Origin: Candidatus Kirkpatrickella diaphorinae
GTDB taxonomy: Bacteria > Pseudomonadota > Alphaproteobacteria > Acetobacterales > Acetobacteraceae
Direction: 5' to 3'
Assembly (NCBI RefSeq): GCF_025736875.1
Contig: NZ_CP107052.1
Span: 1,414,001 to 1,478,000 of the forward strand
Length of the DNA: 64,000 nt
Positions 1 to 64,000 of the stretch are shown in pieces. Position numbers and translations under genes: made by a program. The notes beneath the pieces were generated by a model, which did no database searches, had not been told where the DNA came from, and saw only the letters and a list, made by a program, of their open reading frames with translations. Within the stretch, counting starts at the first letter, position 1. Each line of letters opens with the position of its first letter.

Positions 1-1026
1 ACCGCCGCAGCAAAATCCGCCTGGAGCTGGCTTCAGACGGGTCAATTCCCCGACCCTGTCACCATCACTCTGCCGAATCAACGTCAGGTCAGCTTCGCTT
101 TGGATGGATGCGGTCAGATGGGTGAGTCGGCCTGGGCGCGCATCATCAAGGATGCGGGTGATGACCCGGATGTGACGCATGGCGCGCTCATCACCGCTTC
201 GGTTGCGCGCGGCGCGGCCGGACAAGGCGTGACTTTCAAAGCAGGTGAAGGTGTGGGCGTCATCACCCGCCCGGGCCTGCCCCTCCCGCCCGGTGCCCCG
301 GCCATCAACCCGGTGCCACGCCGCATGATCACGCAAGCCCTCATGGAAATCACCCCTCAAGGCGCCGACGCCATCGTGACCATCAGTATCGAAAATGGTG
401 AAGCCCTTGCCCGTCAGACGCTCAATCCGAGATTGGGCATCGTCGGTGGCCTTTCAATATTGGGGACAACCGGCATCGTCGTGCCATTTTCCTGCTCTGC
501 GTGGATCGATACAATTCACCGCGGCATTGATGTTGCGCGCGCCAGCGGCCTCACACATATTGCGGGCAGCACGGGCAACACGTCGGAAGCCTGCGTCAAA
601 GCTTTTTACGATCTTCCTGACGCGGCCCTGATTGAGATGGGTGATTTTGTCGGGGGGATGCTGAAATATCTTCGCCAGCATCCTGTCCCGCATCTCACCA
701 TCGCGGGGGGGATCGCAAAAATGGCCAAGCTGGCGCAGGGCCATCTGGACCTCCATTCAAGCCGCACCCTGGCGGACCCGGGCAGTCTCGCCATCATGGC
801 GGAAAAACTCGGCGTCACGTCGGAGATCAGGGAGGGGATGCGCCGCGCCAATACGGTGCTGGAGGCGTTTCAACGCGCAAATCATCCCGCTTTGGGCGAT
901 CTGATCGCGGCGGAAGCGGCTTCCGTCACGCGCGCCTGCCTCGCCCCATCCGACATTGAGGTCGATGTCATTGTAACGGACCGTGAAGGGCGGATTGTCG
1001 GCCGAACGACACCGCGCCCCGCATGA
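1..1026 (+). CDS. cbiD: CbiD, cobalt-precorrin-5B C1-methyltransferase (5' end outside window)
   Basis: The reading frame is open from base 1, so the gene begins upstream of the window. The first visible residues (TAAAKSAWSWLQTG) match the N-terminal CbiD region just after its usual TTGT motif, so only a few tens of residues are missing. CbiD uses S-adenosylmethionine to methylate C1 of the corrin ring in the cytoplasm. Family features seen are the GVG-ITRPGLPLPPG segment, the AINPVPRRMI segment and a C-terminal helical part. A TTG near base 100 is in frame but is internal and not a start. CbiD belongs to the cobalt-early route or replaces CobF in mixed pathways. The late cobalamin genes lie 16 kb away in this window. 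Confidence 0.93.
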   Translation, partial: TAAAKSAWSWLQTGQFPDPVTITLPNQRQVSFALDGCGQMGESAWARIIKDAGDDPDVTHGALITASVARGAAGQGVTFKAGEGVGVITRPGLPLPPGAPAINPVPRRMITQALMEITPQGADAIVTISIENGEALARQTLNPRLGIVGGLSILGTTGIVVPFSCSAWIDTIHRGIDVARASGLTHIAGSTGNTSEACVKAFYDLPDAALIEMGDFVGGMLKYLRQHPVPHLTIAGGIAKMAKLAQGHLDLHSSRTLADPGSLAIMAEKLGVTSEIREGMRRANTVLEAFQRANHPALGDLIAAEAASVTRACLAPSDIEVDVIVTDREGRIVGRTTPRPA

Positions 1027-1058
1027 AAGAACACGCCGTGGGAGAAACGCGCCACCGC

Positions 1059-2000
1059 CTAGCTGAAAACGGTCCAGCCCGTCATCTGCACAAGGCGCTC
1101 AAGCGCATAAGTCCCGAGTAAGGAATTCCCCGCGGCGCATAAACCCGGGGACCAGACAGCGATGGACGCAACCCCGGGTGCGATCGCCAGGATGCCGCCC
1201 CCGACGCCGGATTTACCCGGCAGACCCACTTTGATGGCGAAATTACCCGATGCGTCATAATGCCCGCACATCATCATCAAAGCGAGGATCAGGCGGGTAT
1301 GCGCAGCCGTTGCGACGGGCTGATGCGCGGCCGGATTCACGCCTTCCATCATAAGGTAGCGCCCCGCCCGCGCGAGCTGGGTGCAACTCATCGTCAGGGC
1401 GCATTGATGGAAGTAGGCGTCCAGCGTTTCCTCGACATCATGACGTATATTGCCGAAGACCCGCATATATTGGGCCAGCGCCACATTGCGATGCCCGGAA
1501 AGTTTTTCCGCCCGGGCGGTCGTCTCATTAATGCTGACGGGCGACTCCCCCGTTGCGGCTGGTCCTGAAAGATCACGCACGAGGGCCAGCAATCTGTCCT
1601 GCATACCTTGCGCACCATAGCGTGCAGTAAGGATATCTGCGATGACGATGGCGCCCGCATTGATAAACGGATTGCGGGGGATGCCGTGCTCGCTCTCAAG
1701 CTGCACGATGGAGTTAAACGGCGTGCCGGAAGGCTCACGCCCGACGCGCTGCCAGATTTCAGCCGCATCATGTTGAAGCGCCAGTGTCAGGGCGAAGATT
1801 TTCGACACACTCTGGATTGAAAAACCTTCCTACGCATCTCCCGTCCGGGCGCATGTGCCATCTGCCATGCAGACAGACATGCCGAATTTGTCCAGAGAGA
1901 CATCGGCAAGGGGTGGGATATAATCCGCCACCCGCCCGCGATAGGTGATTTTCGCAATTTCGGACGCGATCTGCGCCAGCATCCCATCTAAATTCTGCAT
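1059..2000 (-). pseudogene. glsA: Glutaminase (GlsA/YbaS family) interrupted by an in-frame amber codon
   Basis: Translation from the ATG at 2000 gives a full-length glutaminase of about 313 codons in one frame, with a single TAG at complement 1830-1832. N-terminal part: MQNLDGMLAQIASEI, then RGRVADYIPPLADV. Just after the stop: [15 protein letters not shown], which carries the catalytic Ser-Lys pair (S-x-x-K). The downstream part keeps PFINAGA, the Tyr/Asn region and KSGVGGGI. Glutaminases hydrolyse glutamine to glutamate and ammonia. No frameshift is needed to join the halves, so this is a point nonsense mutation, a suppressed codon or a sequencing error. A GTG restart at 1808 would keep the SVSK motif but lose the N-terminal third of the catalytic fold. 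The gene is convergent with cbiD. Confidence 0.85.
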
Positions 2001-2241
2001 CGCCACTTGAGTTCTGGCCCCCTCGCCTTTGGCGCGCCTTTTAACGTGCGTTAAGTCTTAACGTAAACAGGGCGGCCCGGGCCTTGCGATAAATTGACGC
2101 ATCTTGCGGAGAACGCGAGAGTTTCGTTGAAAGTCCCCTCCTGACGCGACGCGTTAAAGAGAGTGGCTAATATGCAACAGACGTAAGCCGAGTGTCACGA
2201 AACAAGCTCGTTTCAAATGAGAGTTATTGTCAACAACACGT

Positions 2242-2255
2242 TATAATGTACATTA
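2242..2255 (+). promoter_or_regulatory. Putative mntH -10 box overlapped by a 12-bp palindrome
   Basis: A consensus TATAAT (2242-2247) overlaps a perfect palindrome TAATGTACATTA (2244-2255), about 90 bp before mntH. No good -35 box is visible at 17 bp spacing. A palindrome on a -10 box is a typical repressor site, and manganese importers are usually repressed by MntR, Fur or Mur type regulators. That this site binds such a protein is inference. The rest of 2001-2343 is AT-richer spacer with no gene that I can support. Confidence 0.4.
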
Positions 2256-2343
2256 ACCTTCTCGTTGGAAACAGGCAATGTTTTGTCGCAGAGAGAGCAT
2301 TTCGTGGCATGGTGACGCGTCTTGAAAATGGGATAGGAAGATA

Positions 2344-3681
2344 ATGCAAGGCGACGTTTCCACACCGAAGGCTTCAGCGCAAAATCGCGACAGAGTCAGC
2401 CTTCCGGAGGTTTTCTCCACCGTTCGGGTGGCATCACCGGACCAGAACTGGGCACGCAAATTATTTTCCTATATGGGCCCCGGCTATCTTGTCGCTGTCG
2501 GCTATATGGACCCCGGTAACTGGGCGACGGATCTGCAAGGGGGGGCGCAATATGGCTACCGCCTGCTCTGTGTGATCCTCTTGTCCAATTTCATGGCAAT
2601 TTTGTTACAGGCACTCAGTGCACGCCTTGGCATCGCGACAGGTCGGGACCTGGCGCAGGCATGTCGGGAATGGTGCCCGCATTGGCTGAGTTTCCCGCTC
2701 TGGATCGCCTGTGAAATCGCCATCATTGCATGTGACGTCGCAGAAGTGATCGGCACCGCGATCGCCCTGCAGCTTCTATTCCATATTCCATTCCTGATCG
2801 GGACCGTCATTTCCGTTCTCGACGCGCTGCTCGTCTTATTTTTTATGCGGCGGGGCTTCCGGTTTCTGGAGGCCTTTATTGCTGCGCTGCTGGGGGTGAT
2901 TGCTCTGTGCTTTACGCTCCAGATTATCGCCGCCGCGCCACCTGTCGCCGAATTACTGCGCGGTTTCATCCCGCATCGCGACGTGGTGACGCATCCCGGG
3001 ATGCTTTACATCGCCATCGGCGTCATTGGCGCAACAGTGATGCCGCATAATCTTTACCTCCATTCCGCCATCGTCCAGACCCGCGCCTACGGCGCCTCAA
3101 TCGCTGAACGTCGTGACGCCCTGCGCTGGAGTGTCACGGATAGTTCCGTCGCCCTGATGCTCGCCCTCTTCATCAATGCCGCCATTCTGATTGTCGCCGC
3201 CGCGGCCTTTCACAACACGGCCTATCAGAATGTTGCGGAAATTGAGGATGCGTATCGCCTGCTTTCCCCCGTTCTGGGTTTCGGGCTGGCCTCAACGCTT
3301 TTCGCGATTGCGCTGCTCGCCGCGGGCACAAATTCCACCATTACCGGGACGCTGGCCGGTCAGATTGTCATGGAGGGGTTCCTCCATCTCCGCATGGCGC
3401 CCTGGGCGCGGCGGCTTCTGACACGTGGCATCGCCATCATCCCGGTGATTTTCACCGTCGCCTTCTATGGCGATGGCAGTGTCAACACGCTTCTGATCGC
3501 AAGTCAGGTCGTGTTGTCGCTGCAACTGCCTTTTGCGGTGATACCGCTCATCCTCTTTGTCTCAAGCCGCAAAATCATGGGGCCATTCCAGCTTCGTAAG
3601 AGTTTTGCCGTCGCGAGCTGGGGCGTGGCGGGGATCATCCTGGCACTGAATGTGAAGCTGCTTATCGACACTCTTTTCTGA
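2344..3681 (+). CDS. mntH: MntH, Nramp-family proton-coupled Mn2+/divalent metal importer
   Basis: A 445-residue inner-membrane protein with about 11 hydrophobic segments. The Nramp metal-binding motifs are both present: DPGN at residues 56-59 in TM1 and MPHNLYLH from residue 233 in TM6. A G-Q-S/A-T-type segment ([10 protein letters not shown]) follows. Nramp proteins import Mn2+ or Fe2+ together with protons. The ATG at 2344 is preceded by GGGATAGGAAG. The TonB-dependent receptor gene starts 26 bp after the mntH stop, so the two are probably co-transcribed and could form an inner plus outer membrane metal uptake route. Confidence 0.95.
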
Positions 3682-3707
3682 AAATTTTGTTCAACAGAGG
3701 CATAAAA

Positions 3708-5999
3708 ATGATTCGACGACCTGAAAATCGAGCTAAACGCGCCTCTCGTCATGCTCTTATTTCGTATCAGGCAGATTTGTCACGGTCTGGCCTGATGTTA
3801 AGCCGCAGGACAAAGCTGTGCTGCGCCGCCTGCTTCCTCTCGACAGCCCCCTGTCTTGCCCAGGCGCAGGGTGACGCGTTGCGCAAAGATGCGTCCGGGG
3901 CGTCCCAACGTCCCGCTTCCACGCAAAAAGCCCCGTCACAGGCCCGCACGTCGTCGCGCGCCTATCAATCGTCGGAAGAAGAGTCGATTACCGTCTCAGC
4001 GAAGCTGGATCACGCGCGGGCGCGGATTTTCCCCAATCTCGGTGCCGTTTCCTATAAAATTGATCAACGCCAGATCAACGTCACGCCCGGGGGCCAGAAT
4101 GCCTCAATCAGCCAATATCTATTGCGCGTGCCCGGGGTGGTGCAGGACGGGAATGGCCAGATCCATGTGCGCGGTGACCATAATAACCTCACTTATCGCG
4201 TCAATGGCATTCTCCTCCCTGAAAGCCTCAATGGTTATGCGCAGGATCTCGATAGCCGCATCATTCAATCCGTCTCCCTGCTGACCGGCACATTGCCCGC
4301 GCAATTCGGCTTTCGTACGGCGGGCGTCATTGACGTCACGACGAAGACGGGCGCGAGCCTGAAAGAAAATCAGCTGGGCATTTACGGTGGGAGCTACAAC
4401 ACCATCAACCCCTCCCTGCAAATGGGTGGCAGTAAGGGGAAATGGGACTGGTTTTTCGTCACATCCTATAATCAGGATAATATCGGTATCGACAACCCGA
4501 CAGCGTCATTCCGCCCCACACATGACCGGACGCGTCAGGGGAAAGGCTTCACCTATCTCTCTTATCGCGTAGATGATCAGAACCGGATCTCCCTCCTCGG
4601 CAGTGCGTCGTATCAGCATTTCCAACTGCCGAACACGACAGCTCTGCCCATCAAGTTTGATAATGGCCTGATTCCCCCCGGTGATCAAACCATCCAATCC
4701 CGTCTTTTGCGGGATACACAGCTTGAACAAGATTATTACGGCGTCCTGTCATGGCAGCACACGGCGGATCGCTATAATATGCAGCTTTCCCCCTATATCA
4801 GCTATGGGCGCATCAATTATAATCCCGACCGCCTGCGTGACCTGTCATTTCAGGGCATCGCTCAGCAGGAAATGAATGACTACATCACGGGCGGGGCGCA
4901 ATTTGACAATTCCTATCGCCTGACATCCGACCACACTTTGCGTTTCGGGCTTATCGGGCAATATACGTCCGAGCGGCTCAGGACGCAGAGCCTGGCCTTT
5001 GCCACATCAGATGAGGGTGAGCAGCTTTCACGCCTCCCCATGTCAATTTACGATGCATCCGGTAACTGGGCCGTGCAGGCCGCCGCTTACCTTCAGGATG
5101 AATATCGCGTGACGCGGAACCTGACTTTCAATTATGGACTGCGCTGGGATCAATTCGCATCAAATTTCGTGAATGACCATCAGATCAGCCCGCGCGCCAA
5201 TTTCGTCTGGAAAGTGACGCCGAAACTTTCGGCCCATATCGGCTATGCGCGTTATTTTACGCCACCGAGCCCGCAATATATCGGCCTGGCCACCTTGCAG
5301 AAATTCGTCAATACCACCTCAGCGCCTGAAAGCCTGATTGAGTCGCCTCTGAAGGTTGAGCACAGCCATTACATTGATGCCGGTATCCTCTATAAAGTGA
5401 CGCCGCATTACCAGATCACACTGGATGCGTTTAATAAATGGGCGAAAAACCTTGGCGATATCGGGCAGTTCGGCCGCGCGGTTATCAACACGCCCTTCAG
5501 TTACCGCACGGGACAGGTTTACGGTGCCGAATTGTCAAATAGCTGGCGCAAGGGCGGCTGGTCACTCTTCGGCAATGTGTCCTACGTGCATACACGCGCA
5601 CGCGACATCAACTCGGCGGAATATCAGTTCGAAGCGGCGGAGCTTGCCTACATCAAGCAGCACGCCATCGCGCTGGACCATCAGGCTTCCATCGCCGCGT
5701 CAGCCGGCGCCTCCTATGAAACGCGGCACGATATGGCCTATCTCGATTTCGTCTATAGTAGTGGCTTGCGATCCGGCTTCGCCAATCAGGGGACGCAGCC
5801 GCAATATGCCGTTTTCAATATCGGCTATCAGCACAGCTTCCTGAATACGCCCACCCATCACCCGATCAAAATGCGGCTCGACATCGCCAACCTCTTTGAC
5901 CGTCGTTACCAGATTCGTGACGGCGAGGGCGTTGGCGTTTTTCAGGCGCAATATGGTCGGAGACGGGCCGCTTATATGACGCTCATCACTTCCTTCTAA
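3708..5999 (+). CDS. TonB-dependent outer-membrane receptor, possibly for a metal or metallophore
   Basis: From the ATG at 3708 (AGAGG about 7 nt upstream) the product has about 763 residues. A TTG at 3687 is also in frame, and an ATG at 3795 would start right at a clear signal sequence (LCCAACFLSTAPCLAQAQ). The plug domain follows: QYLLRVPGVVQDGNGQIHVRG, then RVNGILLPES and the end of the plug at AGVIDVTTKTG. A 22-strand-type barrel rich in aromatic residues ends in Phe (TLITSF), as outer-membrane barrels do. Receptors of this class use TonB-ExbBD energy. Substrate is unknown; the tight link to mntH suggests manganese or another divalent metal. No N-terminal signalling domain is seen. Confidence 0.88.
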   Translation: MIRRPENRAKRASRHALISYQADLSRSGLMLSRRTKLCCAACFLSTAPCLAQAQGDALRKDASGASQRPASTQKAPSQARTSSRAYQSSEEESITVSAKLDHARARIFPNLGAVSYKIDQRQINVTPGGQNASISQYLLRVPGVVQDGNGQIHVRGDHNNLTYRVNGILLPESLNGYAQDLDSRIIQSVSLLTGTLPAQFGFRTAGVIDVTTKTGASLKENQLGIYGGSYNTINPSLQMGGSKGKWDWFFVTSYNQDNIGIDNPTASFRPTHDRTRQGKGFTYLSYRVDDQNRISLLGSASYQHFQLPNTTALPIKFDNGLIPPGDQTIQSRLLRDTQLEQDYYGVLSWQHTADRYNMQLSPYISYGRINYNPDRLRDLSFQGIAQQEMNDYITGGAQFDNSYRLTSDHTLRFGLIGQYTSERLRTQSLAFATSDEGEQLSRLPMSIYDASGNWAVQAAAYLQDEYRVTRNLTFNYGLRWDQFASNFVNDHQISPRANFVWKVTPKLSAHIGYARYFTPPSPQYIGLATLQKFVNTTSAPESLIESPLKVEHSHYIDAGILYKVTPHYQITLDAFNKWAKNLGDIGQFGRAVINTPFSYRTGQVYGAELSNSWRKGGWSLFGNVSYVHTRARDINSAEYQFEAAELAYIKQHAIALDHQASIAASAGASYETRHDMAYLDFVYSSGLRSGFANQGTQPQYAVFNIGYQHSFLNTPTHHPIKMRLDIANLFDRRYQIRDGEGVGVFQAQYGRRRAAYMTLITSF

Positions 6000-6218
6000 A
6001 ACGTCACATGATCAGCGAGGCAGCGTCGAAAATGGCGCTGCCCAGCCTGCGGAGGTTAAGCGTAGATTTCGGAAACAATTCACGATTCCTCGTGTTTCGG
6101 TTGAGGCGATTGCAATATTGTCAGGACGGTGCGTAAACTCGTCACAACATGTTTCCGGGCGCCCCCGGCGCTTCGGACGTTCAGGCGAGTAAATTCGGCC
6201 TTGAGGAGTCAGATTGAC

Positions 6219-6671
6219 GTGCTGCTTGCGTTTGAACAGGGCCTGCTGAAATCCCCGCAATATATCCCGATGTTTCTGCGTATGAAGCTGGCGCTGACAT
6301 CTTCCACCCTGGCGCCGGCACAATGGGAACGTCTCACCCCGCATGAAAAAGCCGAGTTGCTCATCTTCCCCGGCATCCAGGCGGAGGATCACGCAGCCTT
6401 CGCATCGCGCGTCCTTGAATTACTGGGGCAGCATCAGCTTCATTCTTCCGAAACGCTTCAGAGCCCTGACAATGCATCATGGTCCCATCCCGGCAAACCC
6501 GATGCCGCCGTCACGGCGCGTCTGGAAGCTGAAAAAATTCCGCCGCTCACGGAGCCGCAATGGAATGATCTGAGTCCTCTCCAGCGTTTCACCCTCATCA
6601 CCCTCGCCAGAACGCCGGATCTGCAGGAATATCTTGCCCTGGCACTCAGGGAGTTTCGTGCAGGCGAGTGA
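6219..6671 (+). CDS. Nitrate reductase-associated family protein (Nitr_red_assoc-like)
   Basis: A soluble protein of about 150 residues. The chosen start is GTG at 6219, with GAGGAG 10 nt upstream; an earlier in-frame GTG at 6129 would add about 30 unconserved residues. The start region (LLAFEQGL), YIPMFLRMKLAL and W-x-x-LTPHEKAELL match the family known as conserved nitrate reductase-associated protein (Pfam Nitr_red_assoc). The second half has a related W-x-x-LSPLQRFTLITLAR segment. Family function is not established. No nitrate or molybdenum genes are nearby, so the family name should not be read as a role here. It is followed 69 bp later by the aldolase gene on the same strand. Confidence 0.72.
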   Translation: MLLAFEQGLLKSPQYIPMFLRMKLALTSSTLAPAQWERLTPHEKAELLIFPGIQAEDHAAFASRVLELLGQHQLHSSETLQSPDNASWSHPGKPDAAVTARLEAEKIPPLTEPQWNDLSPLQRFTLITLARTPDLQEYLALALREFRAGE

Positions 6672-6740
6672 GTAAAACTTACCCATCTTACGGCTGAAGC
6701 GCACATCGCCTGCGCAAACCAAATTCATCAGGAGGACTCA

Positions 6741-7655
6741 ATGTCTTTAACCCCTCAAGTCAGCGACATCCTCAAAAATTACGAATCTGACAATCCGGGC
6801 ACCAAAGCCAATCTTGTGCGCCTGCTGAATACCGGAAAGCTGGCCGGGACGGGCAAACTCGTCATTCTTCCGGTCGATCAGGGCTTTGAACACGGGCCCG
6901 CGCGCTCCTTCGCCGCCAACCCGGCCGGTTATGACCCGCATTATCATTTCTCCCTCGCGATTGAGGCCGGGCTCAACGCCTTTGCAGCGCCGATCGGCAT
7001 GTTGGAGGCCGGGGCCTCAAGTTTCGCGGGTCAGATCCCGCTGATCCTGAAGTGCAACAGCTCCAACTCCCTCGCGACGGAGAAGGACCAGGCCGTGACC
7101 GGCACAGTGCCGGATGCGCTGCGCCTCGGATGTTCAGCCATCGGCTTCACGATTTATCCCGGCTCCGAATATTGCTTCAAACAGATGAATGAATTGCGGG
7201 AGCTGGCCGAGGAGGCCAAAGCGGCCGGGCTTGTCGTCGTGGTCTGGAGTTATCCTCGGGGGCCGATGCTGGATAAAGCCGGGGAAACAGCCGTCGATAT
7301 CTGCGCCTACGCGGCGCATATGGCGGCGGAAGCCGGTGCGCACATCATCAAGGTCAAGCCGCCAACCGATGCGCTCTCTCTCCCCGCGGCTAAAAAAGTC
7401 TATGAGGCGGAGAAAATCGACATCAGCTCAATGGAAGCGCGCGTCCGGCATATCGTGCAAAGCAGCTTCGCGGGGCGCCGCATCTTGATCTTTTCGGGCG
7501 GGGAACATGCGGACACGAAAAGCCTGCTCGAAACCATTCGCGCTATCAAAGCAGGTGGGGCGAACGGGTCGATCATCGGGCGCAATAGTTTTCAACGCCC
7601 GAAGAAGGAAGCCCTCGCCCTGCTTTCTGAAATCACCGATATTTTCAAAGGCTGA
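6741..7655 (+). CDS. fbaB: Class I fructose-bisphosphate aldolase (DhnA/FbaB type)
   Basis: A 304-residue TIM-barrel aldolase of the archaeal-type class I family. The phosphate and barrel motifs LPVDQGFEHGP (residues 43-53) and the Schiff-base strand HIIKVKPPT (Lys204/Lys206) are clear, and the C-terminal GGANGSIIGRNSFQRP segment fits phosphate binding. It would cleave or form fructose-1,6-bisphosphate in the cytoplasm, independent of metal ions. The start ATG has AGGAGG 8 nt upstream. The gene faces the ABC transporter genes, with a hairpin in between. Confidence 0.93.
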   Translation: MSLTPQVSDILKNYESDNPGTKANLVRLLNTGKLAGTGKLVILPVDQGFEHGPARSFAANPAGYDPHYHFSLAIEAGLNAFAAPIGMLEAGASSFAGQIPLILKCNSSNSLATEKDQAVTGTVPDALRLGCSAIGFTIYPGSEYCFKQMNELRELAEEAKAAGLVVVVWSYPRGPMLDKAGETAVDICAYAAHMAAEAGAHIIKVKPPTDALSLPAAKKVYEAEKIDISSMEARVRHIVQSSFAGRRILIFSGGEHADTKSLLETIRAIKAGGANGSIIGRNSFQRPKKEALALLSEITDIFKG

Positions 7656-7662
7656 TATCGAT

Positions 7663-7693
7663 GCCGCGTCGCTCTGACATCAGGCGACGCGGC
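7663..7693. terminator. GC-rich hairpin between convergent genes
   Basis: GCCGCGTCGC (7663-7672) pairs with GCGACGCGGC (7684-7693): a perfect 10-bp stem with an 11-nt loop, 8 bp after the aldolase stop. There is no clear T-run on either side, so it is a terminator-like hairpin and not a textbook intrinsic terminator. Confidence 0.55.
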
Positions 7694-7746
7694 GTGAAAT
7701 CGGGGCACACCGGCACTGGACCGATAAATTCAGTCGTGCTCCCCGG

Positions 7747-8529
7747 TCAGCTCCCGTCAGACGCGGCGGCCTCGTAGGCGTCCAGAACATCCTTTGCCGG
7801 GCCGTCCATACGCATCCGGCCATGCTCCAGCCAGATGATGCGCGTGCACCATTTGCGCAGCACGTGAAGCTCATGCGATGTCAGGACGAGTATATCCGCG
7901 TGATCAACAAGGCTATGAAGACGCTGCTCCGCGCGCTCATGAAAGCCCTGATCACCCGCCATGAACCATTCATCCATCAATAAAATATCCGGACGCGGGG
8001 CTGTCGCCAGCGCGAAACCCAACCTGACACCCATGCCAGCGGAGTAAAGGCGAACCGGCATATCCAGAAACGCCCCCAATTCCGCGAAGGATTCGACATC
8101 CTGCTCCAACAATTGGGAGGCTTGCCGCGTATAACCCAATGAGGCGGCATAAAGCCGGATATTTTCGCGCCCGGTGAGATCCGGGTTCATACCCGCACCC
8201 GCATCCAGAAGTGAGTGCACATCGCCCATAATGTGCAGATCTCCCTGCGACGATTCGAAAATACCGGCGATTGCCCGCAGCAGGGTCGATTTACCAGCGC
8301 CATTATGCCCGACAAGCCCGACACGTTCTCCAGCATGGATGGTAAATGTGATGTCATGCAGGGCGCGCACCACAGCGACGTTGTTTTCCATTACCACCTC
8401 ACCCCCGACAGGTGAGATTTTTTTGATGTTCTGCCGCACATTTTTAAAGAGCGTTTTTTTGAGCGACCGCGCATTGCCGCTGTAAATCGGGTAGGACAGG
8501 CCGAATTGGGTCATACGGATCTGCGTCAC
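7747..8529 (-). CDS. ABC exporter ATP-binding subunit, Wzt/KpsT/TagH type (copy 1)
   Basis: ATPase of a polysaccharide or teichoic-acid-type exporter. Walker A GHNGAGKST is at residues 74-82, the signature YSAGMGVRLG near 162-171 and Walker B DILLMDE at 181-187 if translation starts at GTG 8529. I prefer this start because it aligns residue for residue with the ATG of the second copy (12609). A TTG at 8544 and an ATG at 8514 are alternatives. At 260 residues it lacks the C-terminal sugar-binding domain of long Wzt proteins. It lies directly behind its permease gene, on the same strand, with a 5-nt gap. Confidence 0.9.
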   Translation of the reverse strand: MTQIRMTQFGLSYPIYSGNARSLKKTLFKNVRQNIKKISPVGGEVVMENNVAVVRALHDITFTIHAGERVGLVGHNGAGKSTLLRAIAGIFESSQGDLHIMGDVHSLLDAGAGMNPDLTGRENIRLYAASLGYTRQASQLLEQDVESFAELGAFLDMPVRLYSAGMGVRLGFALATAPRPDILLMDEWFMAGDQGFHERAEQRLHSLVDHADILVLTSHELHVLRKWCTRIIWLEHGRMRMDGPAKDVLDAYEAAASDGS

Positions 8530-8534
8530 GGGGC

Positions 8535-9383
8535 TTATATCCAATAAGGAATTTTTGAACGTGCGGCGCGGAACACGATCAGGGCAAGTCCGATCAGCAC
8601 AAGGCTGAACAGGATCGCAACAATGTAATTTTCCGCACGCGGCATCGCCCCGAGAAGCGGTGCCCGTACGATCGTTAAAAGGCTGAAAAGCGGGTTGAGC
8701 CGCAGCCAGCGACTATCCTCCCCGAGTTGCTCCGGCTGCCAGATGATGGGCGTGACGTAAAAGGCGATCTGCATGACAGCGCCGATAATCTGAGGAATAT
8801 CCCGGTAGCGGGCGCAGATACTGCCAAAAACCATACACACGGCGAAACCATCAACCGCCCACACCGCCATGCCGGCCAAGCTCCAGAGCGCCATCGGCTT
8901 CAAGGCGATGCCAAACCAGATGAAAACAGCAATCGGGACCGGAATGACATGCGCGAGCGCAAGGCTGTTGCGCATCAATGTACGTAAAATCTGGACGGTG
9001 AGGGGTAATTTGGCGGCAAATATCTGCGCGCGTGCCGCGGTGAAACACCCGCATGATTCCATGACCACCGGGGAAAACCACGAAAACCAAATGGCGAAGG
9101 AAATTGCCGTGTAAGGCAGATATCCGACGAGATCAATCTGGAATAACCGGGCATAGACGATGCCCATCGCCACGACCATGACGGCAAATGACAGGGTCAG
9201 CCACAAAGGCCCTAGAAACGACCCCTTATAACGCAGGCGGATATCCGTCCAGGCCAGTTTCGCCGCGTAGCGGGACATGCGCAAACCGCCTGAAATGTCG
9301 CGCATCATCATCAGGCCGAGGCCGCGCACGGGGAGGTCCGGTTCGTTCTCTGACATGTTGGTGGGCGCGGATGTCTGCATCAT
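8535..9383 (-). CDS. ABC-2 type exporter permease, Wzm/KpsM/TagG type (copy 1)
   Basis: A 282-residue inner-membrane protein with about six hydrophobic segments. The family start is clear: LAWTDIRLRYKGSFLGPLWLTLS near residue 43, followed by the re-entrant or periplasmic part, YRDIPQIIGAVMQ and FYVTPIIWQPEQL. Together with the downstream ATPase it should export a lipid-linked polysaccharide such as O antigen or capsule. Two start ATGs are adjacent (9383 and 9380). It is divergent from the lytic transglycosylase gene. A paralogous permease/ATPase pair lies at 11.8-13.5 kb. Confidence 0.9.
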   Translation of the reverse strand: MMQTSAPTNMSENEPDLPVRGLGLMMMRDISGGLRMSRYAAKLAWTDIRLRYKGSFLGPLWLTLSFAVMVVAMGIVYARLFQIDLVGYLPYTAISFAIWFSWFSPVVMESCGCFTAARAQIFAAKLPLTVQILRTLMRNSLALAHVIPVPIAVFIWFGIALKPMALWSLAGMAVWAVDGFAVCMVFGSICARYRDIPQIIGAVMQIAFYVTPIIWQPEQLGEDSRWLRLNPLFSLLTIVRAPLLGAMPRAENYIVAILFSLVLIGLALIVFRAARSKIPYWI

Positions 9384-9537
9384 TCTGCCCTACCCGATCA
9401 GACCCTGCGTCACAACCGATAAAGCGCGTCAGGCGCGTCGCTTTCAGGCCCGCGCGGTGAGATCTCTATGAACCTTCCCGCTTTTATGGCATTATGATCG
9501 GCGACAGTGTCATCGAAGTTCCTCATGGTTCTGCCGG

Positions 9538-10611
9538 ATGGGGACTCATTTTAAAGCAGTCAGGCCCGCCGCCATGCCGCGTTACCATGCCTCTTATGCG
9601 CGCCTAAACCATATCTCGGTTTGCCGGCAGATCCGCCGATTCCTGACGCGGGCGATTTTACCCGTTTTTCTCGCAATTTATCTTGCAGCCTGCGCCGGCG
9701 GACCGCACCGCCCCGGCATGCCGGTCTCGCAGGAGGAGGCTGCCTATCGCAGCCACGCAAAGCGCTATTACGCGCCTCCCGGGCCACCTTCTGACCCGTG
9801 GGGCCCTTATATCAGGGAAGCCTCCTCACGTTTCGATGTGCCTGAGACATGGATTCGCGCCGTGATCCATCAGGAATCCGGCGGCAATCTTTATGATCAT
9901 AGCGGGCAGCTCATCACCTCTGTGCCGGGCGCGATGGGGCTCATGCAGCTCATGCCGCCCACCTATGATGAATTGAAAGCGCAATATCGTCTCGGCCCTG
10001 ACCCGTATGATCCGCATGATAATATTCTGGCAGGCACAGCGTACATCCGGCAGATGTATGAAATTTACGGCTCCCCCGGCTTTCTCGCCGCTTATAATTA
10101 CGGGCCGGGCAGCCTCGATAATTACCTCAAAACCGGGCGCGCCCTCCCGCGGGAAACGCGTCAATATGTCGCAAATATCGGTCGGCGCATCAAAGGTGTG
10201 ACACCTGTCAACCGTTCGGCGGCGGACCTCATGGTTGCGCGTTATGAGGCATCGCCCCCGCCCTCAACGTCCCGCATCGCTGTCCGCAATACGTGGCGGC
10301 GGAACAGCCAGAAGCGACGCGTTTATAAATCTCGCAACATTCAGGTGGCGCAAGCGCCCATGCGCGCGGCAGGCGGACGGGTGAGGACGGACGCGAAACA
10401 TGTCCTCAAAGCCAATGTCAAACGCGCCACGTACAGGACGCATGTCAAAACACGGGGTTGGACAGGCACGACAGCGGCGAAGCCGATACCGATCGGGCAC
10501 CATCTGAAGGCGACACCTGTTAAAAAGCGCGCCATTCAGCCGAAAGCCCGTGTCACGCCCAAAGCGGCCCCGTCTCATCGCAAAGTCGCGAAGCGAAAAG
10601 CGGCCAAATAG
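9538..10611 (+). CDS. Lipoprotein lytic transglycosylase (SLT domain) with basic C-terminal tail
   Basis: A 357-residue protein. A hydrophobic stretch ends in a lipobox LAAC (residues 49-52), so Cys52 is probably lipidated; the real start may be the internal ATG at codon 13, which shortens the n-region. The SLT fold spans about residues 85-205: catalytic Glu113 in HQESGG, GAMGLMQLMP, and the AAYNYGPG motif. It cleaves the MurNAc-GlcNAc bond of peptidoglycan to a 1,6-anhydro product. The last 140 residues are rich in Lys, Arg, Ala and Pro and have low complexity, perhaps for binding cell wall or anionic polymers. Confidence 0.88.
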   Translation: MGTHFKAVRPAAMPRYHASYARLNHISVCRQIRRFLTRAILPVFLAIYLAACAGGPHRPGMPVSQEEAAYRSHAKRYYAPPGPPSDPWGPYIREASSRFDVPETWIRAVIHQESGGNLYDHSGQLITSVPGAMGLMQLMPPTYDELKAQYRLGPDPYDPHDNILAGTAYIRQMYEIYGSPGFLAAYNYGPGSLDNYLKTGRALPRETRQYVANIGRRIKGVTPVNRSAADLMVARYEASPPPSTSRIAVRNTWRRNSQKRRVYKSRNIQVAQAPMRAAGGRVRTDAKHVLKANVKRATYRTHVKTRGWTGTTAAKPIPIGHHLKATPVKKRAIQPKARVTPKAAPSHRKVAKRKAAK

Positions 10612-10797
10612 GCGCTCACCCTGCTCGAACAATTTTACGAGATGCCTGCTTGAAGGCGCTTTGACCCCTCCGCGCCTCTTGACGCAAAGGCCCGCATTAG
10701 TGCCGCAAAAAGCGAGATCCGCCTTCCCAAGAAGCCGAACGCCGCTTAAACACCCTATGGATCAAACCGCGCCGCCAGGCCGTTTCAGGGGTTACGC

Positions 10798-11406
10798 ATG
10801 AGCAAAGAGGATCGCTACGCCGGTTTACTGCCGCTCTTCCGAGAAGAGTCCGCGCCGGAGGGCCATCTTGTCGGGTCATCCACCCCCCTCCGCCTGAAAG
10901 ATGATGTCAGAAGCACCGCCATCTATGACGGGCCGAAATCCTGCTATCGTTATCAGCTCCACCGTGTCTGGGATGCTGCCGGGCCCAGCCTCCTCTGGAT
11001 CATGATGAATCCCTCGGTCGCGACGGAGTATGGTGATGATCGCACCGTCGCAAAATGTCAGAAATGGGCGCGTATGTGGGGTTACGGAGCCATTTTCGTC
11101 GGTAACAGCTTTGCCTATCGCTGCACGGATCAGAAACGCCTCGTGGAAGTCACGGACCCTGTCGGGCCGGGCAATGACGACGCCCTTCTGACGATGGCAC
11201 GCAAGGCTGATAAACTCATCCTCGCTTATGGATCCCCCACCAACCCTGCTTTGCGCCAACGTGGGCGGGATGTTGCCCAAAAGCTCGCCGCGGCAGGACA
11301 TCAGCTTCATGTCATGCGCCTCACCGCATCCGGTCGGCCGGAACATCCCCTTTATTTGCCCCTCGCCCTCAAACCTGTCGCCATCCAGCTCAAGGACATC
11401 GCCTGA
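10798..11406 (+). CDS. DUF1643 domain protein
   Basis: A soluble 202-residue protein. The DUF1643 pattern is clear: YRYQLHRVW, LLWIMMNPSVATE, DDRTVAKCQKWA, WGYGAIFVGNSFAYR, then DPVGPGND. The function of the family is unknown; it turns up in mobile and chromosomal settings. The start ATG lies at the end of a 186-bp spacer after the transglycosylase gene. Nothing around it points to a function. It precedes tRNA-Asp by 260 bp. Confidence 0.85.
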   Translation: MSKEDRYAGLLPLFREESAPEGHLVGSSTPLRLKDDVRSTAIYDGPKSCYRYQLHRVWDAAGPSLLWIMMNPSVATEYGDDRTVAKCQKWARMWGYGAIFVGNSFAYRCTDQKRLVEVTDPVGPGNDDALLTMARKADKLILAYGSPTNPALRQRGRDVAQKLAAAGHQLHVMRLTASGRPEHPLYLPLALKPVAIQLKDIA

Positions 11407-11646
11407 AGCCGGTCACGTCCTGCCCGGCGGTTGGAAGGATGGCTGATCGGGCCTTTTCCACATCGGGGTGCGGCTGACGTGCGACGTCCCTGCAAAGGCG
11501 CATGTACGCTGGTAAATCTGAAGCCGCTTAAAGCCAAAAAAACTGCATTTTCTTTCTTAACCCTGTTGCCATTCCCTGAAAGTGCTGGTAGTTCCCCTCT
11601 CACTGTTTGACGCGGATGTTCAAAGCGCTTCCTGCTCAATCAGTCA

Positions 11647-11663
11647 GCATCGTTTGACGATGC
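11647..11663 (+). other. Short perfect hairpin just before tRNA-Asp
   Basis: GCATCGT (11647-11653) pairs with ACGATGC (11657-11663) across a 3-nt loop, ending three bases before the mature tRNA 5' end. It could be a leader hairpin in the tRNA precursor or chance. No T-run follows. Confidence 0.35.
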
Positions 11664-11666
11664 TTC

Positions 11667-11743
<77 letters not shown>

Positions 11744-11841
11744 TCATCTCCTTCCCATTTCCCTTATCAGGACGCGGTTTTGCGTCAGCAATGCCCGCAT
11801 GATGATGCGGCGCCACCGACGGTTTCCAGGACAGATGCAGG

Positions 11842-12609
11842 TCAGATGGATGCGGCGTACGCGTTCAGAACCGCGTCGGGTGGCCCGTCCTGCCGGATCT
11901 CACCCCCTTCAAGCCAGATGATCCGGGTGCACCATTGCCGCAAAACATCCTCCACATGGGAGGAGAGGACCATAATCTCACTCGAATCCACCAGGCGCTC
12001 CAGCCGCAGGCGGGCGCGCTCCATGAAACGGGCGTCCCCTGCCATCATCCACTCATCCATCAGAAGGATCTGCGGCGTAATCGCAGAAGCAAGTCCGAAA
12101 GCCAGACGCAGCGCCATGCCCGAACTATAGGTTTTGACAGGCAGGTCGATGAAAGAGCCCAGCTCAGCAAAATTGGCGACATCCTCCAGCACGCTGCGAT
12201 AAGCCTTCCGCGAGCATCCTGAAAAAAGACAGCGCAGGTGGATATTCTCCGCCCCGGTCAATTCCGGATTCATGCCCAATTGCGCATCCAGCAATGCGCT
12301 GAAACGGCCCTCAATGGTGATCCGGCCTGAAAGCGGCGCGTAGATCCCCGCCAGCGCCCGCATGAGCGTGGTTTTGCCCGCGCCATTCCGGCCGACAAGC
12401 CCCAGACGCTCTCCCGACCTGACTGAGAAGGAAATATCCCGCAACACCTGGACGGAAAGGCGGTGACGCTCATCCTCCTCAAGGACACCCCCTGTGGCGT
12501 TGCGCTTCGCATCCTGCACGCGCGCACCCAGCCAACGGCGCAGATTGCGGCTGTCCGCATGGTAAATGGGAAAAGACAGGCTCAGCTTTTCAACGAGAAG
12601 CGATGTCAT
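11842..12609 (-). CDS. ABC exporter ATP-binding subunit, Wzt/KpsT/TagH type (copy 2)
   Basis: A paralogue of the ATPase at 7747-8529. With ATG at 12609 it has 255 residues: Walker A GRNGAGKTT at 73-81, signature YSSGMALRLA and Walker B ILLMDEW. GGGTG lies about 5 nt before this ATG; a TTG at 12621 is an alternative start inside the permease gene. As in copy 1, the C-terminal sugar-binding domain of long Wzt proteins is absent. Differences from copy 1 are concentrated in the N-terminal region between the SFPIY motif and the Walker A strand, and after the signature, which fits a different permease partner or cargo. Confidence 0.9.
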   Translation of the reverse strand: MTSLLVEKLSLSFPIYHADSRNLRRWLGARVQDAKRNATGGVLEEDERHRLSVQVLRDISFSVRSGERLGLVGRNGAGKTTLMRALAGIYAPLSGRITIEGRFSALLDAQLGMNPELTGAENIHLRCLFSGCSRKAYRSVLEDVANFAELGSFIDLPVKTYSSGMALRLAFGLASAITPQILLMDEWMMAGDARFMERARLRLERLVDSSEIMVLSSHVEDVLRQWCTRIIWLEGGEIRQDGPPDAVLNAYAASI

Positions 12610-12611
12610 AT

Positions 12612-13481
12612 TTACACCCAATAAGCGAGCCGCGCGCGGAAACGGGCGAAAATGATAAAAGCCACGACCATCAGGATGGCACTATGGATCATGGCGGCTT
12701 CCCAGATTCTGATTGGAAGCGCCTGCCCCATTGCCGGGAGCCGGACAATCTCTATCAATGGATAAAACGGATTATAAATCAGCCAGGGCTCCATGGAGTG
12801 CGCCAGTTCAGGCTTCCACATGACCGGCGTGATGAAGAAGAAGATCTGAAGCACCGTCGCAATGGTCGGCCCTACATCACGAAACCGCGCACCCAGCACG
12901 CCCAGCAGCGTCATGACAGCGAGGCTGTCAATAAACCATAGCGCAAACCCCGCCAGAATAAGCGGATCATGGCGCGGCGTGACATCGCAAAGATAAAAGA
13001 CAATGGCAATGACGACGACGTTATGCGCCATGACAATGAAATTCCGGATAACGGCGCGGGAGATGTAAACGGCAAAAGGCACGTCCGACGACAGGATAAG
13101 TCCGGCATTATCGACGAAAATCATTGCACCCTCCCCCCAGACAGTGCTGATGAAACTCCACATCACGAGGGAGATGGACAGGAAGGGCAGATATTCCCCG
13201 AACGGCATATGAAACAGGCGCGCATAAAGCACACCCAGCGCGGCAATCATGACGGCCGTGGATAATGTCAGCCAGAAGGGGCCGAGAATGGACCCCCTGT
13301 AACGAAGCTTGATATCCAGCCAGCCCAGCGTCACGCTGAGGCGGGATAATTCAAGGCCGCGCCGCACATCATCCAGCACGGCCGTCAGGCGCGCGCGCCC
13401 GTTTGTCGGCTGATAGACACGCCGCTCACCATGACCGTCCGAACGCGTTGCCCGTTGCGCTGCGGCTTCCATTTGCTGCAT
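12612..13481 (-). CDS. ABC-2 type exporter permease, Wzm/KpsM/TagG type (copy 2)
   Basis: A 289-residue membrane protein of the same family as 8535-9383. The shared core begins LGWLDIKLRYRGSILGPFW and includes ARFRDVGPTIATVLQ, FFITPVMWKPE and a C-terminal ...AYWV (copy 1 ends ...PYWI). About six membrane segments. The N-terminal 30 residues are hydrophilic and not shared. It is followed 2 nt later by its ATPase gene. It should export a lipid-linked glycan. The cargo genes (initiating transferase, glycosyltransferases) are not beside it. Confidence 0.9.
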   Translation of the reverse strand: MQQMEAAAQRATRSDGHGERRVYQPTNGRARLTAVLDDVRRGLELSRLSVTLGWLDIKLRYRGSILGPFWLTLSTAVMIAALGVLYARLFHMPFGEYLPFLSISLVMWSFISTVWGEGAMIFVDNAGLILSSDVPFAVYISRAVIRNFIVMAHNVVVIAIVFYLCDVTPRHDPLILAGFALWFIDSLAVMTLLGVLGARFRDVGPTIATVLQIFFFITPVMWKPELAHSMEPWLIYNPFYPLIEIVRLPAMGQALPIRIWEAAMIHSAILMVVAFIIFARFRARLAYWV

Positions 13482-13562
13482 AATTCCCCCGGCACATGTC
13501 TAAGTGCGATGTTTACCGCCTTTCGGGGGGGAAATCTTCCGTAAAATGCGGCTTCGCTCAAG

Positions 13563-13739
13563 GTGGCGCTGCCGCAACTTATTTTGCGCACGCATCATCG
13601 CGAAAGCCGTCATAACTGGGAAGGCGTCACCAACTTGTCCGCGATATCGATCTTCATGATCGCTTTTGTCACGACCGGGTATCTGCTGGCACCGATCGTG
13701 ACATTTTTCGTGCTACGCAACATCAACAAAACCCGGTAA
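13563..13739 (+). CDS. Candidate small single-pass membrane protein
   Basis: An ORF of up to 58 codons (GTG 13563 to TAA 13737-13739), with other possible starts at TTG 13584 or TTG 13635. It has a hydrophilic N-terminal part with HHRESRHNWEG, then one strong membrane segment (FMIAFVTTGYLLAPIVTFFV) and a basic end (RNINKTR), a plausible positive-inside topology. Codon third positions are GC-rich as in neighbouring genes. I see no convincing ribosome binding site and recognise no family. It sits between the exporter permease and the ligase-like gene, on the ligase strand. Confidence 0.4.
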   Translation: MALPQLILRTHHRESRHNWEGVTNLSAISIFMIAFVTTGYLLAPIVTFFVLRNINKTR

Positions 13740-13767
13740 GCCATTTGCCCAATGGCGTCACGGGAGG

Positions 13768-15144
13768 ATGCTCCCCGCACCGCGCATCCTGTTACGGAGC
13801 TGCCACCATCCCATGACATGTTCTTCCGCCATCCTGTCACGTCTTACGCCGATCGCCACCTTACTGACGATTATGCTGCCCCTCTTCCTCACCCATGGGC
13901 GTGGTGTGGCGGAATTTTCAATCAGTGCCCTGAGCGTTCTCTTTCTCATACGGAGCGTCGCCGCGGCAGACTGGTCGTTTCTGTCGGAAAACTGGATGAA
14001 ATGGGCCTTATTATGGTGGGCATGGCAGATTTTCTGCTCCCTCCCCATTCTTGACGGAGTCGGAAGATCCGGCCTCACCCAGGCCATCCTCTCCATACGT
14101 TTCGCCCTGTTTGCCGCCGCCCTGCAATGCTGGACGCTGCGTGAGGGGTGGGCACGTCGATGGATGACGGGACTTATCTGCGCCTGCACATGTTACATCG
14201 CCATCCAAATTTTCATTCAGGCGCTCTTCGGTCACAATCTCTTCGGGGTGCCGCGTGCTGCGGATGGCACGCTGACAGGGCCCTATGCCCATTCCCGCGC
14301 CGCGGCCCCCTTGTCACGGCTTGCGCCGCCCACGCTCATGCTGGTTTTCGCGGCGCTTTACACCCGGTTCGGCGCACGGCGCGGCGTGTTTGCAGGTATC
14401 ATCCTGACCGCCTTGTCCTTGACCGCTCTGATATTGGCAGGTCAACGCATGCCAACCGCATTAATGCTGCTCGGCATTATGCTCTGCGCGCTTCTTTACC
14501 GTCCCTACCGATGGGTGGGCCTGATCGGGCTGGTGACAACGCCGGTCATCATGCTGGGCGTCAAAAACTTCTCCCACCGCAGTACGGATCATCTGATCAC
14601 CCTCGCCCATCAGCAATTGGCGCATTTCGCGCAATCACATTACGGACTGATTTTTACCCGCGTCTGGATGATCGTCGCACAACATCCATGGACCGGCCTC
14701 GGATTCGATGCCTTCCGCCATGGGTGCGCGCAGCCCGCTTATTTCCATGGTTTCACCACGTTGGGGCAGCGCCCGGATGGGGGTGGGGCGGCCATCTGCG
14801 TGCAGCATGCGCATAATCATTACCTTCAGGCGCTCAGCAATGGCGGGTGGCCGGGATTGATCCTGTTTGTGATGATGGTCATCGCACTTCTGGTGGCATT
14901 GTGGCCGCGAGAGGGGCGTCACCATGCTTGGCGGGTGGGGCTGTTCGTGGCATTTATCGTGCAGGAATGGCCAATCGCCTCCACCAGCGACTTCCTGAAT
15001 CTCCCATTGGGAGGCTGGGCATTTTTACTGATCGGCGTCGGGTTGGCGGAGGCTCGCGCCATCAGGCCCGACAGACATCAATCGCGGCCCCCTTTTGAAA
15101 GTGATGCGAGGCCCCATCATCAGGTCAGGGCCGATAAGAGTTAA
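13768..15144 (+). CDS. O-antigen ligase/polymerase-like membrane protein (WaaL/Wzy_C family)
   Basis: A 458-residue protein with 10 to 12 membrane segments. The large periplasmic loop holds GLGFDAFRHGC and the HAHNHYLQ motif (about residues 347-354), the His-containing signature of the Wzy_C/O-antigen ligase family, and an Arg in GQRMP near 227. These enzymes transfer undecaprenyl-linked glycan to lipid A-core. The ATG at 13768 has its purine-rich stretch directly adjacent (spacing too short), so the ATG at 13813 may be the real start. A nearby role for the glycans exported by the two ABC systems is inference. A ligase and a polymerase cannot be told apart by sequence here. Confidence 0.82.
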   Translation: MLPAPRILLRSCHHPMTCSSAILSRLTPIATLLTIMLPLFLTHGRGVAEFSISALSVLFLIRSVAAADWSFLSENWMKWALLWWAWQIFCSLPILDGVGRSGLTQAILSIRFALFAAALQCWTLREGWARRWMTGLICACTCYIAIQIFIQALFGHNLFGVPRAADGTLTGPYAHSRAAAPLSRLAPPTLMLVFAALYTRFGARRGVFAGIILTALSLTALILAGQRMPTALMLLGIMLCALLYRPYRWVGLIGLVTTPVIMLGVKNFSHRSTDHLITLAHQQLAHFAQSHYGLIFTRVWMIVAQHPWTGLGFDAFRHGCAQPAYFHGFTTLGQRPDGGGAAICVQHAHNHYLQALSNGGWPGLILFVMMVIALLVALWPREGRHHAWRVGLFVAFIVQEWPIASTSDFLNLPLGGWAFLLIGVGLAEARAIRPDRHQSRPPFESDARPHHQVRADKS

Positions 15145-15153
15145 GGCGTCAAT

Positions 15154-16116
15154 ATGTCATCAGAAAAAGTACCCGTCACGGTTTTGACCGGCTTCCTCGG
15201 TGCAGGCAAAACCACGTTGCTCAACCATATTCTTTCAGCGCAGCATGGTCGCAAATTTGCCGTGCTGATCAATGAGTTCGGCGAACTTGGCGTTGATAAT
15301 GACCTCGTCGTGGATGCGGATGAGGAAGTTTTCGAGACCAATAATGGCTGTATCTGCTGCACGGTTCGTGGTGATCTGATCCGAATCCTGGGCAGCCTCC
15401 TGCGGCGGCGTCAGAAGTTTGACGGGATCATTGTTGAAACCACCGGGCTTGCGGACCCGGCCCCCGTCGCGCAGACCTTTTTCCTCGATGAAAATCTGCG
15501 GGAGAAAGCTCGTCTTGACGCGGTCATCACGGTCGTTGACGCCGTCAACGTCCTGACCACACTCGATGAAAGCCCCGAATCTGTCCGTCAGATCGCCTTC
15601 GCGGATGTGATCATCCTCAATAAGACGGATCTGGTCGATGAAACGCACCTTGAAGCCGTGACGTCCCGCATCCGGCAGATCAACGCGCATGTTACCATCC
15701 ATCGCGCATCGCGGAGCGCGGTGGCGCTGGATGAGGTGCTTGATCGGGGTGGGTTCGATTTGAACCGCGCGCTTGAAACCATGCCGAATTTCCTCACCGA
15801 TGATTCCCATGGACATGAAGAGGGCGTGACCAGCATGTCATTTGCCACGCAGGCACCCCTTGATGAGCAGAAATTCAATGCGTGGATCGGGCCGATTTTG
15901 CAGGTTCAGGGACCGGATATCCTCCGTGCCAAAGGCATTCTCTATTTTGAAGGCAAGGAGGAGCGTTTCGCCTTCCAGGCTGTGCATATGCTGGCGGATG
16001 GCGATTATATCGGCCCGTGTAAACCGGGGGAGAAGCGGGAGTCGCGCATCGTCTTTATCGGGCGCAATCTCAATCGGCCGCAATTGCGGCGCGGTTTTGA
16101 AGCCTGCCAATCATGA
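15154..16116 (+). CDS. CobW/COG0523 family G3E GTPase, putative metallochaperone
   Basis: A 320-residue GTPase. P-loop GFLGAGKTT (13-21), the family CxCC metal site NGCICCT (Cys66, Cys68, Cys69), ETTGLADP switch region, NKTD specificity motif (155-158) and the C-terminal CobW_C domain. A short His/Glu segment (DDSHGHEEG) near residue 205 is typical of metal insertases. Relatives deliver zinc (ZNG1, ZagA) or act in cobalamin synthesis (CobW). Its stop overlaps the start of the WD40 gene by 4 nt (ATGA), so both are translationally coupled. Closeness to cob genes hints at cobalt, but no CobN/S/T genes are seen; zinc is equally possible. Confidence 0.88.
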   Translation: MSSEKVPVTVLTGFLGAGKTTLLNHILSAQHGRKFAVLINEFGELGVDNDLVVDADEEVFETNNGCICCTVRGDLIRILGSLLRRRQKFDGIIVETTGLADPAPVAQTFFLDENLREKARLDAVITVVDAVNVLTTLDESPESVRQIAFADVIILNKTDLVDETHLEAVTSRIRQINAHVTIHRASRSAVALDEVLDRGGFDLNRALETMPNFLTDDSHGHEEGVTSMSFATQAPLDEQKFNAWIGPILQVQGPDILRAKGILYFEGKEERFAFQAVHMLADGDYIGPCKPGEKRESRIVFIGRNLNRPQLRRGFEACQS

Positions 16117-17177
16117 TGGCCGATACACAGCAACGCCCCCAGCCTCTCATCACGTCTCATGGGGCCGAGCGCGCATTTGAAAGCCCGATCACGGCCCTGA
16201 CCGCCACGGCGGACGGGTTGGCTTTCGCGGTCGGCACGCTGGATGGCGACATGATTTTCGCCCCGCTGGCCGCATCCCGCACACCGGAAAGCTGGCACGT
16301 CGTCCACGTGCATGAAGCGGCCATCACCTGCCTCTCCCATGATCCGGTGCAGCGTGATGCCGTATTGTCAGGGAGTGAGGATTGCTGCCTGACTCGCACC
16401 CGCACCTCCGGCGACATGACCGCCCTTTATAAAGGGCGGCGCTGGGTTGAAAATCTTGCGGTGACGTCAACGCACATCGCCTTTTCCTACGGGAAGTCGA
16501 TGGAATTGCGGGATGCTACCGGGGAAAAAACACTGAAGGCGCTGGATCACCCCTCCTCCGTGACCGGCATCGTTTTTGACGCCAAGGGCAAACGTGTTTT
16601 CACCGCGCATTATAATGGCGCCTCTGCCTGGTTCGTGAATTCGGACGCGAATAACGTGCGCAGCCTGTTCTGGAAGGGCAGTCATACCGGCATCGCCATT
16701 CATCCTAAAGGCGACGCTATCGTGACGACGATGCAGGAGAATGACCTGCATGGGTGGCGCCTTTCAGACGGCCATAATATGCGGATGAGCGGTTACCCCA
16801 AAAAGGTCACATCGCTTGATTTCAGCCGCAATGGGCGCTGGCTTGCGACATCCGGCGCGGATGCGCTCGTTTTATGGCCATTTTTCGGGGGCGGGCCGAT
16901 GGGCAAAGCGCCGCGGGAACTCGCACGGTTGAACGGGATTTTCTGCACATCCGTCAAATCCCATCCTTGCCACGACGCCATCGCGGCGGGGTTTGAAGAT
17001 GGCACGATCCTATTGATTGATCTCTCATCGGAGCAGATTTTGCCCATTCGTTACGGAAACAGCCAGAATGACGCCGTTACGCAAATCACCTTCACGCCCA
17101 AAGGCGGCGCCATGGCTTTCGGCACAGAGGGGGGATCGGTCGGCGTTCTGATCCTTAATCACCAGATCGTTACGTGA
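16113..17177 (+). CDS. WD40-repeat protein coupled to the CobW-type GTPase
   Basis: A 354-residue protein built of about seven degenerate WD40-type blades, for example LSGSEDCCL, TSGADALVLWP and AAGFEDGTILLID. No signal peptide or enzyme motif is visible, so it is probably a cytoplasmic beta-propeller scaffold. It starts inside the last codons of the CobW-type gene, which predicts similar amounts and a shared task. I know of no assigned function. The gene is convergent with cobS, 12 bp apart. Confidence 0.8.
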   Translation: MMADTQQRPQPLITSHGAERAFESPITALTATADGLAFAVGTLDGDMIFAPLAASRTPESWHVVHVHEAAITCLSHDPVQRDAVLSGSEDCCLTRTRTSGDMTALYKGRRWVENLAVTSTHIAFSYGKSMELRDATGEKTLKALDHPSSVTGIVFDAKGKRVFTAHYNGASAWFVNSDANNVRSLFWKGSHTGIAIHPKGDAIVTTMQENDLHGWRLSDGHNMRMSGYPKKVTSLDFSRNGRWLATSGADALVLWPFFGGGPMGKAPRELARLNGIFCTSVKSHPCHDAIAAGFEDGTILLIDLSSEQILPIRYGNSQNDAVTQITFTPKGGAMAFGTEGGSVGVLILNHQIVT

Positions 17178-17189
17178 CGCCGCGCCCCC

Positions 17190-18017
17190 TCACAGGCAGT
17201 CGCCGCCCATGGCGCTGAAGATTGTGAGGGTGGCGAGCTCGGTGATGATGGCGGTCGCACCAAGGATATCGCCCGTGTAACCGCCAATTTTACGCTGCGT
17301 ATAGCGCGCGACCCCCATCGCCAGAAGCCAGCTTGCCAGAAGAGCCATCGCGGTCGGGATCACCCCGACCTCAAGACCAAAGGCCAGGGAGATCAGCATG
17401 GGCACAACGCATTTATCTTTTCCGATTGAGATCTCGCTGGCCATGCCATCTGACCGGGCCGGTCTCGACAGGGATAAAAGCTGCACCATCCCTAAACGCC
17501 CGATCGCCGCCGCAGAGGCCAGGGCAAATACGGTCTGAACCATGTCGAACGATGCTGTCCGGCAAATCGCCAGATAGGCGGACCACTTGCCGAGCGTCGC
17601 GAATATGCCGGCGAGGACGCCGAACCCCCCGACCCGGCTATCCCGCATGATGGCCAGACGCCGCTCAAGGTTGCGCCCACCGAACAGACCATCTGCCGCG
17701 TCCATCAACCCATCTTCATGCAGCGCGCCCGTTACGAGAAATTGCGCCGCGACGACCCAAAGCACCGCGAGAGACAGATCAACACCTGCGAGCACGAGCA
17801 CTAAAATCAGCAGGGCGGAAAACGCGCCAATCAGCCCACCTATGACCGGCCAGGCCCAGACCGTCTTTGCCAGAGGCACCCGCCCGGCAGGTGATGCTGC
17901 CAAGGTTTGTTGCGCGTTGTCTTCCCCTGACCCGTCACGGCCATGCGGGGCGCGGGCAAGAGGGATGCGCGTCAAGAGCATCCATGCCGTCCTGAATTCC
18001 TCCGTGCATTTTCTCAC
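17190..18017 (-). CDS. cobS: CobS/CobV, adenosylcobinamide-GDP ribazoletransferase
   Basis: A 275-residue inner-membrane protein. The acidic catalytic motif HEDGLMDAADGLFGG (from residue 100), RDSRVGGFG (125-133) and GGYTGDILGA near the C-terminus are characteristic. It joins adenosylcobinamide-GDP with alpha-ribazole (phosphate) to finish the cobalamin lower ligand. The start overlaps the cobT stop by 4 nt, so the pair is one unit, cobT then cobS. A hydrophilic insert (about residues 25-45) lies between the first helix and the core. Confidence 0.95.
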   Translation of the reverse strand: MRKCTEEFRTAWMLLTRIPLARAPHGRDGSGEDNAQQTLAASPAGRVPLAKTVWAWPVIGGLIGAFSALLILVLVLAGVDLSLAVLWVVAAQFLVTGALHEDGLMDAADGLFGGRNLERRLAIMRDSRVGGFGVLAGIFATLGKWSAYLAICRTASFDMVQTVFALASAAAIGRLGMVQLLSLSRPARSDGMASEISIGKDKCVVPMLISLAFGLEVGVIPTAMALLASWLLAMGVARYTQRKIGGYTGDILGATAIITELATLTIFSAMGGDCL

Positions 18018-19024
18018 ATTGATTCATCCTTGATGCCGATTTCATCAAATGTCGCCATCCCTGTATGGCAGGCCAGCGCCGCGCGTAAAAGCGGTATCGC
18101 CAAAGCCGCCCCGGACCCCTCCCCCAGCCGCAGGCCAAGATTGAGGAGCGGTTCCAGATTTAAAGCTTCAGCGAGGCGCTGATGTCCCGGCTCCGCCGAT
18201 ACGTGGCCGAGGCGGCAGTGATCCAGCGCCCCGGGATTTAGCTGATGAAGGGGCGCGACAGCACTCGTGACGACGTAACCATCGAGAATGACGGGGATGC
18301 GATATTGCCGCGCCGCCAGGGTCGCGCCCAAAATGGCCGCCATTTCATGCCCCCCCAATCGACAGGCACAATCGAGCGGTGTTTTGATATGCGGCAGGTG
18401 CAGGTCAAGCGCACGCCGCACCGCGTCGATTTTACGCGAGAGACCTGCATCATCAACGCCCGCGCCACGCCCGATCCAGGATGCGACATCCCCCCCGAAC
18501 ATGGCAGCGGATAAAGCCGCTGCGACGGTCGTGTTGCCGATACCCATCTCCCCGAAAACAAGCAGGTCACATCGGGGCGAAACAGCCTGGAACCCCGCAT
18601 CAAGGGCGGAGAGAAAAGCCTCTTCCGTCATGGCGGGTGCCGACGTCATATCTGCGGTTGATCGCAAGGCGTGCACCGGCACGACGTCCAAGGTTGCGTC
18701 GACGCTGGTTGCGAGTTGGTTGATCGCGGCGCACCCGCGACGCGCCGCCTCGACCATTGCCGCGGTCACATTGGAGGGCCAAAGCGTCACGCCCTGTGCG
18801 ACAACACCGTGATTACCAGCGAAAACGATGATATGACGGCGATTGAGTTTTGTCCCGCGCCAGCCACCATACCATTTAGTCAGATCCTCAAGACGTCCGA
18901 GGCTACCTGGCGGTTTAATCAGTCTGGACTCGCGTTGATCAATGGCAGCCATCGCTGCATCATCAGCTCGGGAAAGGTTATTCAGCGCGTCTTGAACAGA
19001 AGCGAGAGAAGGAAAAATGGACAT
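18014..19024 (-). CDS. cobT: CobT, nicotinate-nucleotide:dimethylbenzimidazole phosphoribosyltransferase
   Basis: A 336-residue cytoplasmic enzyme. Family motifs include KPPGSLGRLE near residue 37, FAGNHGVVAQGV, FGEMGIGNTT, LGGHEMAAILGA and a C-terminal TFDEIGI with the likely catalytic glutamate. It activates 5,6-dimethylbenzimidazole (made by BluB, also in the window) to alpha-ribazole phosphate. First gene of the cobT-cobS unit, divergent from cobU with 96 bp between starts. I found no cobalamin riboswitch in that gap. Confidence 0.96.
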   Translation of the reverse strand: MSIFPSLASVQDALNNLSRADDAAMAAIDQRESRLIKPPGSLGRLEDLTKWYGGWRGTKLNRRHIIVFAGNHGVVAQGVTLWPSNVTAAMVEAARRGCAAINQLATSVDATLDVVPVHALRSTADMTSAPAMTEEAFLSALDAGFQAVSPRCDLLVFGEMGIGNTTVAAALSAAMFGGDVASWIGRGAGVDDAGLSRKIDAVRRALDLHLPHIKTPLDCACRLGGHEMAAILGATLAARQYRIPVILDGYVVTSAVAPLHQLNPGALDHCRLGHVSAEPGHQRLAEALNLEPLLNLGLRLGEGSGAALAIPLLRAALACHTGMATFDEIGIKDESM

Positions 19025-19120
19025 CGCACCTCAGACGCTTTTGAAAGATATTACGGTGATACAGCCCCCGCCGGACGCGCGGCATGATTTATCGACGCAG
19101 AGAGCAGAGCTTTAACTTCC

Positions 19121-19615
19121 ATGACATTTACTCTGGTAATTGGCGGCACGCGTTCCGGCAAGAGTGCCTTTGCTGAAAGTTTAATCATGCATGCCCCTCC
19201 GCCCTGGCGCTATATCGCGACGGCGGAGGCCCTTGATGCGTCCATGCGCGCTCGCATCGCTGGACATCAGGCGCGGCGGGGCGCGGGGTGGGAGACCATC
19301 GAGGCACCCTTATCCCTCGAAATTGCCCTGCAGACGGAAAAGCCCGTCTTATTGGATTGCCTGACGCTCTGGCTCAGCAACCTCCTCCATGCTGACCGTC
19401 ATATTGCAGATGAAACGACGCAACTTTGTGAAATGCTCAGCAAGCGGGCGGCGCCCACCATCATTGTCTCCTCCGAGGTTGGACTCGGCATCACGCCTGA
19501 GAACGCGCTGGCGCGCCGCTTCGCGGATGAGGCGGGTGAGATGAATCAGAAACTCGCCCGCATGGCCGATCACCTTTACTTGCTGGTCGCGGGCTACCCT
19601 TTGAAAATCAAGTGA
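19121..19615 (+). CDS. cobU: CobU/CobP, adenosylcobinamide kinase and guanylyltransferase
   Basis: A 164-residue bifunctional enzyme: P-loop GGTRSGKS (residues 8-15), His49 in the GHQARRG motif (guanylylated histidine in the family), LLDCLTLWLSN and the VSSEVGLGI motif. It phosphorylates adenosylcobinamide and then adds GMP to give adenosylcobinamide-GDP, the CobS substrate. First gene of a three-gene unit with cobO (21 bp later) and cobQ. Confidence 0.95.
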   Translation: MTFTLVIGGTRSGKSAFAESLIMHAPPPWRYIATAEALDASMRARIAGHQARRGAGWETIEAPLSLEIALQTEKPVLLDCLTLWLSNLLHADRHIADETTQLCEMLSKRAAPTIIVSSEVGLGITPENALARRFADEAGEMNQKLARMADHLYLLVAGYPLKIK

Positions 19616-19636
19616 ACCCATCATCAGGAGAAATTC

Positions 19637-20239
19637 ATGTCAGATGAGGCAGAGCATTACCGCGCCAAAATGCAGAAGCGCAAAGCCATGCAGGACCGGA
19701 TGGTCGCGGAAAATGATCGGGAAAAGGGCCTGCTGATCGTCCATACGGGCAACGGAAAAGGCAAATCCACCGCCGCCTTCGGCATGGCCCTGCGCAGCGC
19801 CGGATATGGGCGTCGCGTGGCGATCATCCAGTTCATCAAAGGTGCATGGGATACGGGGGAGCAGCGCGCTTTCCGGAAATTCGAGGAGCAGATCGCTTTT
19901 TACCCGATGGGGGAAGGCTTTACGTGGGATACGCAGGACAAAGCGCGTGACATCGCCGCCTGCCAACGCGCCTGGAAACAGGCGCAGGACGCGATGTCTG
20001 ACCCCGAAATCAGCCTCGTCATCCTGGACGAGATCAACATTGCGCTGCGCTATAAATACCTTACCTGCCAGGACGTCCTGAGCGGTTTGGCTAAACGTCC
20101 AACCATGCAGCACGTCGTGGCCACCGGACGCAACGCACCGGCTGACCTCATTGAAGCGGCTGATCTCGTCACTGAAATGACGCTCGTCAAACATCCTTTC
20201 CATGCAGGAATCAAAGCGCAGGAGGGGATCGAATATTGA
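19637..20239 (+). CDS. cobO: CobO/BtuR, corrinoid adenosyltransferase
   Basis: A 200-residue protein with the P-loop GNGKGKSTAAFG (38-49), IQFIKGAWDTGE, and LDEINIALRYKYL. It transfers adenosyl from ATP to the cobalt of cob(I)yrinic acid a,c-diamide. An AGGAG motif precedes the ATG. Its stop overlaps the cobQ start (TTGA), so cobO and cobQ are translationally coupled. Confidence 0.96.
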   Translation: MSDEAEHYRAKMQKRKAMQDRMVAENDREKGLLIVHTGNGKGKSTAAFGMALRSAGYGRRVAIIQFIKGAWDTGEQRAFRKFEEQIAFYPMGEGFTWDTQDKARDIAACQRAWKQAQDAMSDPEISLVILDEINIALRYKYLTCQDVLSGLAKRPTMQHVVATGRNAPADLIEAADLVTEMTLVKHPFHAGIKAQEGIEY

Positions 20240-21759
20240 GTGCGCTTACCGGCACAAGGTCGAGACCGGGCGGCCCCACCCGTGCGCGCGGGCTCATGAT
20301 ACAGGGCACGGGGTCCAATGTCGGCAAGTCGTCACTTGTCGCGGGACTCGCGCGTGCTTATACGCGGCGGGGCCTGCGAGTCCTGCCTTTCAAGCCGCAA
20401 AATATGTCAAATAATGCGGCGGTCACCGTTGATGGCGGGGAGATCGGCCGCGCCCAGGCTCTTCAAGCCTTTGCCTGCCGTGCCCTGCCTGAAACAGATA
20501 TGAATCCCGTCCTCCTCAAACCCACGGCGGAGACGGGGGCGCAAGTTATTCTGCAGGGTCAGATCTGGCAGCAGATGAGCGCCCGGGACTACCAGCATGT
20601 CAAACGCGATCTGCTCGGCCCCGTCATGGAGAGTTACAACCGCCTGGCCGCGAAATGTGACCTGGTGTTGGTGGAAGGAGCTGGCGCCGCGTCGGAAGTC
20701 AATCTCAGGGCCCATGATATTGCCAATATGGGTTTTGCCCGCGCGGCGGATCTGCCGGTGATCCTTGCCGGGGATATTGATCGCGGCGGCGTCATCGCAA
20801 ATCTCGTCGGCACTAAAATCGTCATGGCGTCCGATGATGCCGCGCAGGTAAGCGGCTTCATCATCAATAAAATGCGGGGCGATACGTCGCTCTTCACGGC
20901 AGGGATGGAGACCATCTCCCACCATACAGGGTGGGATGCGTTGGGGATCGTGCCGTTTTACCCCGATTTGCGCCGTCTGCCTGCGGAGGATAGTCTTACC
21001 CTCGAAGCCGTTTCCCACCGTGCGGGCGTCGCGGATATTATCGTGCTTATCCTGCCGCACATCGCCAATTTCGATGATCTTGATCCGCTCTTGGATGAGC
21101 CGGATCTCGATATCCGCCTCGTCAGGGTCGATAAAAATGCCCCCGTCGCGCCGCATGTGCCGCGATCCCGCCTTATCATTCTGCCGGGCTCCAAATCCGT
21201 GATTCAAGATCTGACCATATTAAAGCAGGCCGGATGGGATGAGATCATCCGCCATCATGTTGCCGCAGGCGAGCATGTGTGGGGTCTCTGCGGTGGGTAT
21301 CAAATGCTGGGTCGCACCATAAGTGATCCGGAAGCTGTGGAATCGCCAATTGCGGAGGCATCCGGCATCGGGTTGCTGGATGTCGACACGGTGATCCGGC
21401 GGGAAAAATCGCTCATCGCCGTGCAGGGCGATATTCTGGATGGAAAGGGCCGGAAGTCAGGAATTTTTGAGGGCTATGAAATCCATTGTGGCACGACATC
21501 GCCCACAGGCCCCCATAAGAAACTGATCGCCGCCGCCTCTTCCGCCAGCAGCGCACAAACGGAAGATGGACGCGTCTTCGGGACGTATGTGCACGGGCTT
21601 TTTGACACGCACGACGCGCGGAAATCCCTCCTCGCGCGCATCGGTCGGGGGGCGACGCAGCCGGATAGATCGGTCGTGATGAATGACATATTGAATGGAT
21701 TTGCGGATCACCTTGAAGCGCATCTCAACCTCGATGATCTGCTTCACCGGGCGCGTTAG
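20236..21759 (+). CDS. cobQ: CobQ/CbiP, adenosylcobyric acid synthase (glutamine-hydrolysing)
   Basis: A 507-residue enzyme. The N-terminal ATP domain starts MIQGTGSNVGKSS (residue 21 on). The C-terminal class I glutamine amidotransferase-like domain has nucleophile Cys352 in GLCGGYQMLG and the His in YVHGLFD. It amidates four side chains of adenosylcobyrinic acid a,c-diamide. The start is TTG at 20236, inside the cobO stop, with GGAGGGG upstream; the nearest in-frame ATG would cut into the nucleotide-binding strand. It faces bluB. Confidence 0.95.
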   Translation: MSALTGTRSRPGGPTRARGLMIQGTGSNVGKSSLVAGLARAYTRRGLRVLPFKPQNMSNNAAVTVDGGEIGRAQALQAFACRALPETDMNPVLLKPTAETGAQVILQGQIWQQMSARDYQHVKRDLLGPVMESYNRLAAKCDLVLVEGAGAASEVNLRAHDIANMGFARAADLPVILAGDIDRGGVIANLVGTKIVMASDDAAQVSGFIINKMRGDTSLFTAGMETISHHTGWDALGIVPFYPDLRRLPAEDSLTLEAVSHRAGVADIIVLILPHIANFDDLDPLLDEPDLDIRLVRVDKNAPVAPHVPRSRLIILPGSKSVIQDLTILKQAGWDEIIRHHVAAGEHVWGLCGGYQMLGRTISDPEAVESPIAEASGIGLLDVDTVIRREKSLIAVQGDILDGKGRKSGIFEGYEIHCGTTSPTGPHKKLIAAASSASSAQTEDGRVFGTYVHGLFDTHDARKSLLARIGRGATQPDRSVVMNDILNGFADHLEAHLNLDDLLHRAR

Positions 21760-21777
21760 GCTTCAGGCCCGTCTGAC

Positions 21778-22416
21778 CTAGCGGTAAATCCATCGAGATC
21801 GGTCCGGATGTCGCGCGGCCCAGTTTTTCTCTTCCAGCTCCGGCGTTTCAGATGGTGATTTCGGGTAGCCGACGCAAAGATACGCCATCATTTCCCAATT
21901 GGGGTCGAGTTCCAGGATCCGGCCCGTCACAGCGGGGTCAAGGATAGACACCCAGCCCACCCCAATGCCACGCGCCGTCGCCGCCAGCCAGAAATTATAA
22001 ATCGCCATAACCACGGACCACGCAACCGTTTGCGGCATGGTGTGGCGCCCCAATCCACGCCCCTGCATTGGTTCCGGGTCAAAAAAAACGGCGATATGGT
22101 GGGGTGCGTCCTTCAATCCGTTCAATTTGAGGCGCGCATATTCCTCTGCATCACGCGCCGACAATTCCGCGCGGGCGGCGCGATTGCAACGTTCGAATTC
22201 CCGCTCGATCGCTTGACGGCGCGCAACGTCATCGACACGGATGAACCGCCATGGTTGTGAAAGCCCGACGGAGGGGGCCATGGACGCGCGATGTAAGAGG
22301 TCTTCAAGGACAGGTTCGGGCACGGATTCCTGCCGAAAATGCCGCACATCCCGCCGCCACCGGAGCAGTTGATCAAGCTCCCCTATGAAATCGGCAGAAA
22401 ACGCCACGGACGACAT
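21778..22416 (-). CDS. bluB: BluB, 5,6-dimethylbenzimidazole synthase
   Basis: A flavin-destructase of the nitroreductase fold that makes the cobalamin lower ligand from FMNH2 and oxygen. Family features are RWRRDVRHFR, MAPSVGLSQPWRF and the GVGWVSILDP segment. With the ATG at 22416 (GAGG 7 nt upstream) it has 212 residues; a TTG at 22434 is possible. Requirement for oxygen fits an aerobic organism. It follows cbiB on the same strand, 60 bp after that stop. Confidence 0.95.
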   Translation of the reverse strand: MSSVAFSADFIGELDQLLRWRRDVRHFRQESVPEPVLEDLLHRASMAPSVGLSQPWRFIRVDDVARRQAIEREFERCNRAARAELSARDAEEYARLKLNGLKDAPHHIAVFFDPEPMQGRGLGRHTMPQTVAWSVVMAIYNFWLAATARGIGVGWVSILDPAVTGRILELDPNWEMMAYLCVGYPKSPSETPELEEKNWAARHPDRSRWIYR

Positions 22417-22476
22417 ACAACCCTCATTTGCCAAATTCAGACCCCTTTGACGTTTCAGTTTGAGGGGCGGGCGTAT

Positions 22477-23457
22477 TTAACGTGTGGCGGCGGTGCACAG
22501 CAATCCAATTATCGTGACAAAGAGGACACAGGCCCGCACATAGAGGCGCAAGGCCCGGGTGATATCATGCGCCGCGGGATGCCGCCCGGCCGGATTAAGG
22601 AAAGGATCATCCGTCATAAGGCCGTCATAGCAACGCGGCCCGGCGAGGCGGATGTTCAGCGCCCCCGCCATTGCACCTTCCGGCCATCCGGCATTGAAGG
22701 ACCGGTGGCGCGGCCCATCCCGCCACGCAGCCTGCAAGGCGCGCCACGATGCCGCGCCGCCCCCCGCGACGAGCGCCATCAAAATGGCCGTCAGGCGTGC
22801 GGGGATGGCGTTCATGACATCATCTGTCAGCGCAGCCGCCCGACCGAAATCCCGATATCGCGCATTGAGATGGCCGATCATGCTATCCGCTGTATTCAAG
22901 GCCTTATAGACGACCAGGCCCGGCAGCCCGGCCATAAGAAACCAGAAAAGCGGCGCGATAACACCATCGGAAAAATTTTCGGCAAGACTTTCAATCGCGG
23001 CGCGCGCAACGCCGCTTTCATTTAACGCGCTGACGTCTCGCCCCACAATGTGCGATACAGCGCGACGCCCCGCCGCAAGCCCGTGATGCGGCAGTGCCTG
23101 CGCGACATCCGAAACGTGACGCCAGAGACTTTTCTGCGCAATAAAAGGCGCCGCGCAAAATCCGAGAAGCACAGGCCGCACCACGATGGGAAAGCGATGC
23201 ACGATCCCCCATTCCACCAGACTGGCGAAAATTCCGGCGGGCACAATGATGGCAGCGAGACATAACATGCCCCGCCGCCGCCCCTTTTTTTCCGGGACGG
23301 GCTGGGTGTTGAGCCGCGCCTCCAGAAAGGCGATCAGCGTCCCGACCCATGTTACGGGATGCCCGATGCGACGAAATAAAGCTTGCGGGTAGCCCCATAA
23401 AGCGTCCAGGAAACAGGCGATCAGCGCGGCCCAGAGTGTGACCTGGCCGTCAAACAT
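22477..23457 (-). CDS. cbiB: CbiB/CobD, adenosylcobinamide-phosphate synthase
   Basis: A 326-residue membrane protein. Characteristic segments are DALWGYPQALFRRIGHPVTW at the start, LNESGVARAAIESLAENFSDG, APLFWFLMAGLPG and KALNTADSMIGHLNARYRDFG. It attaches aminopropanol or its phosphate to adenosylcobyric acid. It is divergent from the threonine-phosphate decarboxylase gene, which makes that aminopropanol phosphate; the start codons are only 22 bp apart. bluB is probably in the same transcript. Confidence 0.95.
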   Translation of the reverse strand: MFDGQVTLWAALIACFLDALWGYPQALFRRIGHPVTWVGTLIAFLEARLNTQPVPEKKGRRRGMLCLAAIIVPAGIFASLVEWGIVHRFPIVVRPVLLGFCAAPFIAQKSLWRHVSDVAQALPHHGLAAGRRAVSHIVGRDVSALNESGVARAAIESLAENFSDGVIAPLFWFLMAGLPGLVVYKALNTADSMIGHLNARYRDFGRAAALTDDVMNAIPARLTAILMALVAGGGAASWRALQAAWRDGPRHRSFNAGWPEGAMAGALNIRLAGPRCYDGLMTDDPFLNPAGRHPAAHDITRALRLYVRACVLFVTIIGLLCTAATR

Positions 23458-23479
23458 AAAGGTCGTGCGGTGGCGTCAC

Positions 23480-24508
23480 ATGCATCATGATGCGGTTATT
23501 CCTGATATCAGCGCGTTCGGCGCGCATGGCGGGTCCGTGCTGGCCTTTCAGCGCGCTTTCCCCGAAGCGCCTTTACCGTGGTACGATTTATCGACGGGGG
23601 TCAATCCGTTTCATTATCCGACAGGTGATCTTCCTGAAGACGCGCTCCGTGCCCTGCCGGAAGCGGAGACCCTCGCACGACTGCGTCAAGCCGCCGCCAA
23701 AGCCTATGAATGCGACGCCAGCCTGATTGTCGCCGCGCCGGGGACGCAGGCCATTATCGGCCTCCTGCCCTACCTCCTGCGCCCGCCGCGTGTCTATGTG
23801 GAAACACCAACTTATACCGGGCATGAGGAAAGCTGGCGCGGCGCGGGCATTGCCTGCACGGCCCGTGCCGACCTCATGACAAGCACCATTGATCCCGGAT
23901 GCACCTCTATTTTGTGCCGCCCCAACAACCCTGACGGTCGCCGAAGCACCCTGAGGGAATTGCAGGAATATGCGGCCCTTATCGCGCAAAGTCGCGGCAC
24001 GCTGATTATCGACGCCTCCTTCGCGGATTTTGAAACGACGTCCTACGCCGCACTTCTTGAAAATCCGGCGGTCATTATGCTCCGCTCATTCGGTAAGACT
24101 TACGGGCTGGCGGGGCTGCGCCTTGGTTTCGCGATGGGGCGGCACCCCATGATGACCCGTCTCGCCACCGCTTTCGGGCCGTGGCCGGTCCATGGATTGG
24201 CCCTTCATACCGGCATCAACGCGCTGGAGGACGCGGCATGGCGCTTGAAAATGGCAGATAAACTTACGGTCCATGCGGAGAAATTACGCGCGATGATGGC
24301 GCATGCCGGATTCAGCTTTGTCGGTGGCACGCCGCTCTTCTCGCTCTTCTCACATCCACGCGCGGGGCATTTCTGGCGCAGCTTCGCCGCGAAGGGCGTG
24401 GCGACGCGACGTTTCCACGACAAGCCGGAATGGCTTCGACTAGGCACGCCCGGCAACGCGGCCATGTTTGATCGCCTGGAAACAGCCATAAACATGGCGA
24501 CAAGCTGA
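23480..24508 (+). CDS. cobC: L-threonine-O-3-phosphate decarboxylase-like PLP enzyme (CobC/CobD)
   Basis: A class I/II aminotransferase fold protein of about 342 residues from the ATG at 23480; a GTG at 23438 would overlap cbiB. The start region HGGSVLAFQRAFP, DLSTGVNPFHYP, PNNPDGR and the PLP lysine in RSFGKTYGLAGLRLG fit the CobC/CobD subfamily, which provides (R)-1-aminopropan-2-ol phosphate. The divergent position next to cbiB supports this over histidinol-phosphate aminotransferase. Confidence 0.92.
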   Translation: MHHDAVIPDISAFGAHGGSVLAFQRAFPEAPLPWYDLSTGVNPFHYPTGDLPEDALRALPEAETLARLRQAAAKAYECDASLIVAAPGTQAIIGLLPYLLRPPRVYVETPTYTGHEESWRGAGIACTARADLMTSTIDPGCTSILCRPNNPDGRRSTLRELQEYAALIAQSRGTLIIDASFADFETTSYAALLENPAVIMLRSFGKTYGLAGLRLGFAMGRHPMMTRLATAFGPWPVHGLALHTGINALEDAAWRLKMADKLTVHAEKLRAMMAHAGFSFVGGTPLFSLFSHPRAGHFWRSFAAKGVATRRFHDKPEWLRLGTPGNAAMFDRLETAINMATS

Positions 24509-24613
24509 CGTTATTGAATACCCTAATGGTCAGAAGGCCCGTGCGCGCCTGCGACAGGGATTCCACACAACGCAATTGATTTTTTTCTTGCATAATGCGC
24601 GCGCCTCACCGAC

Positions 24614-25264
24614 ATGGCGTGCATGGCCTACAGCATTAAGGAAATTTTTGCGACGTTACAGGGGGAAGGTGCGCATTCAGGGCGCGCGGCAGTCTTCTGC
24701 CGTTTTACAGGTTGCAACTTATGGTCTGGCCTGGAATCCCACCGGGCGCAGGCCGATTGCACATTCTGTGACACGGATTTCGTCGGGATGGATGGCGTCA
24801 ATGGCGGGCGCCTCACTGATACGGAAAATCTGGCTCGTGTCATCTCGCAAGTCTGGGATGAAACGGGGGCCGGCCACGCGCAGCGTTATGTCGTCTTCAC
24901 GGGTGGGGAACCGCTCCTTCAGCTCGACCCGGATTTGATCGACGCCATGCATCGCGCACAGTTTGAAATCGCCATCGAAAGCAATGGCACGATCCGTGCG
25001 CCTGACGGGATTGACTGGATCTGCATCAGCCCGAAACCCGGTCCTGAAACCATCCAAACATTTGGGGATGAGTTGAAACTCATTTTCCCGCAGGAAAATA
25101 TGGACCCGGCGCGTTTCTCCGGCTGGGCGTTCCGGCATTTCTTTCTTCAGCCGATGGATGGACCGCATTATGAAAAGCATCTTGCGGAAACGATTGCCTA
25201 TTGTCAGACGCATCCTCAATGGCGCCTCTCACTTCAGACACATAAGCTGATCGGTATCCCCTGA
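24614..25264 (+). CDS. queE: QueE, 7-carboxy-7-deazaguanine synthase
   Basis: A 216-residue radical SAM enzyme with the expanded cluster motif C-x14-C-x2-C (Cys34, Cys49, Cys52) found in one QueE class; FTGGEPLLQ follows. It rearranges 6-carboxytetrahydropterin to 7-carboxy-7-deazaguanine for queuosine in tRNA. An internal ATG at codon 4 could also be the start. First gene of queE-queC-queD; the stop overlaps the queC ATG by one base. Confidence 0.95.
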
Positions 25265-25965
25265 TGCTTTCCGACAATGCCGCTCTCATTTTATTTTCCG
25301 GCGGGCAGGATTCCGCAACATGTCTCGCATGGGCGTTACAACGTTATGACCGTGTTGAAACGGTGGGATTTGATTACGGCCAGCGTCACGCTGTTGAGAT
25401 GTCATGCCGTTTAGAGCTGCGCGAACGCATGCCGCGCCTGAAGCCGGAATGGGCCTCCCGCCTCGGACCGGACCATGTGCTGGACCTCCGGACACTGGGC
25501 GCGCTTTCAGAGACAGCCCTGACGCGGGAGGCTGAAATCAGGATGACGCAATCCGGCCTGCCCAGCACATTTGTCCCGGGCCGCAATCTTCTCTTCCTCA
25601 CCTACGCCGCGGCGCTGGCTGTGCGGCGCGACATGCGCCATATCGTCACCGGTGTCTGTGAAACGGATTATTCCGGCTATCCGGATTGCCGCGACGACAC
25701 CATCAAAGCGTTACAGGTTGCCCTGAATCTCGGTATGGAAACGCGGTTTGTTCTCCACACACCGTTAATGTGGATCGATAAAGCGGAAAGTTGGATTCTC
25801 ACGCGGGAGATCGGTGGCGATGCGCTTGTGTCGCTGATCCGTGAGGAAAGTCATTCCTGTTACTTAGGGAATCGTGATCACCACCACCCATGGGGATATG
25901 GATGCGGCACCTGCCCGGCATGTGAGTTACGGGCGCGGGGATGGCAGGGTTACGTCAATGCTTGA
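25264..25965 (+). CDS. queC: QueC, 7-cyano-7-deazaguanine synthase
   Basis: A 233-residue ATP-dependent enzyme. PP-loop SGGQDS at residues 12-17, [31 protein letters not shown] and the four zinc cysteines (Cys199, Cys214, Cys217, Cys220) are all present. It converts the carboxy group to a nitrile, giving preQ0. It overlaps queD by 8 nt. Confidence 0.96.
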
Positions 25966-26512
25966 GCTGCAATTCACCCGGCGTTTCTCTATGGGGCACC
26001 GATTACTCAGCGATGCCGCGCCGCGCTGCGCCATACCTCACGGCCATAATGAATATGTAACGGTCGCAATCCGCGCACGCAACGCCACAGCGCTGGATGG
26101 TCGGCGCAATATGATGGCGGCTTTTGCGGATGTGAAGCGCCGCTGGCACCATTTTATCGACACGCAGCTTGACCACGCTTTGCAACTCGGTGAGGGCGAT
26201 GATCTGCTCAACTGGTTTGCGACGCATGAGCCGGAAAATTACCGACGGATCGTCGTCACGCCCGGTGACCCGACGACGGAGTTGATGGCCGCTCTCCTTA
26301 TGGCGAAAATCAATAGCTTCCTTGAAGCGGATATGCCGGAGCTGGTCTGCCATCATTTGACCCTGCGTGAGACAGAAACGAATGCCGTATCGATTTCCGG
26401 CCCGGTTGAGGATGTTCTGCCGAAGCTTGACCGTCCGCGGTCACTTTGCTGGTGGTGGCGTGCCGATGACACAATTTCCAACGCGCATCTTAATTTGCGC
26501 GATCCAGACTGA
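25958..26512 (+). CDS. queD: QueD, 6-carboxy-5,6,7,8-tetrahydropterin synthase
   Basis: From the ATG at 25958 it has 184 residues. Zinc ligands His14, His28 and His30 (FSMGHRL and HGHNE) and the nearby Cys24 fit the PTPS/QueD fold; LDHALQL and the [12 protein letters not shown] motif follow. It makes the QueE substrate from dihydroneopterin triphosphate. It is longer than the about 120-residue enterobacterial QueD, with extra sequence around residues 55-90 and at the C-terminus. The frame continues upstream to 25874 inside queC, which I do not use as start. Confidence 0.9.
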
Positions 26513-26601
26513 CACCTTCTCCATCGCGCATCACATGACGACGCTGTCCTTATGACAGGTCACGACGCCTTATCAGTGAGAGATCAGAGCGGTCTCAGAG
26601 C

Positions 26602-26729
26602 GAGGAAAAAACGCGCGCCCAATTTGCCACCGTATTGGCGGCGATGAAAGCGCGGCGAACATAATGGATGCATGTCTGATGGACGCGACCGTGATCAAGA
26701 GATCTGACGGCCCGGATCATAAAACCTGA
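26602..26729 (+). pseudogene. Possible IS5-type transposase fragment, frameshifted
   Basis: Two short frames read FATVLAAMKARR (26623 on) and then, one frame over, NIMDACLMDATVIKRSDG (26658 on). The order and the M-x-DAT-x-x-K pattern resemble the start of the DDE domain in IS5-family transposases. No terminal repeats or further domains are visible. The match is short and could be chance. Confidence 0.27.
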
Positions 26730-26887
26730 TCCAACTCGTTCCAGGCTTCGCCATGGAGTTCCACCGAAACGCGGAAAGGACTTTCCGGCTCGTAATGATC
26801 CGTCTGGGCGGGCGCGTCATTCTGACGCGATGTTGTCGGCTCGTCCTGCTTCCTAAAGCGGTTAGTCGAAATAGTCATGGCGGTCAT
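26717..26887 (-). CDS. Small hypothetical protein, doubtful
   Basis: An ORF of 56 codons (ATG 26887) with a hydrophilic N-terminal half and a more ordered end reading SPFRVSVELHGEAWNELDQVL. Codon choice looks coding-like, but there is no ribosome binding site and no family that I recognise. It overlaps the end of the possible transposase fragment. An upstream ATG at 26947 would lengthen it to 76 residues. Confidence 0.25.
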   Translation of the reverse strand: MTAMTISTNRFRKQDEPTTSRQNDAPAQTDHYEPESPFRVSVELHGEAWNELDQVL

Positions 26888-27751
26888 CCGATTAAAACGG
26901 TTGCAAATGGGTCTTCTGTCGACACTTCCCAGCGTCTTCGACAGCATATGGAGGAGTCATCAACAGCCCATTAAGGACTCAGTTTCCTAACGGATGGTTT
27001 TTTTAGACTCCGATTTTTTCCTAAGCTGTTGAACCTCAATATCTTTCTTATATACGCTTTGGATACCAATCCGATTCGCTTCTTAAAATTTGTTTTCGTA
27101 AAATAACGAAGCCGTTAGGACTCGCTCTCTCGACAGATGACGACTTTGCTTAATTGCGTGTGGACATGGTGTGCGCACGAGATTTTACTTCACATCATTT
27201 TGGCGCGCGACAGTCGTCAGGTGGTGCGCACGGCGCTTGCGAGGTCGTGACTGTCATGACGATGACCGAGCACATGCGCACCGCGCGCCAGTTGATTGAC
27301 AGAGCGTAAAATAGTGAATCACACCTCGCTCCTTCCCTCTGGCACCGGGACGTCTGGAGGTATCAAGTCACCGCTTGAAAATGACGGGTTGTAAAATCAA
27401 AATTCCTCGATTCGGGCATAAAATGGGAAGCGAGGCATGATCGGGAGTCCGTCAAGATGAGATCAAAATTCCGTGATTGTAGAATGATCGTCTGACCATT
27501 GATGGGAGCTGAACCTGCAAAGCTTTGACATTGTGGCATGTTGCGCAAAACACGTCGCCACATGCTGATTTTTAAATTGTGACTTGACTGCCCATTGTGG
27601 AGCAAACGGGATGAGACTTCCGCCTGAGGAAACATCGTGATAGATTTGCCGCAATACGCCGAGAGGGCGTGTCAGCATGGGTCTCTCACCGGGAATGGAG
27701 GGGACGATGCAACGCCCCGTTTGGCGCGCGACCCTGCTAACTTATTTTATC
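26888..27751. other. Gene-poor, AT-richer spacer
   Basis: No ORF here is convincing. The stretch 26980-27120 is notably AT-rich with T-runs. A direct repeat ATCAAAATTCC occurs at 27396-27406 and 27462-27472, 66 bp apart; in the minus-strand frame both copies read SRNFD. A minus-strand ORF of 90 codons (27363-27635) spans them but resembles no family that I know. The stretch may be decayed mobile DNA. Confidence 0.4.
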
Positions 27752-27766
27752 ACGGCGTTACGCCGT
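27752..27766 (+). promoter_or_regulatory. Inverted repeat upstream of the exported protein gene, operator candidate
   Basis: ACGGCGT-T-ACGCCGT is a perfect 7-bp inverted repeat with a one-base centre. It is followed by an AT-rich -10-like stretch (TAAAATATAAC, 27771-27781). A half site TATCACGCC recurs at 27784. The placement suggests a regulator site over the promoter of the gene at 27838. No regulator gene is nearby. Confidence 0.4.
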
Positions 27767-27837
27767 ATCGTAAAATATAACGTATCACGCCGTGTTTAGC
27801 CATTCATCATGTCGTGTTTCTGAAGGGAACATTCATC

Positions 27838-28308
27838 ATGCGCTCAATGTCACGCCGTTTATTCAACTCTTCTATTTGCGCCATGGCTGCGACATCCATC
27901 GTCGCATTGTCATCGCCCGCCCAGGCAGCCCCGGATGCCCTCGGGAAGCCGGTGGCGCATTTCTCGCTGGAGGCGAAGTCCGCAGATATCGGGATTGGCT
28001 TCACCTGGGGTGAAGGCAAACTCACGTATAAAGGGCGCACGTACCGCTTCAAGGTTTCCGGCGGGAATATCGCAGCCGTCGGTTTCTCAAAAATCACCGC
28101 CACAGGCACGGTTTATAATCTGAAAAACCTGCATGATTTTGACGGTGGCTATGCTGCGCTCGATGGTGATGCCACGCTTGATCGCGGTATTGGTGGCGCG
28201 GTCATGAGCAATAGTAACGGCGTCAAAGTCAAATTCACATCAGCCACACGCGGTGCGCATCTGGCCGCAGGCGCGCAGGGACTTTCCTTCCAGATACGGG
28301 AGAAATAA
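27838..28308 (+). CDS. Exported protein of unknown function
   Basis: A 156-residue protein from ATG 27838 (AAGGGAA upstream); a GTG at 27814 is also in frame. A clear Sec signal peptide ends near SSPAQA-AP (about residue 30). The mature part is Gly-rich and beta-like, with GIGFTWGEGKLTYKGRTYRFKV, a VYNLKNLHDFDG segment and alternating small residues. No enzyme motif or Cys is present. It looks like a small periplasmic or surface beta protein; I cannot name a family. It ends in a strong bidirectional terminator. Confidence 0.75.
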   Translation: MRSMSRRLFNSSICAMAATSIVALSSPAQAAPDALGKPVAHFSLEAKSADIGIGFTWGEGKLTYKGRTYRFKVSGGNIAAVGFSKITATGTVYNLKNLHDFDGGYAALDGDATLDRGIGGAVMSNSNGVKVKFTSATRGAHLAAGAQGLSFQIREK

Positions 28309-28320
28309 GCATCTGACGTT

Positions 28321-28348
28321 ATAAAAGGCGGGGTGACCCGCCTTTTAT
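28321..28348. terminator. Bidirectional intrinsic terminator
   Basis: ATAAAAGGCGGG (28321-28332), loop GTGA, then CCCGCCTTTTAT (28337-28348): a perfect 12-bp stem with A-rich and T-rich flanks. It serves the exported-protein gene on the plus strand and bioA on the minus strand. Confidence 0.88.
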
Positions 28349-28397
28349 CCGCCCCTTGACCGCGTCCACGCGCCATGATTTTCGCGCGGTCGACACA

Positions 28398-29681
28398 TCA
28401 CGGCAATTTCCTGAACGCCCCCGCTTGCACTGCGTCGTAAACAGCGCTGGTCAGGCGGCACAAGGTGGCTTCATCCATGGTAAAGGCCGGCGTCAGATAG
28501 ATAATATTGCGGAACGGCCTTATCCATACGCCTGACGCGATAAAAGCCGCCTTAAGCCGATTCATATCCTCGATCGCCGCAATCTCCACGACGCCGATCG
28601 CCCCCATGACACGAACATCGCGCACATTGGGTAAATCCCGGCATTTCTCTAATTCCCGCTGCATGATTTCTGCGATCTTCCGCACCTGCGCCAATCGGGG
28701 TTGATGGCGGAAAAGTTCGAGTGACGCACACGCGGCGGCGCAGGCGAGCGGGTTGCCCATGAAAGTCGGGCCGTGCATCAACGCCGCTTTCGGGTCATCC
28801 GACAGGAAGGCATCGAAGACATGCCTGCGCGCCACCGTCGCGGCGAGCGCCATGGTGCCACCCGTCAAAGCTTTGGATAAAGTGATGATATCCGGGATCA
28901 CGCCCGCCTGCTCACAGGCAAACATCGTGCCCGTCCGGCCGAACCCGGTAAAGACCTCGTCAAAAATCAGCAGGACATTATAGCGATCCGCGAAGTCACG
29001 CAGTTTTTTGAGGACAGAAGGCGGATGGAAGATCATCCCCCCCGCCCCCTGTACTAGTGGCTCCACAATCATGGCGGCCATGTTGTCGGATGATTGCTGG
29101 AGTAAACGCTCTAAAGCCGCCTCATCCTCAGATGTGACAGGAAGGGGCTGCACATATTGGCGTGGCAATACCCCCGAGAAGAGGTGGTGCATCCCCTCCT
29201 CCGGGTCACAGATCGCCATAGTGGCCTGGGTATCGCCATGATAGCCACCGGTAAAAGAGAGAATGCGCGTTTTGCCCGTTTGCCCCCTATTAAGCCAATA
29301 TTGGATCGCCATTTTCAGGGCGACTTCCACCGCAACGGAACCGGATTCGGAGAAGAAAACGTGATCCAGATCGCCGGGCAGGCACGTCGCAAGCGCCTCT
29401 GACAATGCCAATGCCGGGCGATGAACCATCCCGCCCAGCATGATATGCGGCATGTCGTCCAATTGGCGACGGACGGCAGCGGCAATATCCGGGTGGTTAT
29501 AGCCGTGACATGCCGTCCACCAGGAAGCGACACCATCATCCAGATGACGCCCATCTTCAAGAATGATTTTCGTGCCCGTCGTGCGCGCAGCCGTCAGAGG
29601 CGGTGCGGTGATTTGCATCTGTGTGTAAGGCAACCAGAGGTGATTGCCGCCGGGACGCGCCATTAATCGAGTCACTTCCAT
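28398..29681 (-). CDS. bioA: BioA, adenosylmethionine-8-amino-7-oxononanoate aminotransferase
   Basis: A 427-residue class III PLP aminotransferase. The substrate-specific start HLWLPYTQMQ, DGVASWWTACHGYNHP, GGYHGDT, DEVFTGFGRTG (Asp241) and the PLP lysine Lys270 in TLSKALTGGT are typical for BioA. It converts 8-amino-7-oxononanoate to 7,8-diaminopelargonate with S-adenosylmethionine as amino donor. It is divergent from bioF-bioH-bioC-bioD with about 115 bp between starts. Confidence 0.96.
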   Translation of the reverse strand: MEVTRLMARPGGNHLWLPYTQMQITAPPLTAARTTGTKIILEDGRHLDDGVASWWTACHGYNHPDIAAAVRRQLDDMPHIMLGGMVHRPALALSEALATCLPGDLDHVFFSESGSVAVEVALKMAIQYWLNRGQTGKTRILSFTGGYHGDTQATMAICDPEEGMHHLFSGVLPRQYVQPLPVTSEDEAALERLLQQSSDNMAAMIVEPLVQGAGGMIFHPPSVLKKLRDFADRYNVLLIFDEVFTGFGRTGTMFACEQAGVIPDIITLSKALTGGTMALAATVARRHVFDAFLSDDPKAALMHGPTFMGNPLACAAACASLELFRHQPRLAQVRKIAEIMQRELEKCRDLPNVRDVRVMGAIGVVEIAAIEDMNRLKAAFIASGVWIRPFRNIIYLTPAFTMDEATLCRLTSAVYDAVQAGAFRKLP

Positions 29682-29795
29682 TTAACGGGATCTGTCGACT
29701 CATTTACCGCCATCCTGAAACGAGGTCAAAATGCAGCGCCGCCGCAATTTCGGGGCGGGAATTGACAAGTGGGGCGCTTAGCGTCACGAGGGCAC

Positions 29796-30974
29796 ATGTC
29801 TCGTTTTGACCCTATCTTCCAGAAATCGCTCGCGCAGCGTAAAAATGCGGGGCTTTTCCGGCAGGCGCTGCCAGCGCATCCCGCGCCGAACCCTCATGCG
29901 GCGCGGCGCCATGATTTCCGCAGCAATGATTACCTTGGCCTGTCCCACCATGAAAAACTGGCATCCCGCGCGGCCTTGTGGGCGCAGGAATATGGAAGTG
30001 GCGCGGGTGCGTCCCGCCTCGTCTCCGGCACACTTGCCGCGCATGAGTTGGTTGAGTCGAAACTTGCCGCGCTCAAATCGACTGAGAGCGCCTTGTTGTT
30101 TCCATCTGGGTTTCAGGCGAATATCGGCGTGTTATCGGCGCTGCTCAACCTGTCGATGGAGGCCACTGGCGAGGCACCTTCCATCTATATGGACCGACTT
30201 AACCATGCGAGCCTGCATTTAGCGTGCAACGCGGCAGGTGTGCGGCAGAAGCGCTTTCGTCACAATGACGTCAATCACCTTCAGGATCTTCTCAAACGCG
30301 ACACCGCGTCGAAGGGGCTGCGCTTTATCGTGACGGAAAGCGTCTTCTCCATGGATGGCGACCGCGCACCGTTGGAAGATCTCCGCCTGTTGGCTGATCG
30401 TTACGACGCTTTTCTCTATATTGACGACGCCCATGCAACCGGCATTTTGGGGGAGGCCGGGTGCGGCCTCGCCAGTGCGGTCAAGCCTGACCTCATACTC
30501 GGCACATGTGGCAAGGCTCTGGGATCCATGGGGGCATTTATTGCCGTGTCTCAAACCCTGCGTGACTGGGTCACCAATCATTGTGCCTCCTTTATTTACA
30601 GCACGGCCGTCGCCCCCCCGATCCTCGGGGCCATTGACGCGGCGCTTGACGTCCTGCCCGACATGACGGCGGAACGGGAAAACGTGGCCACCATGGCGGC
30701 ATGTTTGCGGCAGAAACTCTATGAAGCCGGACTTGCGACAGGGGCGTCATCCACGCAGATCGTCCCTTTCATGGTCGGTGATAATGAGGCGGCTCTCGAA
30801 ATCGCAGCTCGTCTCAGAAAGGAAAATATCTACGCCACCGCGATCCGACCGCCGACGGTGCCCAGCCACACGGCGCGGCTGAGATTGGCCCTCCATGCCG
30901 GGCTGACGCGGGAAGATGTGCTGACCTGCGCCGAGAAGCTGATCGAAATCCATAATGACGTGATCGGCATATGA
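29796..30974 (+). CDS. bioF: BioF, 8-amino-7-oxononanoate synthase
   Basis: About 392 residues from ATG 29796 (GAGGG upstream); an earlier in-frame start at 29769 adds nine residues. An alpha-oxoamine synthase: FRSNDYLGLS, GSGAGASRLVSGT, DDAHATG, and the PLP lysine in GTCGKALGSMG. It condenses pimeloyl-ACP with alanine. It leads a tightly packed operon and overlaps the next gene by 4 nt. Confidence 0.95.
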   Translation: MSRFDPIFQKSLAQRKNAGLFRQALPAHPAPNPHAARRHDFRSNDYLGLSHHEKLASRAALWAQEYGSGAGASRLVSGTLAAHELVESKLAALKSTESALLFPSGFQANIGVLSALLNLSMEATGEAPSIYMDRLNHASLHLACNAAGVRQKRFRHNDVNHLQDLLKRDTASKGLRFIVTESVFSMDGDRAPLEDLRLLADRYDAFLYIDDAHATGILGEAGCGLASAVKPDLILGTCGKALGSMGAFIAVSQTLRDWVTNHCASFIYSTAVAPPILGAIDAALDVLPDMTAERENVATMAACLRQKLYEAGLATGASSTQIVPFMVGDNEAALEIAARLRKENIYATAIRPPTVPSHTARLRLALHAGLTREDVLTCAEKLIEIHNDVIGI

Positions 30975-31657
30975 TGACAGGCCGTCGTCCTGACCTCGCA
31001 ACGGGACATGCGGGTGAAGGGCCTGAACTGGTCCTGATGCATGGCTGGGGATATGACGCCACATTATGGGACGATGTGGCACCTCTCCTGGCGCCGCTTG
31101 CCGTCACAAAGCTTGAGGCCGGTTATTTCGGCGCTGCGCCCTTCCTCACCCTGCCGACCCGCCCTTTCATCGCCATCGGGCATTCCGCCGGCGGGCTGTG
31201 GTTTCTGAAGCAAAATCTGGCTCATTGCCGGGCCGTCATTCTGATCAACAGCTTCACCCGCTTCACACGCGGCGAAGACTTCCCGTCGGGTCAGGCAGCG
31301 TCCATTCTTGCGCGCATGTCACGTCGCCTTGCCACCGCGCCGAAGGATGTCATCACCACATTCCGTAAAAATATCGGTGACAGCAGCGCTTTCTGTCATC
31401 CAGTTACGGATCGATTGATGTCTGGCCTCGCTGACCTCTCGGCGGATGACGCCCGACACCAGGCACGCATCATGACGCCGCCCATCCATGCGCTCGCCGG
31501 GTCGGACGATCCGCTTATTCCTTCGCCTCTATCCCGCATGTGTTTTGAAAATCCGCATCATCTTGCATGGGCAGAGGGCGGTCATATGCTCCCCCTGACC
31601 CAGCCACATTTATGCGCCCGATTTATCAGAAATATTTTTGACGATTTGCACCCATGA
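30971..31657 (+). CDS. bioH: Alpha/beta hydrolase, probable pimeloyl-ACP methyl ester esterase (BioH role)
   Basis: A 228-residue hydrolase with the nucleophile elbow GHSAGG, Asp in AGSDDPLIP and His in EGGHMLPLTQP. It starts with MHGWGYDATLWDD as BioH does. Position between bioF and bioC, with 4-nt overlaps on both sides, supports the BioH role: removing the methyl group that BioC adds, after chain elongation. Sequence alone would only say alpha/beta hydrolase. Confidence 0.82.
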   Translation: MMTGRRPDLATGHAGEGPELVLMHGWGYDATLWDDVAPLLAPLAVTKLEAGYFGAAPFLTLPTRPFIAIGHSAGGLWFLKQNLAHCRAVILINSFTRFTRGEDFPSGQAASILARMSRRLATAPKDVITTFRKNIGDSSAFCHPVTDRLMSGLADLSADDARHQARIMTPPIHALAGSDDPLIPSPLSRMCFENPHHLAWAEGGHMLPLTQPHLCARFIRNIFDDLHP

Positions 31658-32442
31658 ACCCGGCTGACATCGCGCGGGGTTTCAACCGCGCCACATTTTA
31701 TGACGAAGCCGCACGCGTGCAGGCGCGGACAGCAATATTATTGCGCGACCAGCTCGCCGGGATTTATACCGCACGCGCAGCGCCGCGGCGTATTCTTGAA
31801 ATCGGCAGCGGCACGGGGTTGATGACGGCGGCGCTGCTCAACCTCTTTCCGCAAGCCGAACTGATTGTGACGGATCTCTCCCGGGACATGCTGGCACGAT
31901 GCCGCGAGAAGATGCGTTCGCAATATCCCGCGCGGCCCGTCACCTACATCGCGATGGATGGTGAACGCCCCAGCCTGATCCCGTCTTTTGACCTGATCTG
32001 CTCCAACTTCTGCGTGCAATGGTTTCAAAATCGCCGGGAAAGTTTTGAGCATCTCCGCCGCCTTTTACGAGATGAGGGGGTCATGGCGCTTTCAACGCTT
32101 GCTGAGGGCAGTTTCCGGGAATGGCATATGGCCTGCGCCGCCGCTGGCATTTCCGCGGGCTTCGGCCCATGGCCGTCACTGACGACTCTCACGGCGGAAT
32201 TTCCGCAGGAGGGCACGTCGACATGGGCCGCCCACCGCCTGACCGACCCGGTCGGGAGCGGGCGGCAATTTCTGCGGGATATCAGACGGATCGGCGCGGC
32301 GCCATCCGGTTTTGCGAAGCGCTCACTCTCCCCCCAGGCTCTGACGCGTGTCCTGACATTATTTGACCAAGCGGGCACGTCCATGACTTACGAGGTCGCG
32401 ATCGGCATATATTTCGCGCAGGAGGCTCGGCATGAAGGCTGA
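31654..32442 (+). CDS. bioC: BioC, malonyl-ACP O-methyltransferase
   Basis: A 262-residue class I methyltransferase. It begins with the BioC-typical FNRATFYDEAARVQ, followed by the SAM motif ILEIGSGTGLMTAAL and the SNFCVQWFQN segment. It methylates malonyl-ACP to prime pimelate synthesis. It overlaps bioH by 4 nt and bioD by 11 nt. Confidence 0.92.
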   Translation: MNPADIARGFNRATFYDEAARVQARTAILLRDQLAGIYTARAAPRRILEIGSGTGLMTAALLNLFPQAELIVTDLSRDMLARCREKMRSQYPARPVTYIAMDGERPSLIPSFDLICSNFCVQWFQNRRESFEHLRRLLRDEGVMALSTLAEGSFREWHMACAAAGISAGFGPWPSLTTLTAEFPQEGTSTWAAHRLTDPVGSGRQFLRDIRRIGAAPSGFAKRSLSPQALTRVLTLFDQAGTSMTYEVAIGIYFAQEARHEG

Positions 32443-33103
32443 TCAAAGCGGAAGAGCCGGGTTTTTCATCACCGGCACAGGCACAGGCGTGGGTAAAACG
32501 CTCGTCTCAGCCCTCATGACAATGGCTCTCGATGGTGATTATTGGAAGCCCCTTCAAACCGGCCTCGCCGAGGATGTTTGCGACACGGCCGACATAACCT
32601 CCCTGACAAGGTTACCGCCTGAACGCAGTCATGCGCCCCTTTATCAGTTTGATGCCCCCCTATCGCCCTGGAGTGCGGCGCGGCGCGCTGGCGGTCATGT
32701 CGATTTATCCCGCATCTCTTTGCCAGCCACAACGCGCCCCCTCGTGATTGAAGGAGCCGGGGGACTGATGGTGCCACTTAATGCCGAGCAGCTCATGATT
32801 GATTTGATCGCGACATGCCAACTGCCCGTCATCCTTGTGGTCGGGACCGGGCTGGGCAGCATCAATCATGCGCTATTGAGTCTGGAAGCCCTGCGCAGGC
32901 GGGATCTCCCGATTGCCGGGATCGTGATGAACGGTGCGCCGCATGCTGACGATAAGGACCTCATCCTGCATTTTGGCGGGGCGCTGCCGTGCGCCTCCAT
33001 CCCGCATCTGCCCGATCTGACAAAGGAAAGTTTGAATATAGAGGCCGCGCGGCTTCGGGGGATTTTCCCCACCCGTCAGAGCAATGAAACCACGCGACCG
33101 TAA
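32432..33103 (+). CDS. bioD: BioD, dethiobiotin synthetase
   Basis: A 223-residue enzyme with the P-loop GTGTGVGKTLVSA, YWKPLQTG and VIEGAGGLMVPL. It closes the ureido ring using CO2 and ATP. Last gene of the operon; bioB, the final biotin step, is not in the window. The gene is convergent with the coiled-coil protein gene. Confidence 0.95.
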   Translation: MKADQSGRAGFFITGTGTGVGKTLVSALMTMALDGDYWKPLQTGLAEDVCDTADITSLTRLPPERSHAPLYQFDAPLSPWSAARRAGGHVDLSRISLPATTRPLVIEGAGGLMVPLNAEQLMIDLIATCQLPVILVVGTGLGSINHALLSLEALRRRDLPIAGIVMNGAPHADDKDLILHFGGALPCASIPHLPDLTKESLNIEAARLRGIFPTRQSNETTRP

Positions 33104-33124
33104 ATTTACAGGATCTGCGTCGGC

Positions 33125-33619
33125 TCAGTGCGACAGATCTTTGAAATCCTTTTTCGTCTTTGACACGAAATTGCTGAGTTTACGGTCGTGACGCTGGCGG
33201 GATTCCTGCCAATCCTTGACGCGTTGACGCCCTGCTTCGAGGCGCTTCTTCCGTGCGTCAGACAAGGCGGCGGACTTCTTCTTCAGATTATCAGCGTCTC
33301 CGACGAGCTTTTCCTTATCTGAGGACCATTTCGATTTCAGGCGGTCGCCCGACTCCTTGAGGCGCTGTTTCTGCGCTTTCTGCCAGTCAGCACCTTTTGA
33401 TTTCCAATCGTGATTGGATTTCTTCCAGCTTGCAGCCTTGTCATGGAGGCGCGTCTCAGCCGCGTCCATACGGTCGAGCAAATCCTGGCCATGATCACTG
33501 GATGACGATGCTGCTGCAGCATCGGACTGCGCCCGGCCATGTTGGGGATAAGCGAGGATCATCCCCATCGCCATGGCGGAAGCCAGACTTGTTTTGAGAA
33601 TTCTGGAGGCGGTTTTCAA
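33125..33619 (-). CDS. Exported, highly charged helical protein of unknown function
   Basis: From a TTG at 33619 (GGGAG 8 nt upstream) it has 164 residues; no ATG gives a complete signal peptide. The signal sequence (SLASAMAMGMILAYPQHGRAQ) ends near residue 31. The mature part is almost all Lys, Arg, Asp, Glu, Ser, Ala with heptad-like spacing, so a long helix or coiled coil in the periplasm is likely. Repeated W-x-K/S segments (ASWKKSNHDWKSKGADWQK) stand out. I recognise no family. The glycosyltransferase gene ends 19 bp upstream. Confidence 0.65.
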   Translation of the reverse strand: MKTASRILKTSLASAMAMGMILAYPQHGRAQSDAAAASSSSDHGQDLLDRMDAAETRLHDKAASWKKSNHDWKSKGADWQKAQKQRLKESGDRLKSKWSSDKEKLVGDADNLKKKSAALSDARKKRLEAGRQRVKDWQESRQRHDRKLSNFVSKTKKDFKDLSH

Positions 33620-33638
33620 TTTTTGACACTCCCATCTG

Positions 33639-34772
33639 TCAGGGTGTGGCAGGCGTTCCTGCCCTGTTGACCATTTTAAGTCGCAGCGCCTGCAAGCGGC
33701 GAATGGCGGGATGTGTATCAAATAACTGGGCGCGCTCAAGCCCACGTGCCGCGTAATTCGCGCGTTTGTGAGAATCCTGCATGAGGCTGAGCAGCGCCTC
33801 TTCCAGCTCATCCGGGGCATCCACCGCCGCGGTGAGGGCCGCATCACCTACCACTTCCGGCAGGCCACCACTGCCGGAGGAAATAACAGCGGCACCGCTC
33901 GCCATGGCCTCAAGCGCTGTCAGCCCGAAAGGCTCCGGCCATCGACTGGGAACAACCACAATGGCGGCCATGGCCATGATATCCAGCACCTGCTGGTGCA
34001 TCTGATAACCCGCAATCGTGATGCCGTGCTCCTCCGCCTCACGCTCCACCCGGTCGACAAAACTGGTGCGCGGGGCATTGAAGCGGAATCGGTCAGCGCC
34101 GACCATAACGGCGCGCCAGTTCGGCACCTGCTTGCGCACATGGCCCCAGGCCTGCACGAAACGATCCGCCCCCTTATCCGCCACGACACGCCCCACGAAG
34201 AGGACGATCGGCGCTTTCGCCTTCGGGCGCGGTGGCAGCGCGCCGAGATCGAGCGAATTGGGGAGGACATCGACATCCCCGGTATAGACATCCTCAAGAT
34301 AACGTTTCCGCAGCCAGCGTGAGACTGTCACGACCCGCACCTTGCGAATCAGGGCCTCACGTTGTGCCGGGGTGCGCGCGCCCTTCATACCCTGAGGGTC
34401 ATTATGCAGAAAGAGACTGACAGGCAGGCCACTCCGCGCCAAAGCATGGGCCATTGCCGGGCGGTTATGCACCTCCACGAGGTCAGGCCGAAACTTTTTG
34501 ATCAGTTGCTGCACGCCGATGCGGTAGCGGACCCCCTCCCGCGCCCACCGCCAGGGCAGGCCCGGTTCGGGCACGGCTTCAAACTGCCCGCCGGGCAGGA
34601 CAGGCCCGCTGATCCGCATCCCGACCACGATATCCTCAGGCTGCGCCAATCGCGAGGCCAGCAATGCGATGGCCCCTGCCTGGTCGGACGCGTAACCTTC
34701 CCGACGGGGGAGGACGATCATCGCCCGAGGTGCAGCTTCGATTGACCCGTTGACCTGTGCCTTCCGCATCAT
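33639..34772 (-). CDS. Glycosyltransferase family 4-like protein
   Basis: A 377-residue GT-B fold retaining transferase. The donor-binding EX7E motif is present (Glu280 to Glu288 in EPFGLTALEA), with LFVGRVVADKGADRFVQAW before it and HNDPQGM in the N-terminal domain. It transfers sugar from a nucleotide-sugar donor, probably at the membrane face, in envelope glycan synthesis. Acceptor and sugar are unknown. It is on the same strand as the NUDIX gene upstream (38 bp). Confidence 0.88.
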   Translation of the reverse strand: MMRKAQVNGSIEAAPRAMIVLPRREGYASDQAGAIALLASRLAQPEDIVVGMRISGPVLPGGQFEAVPEPGLPWRWAREGVRYRIGVQQLIKKFRPDLVEVHNRPAMAHALARSGLPVSLFLHNDPQGMKGARTPAQREALIRKVRVVTVSRWLRKRYLEDVYTGDVDVLPNSLDLGALPPRPKAKAPIVLFVGRVVADKGADRFVQAWGHVRKQVPNWRAVMVGADRFRFNAPRTSFVDRVEREAEEHGITIAGYQMHQQVLDIMAMAAIVVVPSRWPEPFGLTALEAMASGAAVISSGSGGLPEVVGDAALTAAVDAPDELEEALLSLMQDSHKRANYAARGLERAQLFDTHPAIRRLQALRLKMVNRAGTPATP

Positions 34773-34810
34773 TCAACCCCTCTTGCAGACGGTGACGCCC
34801 CGCTGCTGCC

Positions 34811-35443
34811 TTATTCAAAATCCGTCATCAAATCCGGCTGTTGATGATGGTCGAACATACGTTCTATCTGGTGCATCCGGACACGACCGGAAGAGAGGTC
34901 GGCCGGAATTTCATCCCGCGTGAACCAGCCCGTCCCGCATGTCTCATCCGTATTCTGCAGCGCGACCCCGCCCACAAGGCGACATATGTAGAATAATTTG
35001 GCACAACTGAAGACCTCCGGTCGATGGCCCTGACGGGCGCGGTCCCACAAAGCGGCAAGCTTGATGGGAGCGACGTCATAGCCGCTCTCCTCCCGCGCTT
35101 CCTTGACGGCATTTTCAGCCGTTGTGAGATTAACATCGGCCCAGCCACCCGGAAGCGTCCAGCGACCTGCATCGAGAGTCTCCCGCACCAGCAGGATGCG
35201 GCCCTCTTTGTCGAAAACAGCGGCGCGCACATCGATTTTAGGCGTGGCGTAACCGCTTTCCTGCGCATGGAGGAGGCGCAGGGTCGACGCATCCTCCCCC
35301 GACCGGATGGCGAGAAGGTCCGACGCAATATCGCGTAGACGGTGATAACGCGCGACATCATAGAGATTTGTACTGAAAGTCAGTCCATTCTGCGCGATGG
35401 CCTGCACCTCTCGACTGAGGGTCAACCAGTCCGGTTCCGTCAT
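34811..35443 (-). CDS. NUDIX hydrolase with helical N-terminal domain
   Basis: A 210-residue protein. The NUDIX box lies at residues 100-121 (GWADVNLTTAEN-AVKEAREESG) and keeps the core REESG metal-binding helix, though the first Glu of the textbook pattern is Leu, as in some relatives. The first 65 residues form the helical N-terminal domain of the ADP-ribose pyrophosphatase/YjhB-like subgroup. It hydrolyses a nucleoside diphosphate linked to another group; the substrate is unknown. Confidence 0.88.
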   Translation of the reverse strand: MTEPDWLTLSREVQAIAQNGLTFSTNLYDVARYHRLRDIASDLLAIRSGEDASTLRLLHAQESGYATPKIDVRAAVFDKEGRILLVRETLDAGRWTLPGGWADVNLTTAENAVKEAREESGYDVAPIKLAALWDRARQGHRPEVFSCAKLFYICRLVGGVALQNTDETCGTGWFTRDEIPADLSSGRVRMHQIERMFDHHQQPDLMTDFE

Positions 35444-35761
35444 CCCGTATCTCCCACGCTTCGTTTCTGCAATATAAACCGGGCTGAATCACTTAAAAAC
35501 CACTCAACGCGCACATTTTGCAGGGTCATCCGACCCTTCCGGAAAGGCCGGGCACAAGGTGTGAAACCGCCCTGAATGGCAACTCCTCGGACTTTACAGC
35601 GTCGTTGAATCATGAGCATTCTTTGATTCTGGAATTCGGTCTCAACCGCGACGCTGTAGGTTCTGACCGCGTGAAGGTGAATGATCTGGTCACACGCATC
35701 GCCGATCCGGGAGCTTCTTTTGAAAACCGATTCACCATTGTCGGCCTTTTTTCCGGCCTCA
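35444..35761. other. Spacer between divergent NUDIX and DUF2272 genes
   Basis: Holds the two divergent promoters presumably, but I see no consensus pair. The DUF2272 frame is open from 35681 (ATG with AAGG just upstream), so the right end may be coding. Confidence 0.4.
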
Positions 35762-36682
35762 ATGCGCTGCATAACCCCCGCCTGGGGGCATGTTCTGCCT
35801 GTCATGACCATGGTCAGCGCCCTGTTGATAATGTCCGCATGCAGCGCCCCACCCCGCCCCACCGGCGCATCAGGTGGCGTGGTGTATGACGCGGATGGCC
35901 GGGCAAGCTGGTCCAGCTATAATCACGCGCCGGATTTCGCGACACTGAATTATGAGCCCTTCAACCGGCAGGATGCGGTGGCCATCGCCCTGCGTGAATG
36001 GCGCCTCTTCGGCAGCCCCGTCGTGGATGATGACCCGGAATCCCGTCCCGATAATGCTGATCCCAGCCTCAAGCCTGAGCGCATGCCGGGATTATGGCAG
36101 CGCGTCGGTGAATATTGGTGGATCGGGCAGAATGCCGGCGCGCATCAGGTTGGCTGGACAGGCAAGCAGGATGGCACAGGGCGGCGCTTTCCGGCGCGGG
36201 ATGACGGTAATTACGCGTGGTCCGCAGCTTTTATCTCCTATGTCATGCGGATTGATGGCGCGAATAGCCGCTTCCCCTATTCTCCTAATCACGCGACCTA
36301 CATCAATGCCGCTGTCTCCGGCCAGACATCGGGCCTGATTGCCCGCCGCCCCTCCGATTATGCGCCTCAATTGGGTGACCTCATCTGTGTCGGGCGCGGG
36401 CGCAGCCGCGACATTACATACGCGATGCTTCCTACGGCGCGGAATTTCCCGTCCCATTGCGGCATCATTGTCGGCACAGGTCAGAGTGGCGCGCCTTTCG
36501 GGCGGCAGATCAGCATGATCGGGGGCAATGTCATGGACGCTGTCGCCCTTACCCACGTCCCGACAGACGCCGCCGGAAGGCTGGCGGACAGCTCCGGGCA
36601 GAGTTATGACAGCCGCTATAACTGGCTGACTGTTCTGCAGGTAAGATATGATGCGGAGCAGGAGCCGGATGCCGGGATGTAA
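35762..36682 (+). CDS. DUF2272 lipoprotein
   Basis: From ATG 35762 it has 306 residues with a lipoprotein signal ending in the lipobox MSAC (Cys27); an ATG at 35681 would add 27 residues in front of the signal. The DUF2272 domain covers about residues 60-290: WSAAFISYVMRIDGANSRFPYSPNHATYI, GDLICVGRGRS and the SHCGIIVG segment. The pattern Cys or Ser near the helix start plus SHCGIIV recalls NlpC/P60 or CHAP hydrolases. Activity is not established. It is probably attached to a membrane facing the periplasm. Confidence 0.82.
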   Translation: MRCITPAWGHVLPVMTMVSALLIMSACSAPPRPTGASGGVVYDADGRASWSSYNHAPDFATLNYEPFNRQDAVAIALREWRLFGSPVVDDDPESRPDNADPSLKPERMPGLWQRVGEYWWIGQNAGAHQVGWTGKQDGTGRRFPARDDGNYAWSAAFISYVMRIDGANSRFPYSPNHATYINAAVSGQTSGLIARRPSDYAPQLGDLICVGRGRSRDITYAMLPTARNFPSHCGIIVGTGQSGAPFGRQISMIGGNVMDAVALTHVPTDAAGRLADSSGQSYDSRYNWLTVLQVRYDAEQEPDAGM

Positions 36683-36786
36683 CCTGTCTACCAAGGTTTC
36701 GAAGCTTCAACGCCACGCGCATTGAAACCCTGATGTCGGCTTCCCATCTCAACAGCTTCCCATAAATTTGAGGAAGTCACGTCAAG

Positions 36787-37860
36787 ATGGAAGGCAGCAT
36801 GTCAGATATAACGGGCGCAGCGATCGAAAAATTCAATATGAAGGGCTGGCCCCGGACATCTGACTCCATGTCTGAAGCCATCGGCGGCACACCGCTTATC
36901 CTTTTGCGCGGCGTCTCCGAAGCGACAGGCTGCAAAATCTACGGCAAAGCGGAATTCATGAATCCCGGTGGTTCGGTCAAAGATCGGGCCGCGCTGGCGA
37001 TTATTTCCGACGCGGAGGCGCGTGGTCAGTTAAAGCCGGGCGGTGTCATCGTGGAGGGGACAGCGGGCAATACCGGCATCGGCCTGACCCTCGTCGCCCA
37101 TGCGCGCGGTTACCGCACAATCATCGTCATGCCCGAGACACAGAGTCGGGAAAAAATCGATTTTTTAAGGATGATCGGCGCGGACCTGCGTCTTGTCCCC
37201 GCAAAGCCCTATCGCGATCCGGGTAATTACGTCCATGTCTCCCGACGCATTGCGGAGGAGACACCCGGCGCGGTCTGGGCCAATCAATTTGACAATATTG
37301 CCAATCGTGAGGGCCATCGCCGCACGACCGCCGCGGAAATCTGGTCACAACTGGATGGCCGGATTGATGCATTCACCTGCGCCTGCGGCACGGGCGGGAC
37401 CTTGGCAGGCGTCGCATTGGGTCTGGCCGACGCATCACGCGCGGCAGGTCGCCCGCGACCGCACATCGTCCTCGCAGATCCGGAGGGGTCCGGCCTGGCG
37501 GGCTGGGTCAAAAACGGTGATCTCACCCCTTCCGGCAGTTCCATCACAGAAGGGATTGGCCAGTCCCGCGTGACAGGAAATCTTGAGGGCGTCACATTTG
37601 ACGATGCGGAAAAAATCCCTGATGCGGAGGCGCTTGAGTTGATTTTCGCGCTGCAGATGCAGGAGGGTCTTAGCCTTGGCGGCTCATCGGGCATCAATAT
37701 CGCCGCCGCGGCCCGCACGGCGCGGAAACTGGGCCCGGGCCATAATATCGTGACGATCCTGTGCGATGGTGGCGCACGCTATCAGTCAAAGCTCTTCAAT
37801 CCGGCATTTCTGCGTCAGAAGGACCTCCCGATACCGTCATGGCTGAAGGACGAAATGTAA
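36787..37860 (+). CDS. cysK: Cysteine synthase family protein (CysK-like)
   Basis: A 357-residue fold-type II PLP enzyme. PLP lysine Lys65 is in NPGGSVKDRAAL; the substrate loop GTAGNTGIG follows near residue 90 and the phosphate loop CGTGGTLAG later. It makes cysteine from O-acetylserine and sulfide. The N-terminus is about 20 residues longer than classic CysK and begins after AGGAAG with 9 nt spacing. A second ATG at 36799 is possible. A truncated regulator gene follows. Confidence 0.9.
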   Translation: MEGSMSDITGAAIEKFNMKGWPRTSDSMSEAIGGTPLILLRGVSEATGCKIYGKAEFMNPGGSVKDRAALAIISDAEARGQLKPGGVIVEGTAGNTGIGLTLVAHARGYRTIIVMPETQSREKIDFLRMIGADLRLVPAKPYRDPGNYVHVSRRIAEETPGAVWANQFDNIANREGHRRTTAAEIWSQLDGRIDAFTCACGTGGTLAGVALGLADASRAAGRPRPHIVLADPEGSGLAGWVKNGDLTPSGSSITEGIGQSRVTGNLEGVTFDDAEKIPDAEALELIFALQMQEGLSLGGSSGINIAAAARTARKLGPGHNIVTILCDGGARYQSKLFNPAFLRQKDLPIPSWLKDEM

Positions 37861-37913
37861 CGATAGGTAACGACGCTTGGATTTCGTCGTCCATCCCGTC
37901 CATCCTCATCACG

Positions 37914-38081
37914 ATGTCCACGCGCCCCCACCTCCTCGTCGTTGATGATGATCGCGAGATCCGCGCCTTACTGGCGCGGTATCTTGAGAGAAACGATTTC
38001 CGCGTGTCGACAGCGCGTGACTGTGTGGAAGCACGTCAGGTCTGGTTGCGCCCTCGACAGAAATGGACAGTTCTGCCATGA
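37914..38081 (+). pseudogene. Truncated OmpR-type response regulator, N-terminal half of receiver only
   Basis: The 55-codon ORF begins PHLLVVDDDREIRALLARYL, the first beta strand, acidic pair and alpha 1 of a receiver domain, and continues to about alpha 2 (ARDCVEARQVW). It then runs into unrelated residues and stops, before the phosphoacceptor aspartate. No DNA-binding domain or partner kinase follows; the next gene starts 18 bp later. This is best read as a deletion remnant. Confidence 0.75.
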
Positions 38082-38099
38082 CAGGTCAACGCAACTGAC

Positions 38100-38690
38100 G
38101 TGATTGAGGTCATGCTTCAACGTCTTTATCAGAAAATCCTCGCCCTCTCCGCCGCACCCAACGCAAAATGGTGGCTGTTCGCCGTCGCTTTTGCAGAAGC
38201 GTCATTTTTTCCGATCCCGGTCGATGTGCTGCTGATCCCGATGGTGCTCGCCCAACCCCTGAAGGCCTGGCGACTGGCCACAATGTGCACGGTCGGGAGC
38301 GTCCTTGGTGGCTTGTTAGGGTGGTGCATCGGGGCCTTTCTGTTCAGTTACGTTGCCCTGCCCATTGCGGAATTTTACCACGCGACCCATAGCTTACTGG
38401 CAATGCAGGAGAAATTCCTGCGTTATGGTATGGCGATCATCCTCTTAAAGGGGCTGACGCCGATCCCGTTTAAAATCATCACGATCGCAGCCGGGGCGGC
38501 GCATTACCCGATATGGCCATTTCTTCTTGCATGTATCGTGACGCGCGGGGGTCGTTTCTTCCTCGTCGCAGGTTTATTACGTCTTTTTGGCGCACCGATC
38601 CGGGATTTTATCGAGAAGCGCCTGACGCTGGTCCTTCTCGCGGCGCTCATTCTGATTATCGGTGGTGCCGCGGTCGTTTTCTATTTCTGA
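38100..38690 (+). CDS. YqaA/DedA-like VTT-domain membrane protein
   Basis: A 196-residue inner-membrane protein with five to six hydrophobic segments. The VTT/SNARE-associated pattern shows in FAEASFFPIPVDVLLIPM, then GSVLGGLLGWCIG and KGLTPIPFKIITIAAG. Relatives act in lipid scrambling or membrane homeostasis; the YqaA branch is uncharacterised. It starts with GTG at 38100 or ATG at 38112 (GAGG very close). The SDR gene follows 15 bp later, so both may be one transcript. Confidence 0.82.
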   Translation: MIEVMLQRLYQKILALSAAPNAKWWLFAVAFAEASFFPIPVDVLLIPMVLAQPLKAWRLATMCTVGSVLGGLLGWCIGAFLFSYVALPIAEFYHATHSLLAMQEKFLRYGMAIILLKGLTPIPFKIITIAAGAAHYPIWPFLLACIVTRGGRFFLVAGLLRLFGAPIRDFIEKRLTLVLLAALILIIGGAAVVFYF

Positions 38691-38705
38691 AGCAGGAGGC
38701 TCGCC

Positions 38706-39731
38706 ATGCCGCAACAAGTCGCTGTTGTCACCGGAGCGGGAAGTGGCATCGGGCGCGCCACAATCCGCCTGCTGGCAGAATATGGTTTTGATATCGCCCT
38801 GATGGGGCGCGATGCAAAACGCCTCAAGGCCGCGGCGACGGAGCTTAAGCCCTCCAATGTCAGGACCCTCGTCATGCCGGTTGATGTCGCGGATGGCGAG
38901 GCACTGGAGGCGGCGGCCGATCGGGTTGAGGAGAAGCTCGGCGCGATCACGGTCTGGATCAATGCAGCCGGCGTGTCCGCCACCGGCCCCGTCTTGTCGC
39001 TTGAAGCCGCGGCCTACGCGCAGGTGATGCGGGTAAATTATCTCGGCGCCGTCAATGGCACGCGCGCCGCCCTGCGCGTCATGCGCCGTCGTGGTGAGGG
39101 GCAGATCGTCAATATCGGCCTCGCCCCGCGCCTGCGCGGCCTGCCCCTCCAGAGCGCGAATAATGGCGCCCATGCCGGACTCAATGCGTTTTGCGACTGC
39201 GTCCGGCCTGAAATACAAGCTCTCTCCGACCGCATCACCCTGACGATGGTCAACCTCCCCTGGATCAACACACCACGCTGGACGTGGGGCCGTAACCGGT
39301 CAGGTCATCAATTGAAGCCGATCGGCCCGATTTATGAGCCGGAAGTCGCGGCCCATGCGATCACGCGGGCAATTTTCAGCCGACAGCGCGACGTGACGGT
39401 GGGGGCCTCCTCCATTATCCCACAATTTCTCAGCACATTTCTGCCGCAGGTTCGCGACGCTTTTCATGCGTGTCGCGGCGTCGCCCGGCAGAGAGGATTG
39501 GGCAAGGCGCATCACCCTGCCGAAACCTCTCACGAAGATAATCTTGAACAAAGCGTTGAGGGTGCCTTTGCAGCGCGTGGGCCGCATGAGGCCCAACCTT
39601 TTCGCCCACGCGGGCGCAAGCCTGTGCTGCTGACCCATCGCCTGCGCTATATATTGGGGACCATCGTGACATTGGCGCTGTTTTACGCTTTTGGATATGT
39701 CGCGCCCCCGCGCTTTCCCCGCAAAAAATGA
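38706..39731 (+). CDS. SDR-fold protein lacking the catalytic Ser-Tyr-Lys, with C-terminal membrane helix
   Basis: A 341-residue protein. The NAD(P) motif VTGAGSGIG (8-16) and NAAG (86-89) are intact, as is the structural Asn111 (VNYLG). Where relatives have the catalytic Ser, Tyr and Lys (VGSA...SAYxxxK), this protein has Leu139, Asn152 and His156 (NIGLA...SANNGAH). It should bind the cofactor but not catalyse normal SDR chemistry. The last 30 residues form a membrane helix with a basic tail (RFPRKK). The reading frame is intact throughout, so it is a pseudoenzyme and not a pseudogene. Confidence 0.85.
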   Translation: MPQQVAVVTGAGSGIGRATIRLLAEYGFDIALMGRDAKRLKAAATELKPSNVRTLVMPVDVADGEALEAAADRVEEKLGAITVWINAAGVSATGPVLSLEAAAYAQVMRVNYLGAVNGTRAALRVMRRRGEGQIVNIGLAPRLRGLPLQSANNGAHAGLNAFCDCVRPEIQALSDRITLTMVNLPWINTPRWTWGRNRSGHQLKPIGPIYEPEVAAHAITRAIFSRQRDVTVGASSIIPQFLSTFLPQVRDAFHACRGVARQRGLGKAHHPAETSHEDNLEQSVEGAFAARGPHEAQPFRPRGRKPVLLTHRLRYILGTIVTLALFYAFGYVAPPRFPRKK

Positions 39732-39783
39732 CGTTGCCAGCCTAACGGGTCGATCTGGCTTGCAGTGGAGGGCGTGACGCGGT

Positions 39784-40662
39784 TCAGGTCAGGGCGGGGC
39801 CAGCCTCCGCCCACCATCCTTTCGCACGGCATTTTTGCGATGCCTGCGCGGCTTCCTCAGCGTCTGCGAAAATACCGAAACAAGTCGCGCCGGAACCACT
39901 CATGCGCGCCATCCGACACCCCGGAGATGACGCGATGAGTGTCAGGACCTGGCCAATAATGGGATAATACGACTGTGCGGGGCCCTGCAGGTCATTTGTC
40001 GTTATATTCAGAAATGAAATCAGCGCGTCGAGATCCGGCCATGCGGGGGGGAGTTCCATCTCCCGGCGGAATCGCCCGTGATGGGCCTTCCAGGATGTGA
40101 AAATCGCCGGGGTGGACACAGCGATCCCCGGATTGACCAGGAGGAGATGGAAAGGCGGCATGGCGGGGGCCGCGGACAGATCTTCCCCGATGCCGCGCAT
40201 CCGCGCCGGGCGCTGCGCGAGGCAGACCGGCACATCCGCCCCTAATTCCCGCGCGATAGCGGGGATCCGGGCTTCGTCTACATCCCAATGCGCCGCCATG
40301 ATCCGAAGGGCCGCGGCAGCATCTGCGGACCCGCCCCCAATACCGGATGCGACAGGGAGATTTTTCGTGAGTGTCAGATGCAAAGCTGACGCCGACCCGG
40401 ATGGCCGAAACCGCTCAATGCGGCGCGCGGCTCGTAAAATGAGATTATCGTCGCAATCTGCCAGACCATCCGCAAAGGGACCGTCAATTTCCAACGTGAC
40501 GTCACCTGGCTGCGTATCATGAGAATGGGCGGTCGTCGCCGTCAATGCGTCGCCGGAAGCCGCAAATATCGCGAGGCTATCGAGCAGGTGATAGCCATCA
40601 TCCCGGCGGCCTGTGATATGCAGGTAGAGATTGATTTTAGCGTGTGCTTTTTCCCGCTTCAT
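39784..40662 (-). CDS. ispE: IspE, 4-diphosphocytidyl-2-C-methyl-D-erythritol kinase
   Basis: A 292-residue GHMP kinase. N-terminal AHAKINLYLHITGRRDDGYH, the ATP motif PVASGIGGGSADAAAAL (from residue 103) and the MSGSGATCFGIF motif are present. It phosphorylates CDP-methylerythritol in the MEP isoprenoid pathway, which also feeds hopanoids. The start overlaps the TPR gene stop by 4 nt, so both belong to one operon. Confidence 0.96.
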   Translation of the reverse strand: MKREKAHAKINLYLHITGRRDDGYHLLDSLAIFAASGDALTATTAHSHDTQPGDVTLEIDGPFADGLADCDDNLILRAARRIERFRPSGSASALHLTLTKNLPVASGIGGGSADAAAALRIMAAHWDVDEARIPAIARELGADVPVCLAQRPARMRGIGEDLSAAPAMPPFHLLLVNPGIAVSTPAIFTSWKAHHGRFRREMELPPAWPDLDALISFLNITTNDLQGPAQSYYPIIGQVLTLIASSPGCRMARMSGSGATCFGIFADAEEAAQASQKCRAKGWWAEAGPALT

Positions 40663-42482
40663 GGGTGTGATGCGTTCGACAGAGGGCGATCCCGCCCGGC
40701 ATGGTGCGGCACGATGGTGCGCGTGCCCAAGGGCGGTGGCGCGCCTTTTAAAGCCGCATCGAGGGCATCATGTGTCGCAACATCCGGTTTGGCATCAAGC
40801 GCGCGGGTCCATTCCGTCCGTGCTTCCTCTTTCATGCCGTGATACCAATAGGCGACACCGAGATGATAGCCGATCTCCGGGTCATCCGGGTGTTTCTCAA
40901 TGGCCTTTGTCAGCAGGGGAAGGGCGGCATCGACATTGCCATGCACCATCATCAGCCCCCAGCCATAAGAGTCATTTGCTTCAGAACTTTCCGGGTTCAA
41001 CTCATGCGCGCGCCGGACGAGGGCGAGGGATTTCTCCGGCGATTCATGGCGCAGGATGCCGCCATATCCGACATTATTGAGCAGGCCCGCATTATCCGGG
41101 TCATGCTCAAGGGCCAGCCTGTAATCGCGTGTTGCCGCATCGTGGTCACCCAATTTTTCCTGGGCGGCACCGCGGCAATAAAGTAGTTCTCCCTGGCGAC
41201 GATCTGTCGGTGAGATACGTTGAAGCGCCATGTTGCAATGCTGTAAGGCATTCCCGTATTGGGACAGGGACATTTCAAGCGTGGCCCGCATGCTGAGGAA
41301 ATCCACATCTCTCGGGAAGGCGGCGCTGACGTCTTTCAGCTCATTAAGTGCGGCGCCCGAATCCTCTCGTCGCAGAGCGAGATCAAGCTTCTGAAGGGCC
41401 ACCGCGATATAAAAAGGATCATCATGCGGGACGGCGGAAAGGGTTACTGACGCATCACCGAGATGGGCATCGTCACGTTGCAATTGGGCGAGCTGCAACC
41501 GTGCGAGCGTCAAGTGCGGAGAAAGGTAAAGCGCCCGTCCGAGCACAGCGCTCTGATAGCGCTTTGCAAGTTGCAGCGCTTCAGGATCAATTGCCGGGCC
41601 TTGCGCGCCGGATGCGGCGAGAGATGTCGCCTCACTCAGGGCGCTGGCATAAAGCATCAGGATCTCGGCCGCCATTTCCTGCCCGGAAGGCCGGAGAATG
41701 AGATATTCCGGCGTCAAGCCTGCTGCGAAAATCTTGGAAGCGTCACGCTGACGCAGACGCGACAATAATGAGAGCGCCTTGTCGCGATGCTTATTGGCAT
41801 TCTGCCACGCGGCCTCAAACTGGATGAACCAGATCTGAATAACAGTCGGTGCCGCGTCGATCTGGCGCGCAGCCGCCTGGAACATGGGCTTGAGCTTCGG
41901 GTTGGCGGGATTATCCGCCGCCAACACGCGCATCAGCAGAAATCGTGACAGCCAGTCATCCGGCTTGCGGCCCGCTTCCCGCAATAATGTTACGGATTTG
42001 GCGCGCTCACCCTGGCCATACCAGGTCAGCGCGACAAGGCTCGCTGCGAGATTATTAAAGACAGAATGTTGCCCTTTCATCAACGGCATCAATTGAGCAC
42101 GCGCGTCCGGCCATTCTCCCTGCGCGATATTTTCCGTCCCAAGCGTAAAATGCGCGAGCGGCGTATTTTGCTGCATCATGGCGATTCGTTGCACATCGCG
42201 CGCGGCATCCGGCTTTGCGTCAATCAGGGCATAGAGCAGGGCCAGCTCCCGCAATGGCTCGGGCGCGCCAGTCCGGGTCGCGTCCATCAGCGCTTTGCTG
42301 GCCGTCGCGGCATCATGACGCCGGATCGAAATCAAAGCACCAAGAAGCGCACCCGATTGCGACATGCCGGGCTTGACCGCGTGACCTGGCAGCGCCGATT
42401 GTCCCGCTGCGTGACATGCTGTCGGCAGGACGAAGAGAAAAGACGCCAGAGACCGCCGCAGGAAAAGAAGCTTGGTTTGCAT
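40659..42482 (-). CDS. Exported tetratricopeptide-repeat protein
   Basis: A 607-residue protein. A signal peptide (SLASFLFVLPTACHAAG) is followed by helical TPR-like units, best seen at the C-terminal end (YCRGAAQEKLGDHDAATRDYRLALEHDPDNAGLLNNVGY and the next two repeats). I infer a periplasmic or outer-membrane-associated scaffold; some relatives are lipoproteins, but no clear lipobox is present. Translational coupling to ispE is common in related genomes and need not mean a shared function. Confidence 0.82.
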   Translation of the reverse strand: MQTKLLFLRRSLASFLFVLPTACHAAGQSALPGHAVKPGMSQSGALLGALISIRRHDAATASKALMDATRTGAPEPLRELALLYALIDAKPDAARDVQRIAMMQQNTPLAHFTLGTENIAQGEWPDARAQLMPLMKGQHSVFNNLAASLVALTWYGQGERAKSVTLLREAGRKPDDWLSRFLLMRVLAADNPANPKLKPMFQAAARQIDAAPTVIQIWFIQFEAAWQNANKHRDKALSLLSRLRQRDASKIFAAGLTPEYLILRPSGQEMAAEILMLYASALSEATSLAASGAQGPAIDPEALQLAKRYQSAVLGRALYLSPHLTLARLQLAQLQRDDAHLGDASVTLSAVPHDDPFYIAVALQKLDLALRREDSGAALNELKDVSAAFPRDVDFLSMRATLEMSLSQYGNALQHCNMALQRISPTDRRQGELLYCRGAAQEKLGDHDAATRDYRLALEHDPDNAGLLNNVGYGGILRHESPEKSLALVRRAHELNPESSEANDSYGWGLMMVHGNVDAALPLLTKAIEKHPDDPEIGYHLGVAYWYHGMKEEARTEWTRALDAKPDVATHDALDAALKGAPPPLGTRTIVPHHAGRDRPLSNASHP

Positions 42483-42593
42483 AAGCAGACATCTTAAACT
42501 GAAATGCGATAAACTTAAATCCTGCGATCGCCTGCGCCGCGGCGTCTCGCGAGGCGGTTACCATGCTTTAAATCGGGAGTCGCAAGGACGCGC

Positions 42594-43445
42594 ATGTCGC
42601 AAAATGACCACGACACGGCACCGCACCTGGCGGCCGCGCTGCCCCCACCTTCCCCGGAGGCGATCCGGGCCCTTCTTGATTTTTACAAAAATTGGGGCGT
42701 AACCTGTTGGTTACAGGATGAGCCGGTCGCGCAACCCCCTCTTGCCGCCGCCATTCTGGGAAGCCCGTCGCCACCGAACGAACCCCCTGCAACGATCACC
42801 CCCACGCCGGCCACGGATCGCACATCACGCCCGGAACCTGCGATATCAACGTCTGCGACGACCCGACACGAAACGCCAACGTCGCGCGGCGGACGGACAG
42901 CGCCGCCTTCAGATGAGACGCGTCACCCCGTTCTGGCAGGTCTGGCGCGTACGGCGATGACCGTTGTCACCCCCCTGATCGTGCCTTCCGCGTCACTGCT
43001 CGTGATCGGTGAGGTGCCCAATGCCGATGAGGACCGGAGTGGCATTGTATTTTCCGGCAAGACAGGGGAAATTCTGGATAAGATGCTGGCCAGCATCAAT
43101 CTGTCACGCGCCGAGATCTCGCTCGCCCCGGCTTTGCCCTGGCGCCCCCCCGGCGGGCGGCACCTCAACCCCGCTGAAATGGGTCCGGCGCGTGCCGAAC
43201 TGCAAGCCCTGATTGATCAGATCTGTCCGCGCCAGATCGTGACGATGGGCACCACCCCCTTGCAGCTTGTCCGGGCCGAATCGACGCCCCTGACCAGCGT
43301 GCGGGGCAAATGGATGGACATCGATATTCTCGGCCGGACTTATGCCCTCCTCCCCATGCGCCACCCTTTGCAGATTTTGACAAGCAGCCGCGCGCGCCAG
43401 GATTTCTGGCGGGATCTCCTCACGCTTGTCGATAGCAGAAAATAG
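42594..43445 (+). CDS. Uracil-DNA glycosylase superfamily protein (family 4-like) without Fe-S cysteines
   Basis: A 283-residue protein. The last 150 residues have the UDG family 4 layout: LLVIGEVPNADEDRSG (usually GEAPGxxED), LPWRPPGGRHLNPAEM, and the C-terminal PMRHPLQI with His257. The four cysteines that bind the 4Fe-4S cluster are missing; only Cys38 and Cys211 exist. The region 45-110 is a Pro/Thr-rich linker. It may still excise uracil, act on another lesion or have lost activity. No neighbouring repair gene is present. Confidence 0.78.
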   Translation: MSQNDHDTAPHLAAALPPPSPEAIRALLDFYKNWGVTCWLQDEPVAQPPLAAAILGSPSPPNEPPATITPTPATDRTSRPEPAISTSATTRHETPTSRGGRTAPPSDETRHPVLAGLARTAMTVVTPLIVPSASLLVIGEVPNADEDRSGIVFSGKTGEILDKMLASINLSRAEISLAPALPWRPPGGRHLNPAEMGPARAELQALIDQICPRQIVTMGTTPLQLVRAESTPLTSVRGKWMDIDILGRTYALLPMRHPLQILTSSRARQDFWRDLLTLVDSRK

Positions 43446-43629
43446 CCGCAAATTTAACGCCTTAAGCATCATTTATTAATGGCATAATCCCGATTGGGAA
43501 ATAAATATTTAATACCGAATGGCGCACTAGTATATATGAGAAAATCCGGTTAGATGCTCAGACTGGGGCTTTTGAGCCACAAATTTAAACTTGCAATTTT
43601 CTCTGTGAGCCCGTATTTCCCGCTCCACT

Positions 43630-45603
43630 ATGCGAGAAACCTCTCTTTTCGCATCGAGTAATAGCGCGCGCGCCTTTGTGCTGAGCGTCGCATTTCTGGC
43701 GGGCTTTTCAGTTGCACCTTTACGGGCCCAAACGTCCAGAAACTCGATGCAAACCGGTATCAAAGTTCCATCTCAGGTCGAAGAAACCGCCTTCGCCATC
43801 CCGCAATTCCCCGGTCTTCATGGATCGGGGCATGAGTTGCCGCGCCCGCTTTCGGCAGCAGATGCCGCCGCGTTGCGCAAGGCCTTCCAGGCCCAACGGC
43901 AGGGTGATTTCACCTCAGCAATCCGATATAGCGAAGCAACACATGACCCGGTCCTTCTGGGAGACCTGCTGGCAGCGCGCTATCTCAACCCGGCATTTCA
44001 TCCCAATGCGCCGCAACTCAAACTCTGGCTGGCGACAAATGGCAATTACGCGGATGCGGAGGCCATCCAGGGACGTCTGATTGAAATCAGCCCGCCTGGC
44101 ACGGTTAGATTACAACATTTTGTCTCGCCCCTCCTCCCGTCCGATACGGAAGCCACGTTTGACGCATTGCCGGAGCCTGACCCCGTCGCCGCCTCTTTGC
44201 GGCGCAATGCATCACTTGACCGGACGATTGCCGACTGCCTCTCAAAAACGGAGCCAGCGCTTGAGCGGGCGCGTCACATTGTCGACACCACCAAATGGAT
44301 CAGTTCCGTTTATCGCGCGCAGCTTTATGCGGAGATCGCATTGGGCGCATTGGGCGCAGGCGAAAATGCATTTGCTTTATCGACCGCGGAAGCCGGGTTT
44401 GCTGCCTCAAAAAATCAATTGGGCTATGCCGCCTTTGTCGCCGGGCTGGCAGCGTGGCAGGATAATCGCTATCATGACGCGCTGCGGCTTTTCAATGAAG
44501 CTGCGGATGCCCCCCTTTCACAGGTGACGGTTAAAGCGGGCGCCTCTTATTGGGCCGCGCGCGTCGAGAAACGTCTGGGCCACGTCGTGAATGCCCGCGC
44601 CTGGCTGCGCCGTGCCGCCGCCATGCCCGATACGTTTTACGGTATTCTGGCACGTCAAACGAGTAAACAGCGTCCGCCATCACGCCCCCGTCAGATCGTC
44701 TCCAACACGGATCGGGCGGCCATGTCCAACGCCGTGCCGGTGATGGGTGAGGTGGATATTCAGGCCGTCGAAGCCACACCGCAGGGACGTCAGTTATTCG
44801 CCCTGTTGCAGATTGGCGAGACGGACCGCGCTGAAGCGGTTCTGCGGCGCATGTGGCGCGACATTGAGCATGACCGCGCAATGTGCCACTCGGTGCAACT
44901 TGTCGCTTCCGCAGCCGGTTTGCAGCGTTTCGCGAGTCAGGTGGCGACAATCCTTGCCACGAGTGAAGCGCAGCCTGCGGCGCTCCCAGGCTTTCCGATG
45001 CCCCATCTCGCGCCGCGACATGGTTTTCGGATGGACCCGGCGCTGATTTATGCGCTGACCAAAATCGAATCAAATTTCAACCCGAAAGCCGCATCAAGCG
45101 GCGGCGCGCACGGGTTGATGCAGATCAGACCCCAGACAGCGAGCTTTGTCGTCGGGCCGAAACCCTCGTTGAATGCGAATGGTGTGGCCATCATCAAAGT
45201 CCCCTCCGATATGGTCGGGCAATTGCGCAACCCCGCCATCAATCTCGATATCGGGCAGAAATATCTTGCTTATCTCGCCACCCTGACCGCCCGCACCGTA
45301 TCTGCGCCGGAAGGAGGCGAGCTGTTGCACACACTGGCCTCATATAATGCCGGGCCGGGCGCCATCGCGCGTTGGGAAAACAATACCCATAATGATGACA
45401 TCGCCCGGGACCCGTTACTGTTTCTTGAGACCATCCCTTTCAAGGAAACGCGAAACTATGTGCGCAACGCTCTAACCTATCTGTGGATCTACGCCGATAA
45501 GATGAACCTGCCCATGCCGTCCCTCAACGCCCTCGCACAGGCACGCTGGCCGGAATTCGCCAAGGAAAAGCAACTCGCTTACGCGGCGCCGACCCTTCAC
45601 TAA
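43630..45603 (+). CDS. slt: Soluble lytic transglycosylase, Slt70-like
   Basis: A 657-residue periplasmic enzyme. The N-terminal signal (VLSVAFLAGFSVAPLRAQ) is followed by a long helical superhelix and a C-terminal SLT domain: catalytic Glu in ALTKIESNFNP, SSGGAHGLMQIRP and LASYNAGPG. The architecture is that of Slt70. It trims peptidoglycan in an exolytic way to 1,6-anhydro-muropeptides. A 184-bp spacer separates it from the upstream gene. It lies directly before the GH39-like genes, on the same strand. Confidence 0.92.
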   Translation: MRETSLFASSNSARAFVLSVAFLAGFSVAPLRAQTSRNSMQTGIKVPSQVEETAFAIPQFPGLHGSGHELPRPLSAADAAALRKAFQAQRQGDFTSAIRYSEATHDPVLLGDLLAARYLNPAFHPNAPQLKLWLATNGNYADAEAIQGRLIEISPPGTVRLQHFVSPLLPSDTEATFDALPEPDPVAASLRRNASLDRTIADCLSKTEPALERARHIVDTTKWISSVYRAQLYAEIALGALGAGENAFALSTAEAGFAASKNQLGYAAFVAGLAAWQDNRYHDALRLFNEAADAPLSQVTVKAGASYWAARVEKRLGHVVNARAWLRRAAAMPDTFYGILARQTSKQRPPSRPRQIVSNTDRAAMSNAVPVMGEVDIQAVEATPQGRQLFALLQIGETDRAEAVLRRMWRDIEHDRAMCHSVQLVASAAGLQRFASQVATILATSEAQPAALPGFPMPHLAPRHGFRMDPALIYALTKIESNFNPKAASSGGAHGLMQIRPQTASFVVGPKPSLNANGVAIIKVPSDMVGQLRNPAINLDIGQKYLAYLATLTARTVSAPEGGELLHTLASYNAGPGAIARWENNTHNDDIARDPLLFLETIPFKETRNYVRNALTYLWIYADKMNLPMPSLNALAQARWPEFAKEKQLAYAAPTLH

Positions 45604-45814
45604 CATCGCAACCCATCCCGCCCTATCGCCGACAGGGTCCTGCCTGCACGGAGGAAGCTGCCCGTCTTTTTGCGGCAGAGATAGATGGTCGTGTCAGGCC
45701 GAATTTCACATTTCCGGCGTCAGGACATTATCGGGTGATGGATGAGGGGCGCGGGCGGCCGACACCAGCAGAACCGGAAAATCATCAGAAGTTAAAAAAA
45801 AGTGAATTAGACGG

Positions 45815-45843
45815 TTGAAATGAATTATAAATAAAAGTATAAT
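45815..45843 (+). promoter_or_regulatory. Strong sigma-70-type promoter of the first GH39-like gene
   Basis: TTGAAA (45815-45820), 17 bp, then TATAAT (45838-45843). The spacer is AT-rich. The transcript would start near 45850, giving a short purine-rich leader before ATG 45877. This is one of the best consensus promoters in the window. The remaining part of 45604-45814 shows no gene. Confidence 0.72.
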
Positions 45844-45876
45844 GCGAGTATAAAAAAATAAGAAAAAGAGAAATAA

Positions 45877-47637
45877 ATGCAACAAATAACTATTGATGCA
45901 AATGTAAGCGATAAATCATTAGGAAGAAACGGTCTTATTAAAGACATTAACGGCGTCAATGGCACGCCGATTTCCTTCATGCCTGGATTTCCCGATCTTC
46001 AGGACCAGTTCAACCAGATCGGCGTCAGCCATGTCCGGCTTCACGATATATTCGGCCCGGGCGACCTCGAAAACAACGCTTCCACCACGGATACAGGGAG
46101 TCAGTTACTTCTGGCCGTGCCTTCCAACGAGAAGAAACGCGCGGCAGCCTTCATCGCCAACATCATGAATGATCGCGCCATTTTCCCCCACGCAAATGAG
46201 GGAATGCGCAAACATGACAGGACGCTTGCGGCTTCAGAACCGAATTGGGCGCCCACTGATTATTATATTAACGAAACGATGCGTAATGTCGAAAGTCTCA
46301 ATCCGGGACATATTCAACGCGATGTGATGTTTCGTATCGGGCGCTCCAATGGTGGTGGCGCCGATGCACCGGCGGATCTCGATATTTATGCTGAACTGGT
46401 CGGGGAGGCCGTGAAGCGTTATTCTGCGGATCTCTCACTCTCCGGGATACCGCGTAAAATCGAGTATTGGGAAATCTGGAATGAGCCCGATCTGCTGATT
46501 TTCTGGAAAGGTGGCTCAACCGCATTTTACGAAATGTACGCGAAAATCGCAAGGAAGATCAAATCGATCGATCCGAATGCGAAAGTCGGCGGGCCGGGCG
46601 TTGCCGATGGTGAAAACGGCACGGGCGCTTACACGAAGGGCCTCGTCGCCTATTGTCAGAAAAACAATGTGCCGCTTGATTTTCTGTCCTGGCATTATTA
46701 CGCCCATATGACGACAGACCCGTTGAAGTTCGCAACCTGCGCGAAGGTCCAGCGCAATCTGCTCGATAAATACGGGTTCAAATATGCGGAGAGCATCTGC
46801 TCCGAATGGAACATCACGCCCTTCGCTTCCGTCGCGAACGCCACGAAGGTTCAGACACCGCAAAACGCGGCTTTCATCGCTGCCAGTTTCATCACCATGA
46901 ATCGCTGCAGCGTCGATAAGGCCTATTATTATCGCGGAGATGCCGGTTTTCTCGGCCTTTTCAACAATGAGCCCAATTATCTCGACCCCAAATATCGCGG
47001 TTTCAGCACCGCCGCGGCGCAGGCTTTCGGATTATATAAGGAGATGTTCGGCACGCCGAACCTGCTCGCCACGCCGGATTATTCGAATAACAATCTCTAT
47101 GTTTTGTCGGGGCGCGGCACAAATGCGGTCAATGTGCTTGTCGCACATTTCCGAAAGGATGTTTCGCTCGCGGCGGCAGCCTCCCCGCCGCCCGGCAACA
47201 AATATAATAAGCAATATTACGTTGATTCAGGGCGTGATCTTGATGAGATCACCGATGATTGGAGCCGTGAGCACTGGTTCGGTGAGGTCAAAGCGGGTGA
47301 AGGCAGAAACAGCGCCGATAGCGCACCATCCACATCGACGGATGACCCGGGCAAAGCGACCCCCTCAGACGAACCCGTCACCGAACCCGTCACCCCCTTA
47401 TCTGCAATACATTATGTCAGTCCGACCAGTGACGGCGTGGTTGTCACCGTGAAAAACCTGCCGACGAGAACGCCCGTTCTTGAGGTCAGAAGGGTTAAGG
47501 ATAAGGGTAATCTTGGTGTGATCCTTCCCGTCATCGATAATCAGGGCGTGACCATGAAGACCAACGAAACGACGATCACGATCACCGATCCAAATGCAAC
47601 CGACTATACGGTCTCGCATTACTCGATCATTTGGTAA
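45877..47637 (+). CDS. GH39-like glycoside hydrolase, tandem copy 1
   Basis: A 586-residue protein. The catalytic TIM barrel of clan GH-A covers about residues 20-420. Acid/base Glu203 is in YWEIWNEPDL and the likely nucleophile Glu310 in ICSEWN; FLSWHYYA fits the family strand. After residue 460 comes a Ser/Thr/Pro/Glu linker, then an about 75-residue beta-rich end domain finishing in TVSHYSIIW. No signal peptide or membrane segment: the protein starts MQQITIDANV. GH39 enzymes cut beta-xylosides, iduronides or exopolysaccharide (PslG); substrate here is unknown. Two paralogues follow. Confidence 0.82.
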   Translation: MQQITIDANVSDKSLGRNGLIKDINGVNGTPISFMPGFPDLQDQFNQIGVSHVRLHDIFGPGDLENNASTTDTGSQLLLAVPSNEKKRAAAFIANIMNDRAIFPHANEGMRKHDRTLAASEPNWAPTDYYINETMRNVESLNPGHIQRDVMFRIGRSNGGGADAPADLDIYAELVGEAVKRYSADLSLSGIPRKIEYWEIWNEPDLLIFWKGGSTAFYEMYAKIARKIKSIDPNAKVGGPGVADGENGTGAYTKGLVAYCQKNNVPLDFLSWHYYAHMTTDPLKFATCAKVQRNLLDKYGFKYAESICSEWNITPFASVANATKVQTPQNAAFIAASFITMNRCSVDKAYYYRGDAGFLGLFNNEPNYLDPKYRGFSTAAAQAFGLYKEMFGTPNLLATPDYSNNNLYVLSGRGTNAVNVLVAHFRKDVSLAAAASPPPGNKYNKQYYVDSGRDLDEITDDWSREHWFGEVKAGEGRNSADSAPSTSTDDPGKATPSDEPVTEPVTPLSAIHYVSPTSDGVVVTVKNLPTRTPVLEVRRVKDKGNLGVILPVIDNQGVTMKTNETTITITDPNATDYTVSHYSIIW

Positions 47638-48034
47638 CGTTGACAGCGATGCTGGGCGGGGCGTGACTCGGAGGCACATCCTTCGAAGCAACCGTCCTGA
47701 TGCGACAGTACGCTTAAATAAAAATAAGCGGGTTCATCCTGCGGTGATCTGAAACTCTACCTTGCCTGCGGGATGACCAACCGGTCAGGAATGTCAGGAT
47801 CGGCCTGGTGCGCCGTCTTACAGGGCGGCGCACCGCGTCGAAACAAACCGTAAAATAGCCAGAAACTTCACCCGAAGAATTGTGGCGAGTGGGCATCGCC
47901 GCCTGTGAGGACACACGTCTCTTTCAACAATTTTGACCTGCGTATGATCTCTCAACATTGTGCAATGACTTTTAATAAAAACCTAATCAGACTTTGTCTG
48001 CCCTCTAACTGTTTGAAAATACGAGAATCGATTG
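47638..48034. other. Spacer between GH39-like copies 1 and 2
   Basis: No supported gene. A hairpin with a 9-bp perfect stem (GGTGCGCCG at 47807-47815, CGGCGCACC at 47826-47834) sits in it, without a T-run. Downstream the stretch 47960-48030 is AT-rich and leads into the copy 2 promoter. Confidence 0.5.
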
Positions 48035-48063
48035 TTGAGGACGAAGCATACTTCGGTTACAAT
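48035..48063 (+). promoter_or_regulatory. Promoter of the second GH39-like gene with an inverted repeat in the spacer
   Basis: TTGAGG (48035-48040), 17 bp, TACAAT (48058-48063). The spacer holds CGAAG-CATA-CTTCG, a 5-bp inverted repeat between the two boxes, where a repressor could bind. The transcript start would be near 48070, 20 bp before ATG 48090. Confidence 0.6.
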
Positions 48064-48089
48064 TGAAATAATAAGAAAAAGAGTATATC

Positions 48090-49856
48090 ATGCAGCAGAT
48101 CAGTATCAACGCAAATCAACCTGCGTTCGGTCAAGGTAAAAACGGTCAAGTTAAAGACATTAATGGCGTCAATGGCGCGCCGATCTCATTCATGCCGGGC
48201 TACCCTGATTTACAGGACCAATTTAATCAGCTCGGTATCAGCCATGTGCGTTTCCACGATATTTTCGGGCCTGGCGACATTGAAGACGTTGTCTTCCCCC
48301 TGCAAATAACTTCCCAGCTCATGATTGCCGTCCCAATACCGGAAAAAATACGTGCGGCGGCATTCGTTGCCGCCATTACGAAGGACCGCGCCATATTCCC
48401 TCATGCAAATGCCGGAATGCGCGTCGCAAGTCGGTCCCTGGCAAGTTCGTCGCCCAATTGGGCACCGACTGATTATTATATCCGGAAGACAATGGAGAAT
48501 ATTGAGAGCCTGAACCCCGGACATATTGAGCGCAATGTGATGTTTCGCGTCGGACGCTCAAACGGAGGCGACAGCTCGGTCCCGGCGAATTTCGACATTT
48601 ATGCTGATCTGGTGGGTCAGGCTGCGCAACGTTACTCTGCAGATATTTCCCTATCCGGCATACCGCGCAAAGTCGCCTATTGGGAAATCTGGAATGAGCC
48701 TGATCTCGTCCTTTTCTGGATGGGAACGCCGAAGAAGTTTTACTCCATGTATGAAAAAATCGCGCGTAAAATCAAATCGATTGATCCTTCAGCCAAAGTG
48801 GGCGGAAGTGGCGTCGCCAATGGGGATGACGGCTCAGGGCCCTATACGCGCGGGCTGGTGGATTATTGCCGCACAAATGACGTGCCGCTCGATTTTCTCT
48901 CATGGCATTATTACGCTCAGAACTCGTCGGATCCACGTCGTTTCGCGACCTGCGCCGCCCTGCAACGACAGAATCTGGATCGCGCCGGCTTCACCTCTGC
49001 AGAAAGTATCTGCACGGAATGGAATATTACGCCCCTTTCCTCAGCCATCACCGCTTCAGCGGTTCAATCTGCTGAGAATGCGGCCTATATCACCGCAAGC
49101 TTCATCACGATGAACAAATCTGCCGTCGATAAAGCCTATTATTATCGGGGCGATGCGGGTTTTCTGGGCCTCTTCAATGACGCCCCCAATCCGAGAGACC
49201 CGTCCAGCAAGGCTTTCTGCACTTATGCCGCGCAGGCTTTCGGGCTTTATAAGCAGATGTTCGGCACGCCGCAACTTCTGGCGACCCCGGAACTCTCCGG
49301 CAATGATATTTATGTGCTGGCGGGACGCGGCACAAATGCCGTCAACGTGCTTGTATCAAATTTCACACCCGATTTGCGGCTGGCTGCGGGCGCAAAAACG
49401 CCAAGCGGCGGTCTTAATCAGCAACATTATGTGGATTCCGGCCGTCTCCTGTTTGCCATCGATGATGATTGGAGCATTGAACATTGGTTTGGCGGGTCCA
49501 AACCCAGCATCCTGCGCCAAACCCATTACGAGCCGCCATCAACCGCCGCGCACCCGGACGCGCCGGAAACCGAGGAGGATGGCGAGGATCCGGGTGCTTC
49601 ACACCCCGCTCCGGTTTCGGCCCCTGCCCCAGCGGTGATGGCCGTCAATGATGGTATCGTGCTGAATGTCAGTGGTTTGCCGACTTCGACACCGAGGCTT
49701 GAAGTCCGCCGCATCGTACAAGGCGGCGACCTTGGCGCTGTGCTTCCCCCGGTCAATAATGGGGGCGTAAATGTGCAATATAATGGCAATAATATAACAA
49801 TCTACGATCCATTAGCTGTTCAATATACGGTGACGCATTATTCTATCATTTGGTAG
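48090..49856 (+). CDS. GH39-like glycoside hydrolase, tandem copy 2
   Basis: 588 residues, closely related to copy 1 over the whole barrel: residues 22-62 differ at only a handful of positions. Catalytic Glu203 (WNEPDL) and Glu310 (ICTEWN) are kept at identical positions. The linker (about 470-515) is different, rich in Ala, Pro and Glu. The end domain again finishes ...HYSIIW. No signal peptide. Its own promoter and the leader motif AATAAGAAAAAGAG just before the ATG repeat the arrangement of copy 1, which points to a tandem duplication including regulatory DNA. Confidence 0.82.
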   Translation: MQQISINANQPAFGQGKNGQVKDINGVNGAPISFMPGYPDLQDQFNQLGISHVRFHDIFGPGDIEDVVFPLQITSQLMIAVPIPEKIRAAAFVAAITKDRAIFPHANAGMRVASRSLASSSPNWAPTDYYIRKTMENIESLNPGHIERNVMFRVGRSNGGDSSVPANFDIYADLVGQAAQRYSADISLSGIPRKVAYWEIWNEPDLVLFWMGTPKKFYSMYEKIARKIKSIDPSAKVGGSGVANGDDGSGPYTRGLVDYCRTNDVPLDFLSWHYYAQNSSDPRRFATCAALQRQNLDRAGFTSAESICTEWNITPLSSAITASAVQSAENAAYITASFITMNKSAVDKAYYYRGDAGFLGLFNDAPNPRDPSSKAFCTYAAQAFGLYKQMFGTPQLLATPELSGNDIYVLAGRGTNAVNVLVSNFTPDLRLAAGAKTPSGGLNQQHYVDSGRLLFAIDDDWSIEHWFGGSKPSILRQTHYEPPSTAAHPDAPETEEDGEDPGASHPAPVSAPAPAVMAVNDGIVLNVSGLPTSTPRLEVRRIVQGGDLGAVLPPVNNGGVNVQYNGNNITIYDPLAVQYTVTHYSIIW

Positions 49857-49885
49857 TTATTGTTCAAATCAAAATTTATAATTGG

Positions 49886-49921
49886 TGGCCCGACCGTTAC
49901 ATATCCTCGCGGGTCAGGCCA
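49886..49921. terminator. Imperfect hairpin between GH39-like copies 2 and 3
   Basis: TGGCC-C-GACC (49886-49895) pairs with GGTC-A-GGCCA (49912-49921) with one mismatch and a 16-nt loop, 30 bp after the copy 2 stop. No T-run follows. It might weaken read-through into copy 3. Confidence 0.4.
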
Positions 49922-49973
49922 TCACGACATTGTCGGAAGCACGACAAAAAAAGAAAAATAAAGGATCTCCAAC

Positions 49974-51758
49974 ATGTTTAGAATTCAGATTGACCCCAAT
50001 ACACCCCTTGCCAGCGGAAATACGTCCGCGCAGGTCAAGCAGGTCAATGGCGTGAATGGTTCACCCATCTCCTTCATGCCGGGTTTTCCCGATCTTCAGG
50101 ATCAATTCAGACAATTGGGCTTCATCCACATCCGGATGCACGATATTTACGGCGTCTGCGATATTGAGCCATATTTTGACGCCAATCGAGCCGCAAATAC
50201 AAACCAGCTTCTCCCCAACGTACCGCAGGATCAACAGGACCGCGCAAAAAATTTCATTGCCGATTTCAATAATACGCGCGTCATTTTTCCGAATGCCGTG
50301 AAAGGCATGAAAAAGCTGAGTACCAGCCTTGCGAAGAAAGATGCAAATTACGCGCCCACTGATTATTACCTCAAGCAAACGATTGAAAACATTGATTCCG
50401 CGGCCAGCAGCGCCTCTGGCGGCGAAATCATGTTCCGCATCGGGCGCTCAAATGATGGCGGGTGGGAATTGCCATCCAACTTCAAAATCTATGCCGAGCT
50501 TGTCGGTGAACTCGTCAAACGTTATTCCAGCGACCTTTCAAAATCGGGCCTTCCTCGTAAGGTCAAATATTGGGAAATCTGGAATGAGCCGGACCTTCCC
50601 TTCTTCTGGAACACGGATGATGTGTCGCGCTATTACGAGTTTTATGCGACGGTCGCCCGGAAGATCAAATCGATCGACCCCGATGCCAAAATCGGAGGCG
50701 CGGGGGCTGCGTTCGGGCTGAATATCGGAGGCGCCTTCCTTGACGGGCTCCTTGCTAATTGCCGCGCAAAGAGTGTCCCGATCGATTTTCTCTCCTGGCA
50801 TTTTTACCCGAGCGAGACAGCCGATCCGCAAAATATCCTGGACGCGGCTGACGGTGTTGCCGCCGCGCTTGACGCTTATGGCTTCAGCAATGTGGAGAGT
50901 ATCTGCTCAGAGTGGAATGTCAGCCCTTACGCATCCTACCTGATGTACAGCAAAGTGCAGAGCGCGCAGAACGCCGCTTTCGTCGCCTCCACTTTAATCG
51001 GCATGAATAAGTGCCGGGTCGACCATGCCCATTATTATCGTGGTGACGGCGGGGCCTTCGGGTTATTCAATGATGCATTCAACCCCGCGATCCCGGACGC
51101 GAAAGCGTTCTGCTCCTATGTCGCGCAGACTTTCAAATTATATAATGAAATGTTTGATACGCCGCAGCTAATCTCAACGTCAGATGCGGGGCGCACGGGC
51201 ATCAGCATTCTCGCAGGGTCGTCCAGCGGCAAAATCAACATCCTCGTCGCAAATTACCGCATCGACAAGTCGCTACCGCAAATGTATACGCCCCCGGTCG
51301 GCAATATTTATTACAATCAGCATTATGTCGATACGGGTCGAAGCCTCGCGGAGATCACTGATGATTGGTCACGGGAGCATTGGTTCGGCGGCCAGGATCC
51401 AACCACCCTGCATAACAACAACGAGGTGCCCCAGCAGGCCTGGGCACCGACTTTGCCATCCTCGTCACCCTATCCCGTCCGGACCCGCGATTACGCCCAG
51501 AGCGCTGGCGGCGTACATCTGGTGATCAACGATCTGGCCGGGCGTGTTGATTCGGTAAAAGCGCATCGCCTCTATGAAGGCGGCGATCTGAGCGGGGTTA
51601 TGCCGCCAGATGTTTCACAGGAGCTGGCTTATTGGTACGATGGCAATGACTACATCATTGAAGACGGAAATGCGAAGGAAAGCACGGTAACGCTTTACAC
51701 GATCACTTTGAGAGACTGGCATCGCTTCCCCACTTTGCCGCCGATTCATAAGAAATAA
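49974..51758 (+). CDS. GH39-like glycoside hydrolase, tandem copy 3 (divergent)
   Basis: 594 residues, more distant from copies 1 and 2. Catalytic Glu205 (WNEPDLPFFW) and Glu313 (ICSEWN) are kept, as are NGVNGSPISFMPGFPDLQDQF and SWHFYPSE. The linker is short. The end domain is related but has a different C-terminus (LRDWHRFPTLPPIHKK) without the HYSIIW ending. No signal peptide (MFRIQIDPN). GGATCT and AT-rich sequence precede the ATG. It lies 117 bp after copy 2 and may share its transcript; I see no good promoter of its own. Confidence 0.8.
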   Translation: MFRIQIDPNTPLASGNTSAQVKQVNGVNGSPISFMPGFPDLQDQFRQLGFIHIRMHDIYGVCDIEPYFDANRAANTNQLLPNVPQDQQDRAKNFIADFNNTRVIFPNAVKGMKKLSTSLAKKDANYAPTDYYLKQTIENIDSAASSASGGEIMFRIGRSNDGGWELPSNFKIYAELVGELVKRYSSDLSKSGLPRKVKYWEIWNEPDLPFFWNTDDVSRYYEFYATVARKIKSIDPDAKIGGAGAAFGLNIGGAFLDGLLANCRAKSVPIDFLSWHFYPSETADPQNILDAADGVAAALDAYGFSNVESICSEWNVSPYASYLMYSKVQSAQNAAFVASTLIGMNKCRVDHAHYYRGDGGAFGLFNDAFNPAIPDAKAFCSYVAQTFKLYNEMFDTPQLISTSDAGRTGISILAGSSSGKINILVANYRIDKSLPQMYTPPVGNIYYNQHYVDTGRSLAEITDDWSREHWFGGQDPTTLHNNNEVPQQAWAPTLPSSSPYPVRTRDYAQSAGGVHLVINDLAGRVDSVKAHRLYEGGDLSGVMPPDVSQELAYWYDGNDYIIEDGNAKESTVTLYTITLRDWHRFPTLPPIHKK

Positions 51759-51778
51759 TTGTTGGAGGAAAGATCGAG

Positions 51779-51802
51779 GGTGTCACGGTCAAACGTGACA
51801 CC
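51779..51802. terminator. Hairpin after the GH39-like cluster
   Basis: GGTGTCACG (51779-51787), loop GTCAAA, CGTGACACC (51794-51802): a perfect 9-bp stem 20 bp after the copy 3 stop. There is only a short TT after the stem. A terminator or mRNA-stabilising hairpin is likely. Confidence 0.6.
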
Positions 51803-51921
51803 TTCAGTCGCGCATCACGTCAGGATAAAAGATGCGGGCACCGAGGGCGAGGGGTGAAACGGGGCGCGCGGCGTCACATTACCCCGCCCTCGCCGCGCCC
51901 ACGTGAGAACGCCTTACCAAC

Positions 51922-53214
51922 TCAATTTTCGGCAAGCACCTGACGGCTGGCGCGCGCTTCAATAACACGCCTCTTATCCATTTTCGTGACTTCAAACATC
52001 CATCGCCCGAAAATGATTTTATCCCCCTGCGAAGGCACACGCCGCAAGAGGGTCAGAATCAGCCCCCCAAGCGTGTGGTAACTTCCCTGAGCCGGGAGTT
52101 CAGGTAGATCCAGTAGCGACCGCACCTCATCTGCCGGCATGAAGCCATCCAGCACATATTCCCCGGATAAGGCGGATTTCTCATTTTTCGTCTTATTCTG
52201 TTCCAGGTGCTCATCACCGACAATGGCTTCAAAAATGTCGGACGGCGTCACAACACCCTCAAACGAGCCATATTCATCAAGGACGAAAGCAATCCCCGAG
52301 CTGTTCTGACGCATGAGTTCGATCATGTCCTGCGCGCTGAGACTGTCCGGGACAACAACCGGCGTTTTCAGCGCCGCTTCAATGGAAAGCGGCAGGCCTT
52401 GCAGCAGGCGATCCATCAGATCTTTCGCTAATACGATGCCGACAGGATGGTCCACGTCACCATCACACACGACGATACGCGTAAATTTCGAGTCACGTAA
52501 TTTGACGATCAATGCTTCACGGCTCGAATGGCGATCGACCCAGAATAACTCACTTCGCGGCGTCATAATAGCCCGGACAGGCCGATCCGCGAGGCGCAGA
52601 AGCCGCTCGATCATCACGCGCTCTTCAGCCTCCAGCACGCCGGCGCGCGCGCCTTCAACGAGGACGGCACGCAACTCCTCCTCCGTCAGGGAGGCTCGTT
52701 CCGCCCCGCGCGCCCCGAGCAGACGGATGATGAGCGATGATGCGGCGCTCAACGTCTTGACGATGGGCCGCATGATGGCTGATGTTACGGACAGGATGGT
52801 GGAGAGGCGCGCAGCATAGCGCTCAGGGTGGTAAAGCGCGAGCTGCTTGGGGACCAGTTCCCCGAAAATCAGCATCCCCAATGTGATGATAAGCACGACA
52901 ATGAAAATCGAGATATCATTGGCGTAATTTTTCAGGCTCTCGATATGCGCGATTTTCCGGGCGAGATGGTGCTCAATCTCACTCCCGCCGAAAGCACCTT
53001 CGAGAATGGAGACCACCGTCATACCCACCTGAACGGTCGGCAGAAAAGATTGCGGGTCATCCGCCAATTGCAGGGCGCGGGCCGCACCGCGCACTTTGGC
53101 CTTCGCCATTTCAGCGAGGCGCAACCGTTTGGAGGAGACGAGCGCCATTTCCCCCATCGCGAAAATCGCATTGATGAGGATAAGAAGGCAGATAATCAGG
53201 ATCGGCGTCGTCAT
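51922..53214 (-). CDS. CNNM/CorC-family (HlyC/TlyC) membrane protein with CBS domains
   Basis: About 430 residues from ATG 53214; a TTG at 53235 would add seven. The N-terminal DUF21/CNNM membrane domain has three to four helices (ending GELVPKQLAL), then two CBS domains (IMTPRSELFWVD and VVPDSLSAQDM, with the GVVTPSDIFEAIVGD ending) and a CorC_HlyC domain (LDGFMPADEVRSLL). Such proteins are linked to Mg2+ or Co2+ export and metal homeostasis, in spite of the haemolysin label. It lies downstream of hpnH on the same strand. Confidence 0.9.
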   Translation of the reverse strand: MTTPILIICLLILINAIFAMGEMALVSSKRLRLAEMAKAKVRGAARALQLADDPQSFLPTVQVGMTVVSILEGAFGGSEIEHHLARKIAHIESLKNYANDISIFIVVLIITLGMLIFGELVPKQLALYHPERYAARLSTILSVTSAIMRPIVKTLSAASSLIIRLLGARGAERASLTEEELRAVLVEGARAGVLEAEERVMIERLLRLADRPVRAIMTPRSELFWVDRHSSREALIVKLRDSKFTRIVVCDGDVDHPVGIVLAKDLMDRLLQGLPLSIEAALKTPVVVPDSLSAQDMIELMRQNSSGIAFVLDEYGSFEGVVTPSDIFEAIVGDEHLEQNKTKNEKSALSGEYVLDGFMPADEVRSLLDLPELPAQGSYHTLGGLILTLLRRVPSQGDKIIFGRWMFEVTKMDKRRVIEARASRQVLAEN

Positions 53215-53287
53215 GATGACAGGTCGTGCCCCCAATGACGCATCGGACTGACTCCCGCCCGGCCATCAATATCCGTCAAGCTCACTG

Positions 53288-53329
53288 GGGTCGGGACATG
53301 CCGCCCATCACTGTGATGCAGCCCGACCC
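53288..53329 (-). other. Two-tier hairpin between hpnH and the CNNM gene
   Basis: GGGTCGGG (53288-53295) pairs with CCCGACCC (53322-53329), and inside the loop CATCA pairs with TGATG. The nested stems lie 88 bp after the hpnH stop in its direction of transcription. No T-run. It could end or stabilise the hpnH mRNA, or be a leader element for the CNNM gene. Confidence 0.45.
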
Positions 53330-53416
53330 GCTCGGATGGGGTTAATCCGCATCCGTTCAGGCCCTGACCACTTCTGACAAATCGCATCGGCTGCATCACG
53401 CGGTTCCGCGTTGCTT

Positions 53417-54607
53417 TCAGGCAGTTGCCGCTGATTTTTCTTCAGCCGGTGCCGTCTCAGCACGATGGAAGCGGACGCGCGGTGCACGTGCGGGCTTTTG
53501 CGCCTCGATATTCTGAACCTGCGCGTGGACCTGCTCCTCATACCGATATTCGGCCGGGCGCTGGTTTTTGAGGGAGATCTCCGGCGCCATGGGCTTTTCA
53601 GTTTCAGGTCCGAAAAGCGCAACCTTCATGATGTGCCATGGGCGCCGCACCGCATCCATGACAGCGGTCGACTCGTAGCCGGAATGCACCATGCAATCCG
53701 CACATTTCTCATAAGCGCCCGTGCCGTATTTTTCCCAGGCTGTGTCATCCATCAATTCCTGGTAGGTTTTGGCATAGCCTTCACCCAGTAGATAGCAGGG
53801 GCGCTGCCAGCCAAACACCGTCCGCAGCGGCTTGCCCCAAGGCGTGCAATGGTATGTCTCATTGCCGGCCAGGAAGTTGAGGAAGAGAGGCGATTGCGTA
53901 AAGCGCCATTTCTTGCCCTTACCAAGACGGAAGATATCCCGGAAAAGCTGTTTGGTCTTCTGCCGATTCAGGAAATGCTCCTGATCGGGCGCACGCTCAT
54001 AGGCGTAACCGGGGGCCGTCATAATGCCATCCACACCCATGGCCATGACTTCATCAAAGAAGCTGGCCACACGTTTCGGGTCCGCGCCATCAAACAGCGT
54101 GCAATTGATCGATACGCGGAAGCCCCGTGCCTTCGCGTTGCGAATGGCGGCCACGGCGCGCTCATAGACGCCATCCTGGCAGACGGAGGCATCATGCATG
54201 TTGGCGTCACCATCAAGATGCACATCGAAGGAGAAGAAAGGTGACGGCGTATAATCGTCGAGCTTTTTCTCAAGCAGAAGCGCGTTGGTGCACAGATAAA
54301 CGTATTTTTTGCGGCCAATCAGCCCTTTGACGATCTGCGGCATTTCCTTATGCAAAAGGGGTTCACCGCCCGCAATCGCGATGACGGGTGCATCGGCTTC
54401 CGCATCGGCATCAAGACATTCCTGCACGCTCATGCGCTGATTGAGGATCTGCGCCGGGTAATCGATCTTACCACACCCTGCACAGGCCAGATTGCACCGA
54501 AATAGCGGTTCCAGCATCAGGACGAGCGGGTAGCGCTTACGCCCCAGCAAATGCTGCTTCACAACATAATGCCCGACTCGGACAGCTTGCATTATCGGAA
54601 CGGCCAT
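53417..54607 (-). CDS. hpnH: HpnH, adenosylhopene transferase (radical SAM)
   Basis: 396 residues from ATG 54607 (GGAG upstream); an in-frame extension to 54763 is not conserved. The radical SAM motif is Cys38, Cys42, Cys45 (FRCNLACAGCGK), and AGGEPLLHKEM follows. HpnH joins the 5'-deoxyadenosyl radical to diploptene, the first step of bacteriohopanepolyol side chains. A second group of cysteines (CADCMVHSGYE) near residue 325 is typical. The C-terminal 50 residues are a Glu/Ala/Pro-rich tail. It is divergent from hpnM-hpnI-hpnJ-hpnK. Confidence 0.96.
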   Translation of the reverse strand: MAVPIMQAVRVGHYVVKQHLLGRKRYPLVLMLEPLFRCNLACAGCGKIDYPAQILNQRMSVQECLDADAEADAPVIAIAGGEPLLHKEMPQIVKGLIGRKKYVYLCTNALLLEKKLDDYTPSPFFSFDVHLDGDANMHDASVCQDGVYERAVAAIRNAKARGFRVSINCTLFDGADPKRVASFFDEVMAMGVDGIMTAPGYAYERAPDQEHFLNRQKTKQLFRDIFRLGKGKKWRFTQSPLFLNFLAGNETYHCTPWGKPLRTVFGWQRPCYLLGEGYAKTYQELMDDTAWEKYGTGAYEKCADCMVHSGYESTAVMDAVRRPWHIMKVALFGPETEKPMAPEISLKNQRPAEYRYEEQVHAQVQNIEAQKPARAPRVRFHRAETAPAEEKSAATA

Positions 54608-55094
54608 GAAACTTTCTACTCCTGCACCGCGACTCTGCATCTCCGCTGTCAGGGTTCGCCGCGTCGCCCCGGTGCTCTTAAATAATGTCTCGCCTGCAAC
54701 ATATGCCGTCACTTTGACGCCGCGTCTTGTCCCGCCGGGATGGCAGGCCGTTGCTGCTGGCATTTAACCCTGCACTATATAACGTGGTCCACCCGTCCCT
54801 CAACGTCCCCTTTTTCGGTCGGTTGCGATTGTGGTTTTAGGGTGACAGTCGCATGTCGCGATCTCGATGGCGACAGTCTCGGCATGATGGCCGGGATTGT
54901 AAAGCGGTTTCTGCTTTCTCATGTTACGCCTGAGTTTGATAATGATTGATTGCAGTTTCGACCCCGACGCGTTACGCATGCGCGATCAGGGACGTGGCCC
55001 GCCATTCTGGCAGGGGCGTCCTGTAACAATTTTTGGCCAGTCCGCGCCACAGGTGAGAATTTGGGCCGATGGCGTGCTAAGTAGAGGACACGAC
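54608..55094. other. Divergent promoter region between hpnH and hpnM
   Basis: 487 bp with no supported gene. The hpnM frame stays open upstream to 54921, but the ATG at 55095 has the good ribosome binding site and leads into the signal peptide. A TATATAA element lies at about 54776-54782. No clear promoter pair or operator is visible. Confidence 0.45.
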
Positions 55095-55841
55095 ATGCTG
55101 AAATATGCGCTTTTCCCATCTTCCCTTGTCCGACAGGGGACGGTGCGAAATCTGAGCACGGCACATGGTAAAGACGTTCGTCCCGGCGTGTCGGCGCGCG
55201 TGCGGTTTCGTCATGTCGTCCTGAGCGCCGCCGCCATTATGGCGGTGTCAACAAGCCTGAATGTCGCAAAGGCGCAAACGCCCGCCCGTTCGGAAGTTGC
55301 CGCGCCCAACGCGGTCGCTCAACCTGTTGAAGCCCTGTATGCGGGCCTGCGCAAGCTGGAGGCAAATACTGACTTGAGCGCCGCGCAACGTGTCAAAATC
55401 ATGACCCCCGTTATCGATGCGGCTTTTGACCTCCCCACAATTCTGCGGAATTCTGTCGGGATGCGCTTTGCCAATCTCAGTGCGCAGGATCAGCAAAGTC
55501 TTCTCGACTCGTTCCGCCGTTTCACGGTCGCACGCTATGTGTCGAGCTTTGGCAAGGGTGAGAAAACCAATTTCTCCATCAAGCCGCAAAGTGCCGCGAC
55601 GTCCTACGGAGATGGCAAAATCATCCGTTCAACGATTGCCGGGCCTGATAACAGGACGGAAATTGATTACGTCGTGCAGAATCTTCCCCATGGATATCGC
55701 ATCACGGATGTGCTTCTCAACGGACATATCAGCCAGGTCGCGGCACAGAGGGCAGATTTTTCAGCAGGTCTTGCAAGTGGCGGCGCGGAAGGGTTGAAAA
55801 CGCTTCTTGACCGTAAGACTAAGACCTTTCTCGGAAACTGA
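55095..55841 (+). CDS. hpnM: HpnM, MlaC/Ttg2D-family periplasmic lipid carrier
   Basis: 248 residues from ATG 55095 with AGAGGA 7 nt upstream. A long n-region precedes the signal segment (VVLSAAAIMAVSTSLNVAKAQ). The MlaC-like domain follows: FDLPTILRNSVG, FRRFTVARYVSSFG and IDYVVQNLPHGYRITDVLLNG. MlaC proteins carry phospholipids in the periplasm; HpnM is thought to move hopanoids to the outer membrane. The usual partner HpnN (RND-type transporter) is not in the window. Confidence 0.92.
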   Translation: MLKYALFPSSLVRQGTVRNLSTAHGKDVRPGVSARVRFRHVVLSAAAIMAVSTSLNVAKAQTPARSEVAAPNAVAQPVEALYAGLRKLEANTDLSAAQRVKIMTPVIDAAFDLPTILRNSVGMRFANLSAQDQQSLLDSFRRFTVARYVSSFGKGEKTNFSIKPQSAATSYGDGKIIRSTIAGPDNRTEIDYVVQNLPHGYRITDVLLNGHISQVAAQRADFSAGLASGGAEGLKTLLDRKTKTFLGN

Positions 55842-55921
55842 GCTATCATTTCACGATTCTTTTCAATGATGTTCCCTTCCGACAATAATATCGTGCTGCG
55901 TGAGCGCAGGGCTCAACGTCA

Positions 55922-57094
55922 ATGGTCATGATTATGCAAAGCCTCGCCTGGGCGTGCGCGGCCATATCGGGCGTGGGCACGCTTCAGGCCACGATGGGCG
56001 CCATATTGACGCGCCGCTTTATCGTCGGGAGCCGCAATCTGACCCGGGCCGAAAGCCCGATGGCAGACCTGCCCGGGGTGACAATCCTCAAGCCGTTACA
56101 TGGTGATGAACCCATGTTGGAAACGGCCCTGGCGTCATTCTGCGTGCAGGATTACCCGCATTACCAGATCGTGTTTGGTGTGCACGGGCATGATGACAGC
56201 GCCATTTCCATCGTGCACAGGCTTCAGGCGCGGTTTCCCGCCATTGAGATCGATCTTGTGATCAATCCCGCCGCCCATGGGGTCAATCATAAAGTCAGCA
56301 ATCTGATCAACATGTATCCGGCCGCGCGACACGATGTGATCGTCATGGCCGATTCGGACATTCATGCGGGTTGTGATTATCTGCGCGCCCTTGTGCAACG
56401 CCTCCAGGTCAAAGGCACTGGCCTCGTCACCACGCTTTATGCCGGTCTGCCTGCGTCACCAACATATGTACGCCGTTTTGGCGCGGCGCAGATCAACCAG
56501 TTTTTCATGCCCGGCGTCCTGCTATCGCGCCAATTGGGGCGGGAGGACTGCCTAGGCGCGACGATGGCCCTGCATCGCGACACGCTGGCGCAGGTTGGCG
56601 GGCTTGAAGCGCTCGTCCGGCATGTCGCCGATGACGCCGTGCTGGGTCATAAAGTGCAGGATGCGGGCCTGCATGTCGCCCTCGCCCCCTGCCTGACGGA
56701 AACGACCGTCGCGGAGTCAGGTTGGGCCGCGCTTTTCCATCATGAACTGCGCTGGGGCCGGACCATCAAAAACCTTGAACCCTTAGGTTATGCCCTCTCT
56801 TCAACACAGTTATCCCTTTTCTGGGCGATGCTGTGCGTCGTGACAAGCGGCCTGGCCGGGGGCGCGGTCTTATTCTTCTTCATAAGCTGGCTGATCCGGG
56901 CGCTGGCCGCCCACGCCATCAACCGGGCCTTGGGCCGACCTGACTGGCGCCTGTGCGCCACCTTACCATTGCGGGACTGGTTTTCAGCGCTGATCATGCT
57001 ATGTAGCCTCCGCGGCAGACGTGTGGCCTGGCGCGGGAAGCACCTGCATATACGCCGTCATGTTCGTGCAACATCAGCGCGGCCAAAAGGCTGA
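55922..57094 (+). CDS. hpnI: HpnI, hopanoid glycosyltransferase (GT2, ceramide glucosyltransferase-like)
   Basis: A 390-residue membrane enzyme: an N-terminal anchor, a GT2 domain with DSD (Asp144-Asp146), DD at 237-238 and the HELRW motif (274-278, the QxxRW equivalent), then two to three C-terminal helices. HpnI adds N-acetylglucosamine to bacteriohopanetetrol. It is followed by hpnJ after 123 bp and hpnK, which deacetylates the product. Confidence 0.94.
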   Translation: MVMIMQSLAWACAAISGVGTLQATMGAILTRRFIVGSRNLTRAESPMADLPGVTILKPLHGDEPMLETALASFCVQDYPHYQIVFGVHGHDDSAISIVHRLQARFPAIEIDLVINPAAHGVNHKVSNLINMYPAARHDVIVMADSDIHAGCDYLRALVQRLQVKGTGLVTTLYAGLPASPTYVRRFGAAQINQFFMPGVLLSRQLGREDCLGATMALHRDTLAQVGGLEALVRHVADDAVLGHKVQDAGLHVALAPCLTETTVAESGWAALFHHELRWGRTIKNLEPLGYALSSTQLSLFWAMLCVVTSGLAGGAVLFFFISWLIRALAAHAINRALGRPDWRLCATLPLRDWFSALIMLCSLRGRRVAWRGKHLHIRRHVRATSARPKG

Positions 57095-57217
57095 TCGCGG
57101 GTAAAGAGACTTGTCTCGGACGCCCTGCATGCTTAGATGAACGGTTCTAGACGGTTTTCTGGCGGGTCCGCTTAAAACTCCACCGCAACTTTGTGACTTT
57201 GAGAGGTTGGCTGTCGC

Positions 57218-58645
57218 ATGATGCGCACGCTTTTTCTTCAACCACCATCATTTGACGGGTTTGACGGAGGTGCTGGCTCCCGCTACCAGGCAAAAAGGGA
57301 GATTCGGTCCTTCTGGTTCCCGACTTGGCTTGCGCAACCCGCGGCGATGGTTGAAAATTCGCGCCTCATTGATGCGCCGCCCGCGCGCATGGGTATTGAG
57401 CCCATCCTCGAAGATGTGAAAAACCGCGACCTTGTCGTGATGCACACCTCGACGCCGTCTTTCGCATCCGACGTGCGGGTTGCGCAGATGCTCAAGGACG
57501 TTAACCCAAATCTCAAAATCGGCATGGTCGGGGCGAAAGTCGCTGTCCAGCCGGATGAGAGCATGGCCAAAGGCACGCCGATCGACTTCGTGGCGCGCAA
57601 CGAATTTGATTTTACAATCAAGGAAATCGCGGAAGGGCGCGATTTCAAGGATGTGGATGGCATCACCTGGCGCGATAAAAACGGTGTCATCACCGCAAAT
57701 CGTGATCGCGCCATGATTGAGGACATGGACAGCCTGCCCTTTGTGACGGAAGTCTATAAACGTGACCTGCGCATTGAGGATTACTTCATCGGTTACCTCA
57801 TGCACCCCTATATTTCGATCTATACGGGGCGCGGCTGCAAATCACGCTGCACATTCTGCCTCTGGCCGCAGACAGTGGGCGGGCATCGTTACCGCACGCG
57901 CAGCCCGGAGCATGTGGCGGCGGAGATTCGCCTGGCCAAACAATATTTCCCGCAGGTTCGGGAATTCATGTTTGATGACGACACATTTACGGATGACCTG
58001 CCGCGGGCGGAAGCCATCGCGCGGGAGATGGGCAAACTCGGCGTTACATGGTCTTGCAATGCCAAAGCCAACGTCCCCTATGAGACGCTGAAAGTCATGA
58101 AGGAGAATGGTCTGCGTCTTCTCCTCGTCGGGTATGAAAGCGGCAATCAGCAGATCCTGCACAACATCAAGAAGGGTATGCGCGTCGAAACCGCCCGTGA
58201 GTTCACGAAAAACTGCCATAAACTGGGCATCAAAGTGCATGGCACGTTTATTGTCGGCCTGCCGGGTGAAACAAAAGAGACCATCCGCGAGACGATCAAT
58301 TTCGCCAAGGACATTAACCCGCACACTTTGCAAGTGTCCCTCGCCGCACCTTATCCCGGCACGTTCCTGCATAAGCAGGCGACGGAGAATGGCTGGTTTA
58401 ATGAGTCCGAGGCTGAGCTTATTGACGAAAATGGCGTGCAGATCGCGCCGCTGGAATATCCGCATCTTTCGCACACAGAAATCTTCAACTCTGTCGAGGA
58501 ATTTTACCGGAAGTTCTATTTCCGCGCGCCGAAAATCGCCTCAATCGTCAATGAGATGGTGCGCAGCCCGCAAATGATGAAGCGTCGCCTGCGGGAAGGT
58601 CTGGAATTCTTCCAGTTTCTGCGGGACCGTAACCGGGCGGCGTAA
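57218..58645 (+). CDS. hpnJ: HpnJ, B12-type radical SAM enzyme of hopanoid cyclitol formation
   Basis: 475 residues. The N-terminal 140 residues form an apparent cobalamin-binding fold (VVMHTSTPSFASDVRVAQMLK, GMVGAKVAVQPDE). The radical SAM cluster motif is Cys207, Cys211, Cys214 (GRGCKSRCTFC), followed by EFMFDDDTFT and FIVGLPGETKETI. HpnJ contracts the glucosamine ring to a cyclitol ether. A cobalamin need links it to the cob genes of the window, as inference. Two adjacent ATGs (57218, 57221) can start it. Confidence 0.95.
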   Translation: MMRTLFLQPPSFDGFDGGAGSRYQAKREIRSFWFPTWLAQPAAMVENSRLIDAPPARMGIEPILEDVKNRDLVVMHTSTPSFASDVRVAQMLKDVNPNLKIGMVGAKVAVQPDESMAKGTPIDFVARNEFDFTIKEIAEGRDFKDVDGITWRDKNGVITANRDRAMIEDMDSLPFVTEVYKRDLRIEDYFIGYLMHPYISIYTGRGCKSRCTFCLWPQTVGGHRYRTRSPEHVAAEIRLAKQYFPQVREFMFDDDTFTDDLPRAEAIAREMGKLGVTWSCNAKANVPYETLKVMKENGLRLLLVGYESGNQQILHNIKKGMRVETAREFTKNCHKLGIKVHGTFIVGLPGETKETIRETINFAKDINPHTLQVSLAAPYPGTFLHKQATENGWFNESEAELIDENGVQIAPLEYPHLSHTEIFNSVEEFYRKFYFRAPKIASIVNEMVRSPQMMKRRLREGLEFFQFLRDRNRAA

Positions 58646-58651
58646 CGCTTT

Positions 58652-59536
58652 ATGCGTAAACTCATTGTCTCAGCCGATGATTTCGGGCTGAGCGAGGAGG
58701 TCAATGAGGCGGTTGAACGTGCCCATCGGGAGGGCCTGCTTTCAACCGCCAGCCTGATGGTCGCGGGGCCTGCTGCGTCTGACGCCATCAAACGGGCGCG
58801 CCGCCTGCCTGACTTGCAGGTCGGGTTGCATTGCGTCCTCGTCGAAGGCGATGCGCTGAGCCCCTATCAGGATATCTCCCACATTGCGGAAGAGACGGGG
58901 GAAGGACGCGCCGCATTTCATGGTCGGCAGGCGGCCCTCGGTGTGCGCTATTTCTTCCACCCCGCAGCAAGGCGGGAATTGCGTCGGGAAATCCGCGCCC
59001 AGTTTCGGGCTTTTACCGCGTCCGGCTTACGGTTGGACCATGCCAATGCGCATAAGCACATGCACCTCCACCCCACAATCGGCCGCTTGATGATTCGGAT
59101 CGGGGCGGAATACGGGTTGCGCCACATTCGCTTACCGATTGAGCCTGCTTCCCCCATTAATGCTGTTACACCGCATCACGATGGCTTCGGCGCGAAGGCC
59201 ATGCGTCGATGGTGTCGCCTCTTGCGCTGGCAGATCCACCGCGCAGGCATGACATCGAATGACTGGTGCTTCGGCCTTGCCTGGAGCGGCGCCATGACGC
59301 CATCGCGCGTGGCGGCACTCATGCCACATCTCCCGCCGGGACTTTCCGAGATTTACTTCCATCCCGCGACGGGCAAAAATACGCTGATTTCCTCAACCAT
59401 GCCGGATTATCTGCATGAGGCAGAGCTTGATGCCCTGCTTGCCCCGGCATTTCGAGATGCCGTCCGGACCAATCGGATCAACTTGACGACATGGAGCGGT
59501 CACGCCGCCATACAGCAGGCCATGATGCGCGCGTGA
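58652..59536 (+). CDS. hpnK: HpnK, hopanoid N-acetylglucosamine deacetylase (YdjC/ChbG family)
   Basis: 294 residues. The metal site of YdjC-type deacetylases is visible: Asp in VSADDFGLSEEVN and His in LDHANAHKHMHLHP. It removes acetate from HpnI's product before HpnJ acts. It starts 6 bp after hpnJ and closes the hpn run in this window. Confidence 0.94.
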   Translation: MRKLIVSADDFGLSEEVNEAVERAHREGLLSTASLMVAGPAASDAIKRARRLPDLQVGLHCVLVEGDALSPYQDISHIAEETGEGRAAFHGRQAALGVRYFFHPAARRELRREIRAQFRAFTASGLRLDHANAHKHMHLHPTIGRLMIRIGAEYGLRHIRLPIEPASPINAVTPHHDGFGAKAMRRWCRLLRWQIHRAGMTSNDWCFGLAWSGAMTPSRVAALMPHLPPGLSEIYFHPATGKNTLISSTMPDYLHEAELDALLAPAFRDAVRTNRINLTTWSGHAAIQQAMMRA

Positions 59537-59601
59537 CAACGGCAAACGGCACAAAAACAGATCCTGCGTCGTCACCGTCCATCATTATTCAGGAAACGGA
59601 T

Positions 59602-59928
59602 TCAGAGGAGTGAATCGACCCAGGCTTTAAGTTGGCTCTTGGGCAGCGCACCCGTCTTCTGACCGACAATTTCACCTTTATTGAAAAGGATCAGTGTCGG
59701 AATGCTGCGCACGCCGAAACGTGTTGGCGCCTCAGGGTTATCGTCGATATTGAGCTTGGCGACGGTAAGTTTCCCACCATATTCCGACGCGATTTCCTCC
59801 AGTGCCGGGGCGATCATTTTGCATGGCCCGCACCATTCAGCCCAGAAATCCACGAGAACCGGCCCTTCCGCCTTTAACACGTCAGATTCAAATTTTTTAT
59901 CGTCAACAGATCGGGTATGGGCACTCAT
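59602..59928 (-). CDS. trxA: Thioredoxin
   Basis: 108 residues from ATG 59928 (GGAG 9 nt upstream). The active site is WCGPC (32-36) in [12 protein letters not shown], with the cis-Pro motif RSIPTL and the GALPKSQL end. It reduces protein disulfides in the cytoplasm. It is probably transcribed after addA, as in related alphaproteobacteria where addA and trxA are neighbours; here the small membrane protein gene lies on the other strand between them. Confidence 0.97.
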
Positions 59929-60311
59929 GACGGCGTCTCCAAAGTTACTTCCAAAAAATATCGATGCCTCGACTATGGGTAATCCGGTAACGGAGTTCAA
60001 GCCCGCGCAGGGCCAGGGCCCCATTCACTATGGAACGTAACGCCCAGGATCGCGGCATTCTGCATTGAAGATGATCAAAATCAGATCACCTTCAGCGTTT
60101 CAACGGGTCTCTAAAAATGGTCAGGCTTGCTCAAGATTGACCCGCCTCATCGCCTCTCCAACCGCCATGGCGGGCGGGATATTGGACATTTACATGTAAA
60201 ACTCTTATGACATTCTTAGCTTCTCTTAAATGCGGGCCGCACGCCTGTGAATCTTCTGTCTCGAAAAAGACAGGCTCTTGGGGTGCGTGACGACCGACAT
60301 TATGCTCCGGG
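59929..60311. other. Spacer between trxA and the small membrane protein gene
   Basis: No supported gene. It contains the perfect 12-bp palindrome TTTACATGTAAA at 60189-60200, about 110 bp before the plus-strand gene. A minus-strand ORF over 60131-60520 looks like a shadow of that gene: it is Arg/His-rich and matches nothing that I know. Confidence 0.45.
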
Positions 60312-60554
60312 ATGACGGCTTTGCGCGACTGGTTTCCGATTGAACGATTCATTATGTGGCTGCCCGAAAGCACCAAGGGTCGGGCTGTCATGCTCCTTCT
60401 CCTCTTTTTCCCGATTTTTTCGCTCATCCCGATTATTCTGACGCATAGTCTCGGCGTGATGATGATTGTCGTTCTGGGCAATTTCCTCATTATCCCGGCA
60501 CTTCTATGGTGGGCCGTCAAAACGACCAGCCGTCGCCCCCCTTCCCGCCTTTAA
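60312..60554 (+). CDS. Small two-helix membrane protein
   Basis: 80 residues. Two membrane segments (VMLLLLFFPIFSLIPIILTH and LGVMMIVVLGNFLIIPALLW) are preceded by a hydrophilic start and followed by a basic tail (KTTSRRPPSR). No ribosome binding site is obvious for the ATG at 60312; the ATG at codon 15 is an alternative. No family is recognised. It is convergent with addA. Confidence 0.6.
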   Translation: MTALRDWFPIERFIMWLPESTKGRAVMLLLLFFPIFSLIPIILTHSLGVMMIVVLGNFLIIPALLWWAVKTTSRRPPSRL

Positions 60555-60589
60555 GTCCTTCCCAAACAAGGTAAAGGCGGCAGGGACCG

Positions 60590-63500
60590 TCACTCAAAAT
60601 GAAGCATTTCAGGCGGTAAAAACGTCACGCGCGCCCCTTCCGTCCAGACGAGGGAGGCCACGATTTCCTGAGGTTCGTAAATCTGTCGCAATATTGCTGC
60701 ATAAGCGGCCATTTGCCGGCGGTAAGTTTCGGGCACAGCGTCGAGACGCTGCGGGGGCTTCTGATTGGTCTTGAAATCACAGATATAAAGTCGCCCTTCC
60801 GTGAAAGCGTATCGATCCACCTGCCCGACAATCACACTCTCTCCGACAAGCCCTGTAATCGTCTGCTCCGCCCTGGAATATGGCCCAAAAAGGGGCTTCA
60901 ACATCGGGTGGTCAATGACGCCCAGCACGTCATCCGCGAGACGCGATCTTGTCGCCTCATCTAGGCTGAAACCAGTCTGACCCAACCATCTCAGCGCGCG
61001 CGCGCGCCTCTCCGCCTCCGGTAAATCCGGCAGAAACTGCAATAGACGGTGCATGATGAGTCCACGGCGCAGCGCCTGCGCGCGCGGCCCCGGTGATGTC
61101 ATGTCCAGAGGCGAACGTGAAGGCGGGGTCGGGCCAAAAACATTTCCCTCAGGTCGGCTCGGTGCCAGAGGGCGCACAATGCGCGGTTCATCCCGTGGCG
61201 GCTGGGGCCGCCATAAAGGAGCCTGCCCGAAAATGGCGGGTAAAGGTGTCGGACTGGCATTTGCGTCTGACTTTACGCCCGCCGCACTGCCCTCATTGGA
61301 TGCGCCGACGAAGTCGACATTGATTTTTGGCGGCGGCAGAATTTCGTGAATAAGGGTCTGCCCCGCCCAGCCTCGCGTGAAATCTTCCTCACGCGTTGGT
61401 AATTGCGCAAATCCCTCGGCGCAAAGCCCATACCAGTCATCGGCCTCATGGCCTTTTTTGCCCGGCTCCCATCCGCATATGACGAGCCAGTCCTTTGCGC
61501 GGGTCAGCGCAACGTAAAGCAGGCGATGACTCTCCTCCCGCACAGCTTTGACGCGCTCCTCCTTCGCTGCGGCGAGGGCGGGGGCGTGGCTGGCGCCGCG
61601 TACCGTCATGAAAGGCACATCGGCCGCACCATCTTTTACAGTGATGTAGCTCTCCTGCCCCCCGCCCTGCGGTGCCGTGTCCGGCAAAATGACGAGGCGG
61701 GATTGTAATCCTTTGGAGGCATGGACCGTCATGATGCGCACCGCGCTGCTCTCAGCCTCTGCATCACGTTTCACCGCGCCGTCACTTTCCTGCAACCAGG
61801 CGAGGAAACCCTGCATGGAGGGCGCATGCCCCGCATCATATTGCAGCGCCATCGTCATGAGGTCATCCAGCGCGTCGCGGGCCTCGACCCCCAAACGCTT
61901 GAGGAAACGGGCGCGCCCGCCATAACGCCCCAGCGCATCGGCGAGAATGTCATAAGGCGCCGCAAAATCGAGACGCGCCTGCAAGCCGGAAATCATCTTC
62001 CAGGCGGATGCCCATGCGGGCCGCTCATGATGGCGCGCCTGCAATGTCACGATCAGCGGCCGCGCCCCCCGTCCGGCCGCCAATGCCATAAGCGACTCAT
62101 CAGAGAGATCACCCAGCGGCGATGTCAGCACAGTGGCGAGTTTCAGATCGTCCTGCGGCAGAAGGAGCACCTCTGCAAGGGCAATCATATCCTGCACGGC
62201 AAGCTGGTCGGTCAGACTGGCGCGGATAAGGGTCGCCACATCGATATTGGCGGATTTTAAAGCGCGCACCAGCGCCCAGAGGAAAGGTGACCGACGCCGC
62301 ACAAGGATCAGCACATCCCCGGGCGCAAGGGGCGGCTGACCGGGGCGGGGCGCCTGGCCGAGATGTTTCCGCAGCCACGCGGCAATGGCATCCGCCATAC
62401 GTTGCGCGGTCAGGCGGGACGGGTTGGCGCGCCTGGCTGGCTTCCATGGGTCAATCGCGTCATCCTTCTCCACGCGCAGAAGTTTCGGCCAGATTTCGAC
62501 ACGGCCCCAATGGTCCTGCCGCGCCGGGCGATGGCGGGGTATGCCGGTCTCATCGCCCGCCTGAAACGCTGCCATCCCCTCCGCCGCCAGGGGGTTGGCA
62601 AAAACCGCATCGACAAGTTGCAGGACCGGCGCGCTGGAACGAAACGACACGTCAAGGCTGGGCGCACGCCATTTCTGGTTCGCCTGACGCACGCGCGCAC
62701 TGAAATCGGCGCGCGCATCAAGAAAAGCCTGCGGCTTCGCCCCCTGAAAGCTGAAAATAGATTGCTTGAAGTCACCCACCGCGAAAATCGTGCGCGGTCG
62801 CAGCGCGTGGCTTTCCCGCATCGGCGCACCGGAGAAGAAATCTTCCGTCAGGGCGCGGGCAATATCCCATTGCGCAGGCGACGTGTCCTGAACCTCGTCA
62901 AGCAGAAGATGGTCAATCCCCCCATCAAGCCTGAAGAGCACCCAGGCCGCGCCGGGGTCCCGCAGGAGGTTCTGGGTTGCGGCGATGAGATCTTCATAAT
63001 CGACCAGACCGCGCCGCGCTTTGTCACCATCGAGACGGCGCAGCGCGCCGAAAATCAGTGCGAGGCTGGTGATGCTTAAATGATAAACCTCATGCAGCCG
63101 ATATTGCCGCAGGGCCGCCATAAATCGCGCCGCTTCGCTTTCAATCACGGTAATCAGATGCGCATGCGAGTCCTGATATTTCCTGCTGGCATAAGCGACG
63201 GGTTTGAGAGGCGTATCCTTTTGCGTCAGCAGAAGTTTGCGCCAGGCTTCTACGTCCCGCGCCTCTGTCGGTGTTTTCAGCCACAACATCATCGCTTCAA
63301 GTCGCGCGCGTGCCGCAGGTGTTGCAAACGCGGCGAGCTGCTCCGCAGCGTCACGCAGCCCGGCTTCATCATGCGGCGTCAGGCACGCTTTGAGAGCCGC
63401 GGATAGATCATCATGTTCAAGTGTCAGAAGACGCCGACAGGTCGTTTCCAGATCTTCCATCGTTGCGGAAAATATGTGCCGGAATCCGCGTAGAGACCCG

Positions 63501-64000
63501 CGCGCGCCATATAATTTTGCGGCGAACTCTTTAACGGAATCATATTCCCGCTTCTGGCTCAGCGCCGCGAAACGCTCTCCCAAATCTCTGGATGCGGCCT
63601 CAAGGACTTCCGTTTCCAGCGCCTGATGGAGGGCGGAGGCGGTATCGGGATCTTCCATCAACTGAAATTGCGGCGCGATGGCCGCCTCAAGCGGGAAACG
63701 TCTTAAAAGGGACTGGCAGAAAGCGTGGATCGTCCCGATCCGCATGCCGCCCGGGCAATCCAGCACCTGCGCGAATAAAGCGCGCGCCGCGCCACGTGTC
63801 GCCTCCGTACATGGCACATCCAGCTTGCGCAATTCCTGATCGAGCTTGTCATCAGACATCGTGACCCACCGCCCCAGGACGGATTGAAGGCGCGTTGCCA
63901 TCTCCGCGGCAGCGGCTTTCGTGTAGGTCAGGCTCTGGATCCGCGCAGGGTCAATACCGGGGATGATCAGCATGTCGCCAGTCCGCGGGTCCGACTCTGC
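60590..64000 (-). CDS. addA: AddA, double-strand break repair helicase-nuclease (5' end outside window)
   Basis: The frame is open to the window edge, so the N-terminal part with the Walker A motif is missing; the ATG at 63973 is internal. Visible helicase motifs are LTYTKAAAAEM (motif Ia), HLLLDEVQDTSPAQWDIA (Walker B), AVGDFKQSIFSFQGA, TVHASKGLQSRLVILPDT and LLYVALTRAKDWLVICG. The RecB-type nuclease domain is at the C-terminus: GQVDRYAF, then ICDFKTNQKPP. With AddB it resects broken DNA ends before RecA loading. More than 1,130 residues are visible. Confidence 0.96.
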   Translation of the reverse strand, partial: AESDPRTGDMLIIPGIDPARIQSLTYTKAAAAEMATRLQSVLGRWVTMSDDKLDQELRKLDVPCTEATRGAARALFAQVLDCPGGMRIGTIHAFCQSLLRRFPLEAAIAPQFQLMEDPDTASALHQALETEVLEAASRDLGERFAALSQKREYDSVKEFAAKLYGARGSLRGFRHIFSATMEDLETTCRRLLTLEHDDLSAALKACLTPHDEAGLRDAAEQLAAFATPAARARLEAMMLWLKTPTEARDVEAWRKLLLTQKDTPLKPVAYASRKYQDSHAHLITVIESEAARFMAALRQYRLHEVYHLSITSLALIFGALRRLDGDKARRGLVDYEDLIAATQNLLRDPGAAWVLFRLDGGIDHLLLDEVQDTSPAQWDIARALTEDFFSGAPMRESHALRPRTIFAVGDFKQSIFSFQGAKPQAFLDARADFSARVRQANQKWRAPSLDVSFRSSAPVLQLVDAVFANPLAAEGMAAFQAGDETGIPRHRPARQDHWGRVEIWPKLLRVEKDDAIDPWKPARRANPSRLTAQRMADAIAAWLRKHLGQAPRPGQPPLAPGDVLILVRRRSPFLWALVRALKSANIDVATLIRASLTDQLAVQDMIALAEVLLLPQDDLKLATVLTSPLGDLSDESLMALAAGRGARPLIVTLQARHHERPAWASAWKMISGLQARLDFAAPYDILADALGRYGGRARFLKRLGVEARDALDDLMTMALQYDAGHAPSMQGFLAWLQESDGAVKRDAEAESSAVRIMTVHASKGLQSRLVILPDTAPQGGGQESYITVKDGAADVPFMTVRGASHAPALAAAKEERVKAVREESHRLLYVALTRAKDWLVICGWEPGKKGHEADDWYGLCAEGFAQLPTREEDFTRGWAGQTLIHEILPPPKINVDFVGASNEGSAAGVKSDANASPTPLPAIFGQAPLWRPQPPRDEPRIVRPLAPSRPEGNVFGPTPPSRSPLDMTSPGPRAQALRRGLIMHRLLQFLPDLPEAERRARALRWLGQTGFSLDEATRSRLADDVLGVIDHPMLKPLFGPYSRAEQTITGLVGESVIVGQVDRYAFTEGRLYICDFKTNQKPPQRLDAVPETYRRQMAAYAAILRQIYEPQEIVASLVWTEGARVTFLPPEMLHFE

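Follow-up and report, generated by a model that had tools for sequence, protein, structure and literature searches.

The gene discussed here raises a simple question: is an SDR which has lost all three residues of its catalytic triad a gene on its way out, or is it kept for something other than the usual SDR chemistry? It lies in a 64,000-nucleotide stretch of the genome of Candidatus Kirkpatrickella diaphorinae (contig NZ_CP107052.1, positions 1,414,001 to 1,478,000), hereafter the window; the host genome is a single contig of 2.18 Mb. The features of the locus are collected in Table 1.

The open reading frame starts at an ATG and is undamaged over its full length, as the initial annotation had it. 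Its product scores 273 bits (273.2) against NCBIfam NF005495 (PRK07109.1; curated cut-off 264) and 123.8 bits against Pfam adh_short. The classical SDR motifs TGxxxGxG and NAG are both present, the first as TGAGSGIGR, and so are the cofactor-site residues D60-V61, N86-A-A-G89 and T189, which bears out the claim that the cofactor motif and the fold-defining residues are intact. The Ser-Tyr-Lys triad is missing; its replacement by Leu139, Asn152 and His156 was confirmed from the DNA and from alignment. AlphaFold2 returned a complete SDR/Rossmann fold for the protein (pTM 0.82), with most of residues 1–190 above a pLDDT of 90 and a separate terminal helix at residues 311–328. This is the Rossmann fold of the classical SDRs, and the PDB fold matches listed were likewise SDRs. 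The membrane helix and basic tail that had been claimed for the C-terminus are also there, the helix as a prediction and the tail reading ...APPRFPRKK.

Table 1. Features of the locus (positions within the window)
Feature	Position	Strand	Basis
Remnant of OmpR-type response regulator, which precedes kinase-VTT-SDR in relatives	37935..38045	+	Pfam and locus comparison
Membrane protein with VTT domain (YqaA-like), 196 aa; first gene of the pair	38100..38690	+	PF09335, 38.9 bits
AGGAGG ribosome-binding site, between VTT stop codon (38688-38690) and SDR start	38694..38699	+	Sequence
SDR-fold pseudoenzyme, 341 aa, family PRK07109/NF005495	38706..39731	+	ORF, profile matches, alignment, model
Intact Gly-rich cofactor motif (residues 9-17, TGAGSGIGR)	38730..38756	+	Sequence, alignment
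L139 codon CTC, catalytic Ser site	39120..39122	+	DNA reading, alignment with intact relatives
N152 codon AAT, catalytic Tyr site	39159..39161	+	DNA reading, alignment with intact relatives
H156 codon CAT, catalytic Lys site	39171..39173	+	DNA reading, alignment with intact relatives
Predicted C-terminal membrane helix, residues 311-328, then basic tail to residue 341	39636..39689	+	Hydropathy, model

The absence of the triad extends well beyond this strain. A first survey of 299 genomes of the family furnished for comparison the 35 best places and 36 with weaker matches; Ser-Tyr-Lys was absent from all 35 and present in all 36. Searching 299 genomes of the order with a profile then gave 93 places, of which the 73 best (33 already known and 40 new) all belonged to the set without the triad, and 17 of the 20 weaker ones, examined with G287, G195 and contig 124 of G053 left out, all had it. 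Taken together, Ser-Tyr-Lys is missing from all 75 orthologues, spread across 12 genera of the window's family and including two truncated copies (L037 and L274), and is present in all 42 family members of lower similarity. When one genome per species was scanned, the triad was found in 77 and was missing from three among the 80 loci listed of 540 confirmed candidates, the three being in Komagataeibacter diospyri, K. europaeus and Acetobacter farinalis. Eleven SDR loci were tried within the window's own genome; two gave no separate protein, and the nine distinct alignable proteins all keep Tyr and Lys, with Ser kept in eight. The loss is clade-wide and not an accident of one strain. Sequencing error or damage at the three codons was ruled out, as the three residues recur in the sister species and twelve genera are without the triad.

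What took the place of the triad differs within the clade. Sixty-two of the 75 sequences (the E-R group) have an invariant E152-x3-R156, and in these position 139 is variable (L 30, R 16, A 16). The other 13, which form the window's subclade (the H group), always have His at 156 and V, N, I or G at 152. The alignment check proposed initially, for conservation of Leu, Asn and His among orthologues, therefore failed in that form: it is only the loss of the triad which is conserved, the commonest replacement being E152/R156 (62/75).

Selection was assessed from dN/dS. For the SDR gene it is 0.12 (NG86) or 0.11 (YN00) when the two species in the window's genus are compared, and the comparison genes of the same species pair are higher, at 0.29 and 0.44 for ispE and 0.27 and 0.29 for UDG by the two methods respectively. 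Within the E-R group the median is 0.091 and the maximum 0.315 (220 pairs with dS of 0.1–0.7); the Ser-Tyr-Lys rows have a median of 0.224 from only eight pairs in that range, to which the H group contributes a single pair. A broader NG86 run, admitting dS values as high as 1.5, gave medians of 0.250 for the E-R group, 0.200 for the H group and 0.416 for the Ser-Tyr-Lys rows, and the narrower run is preferred since we regard the wider one as affected by saturation. All six genes tested show a fast branch for the window's lineage, with ratios of 1.4–2.3 (SDR 2.28, slt 2.30, cysK 1.99). Relaxed selection in this strain only was ruled out by the low dN/dS and by a fast branch that is common to the six genes.

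One might nevertheless suppose that the genome of this lineage is shrinking and that the gene is decaying without being broken yet. The adjoining regulator and kinase genes have been deleted from the window and carry frameshifts in its sister species, G001, the lineage evolves fast, and two of the 75 orthologues are truncated; all this would suit decay. Against it, the same residues were lost in 12 genera, among them some with genomes of 3–4 Mb, dN/dS is 0.12 here and 0.091 in the E-R group, and the acceleration is not peculiar to the SDR gene. For the clade as a whole decay is already contradicted, and we regard this explanation as very improbable. A pseudoenzyme in the sense of a residue loss that is conserved in orthologues and kept by selection is what the data describe: 75 of 75 orthologues, a single clade, and a dN/dS of about 0.1. 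The clade-wide pseudoenzyme reading is well supported, and with it the initial proposal of a selected pseudoenzyme. No description of this clade was found in the literature searched, by titles and the openings of abstracts, nor any paper that names PRK07109 or that pairs "pseudoenzyme" with "acetic acid bacteria."

A tree of 70 rows, from which the active-site residues 137–158 had been removed and L037 left out, places the 34 rows without the triad in one clade (34/34; SH-aLRT 100) nested among Ser-Tyr-Lys rows, and so requires one change of state; the tree was built quickly and some of its branches are long. The branches adjoining the clade carry intact copies, those of G086 (87), G131 (84) and G071 (98). 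All three lie at the same locus as the altered gene, with a response regulator and a kinase upstream and ispE downstream on the other strand. Since the nearest intact relatives occupy the same chromosomal place, an active gene was altered where it stood. The initial annotation had offered, as grounds for abandoning a pseudoenzyme, orthologues with an intact triad together with selection relaxed in this strain alone. Intact orthologues do exist, even at the same locus, but only outside the altered clade. We have here a clean case of the passage from an enzyme to a preserved non-enzyme without movement on the chromosome, and because the intact and altered forms share one locus in related genera, the steps can be rebuilt and tested.

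The cofactor site has fared quite otherwise than the triad. The residues TG..G.G, R35, D60-V61, N86-A88-G89 and T189 are kept in 74 of 74 altered rows (truncated L037 left out), and position 156 is basic in 75 of 75. The catalytic Lys of SDRs also holds the nicotinamide ribose, and a basic residue at its site fits a retained cofactor. R35, which stands at the end of strand 2, suggests by general SDR rules a preference for NADP(H). Position 89 of the NAG motif carries the canonical Gly in 34 of 34 rows of the altered clade and Met in the nearest intact relatives.

Those relatives are themselves peculiar. The nearest intact PRK07109-type SDRs (e.g., L071, L074 and L077) read N-x-A-M at the NAG motif, with M in 21 of 22. 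Position 111, the site of the fourth catalytic residue, Asn, is N in the window's genus and T in the other 73 of 75 altered rows and in 40 of 42 intact ones; being T in nearly all rows of both kinds, it is uninformative. The Met and the Thr make even the active PRK07109-type forms unusual SDRs.

Could the Rossmann domain be a mere surface? A cofactor-independent scaffold or lipid-binding protein, offering a binding surface to the VTT protein or to another membrane protein, would agree with the tight gene pair, the anchor and the lost catalytic residues. It sits poorly with cofactor-contacting residues that are among the most conserved of the protein, and with a Gly89 that is canonical precisely where the nearest intact relatives have Met, which would not be expected if the cofactor were unimportant. 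We hold a scaffold of this kind to be fairly unlikely.

From the general mechanism of SDRs we would argue that the cleft no longer works as an SDR active site. In the models of both subtypes, each a confident SDR fold with a terminal helix (311–328 in the window protein, 304–326 in the K. diospyri protein), residues 152 and 156 share one helix (H150–172 and H147–172, respectively), so that Glu and Arg would be spaced, by the geometry of the models, as an i/i+4 salt bridge. The invariant pair could be a sign of new catalysis, that is, of a protein still an enzyme, in which Glu152 and Arg156 (His156 in the window's subclade) would stand in for Tyr and Lys, either as general acid and base or in non-redox chemistry on a membrane lipid. 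Such an enzyme might well hold E152 and R156 invariant in 62 of 62 sequences while residue 139 drifts among L, R and A, with the cofactor site and the remaining fold kept under purifying selection. A simple salt bridge would leave the same i/i+4 Glu-Arg pattern, however, and the 13 sequences of the window's subclade have V, N, I or G at 152, none an obvious catalytic group; the loss of Glu152 makes a fixed new active site less likely in that subclade, and the window's copy is constrained all the same (dN/dS 0.12). New chemistry is in our judgement unlikely.

The C-terminal helix is general in the altered clade. Hydropathy reaches at least 1.5 over 17 residues near the C-terminus in 68 of 74 altered rows, the exceptions being five borderline rows (1.41–1.48) and the truncated L274; the tail behind it is no longer than 20 residues in 73 of 74 and is positively charged in 74 of 74. 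Hydropathy and the models agree on the single hydrophobic helix near the C-terminus that marks a C-tail anchor. At a stricter threshold of 1.6 the helix passes in 31 of 34 altered rows and in 27 of 36 intact ones. With the helix present in 27 of 36 intact relatives too, the anchor is ancestral, and the idea that the SDR had been newly fused to a membrane anchor has to be rejected.

The other constant of the locus is the VTT gene, whose stop codon is 15 bases from the SDR start in the window. In 34 of the 35 loci of the first set it immediately precedes the SDR gene and shares its strand (the remaining one, L042, stops at a contig end), and it is directly upstream in 36 of the 40 of the second, where L269, L271, L272 and L273 are without it; both sets together give 70 of 74 testable loci. 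The distance is 19–267 bases in 33 loci, that of the truncated L037 being measured from a partial match. No VTT gene was seen in the upstream stretch of any of 36 intact loci (~1.2 kb examined in most). The initial remark on the VTT neighbour as a possible partner is thus borne out as far as a conserved gene pair goes, and from gene order one would suppose that the two proteins act together. The partnership would not be an obligatory one, given the four loci without an adjacent VTT gene and the damaged VTT gene of G001. In that sister species the VTT gene (L051 8518–8997) has lost 37 codons in frame, from a stretch conserved in relatives, and the SDR gene is intact.

Arrival of the VTT gene together with the triad loss was considered and rejected. 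VTT predates the SDR and is found more widely, being present in 209 of 299 family genomes, and some genomes retain the locus without any SDR. It also lies upstream of the intact SDR genes of G071 (about 1.4 kb) and G131 (5.9 kb), separated by other genes, and at the intact locus of G086 none was found, there being none between kinase and SDR. It is direct adjacency, rather than VTT arrival, which coincides with the triad loss. By eye, the gap in G071 contains an ORF resembling a class A beta-lactamase. No viral copy of the VTT protein was confirmed.

The common order in relatives is cysK, OmpR-type regulator, kinase, VTT, SDR and a 177-aa protein, with ispE on the opposite strand, and with local losses. 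The 177-aa protein (L055 10372–10905, and the same place in relatives) has no Pfam match and occurs also where the SDR is absent; it is missing from the window, where only 52 bases separate the SDR gene from ispE. The regulator and the histidine kinase are deleted from the window at 37761–38078, but for the remnant at 37935–38045, and in the sister species they are frameshifted (L051 6095–8387). In both species, then, the two-component system is under loss while the genes behind it persist.

SDRs are often dimers or tetramers, and the altered protein might be the regulatory subunit of a mixed oligomer with an active SDR and not a partner of the VTT protein; the fold matches include a mixed tetramer of human SDRs (4cqm). 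Against this, no second PRK07109-type SDR exceeds the family cut-off in the window's genome, and no second copy lies alongside in the relatives' loci of common order. Such an oligomer seems quite improbable.

The most likely reading, to which we would give roughly an even chance, is that the protein binds NADP(H), catalyses nothing and serves, tethered to the membrane, as a subunit or sensor working with the VTT protein. This reading fits better than a dying gene because the triad is gone while the cofactor site is constrained, the tether is present and the neighbour is fixed; the four of 74 loci without VTT, and G001 with its VTT gene damaged beside an intact SDR gene, count against it. Its cytoplasmic Rossmann domain would bind NADP(H) and, judged from sequence, would be incapable of the usual SDR hydride chemistry. 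The predicted C-terminal helix with its basic tail would hold the protein at the inner membrane. An active PRK07109-type enzyme at this same locus lost Ser, Tyr and Lys once, on the stem of the clade in acetic acid bacteria. Most descendants exchanged Tyr-x3-Lys for Glu-x3-Arg, with salt-bridge spacing along the former catalytic helix, and the window's subclade for V/N/I/G-x3-His. The protein may act as a structural or regulatory subunit, its conformation set by bound NADP(H), together with the upstream VTT/YqaA-type protein.

Among the closest known systems is NF005495/PRK07109 itself, labelled "SDR family oxidoreductase." The window SDR lies above its cut-off, has the same length and shares the C-terminal helix of most intact members, the nearest of which share its locus; it differs in lacking Ser, Tyr and Lys, and the oxidoreductase label has no support from the active site. 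Automatic annotation would call these proteins oxidoreductases, probably wrongly for all 75 species examined. In the PDB the best fold matches were structures of HSD17B13, and the profile matches include both HSD17B13 and HSD17B11. These are membrane-associated, lipid-linked SDRs of lipid droplets. The anchor of HSD17B13 is N-terminal, and a PDB title that mentions preserved catalytic activity sets it apart from the present protein. NDUFA9, the 39-kDa subunit of complex I, belongs to another SDR branch and is a subunit of a large complex, and it is not known to have a tail anchor. Its likeness to the window SDR is one of description. It has an SDR fold, bound NADPH and a structural role at the membrane surface, with no activity shown (PMC8762328), and is by that account a precedent for an NADPH-stabilised SDR as a structural subunit at a membrane. 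MAT2B was dropped as a precedent, as it retains the triad according to PMC3793261.

The neighbour shares the VTT domain with the COG1238/YqaA group of DedA proteins, its YqaA label coming solely from the annotation ("YqaA family protein") of two plasmid relatives of 45–53% identity. Todor et al. (PMC10127716) place YqaA in COG1238, a DedA subfamily of unknown function for which transport of uncharged or positively charged lipids has been suggested. A more specific and distinctly doubtful form of the preferred reading would see in the SDR a gate which senses NADP(H) and controls a YqaA-type lipid transporter, its active site having been remade in place as a sensor of redox state with the Glu-x3-Arg lock or its His variant. 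Such a gate, if real, would link the movement of lipids across the inner membrane in acetic acid bacteria to NADPH/NADP+ in the cytoplasm. The gene pair ties an unstudied lipid-transporter-like class (COG1238) to a probable redox-cofactor-binding partner, in a host group that is used industrially and is easy to grow.

Elsewhere in the window, three tandem paralogues of 586–594 aa (45877–47637, 48090–49856 and 49974–51758) each match glycosyl hydrolase family 39 in part; at least two copies of these tandem genes are found in the sister species too.

Follow-up and report, generated by a model that had tools for sequence, protein, structure and literature searches.

A tandem triplet of GH39-type glycoside hydrolase genes from a deep, so far unstudied clade in acetic acid bacteria

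The triplet and its gene neighborhood

The 64-kb stretch of DNA analyzed here (the window) carries three intact open reading frames arranged head to tail on the forward strand, which encode proteins of 586, 588 and 594 amino acids (W1, W2 and W3), exactly as the original prediction had described them. They lie between an slt gene and a corC-like gene, together with the following features.

43630-45603, + strand: slt (lytic transglycosylase), flanking gene
45604..51921, no strand: lineage-specific insertion holding the triplet (flanking genes nearly adjacent in relatives)
45815..45843, + strand: sigma-70-like promoter candidate upstream of W1 (TTGAAA-17-TATAAT, 11/12; pattern match only)
45877..47637, + strand: W1, GH39-type gene copy, 586 aa (Pfam PF01229, 66 bits; fold; residues)
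46483-46485, + strand: predicted acid/base E203 of W1 (alignment)
46804-46806, + strand: predicted nucleophile E310 of W1 (alignment)
48090..49856, + strand: W2, GH39-type gene copy, 588 aa (Pfam PF01229, 62 bits; alignment)
48696-48698, + strand: predicted E203 of W2 (alignment)
49017-49019, + strand: predicted E310 of W2 (alignment)
49974..51758, + strand: W3, GH39-type gene copy, 594 aa (Pfam PF01229, 68 bits; alignment; tree)
50586-50588, + strand: predicted E205 of W3 (alignment)
50910-50912, + strand: predicted E313 of W3 (alignment)
51922-53235, - strand: corC-like flanking gene, convergent with slt

The copies had been proposed to be separately promoted, and the good sigma-70-like candidate before W1 and the gap of 452 bp upstream of W2 are in line with this; with only 117 bp upstream of W3, the proposal is supported in part.

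In five relatives without a triplet at this place, one of them a Commensalibacter-genus genome with GH39 genes elsewhere, the matches to slt and corC lie only 28-85 bp apart. As read from the sequence, the same slot is occupied by ABC-transporter genes in one further genome (G191) and by an HTH regulator with an epimerase-like gene in another (G008). Since the slot is nearly empty or differently filled in relatives, the triplet is, judged by gene order, a lineage-specific insertion into a permissive slot. The variable cargo of this slot among acetic acid bacteria (window 45603-51922; L135, L136) may mark an insertion hot spot.

No sugar uptake or exopolysaccharide genes directly adjoin the triplet in the window, as had been noted before. 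Hopanoid genes (hpnH, hpnI and hpnJ) are found downstream, and are best read as chance neighbors, because the triplet is a lineage-specific insertion and the other GH39 loci are devoid of them. Among the loci compared across genera, no neighbor was conserved in more than one genus, barring a few genes common to two loci.

Family, fold and catalytic residues

The assignment of W1-W3 to a GH39-like family is borne out by several lines of evidence. All three proteins scored above the curated cut-off of the Pfam Glyco_hydro_39 profile (PF01229; 62-68 bits at a cut-off of 26 bits, E values 5e-17 to 1e-18), the match being confined to the middle of the profile. The AlphaFold2 model of W1, built from 16 homologues (pLDDT 76, pTM 0.81), consists of a (beta/alpha)8 barrel followed by a C-terminal beta-sandwich, as expected for GH39. 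The structural matches of the model were topped by GH39 enzymes, namely CmGH1 (5z3k) with Z 30.2 and beta-xylosidases with Z of about 24, and the GH51 and GH30 enzymes gave Z 20-22.

In the alignment of 16 homologues E203 (in WEIWNEPD) and E310 (in SEWN; W1 numbering) are invariant, which agrees with the earlier statement that both catalytic glutamates are kept in all three copies. Their motifs line up with EVWNEP and TEYN of the GH39 xylosidases, and the two residues take the places of the catalytic glutamates on strands 4 and 7. R54, N202, E203, H273, Y275, E310 and W311 are also invariant in 22 outgroup sequences, H56 and D57 being retained in 21 of the 22. On the grounds of Pfam, profile and fold W1-W3 are GH39-type glycoside hydrolases, and the kind of enzyme is clear. 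From the family, the fold and the residues of W1-W3 follows the prediction of a retaining glycosidase mechanism, in which, according to the model and the alignment, E203 would protonate the leaving sugar and E310 would form the glycosyl-enzyme, with net retention of configuration.

Distribution and phylogeny

The enzyme was detected (E 1e-20) in five of the 299 sampled genomes of the family, which represent three genera: the window's own, one containing Commensalibacter communis, and a third genus. The distribution is patchy within genera as well, the enzyme being absent from five of the seven sampled Commensalibacter-genus genomes and from a second genome of the third genus. A one-genome-per-species scan, from which records near the window were possibly left out, returned full-length relatives from Commensalibacter only; beyond this genus identities dropped to about 25-39%, the matches covering parts of the protein and coming from Bacillota, Bacteroidota, Verrucomicrobiota and other groups. 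Plasmid matches were likewise distant (≤32% identity, covering at most about half of the protein), and a plasmid origin was rejected.

In the maximum-likelihood tree, calculated from loci found by similarity and not from the full CAZy GH39 set, the proteins of acetic acid bacteria formed one clade with 100/100 support, whose stem measures 1.89 changes per site. Within this limited sampling, the placement favors a separate clade over a known GH39 subgroup. The copies cluster by genus, and therefore the expansions were separate in each genus. W1-W3 are thus members of a deep GH39-type clade that has not been studied so far and that, in the searches made, was present in full length in three genera of acetic acid bacteria only. 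Our search of the open-access literature returned no paper naming both Commensalibacter and GH39 and, judged by title, none of the three papers that mention both GH39 and Acetobacteraceae concerns this clade. From genome size and kinship, the window's own genus probably lives with insects or flowers.

The second triplet and its C-terminal tail

The window genome (one contig of 2,176,471 bases) encodes six GH39 copies, all of them intact. The three outside the window form a triplet of their own, which follows znu-like transporter genes and a gene of the Fur family.

G000:C1:1775165-1782275 (L020:8166-15288): second head-to-tail GH39 triplet, proteins of about 731-739 aa

The proteins of this second triplet and several relatives possess a linker, rich in Asn/Pro or in Gly, together with a tail of 103-134 amino acids at the C-terminus; W1-W3 lack the tail. 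The tail is predicted to fold as a beta-sandwich (pLDDT 87). Foldseek gave no match for it at E 0.001 or better, with weak jelly-roll and CBM65 hits only, and this result is insufficient to call the tail a new fold. In the five genomes searched, the tail was confined to GH39 enzymes or their remnants, so it was not taken as a module common to other proteins. A CBM14 (peritrophin-A) chitin-binding domain was also considered and rejected, as the scores stayed below the Pfam cut-off in the relatives where they appeared (at best 21.2 bits against 22.1, over ~20 residues at locus L027) and there are two Cys only. One protein at this Commensalibacter locus (L027:5990-6724) has the tail domain twice; its CPGxxxFN...C motif is similar, at a score under the cut-off, to the insect chitin-binding peritrophin-A motif.

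The surroundings of the second triplet bear on the view that the enzymes remodel the surface or exopolysaccharide of the bacterium itself, as PslG does for Psl. Genes of GtrII, GT92-like and GT2 glycosyltransferases occur within ~6 kb of this triplet, and PslG was recovered as a distant profile match (E 1.6e-4). This match is far weaker than those of CmGH1 and the xylosidases, however, the neighbors vary between loci and genera, and a patchy presence within genera would be odd for a housekeeping function, so that we regard own-surface remodeling as unlikely.

Divergence, recombination and decay of the copies

W1 and W2 had been described as near-twins in the barrel, which does not agree with their 63% overall identity and a synonymous divergence near saturation (dS about 1.5-1.7). 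The copies in the window genome are old (dS about 1.4-1.7). Placing the earliest split at W3 proved correct, as this copy branches outside W1 and W2 in the tree. A dosage need had also been suggested originally; a pure dosage role is disfavored because the copies have diverged, their identities spanning just 46-63%; this divergence would rather favor related but different targets.

The dN/dS values between species were 0.08-0.31 for the GH39 copies, including comparisons with the now-broken copies of the sister species, and 0.05-0.28 for the neighboring genes. These values show that the GH39 proteins have been under purifying selection, which supports the expectation that all three copies encode active enzymes, activity itself being predicted.

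The sister species retains both loci with a single intact GH39 copy, copy 2 of the window locus. Nonsense changes interrupt copy 1 of that locus at codon 76 (CAG to TAG) and copy 3 at codon 135 (CAA to TAA), and each of these two copies also has a frame break; the second locus contains only remnants, one with codon 203 changed from TGG to TGA. Sequencing error is an unlikely source of the three stops, each a C:G to T:A substitution with intact neighbors alongside; for the frame breaks this is less certain. The genes round the second locus of the sister (L023, G046:C1:1595000-1614900; Fur-like, asparaginase-like and GT92-like) are also in broken pieces, which suggests wider decay or assembly errors there.

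Such losses could mean that the family is made up of selfish or relic paralogues in decay that retain little function today. The single intact copy left in the sister, and the three nonsense changes and the frame breaks in its other copies, fit this idea; against it stand the six intact copies out of six in the window genome, the invariant catalytic residues and the low dN/dS, even versus the broken sister copies. We consider relic status quite improbable.

Comparison with the sister also revealed an exchange between adjacent copies.

46464..47280, + strand: swapped block in W1 (codons about 196-204 to 464-468; reciprocal with W2 versus the sister)
48677..49490, + strand: partner block in W2 (approximate, via the 2213/2210-bp offset between the copies)

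W1 and W2 differ from each other at 625 sites, and at these the sister copies S1 and S2 were compared site by site. Outside codons about 200-466, S1 matched its positional partner at 161/173 and 140/161 informative sites and S2 at 143/164 and 153/163, whereas inside these codons the sister copies matched the opposite copy (171/215 and 214/237). The breakpoints, which delimit a block of about 800 bp, are identical for both sister copies. The 5' breakpoint falls within codons 196-204, and therefore the conserved WEIWNEPD motif is where the block begins; the nucleophile E310 is certainly inside it. The site pattern of W1/W2 versus the sister shows a reciprocal swap of part of the catalytic barrel, from the acid/base motif to past the nucleophile. 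Together with the decaying sister, this exchange between tandem copies makes a clean small case of how a bacterial enzyme family is shuffled and dies.

Cellular location

A hydropathy scan detected no hydrophobic N-terminal signal (Sec or Tat) in any member, and in W1 a stop codon abuts the ATG, so that no upstream extension is possible. Type VI export was rejected, as no match to TssC/VipB was found in the window genome. This genome encodes a type I-like ABC protein (L119:7247-9496) with an HlyD partner, and the missing signal peptide is as expected for type I secretion; among the hallmarks of this route, a transporter gene beside any copy and RTX repeats in the enzymes were not found. This transporter is present in 226 of the 299 family genomes, both with and without GH39, and its co-occurrence is uninformative because most of the family has it; a link of GH39 to a specific type I transporter on this basis was therefore dropped. 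No regulator or transporter linked to the GH39 genes was found.

Two further observations concern exporters. The window genome has a 1809-aa autotransporter adhesin beside a C39-peptidase ABC exporter and an HlyD partner (L120:1519-6948). In the sister, the species in which most GH39 copies are broken, the type I-like ABC transporter is seemingly cut (G046:C1:67869-69269), a 480-aa frame corresponding to residues 83-551 of 749.

These data leave a close rival, namely cytoplasmic glycosidases which trim oligosaccharides or glycosides after import without any export. It agrees with the missing signal peptides, with the impossible extension of W1 and with the lack of a dedicated exporter linked to the GH39 genes, and OprB-type carbohydrate porins are located <4 kb from two Commensalibacter-genus copies (the second recognized by 63% identity). 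On the other hand, the window copies have no uptake genes nearby, and the beta-sandwich tails with their linkers look extracellular, one of them having paired Cys. We consider the cytoplasmic role a real possibility, at somewhat less than even odds. Leaderless export, for example by type I secretion, is our slightly preferred guess, since the relatives show the linker-and-tail design and two Commensalibacter loci adjoin leaderless RTX or Hint_2/AIDA surface proteins; the neighbors of these few loci are a weak pointer to export.

Proposed role and significance

Taken together, we assign a probability of roughly 50% to the reading that an unstudied GH39-type clade evolves by birth and death, its copies probably covering related linkages, with leaderless export slightly preferred. 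Each of W1-W3 would be a glycosidase with a TIM barrel and a beta-sandwich at the C-terminus. According to the sequence evidence, a permissive intergenic slot would have received the genes by insertion, each genus would have multiplied them in tandem on its own, neighboring copies would have recombined, and some lineages would have lost them again. The copies would then act on related linkages of one polymer, either of the plant or insect surroundings or of the cell surface. A glycan from outside may be the target, as the birth-and-death, patchy and fast-turning distribution fits variable outside glycans; type I secretion or another leaderless route might take the enzymes to it, in the manner of PlyA/PlyB. 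A more elaborate version, in which a GH39 branch of acetic acid bacteria is exported leaderless, a new beta-sandwich tail aims some copies, exchange of barrel segments diversifies specificity and gain and loss track host or plant glycans, seems to us rather doubtful.

The usual view is that acetic acid bacteria with small genomes feed on simple sugars. That a genome of 2.18 Mb has six copies of a dedicated glycosidase points to an overlooked glycan, and a new activity is plausible for the clade, which is far from the characterized GH39 enzymes compared here. The clade, the missing export signal, the tail and the recombination make this variant worth assaying, although the mechanism itself is no surprise.

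Comparison with known systems

The best solved relative of the window proteins is CmGH1, the GH39 beta-glucosidase of Croceicoccus marinus (PDB 5z3k; PMC6933502), by both sequence (E 5e-38) and the fold match given above; about 27% of residues are identical to W1 in the structural alignment, and the DFLSW and F/Y-R-x-D motifs are in common. In CmGH1 both catalytic glutamates are missing, DQ and Y standing at these positions (PMC6933502), while the window proteins keep both and are thus the more canonical enzymes. The GH39 beta-xylosidases (2bs9, 1px8 and 4ekj) have the same barrel-plus-sandwich fold and catalytic motifs at 16-19% identity in structural alignment, but the residues after the nucleophile strand (YYYRGD) are a motif of the window clade's own.

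GH39-type enzymes are known to act on xylosides and glucosides (PMC6933502), on arabinogalactan side chains (PMC10688797) and on further glycans. For W1-W3 the cell's own exopolysaccharide and plant xylan-type glycans, both suggested originally, are candidate substrates. The Bifidobacterium GAfase and AAfase, GH39 enzymes of plant glycans likened here by family membership alone, have signal peptides and glycan gene clusters (PMC10688797), in contrast to W1-W3 with no signal peptides. With respect to export route, not sequence, the proposed behavior of W1-W3 resembles that of PlyA and PlyB of Rhizobium leguminosarum, leaderless alphaproteobacterial glycanases which reach the outside through PrsDE (PMC2275737).
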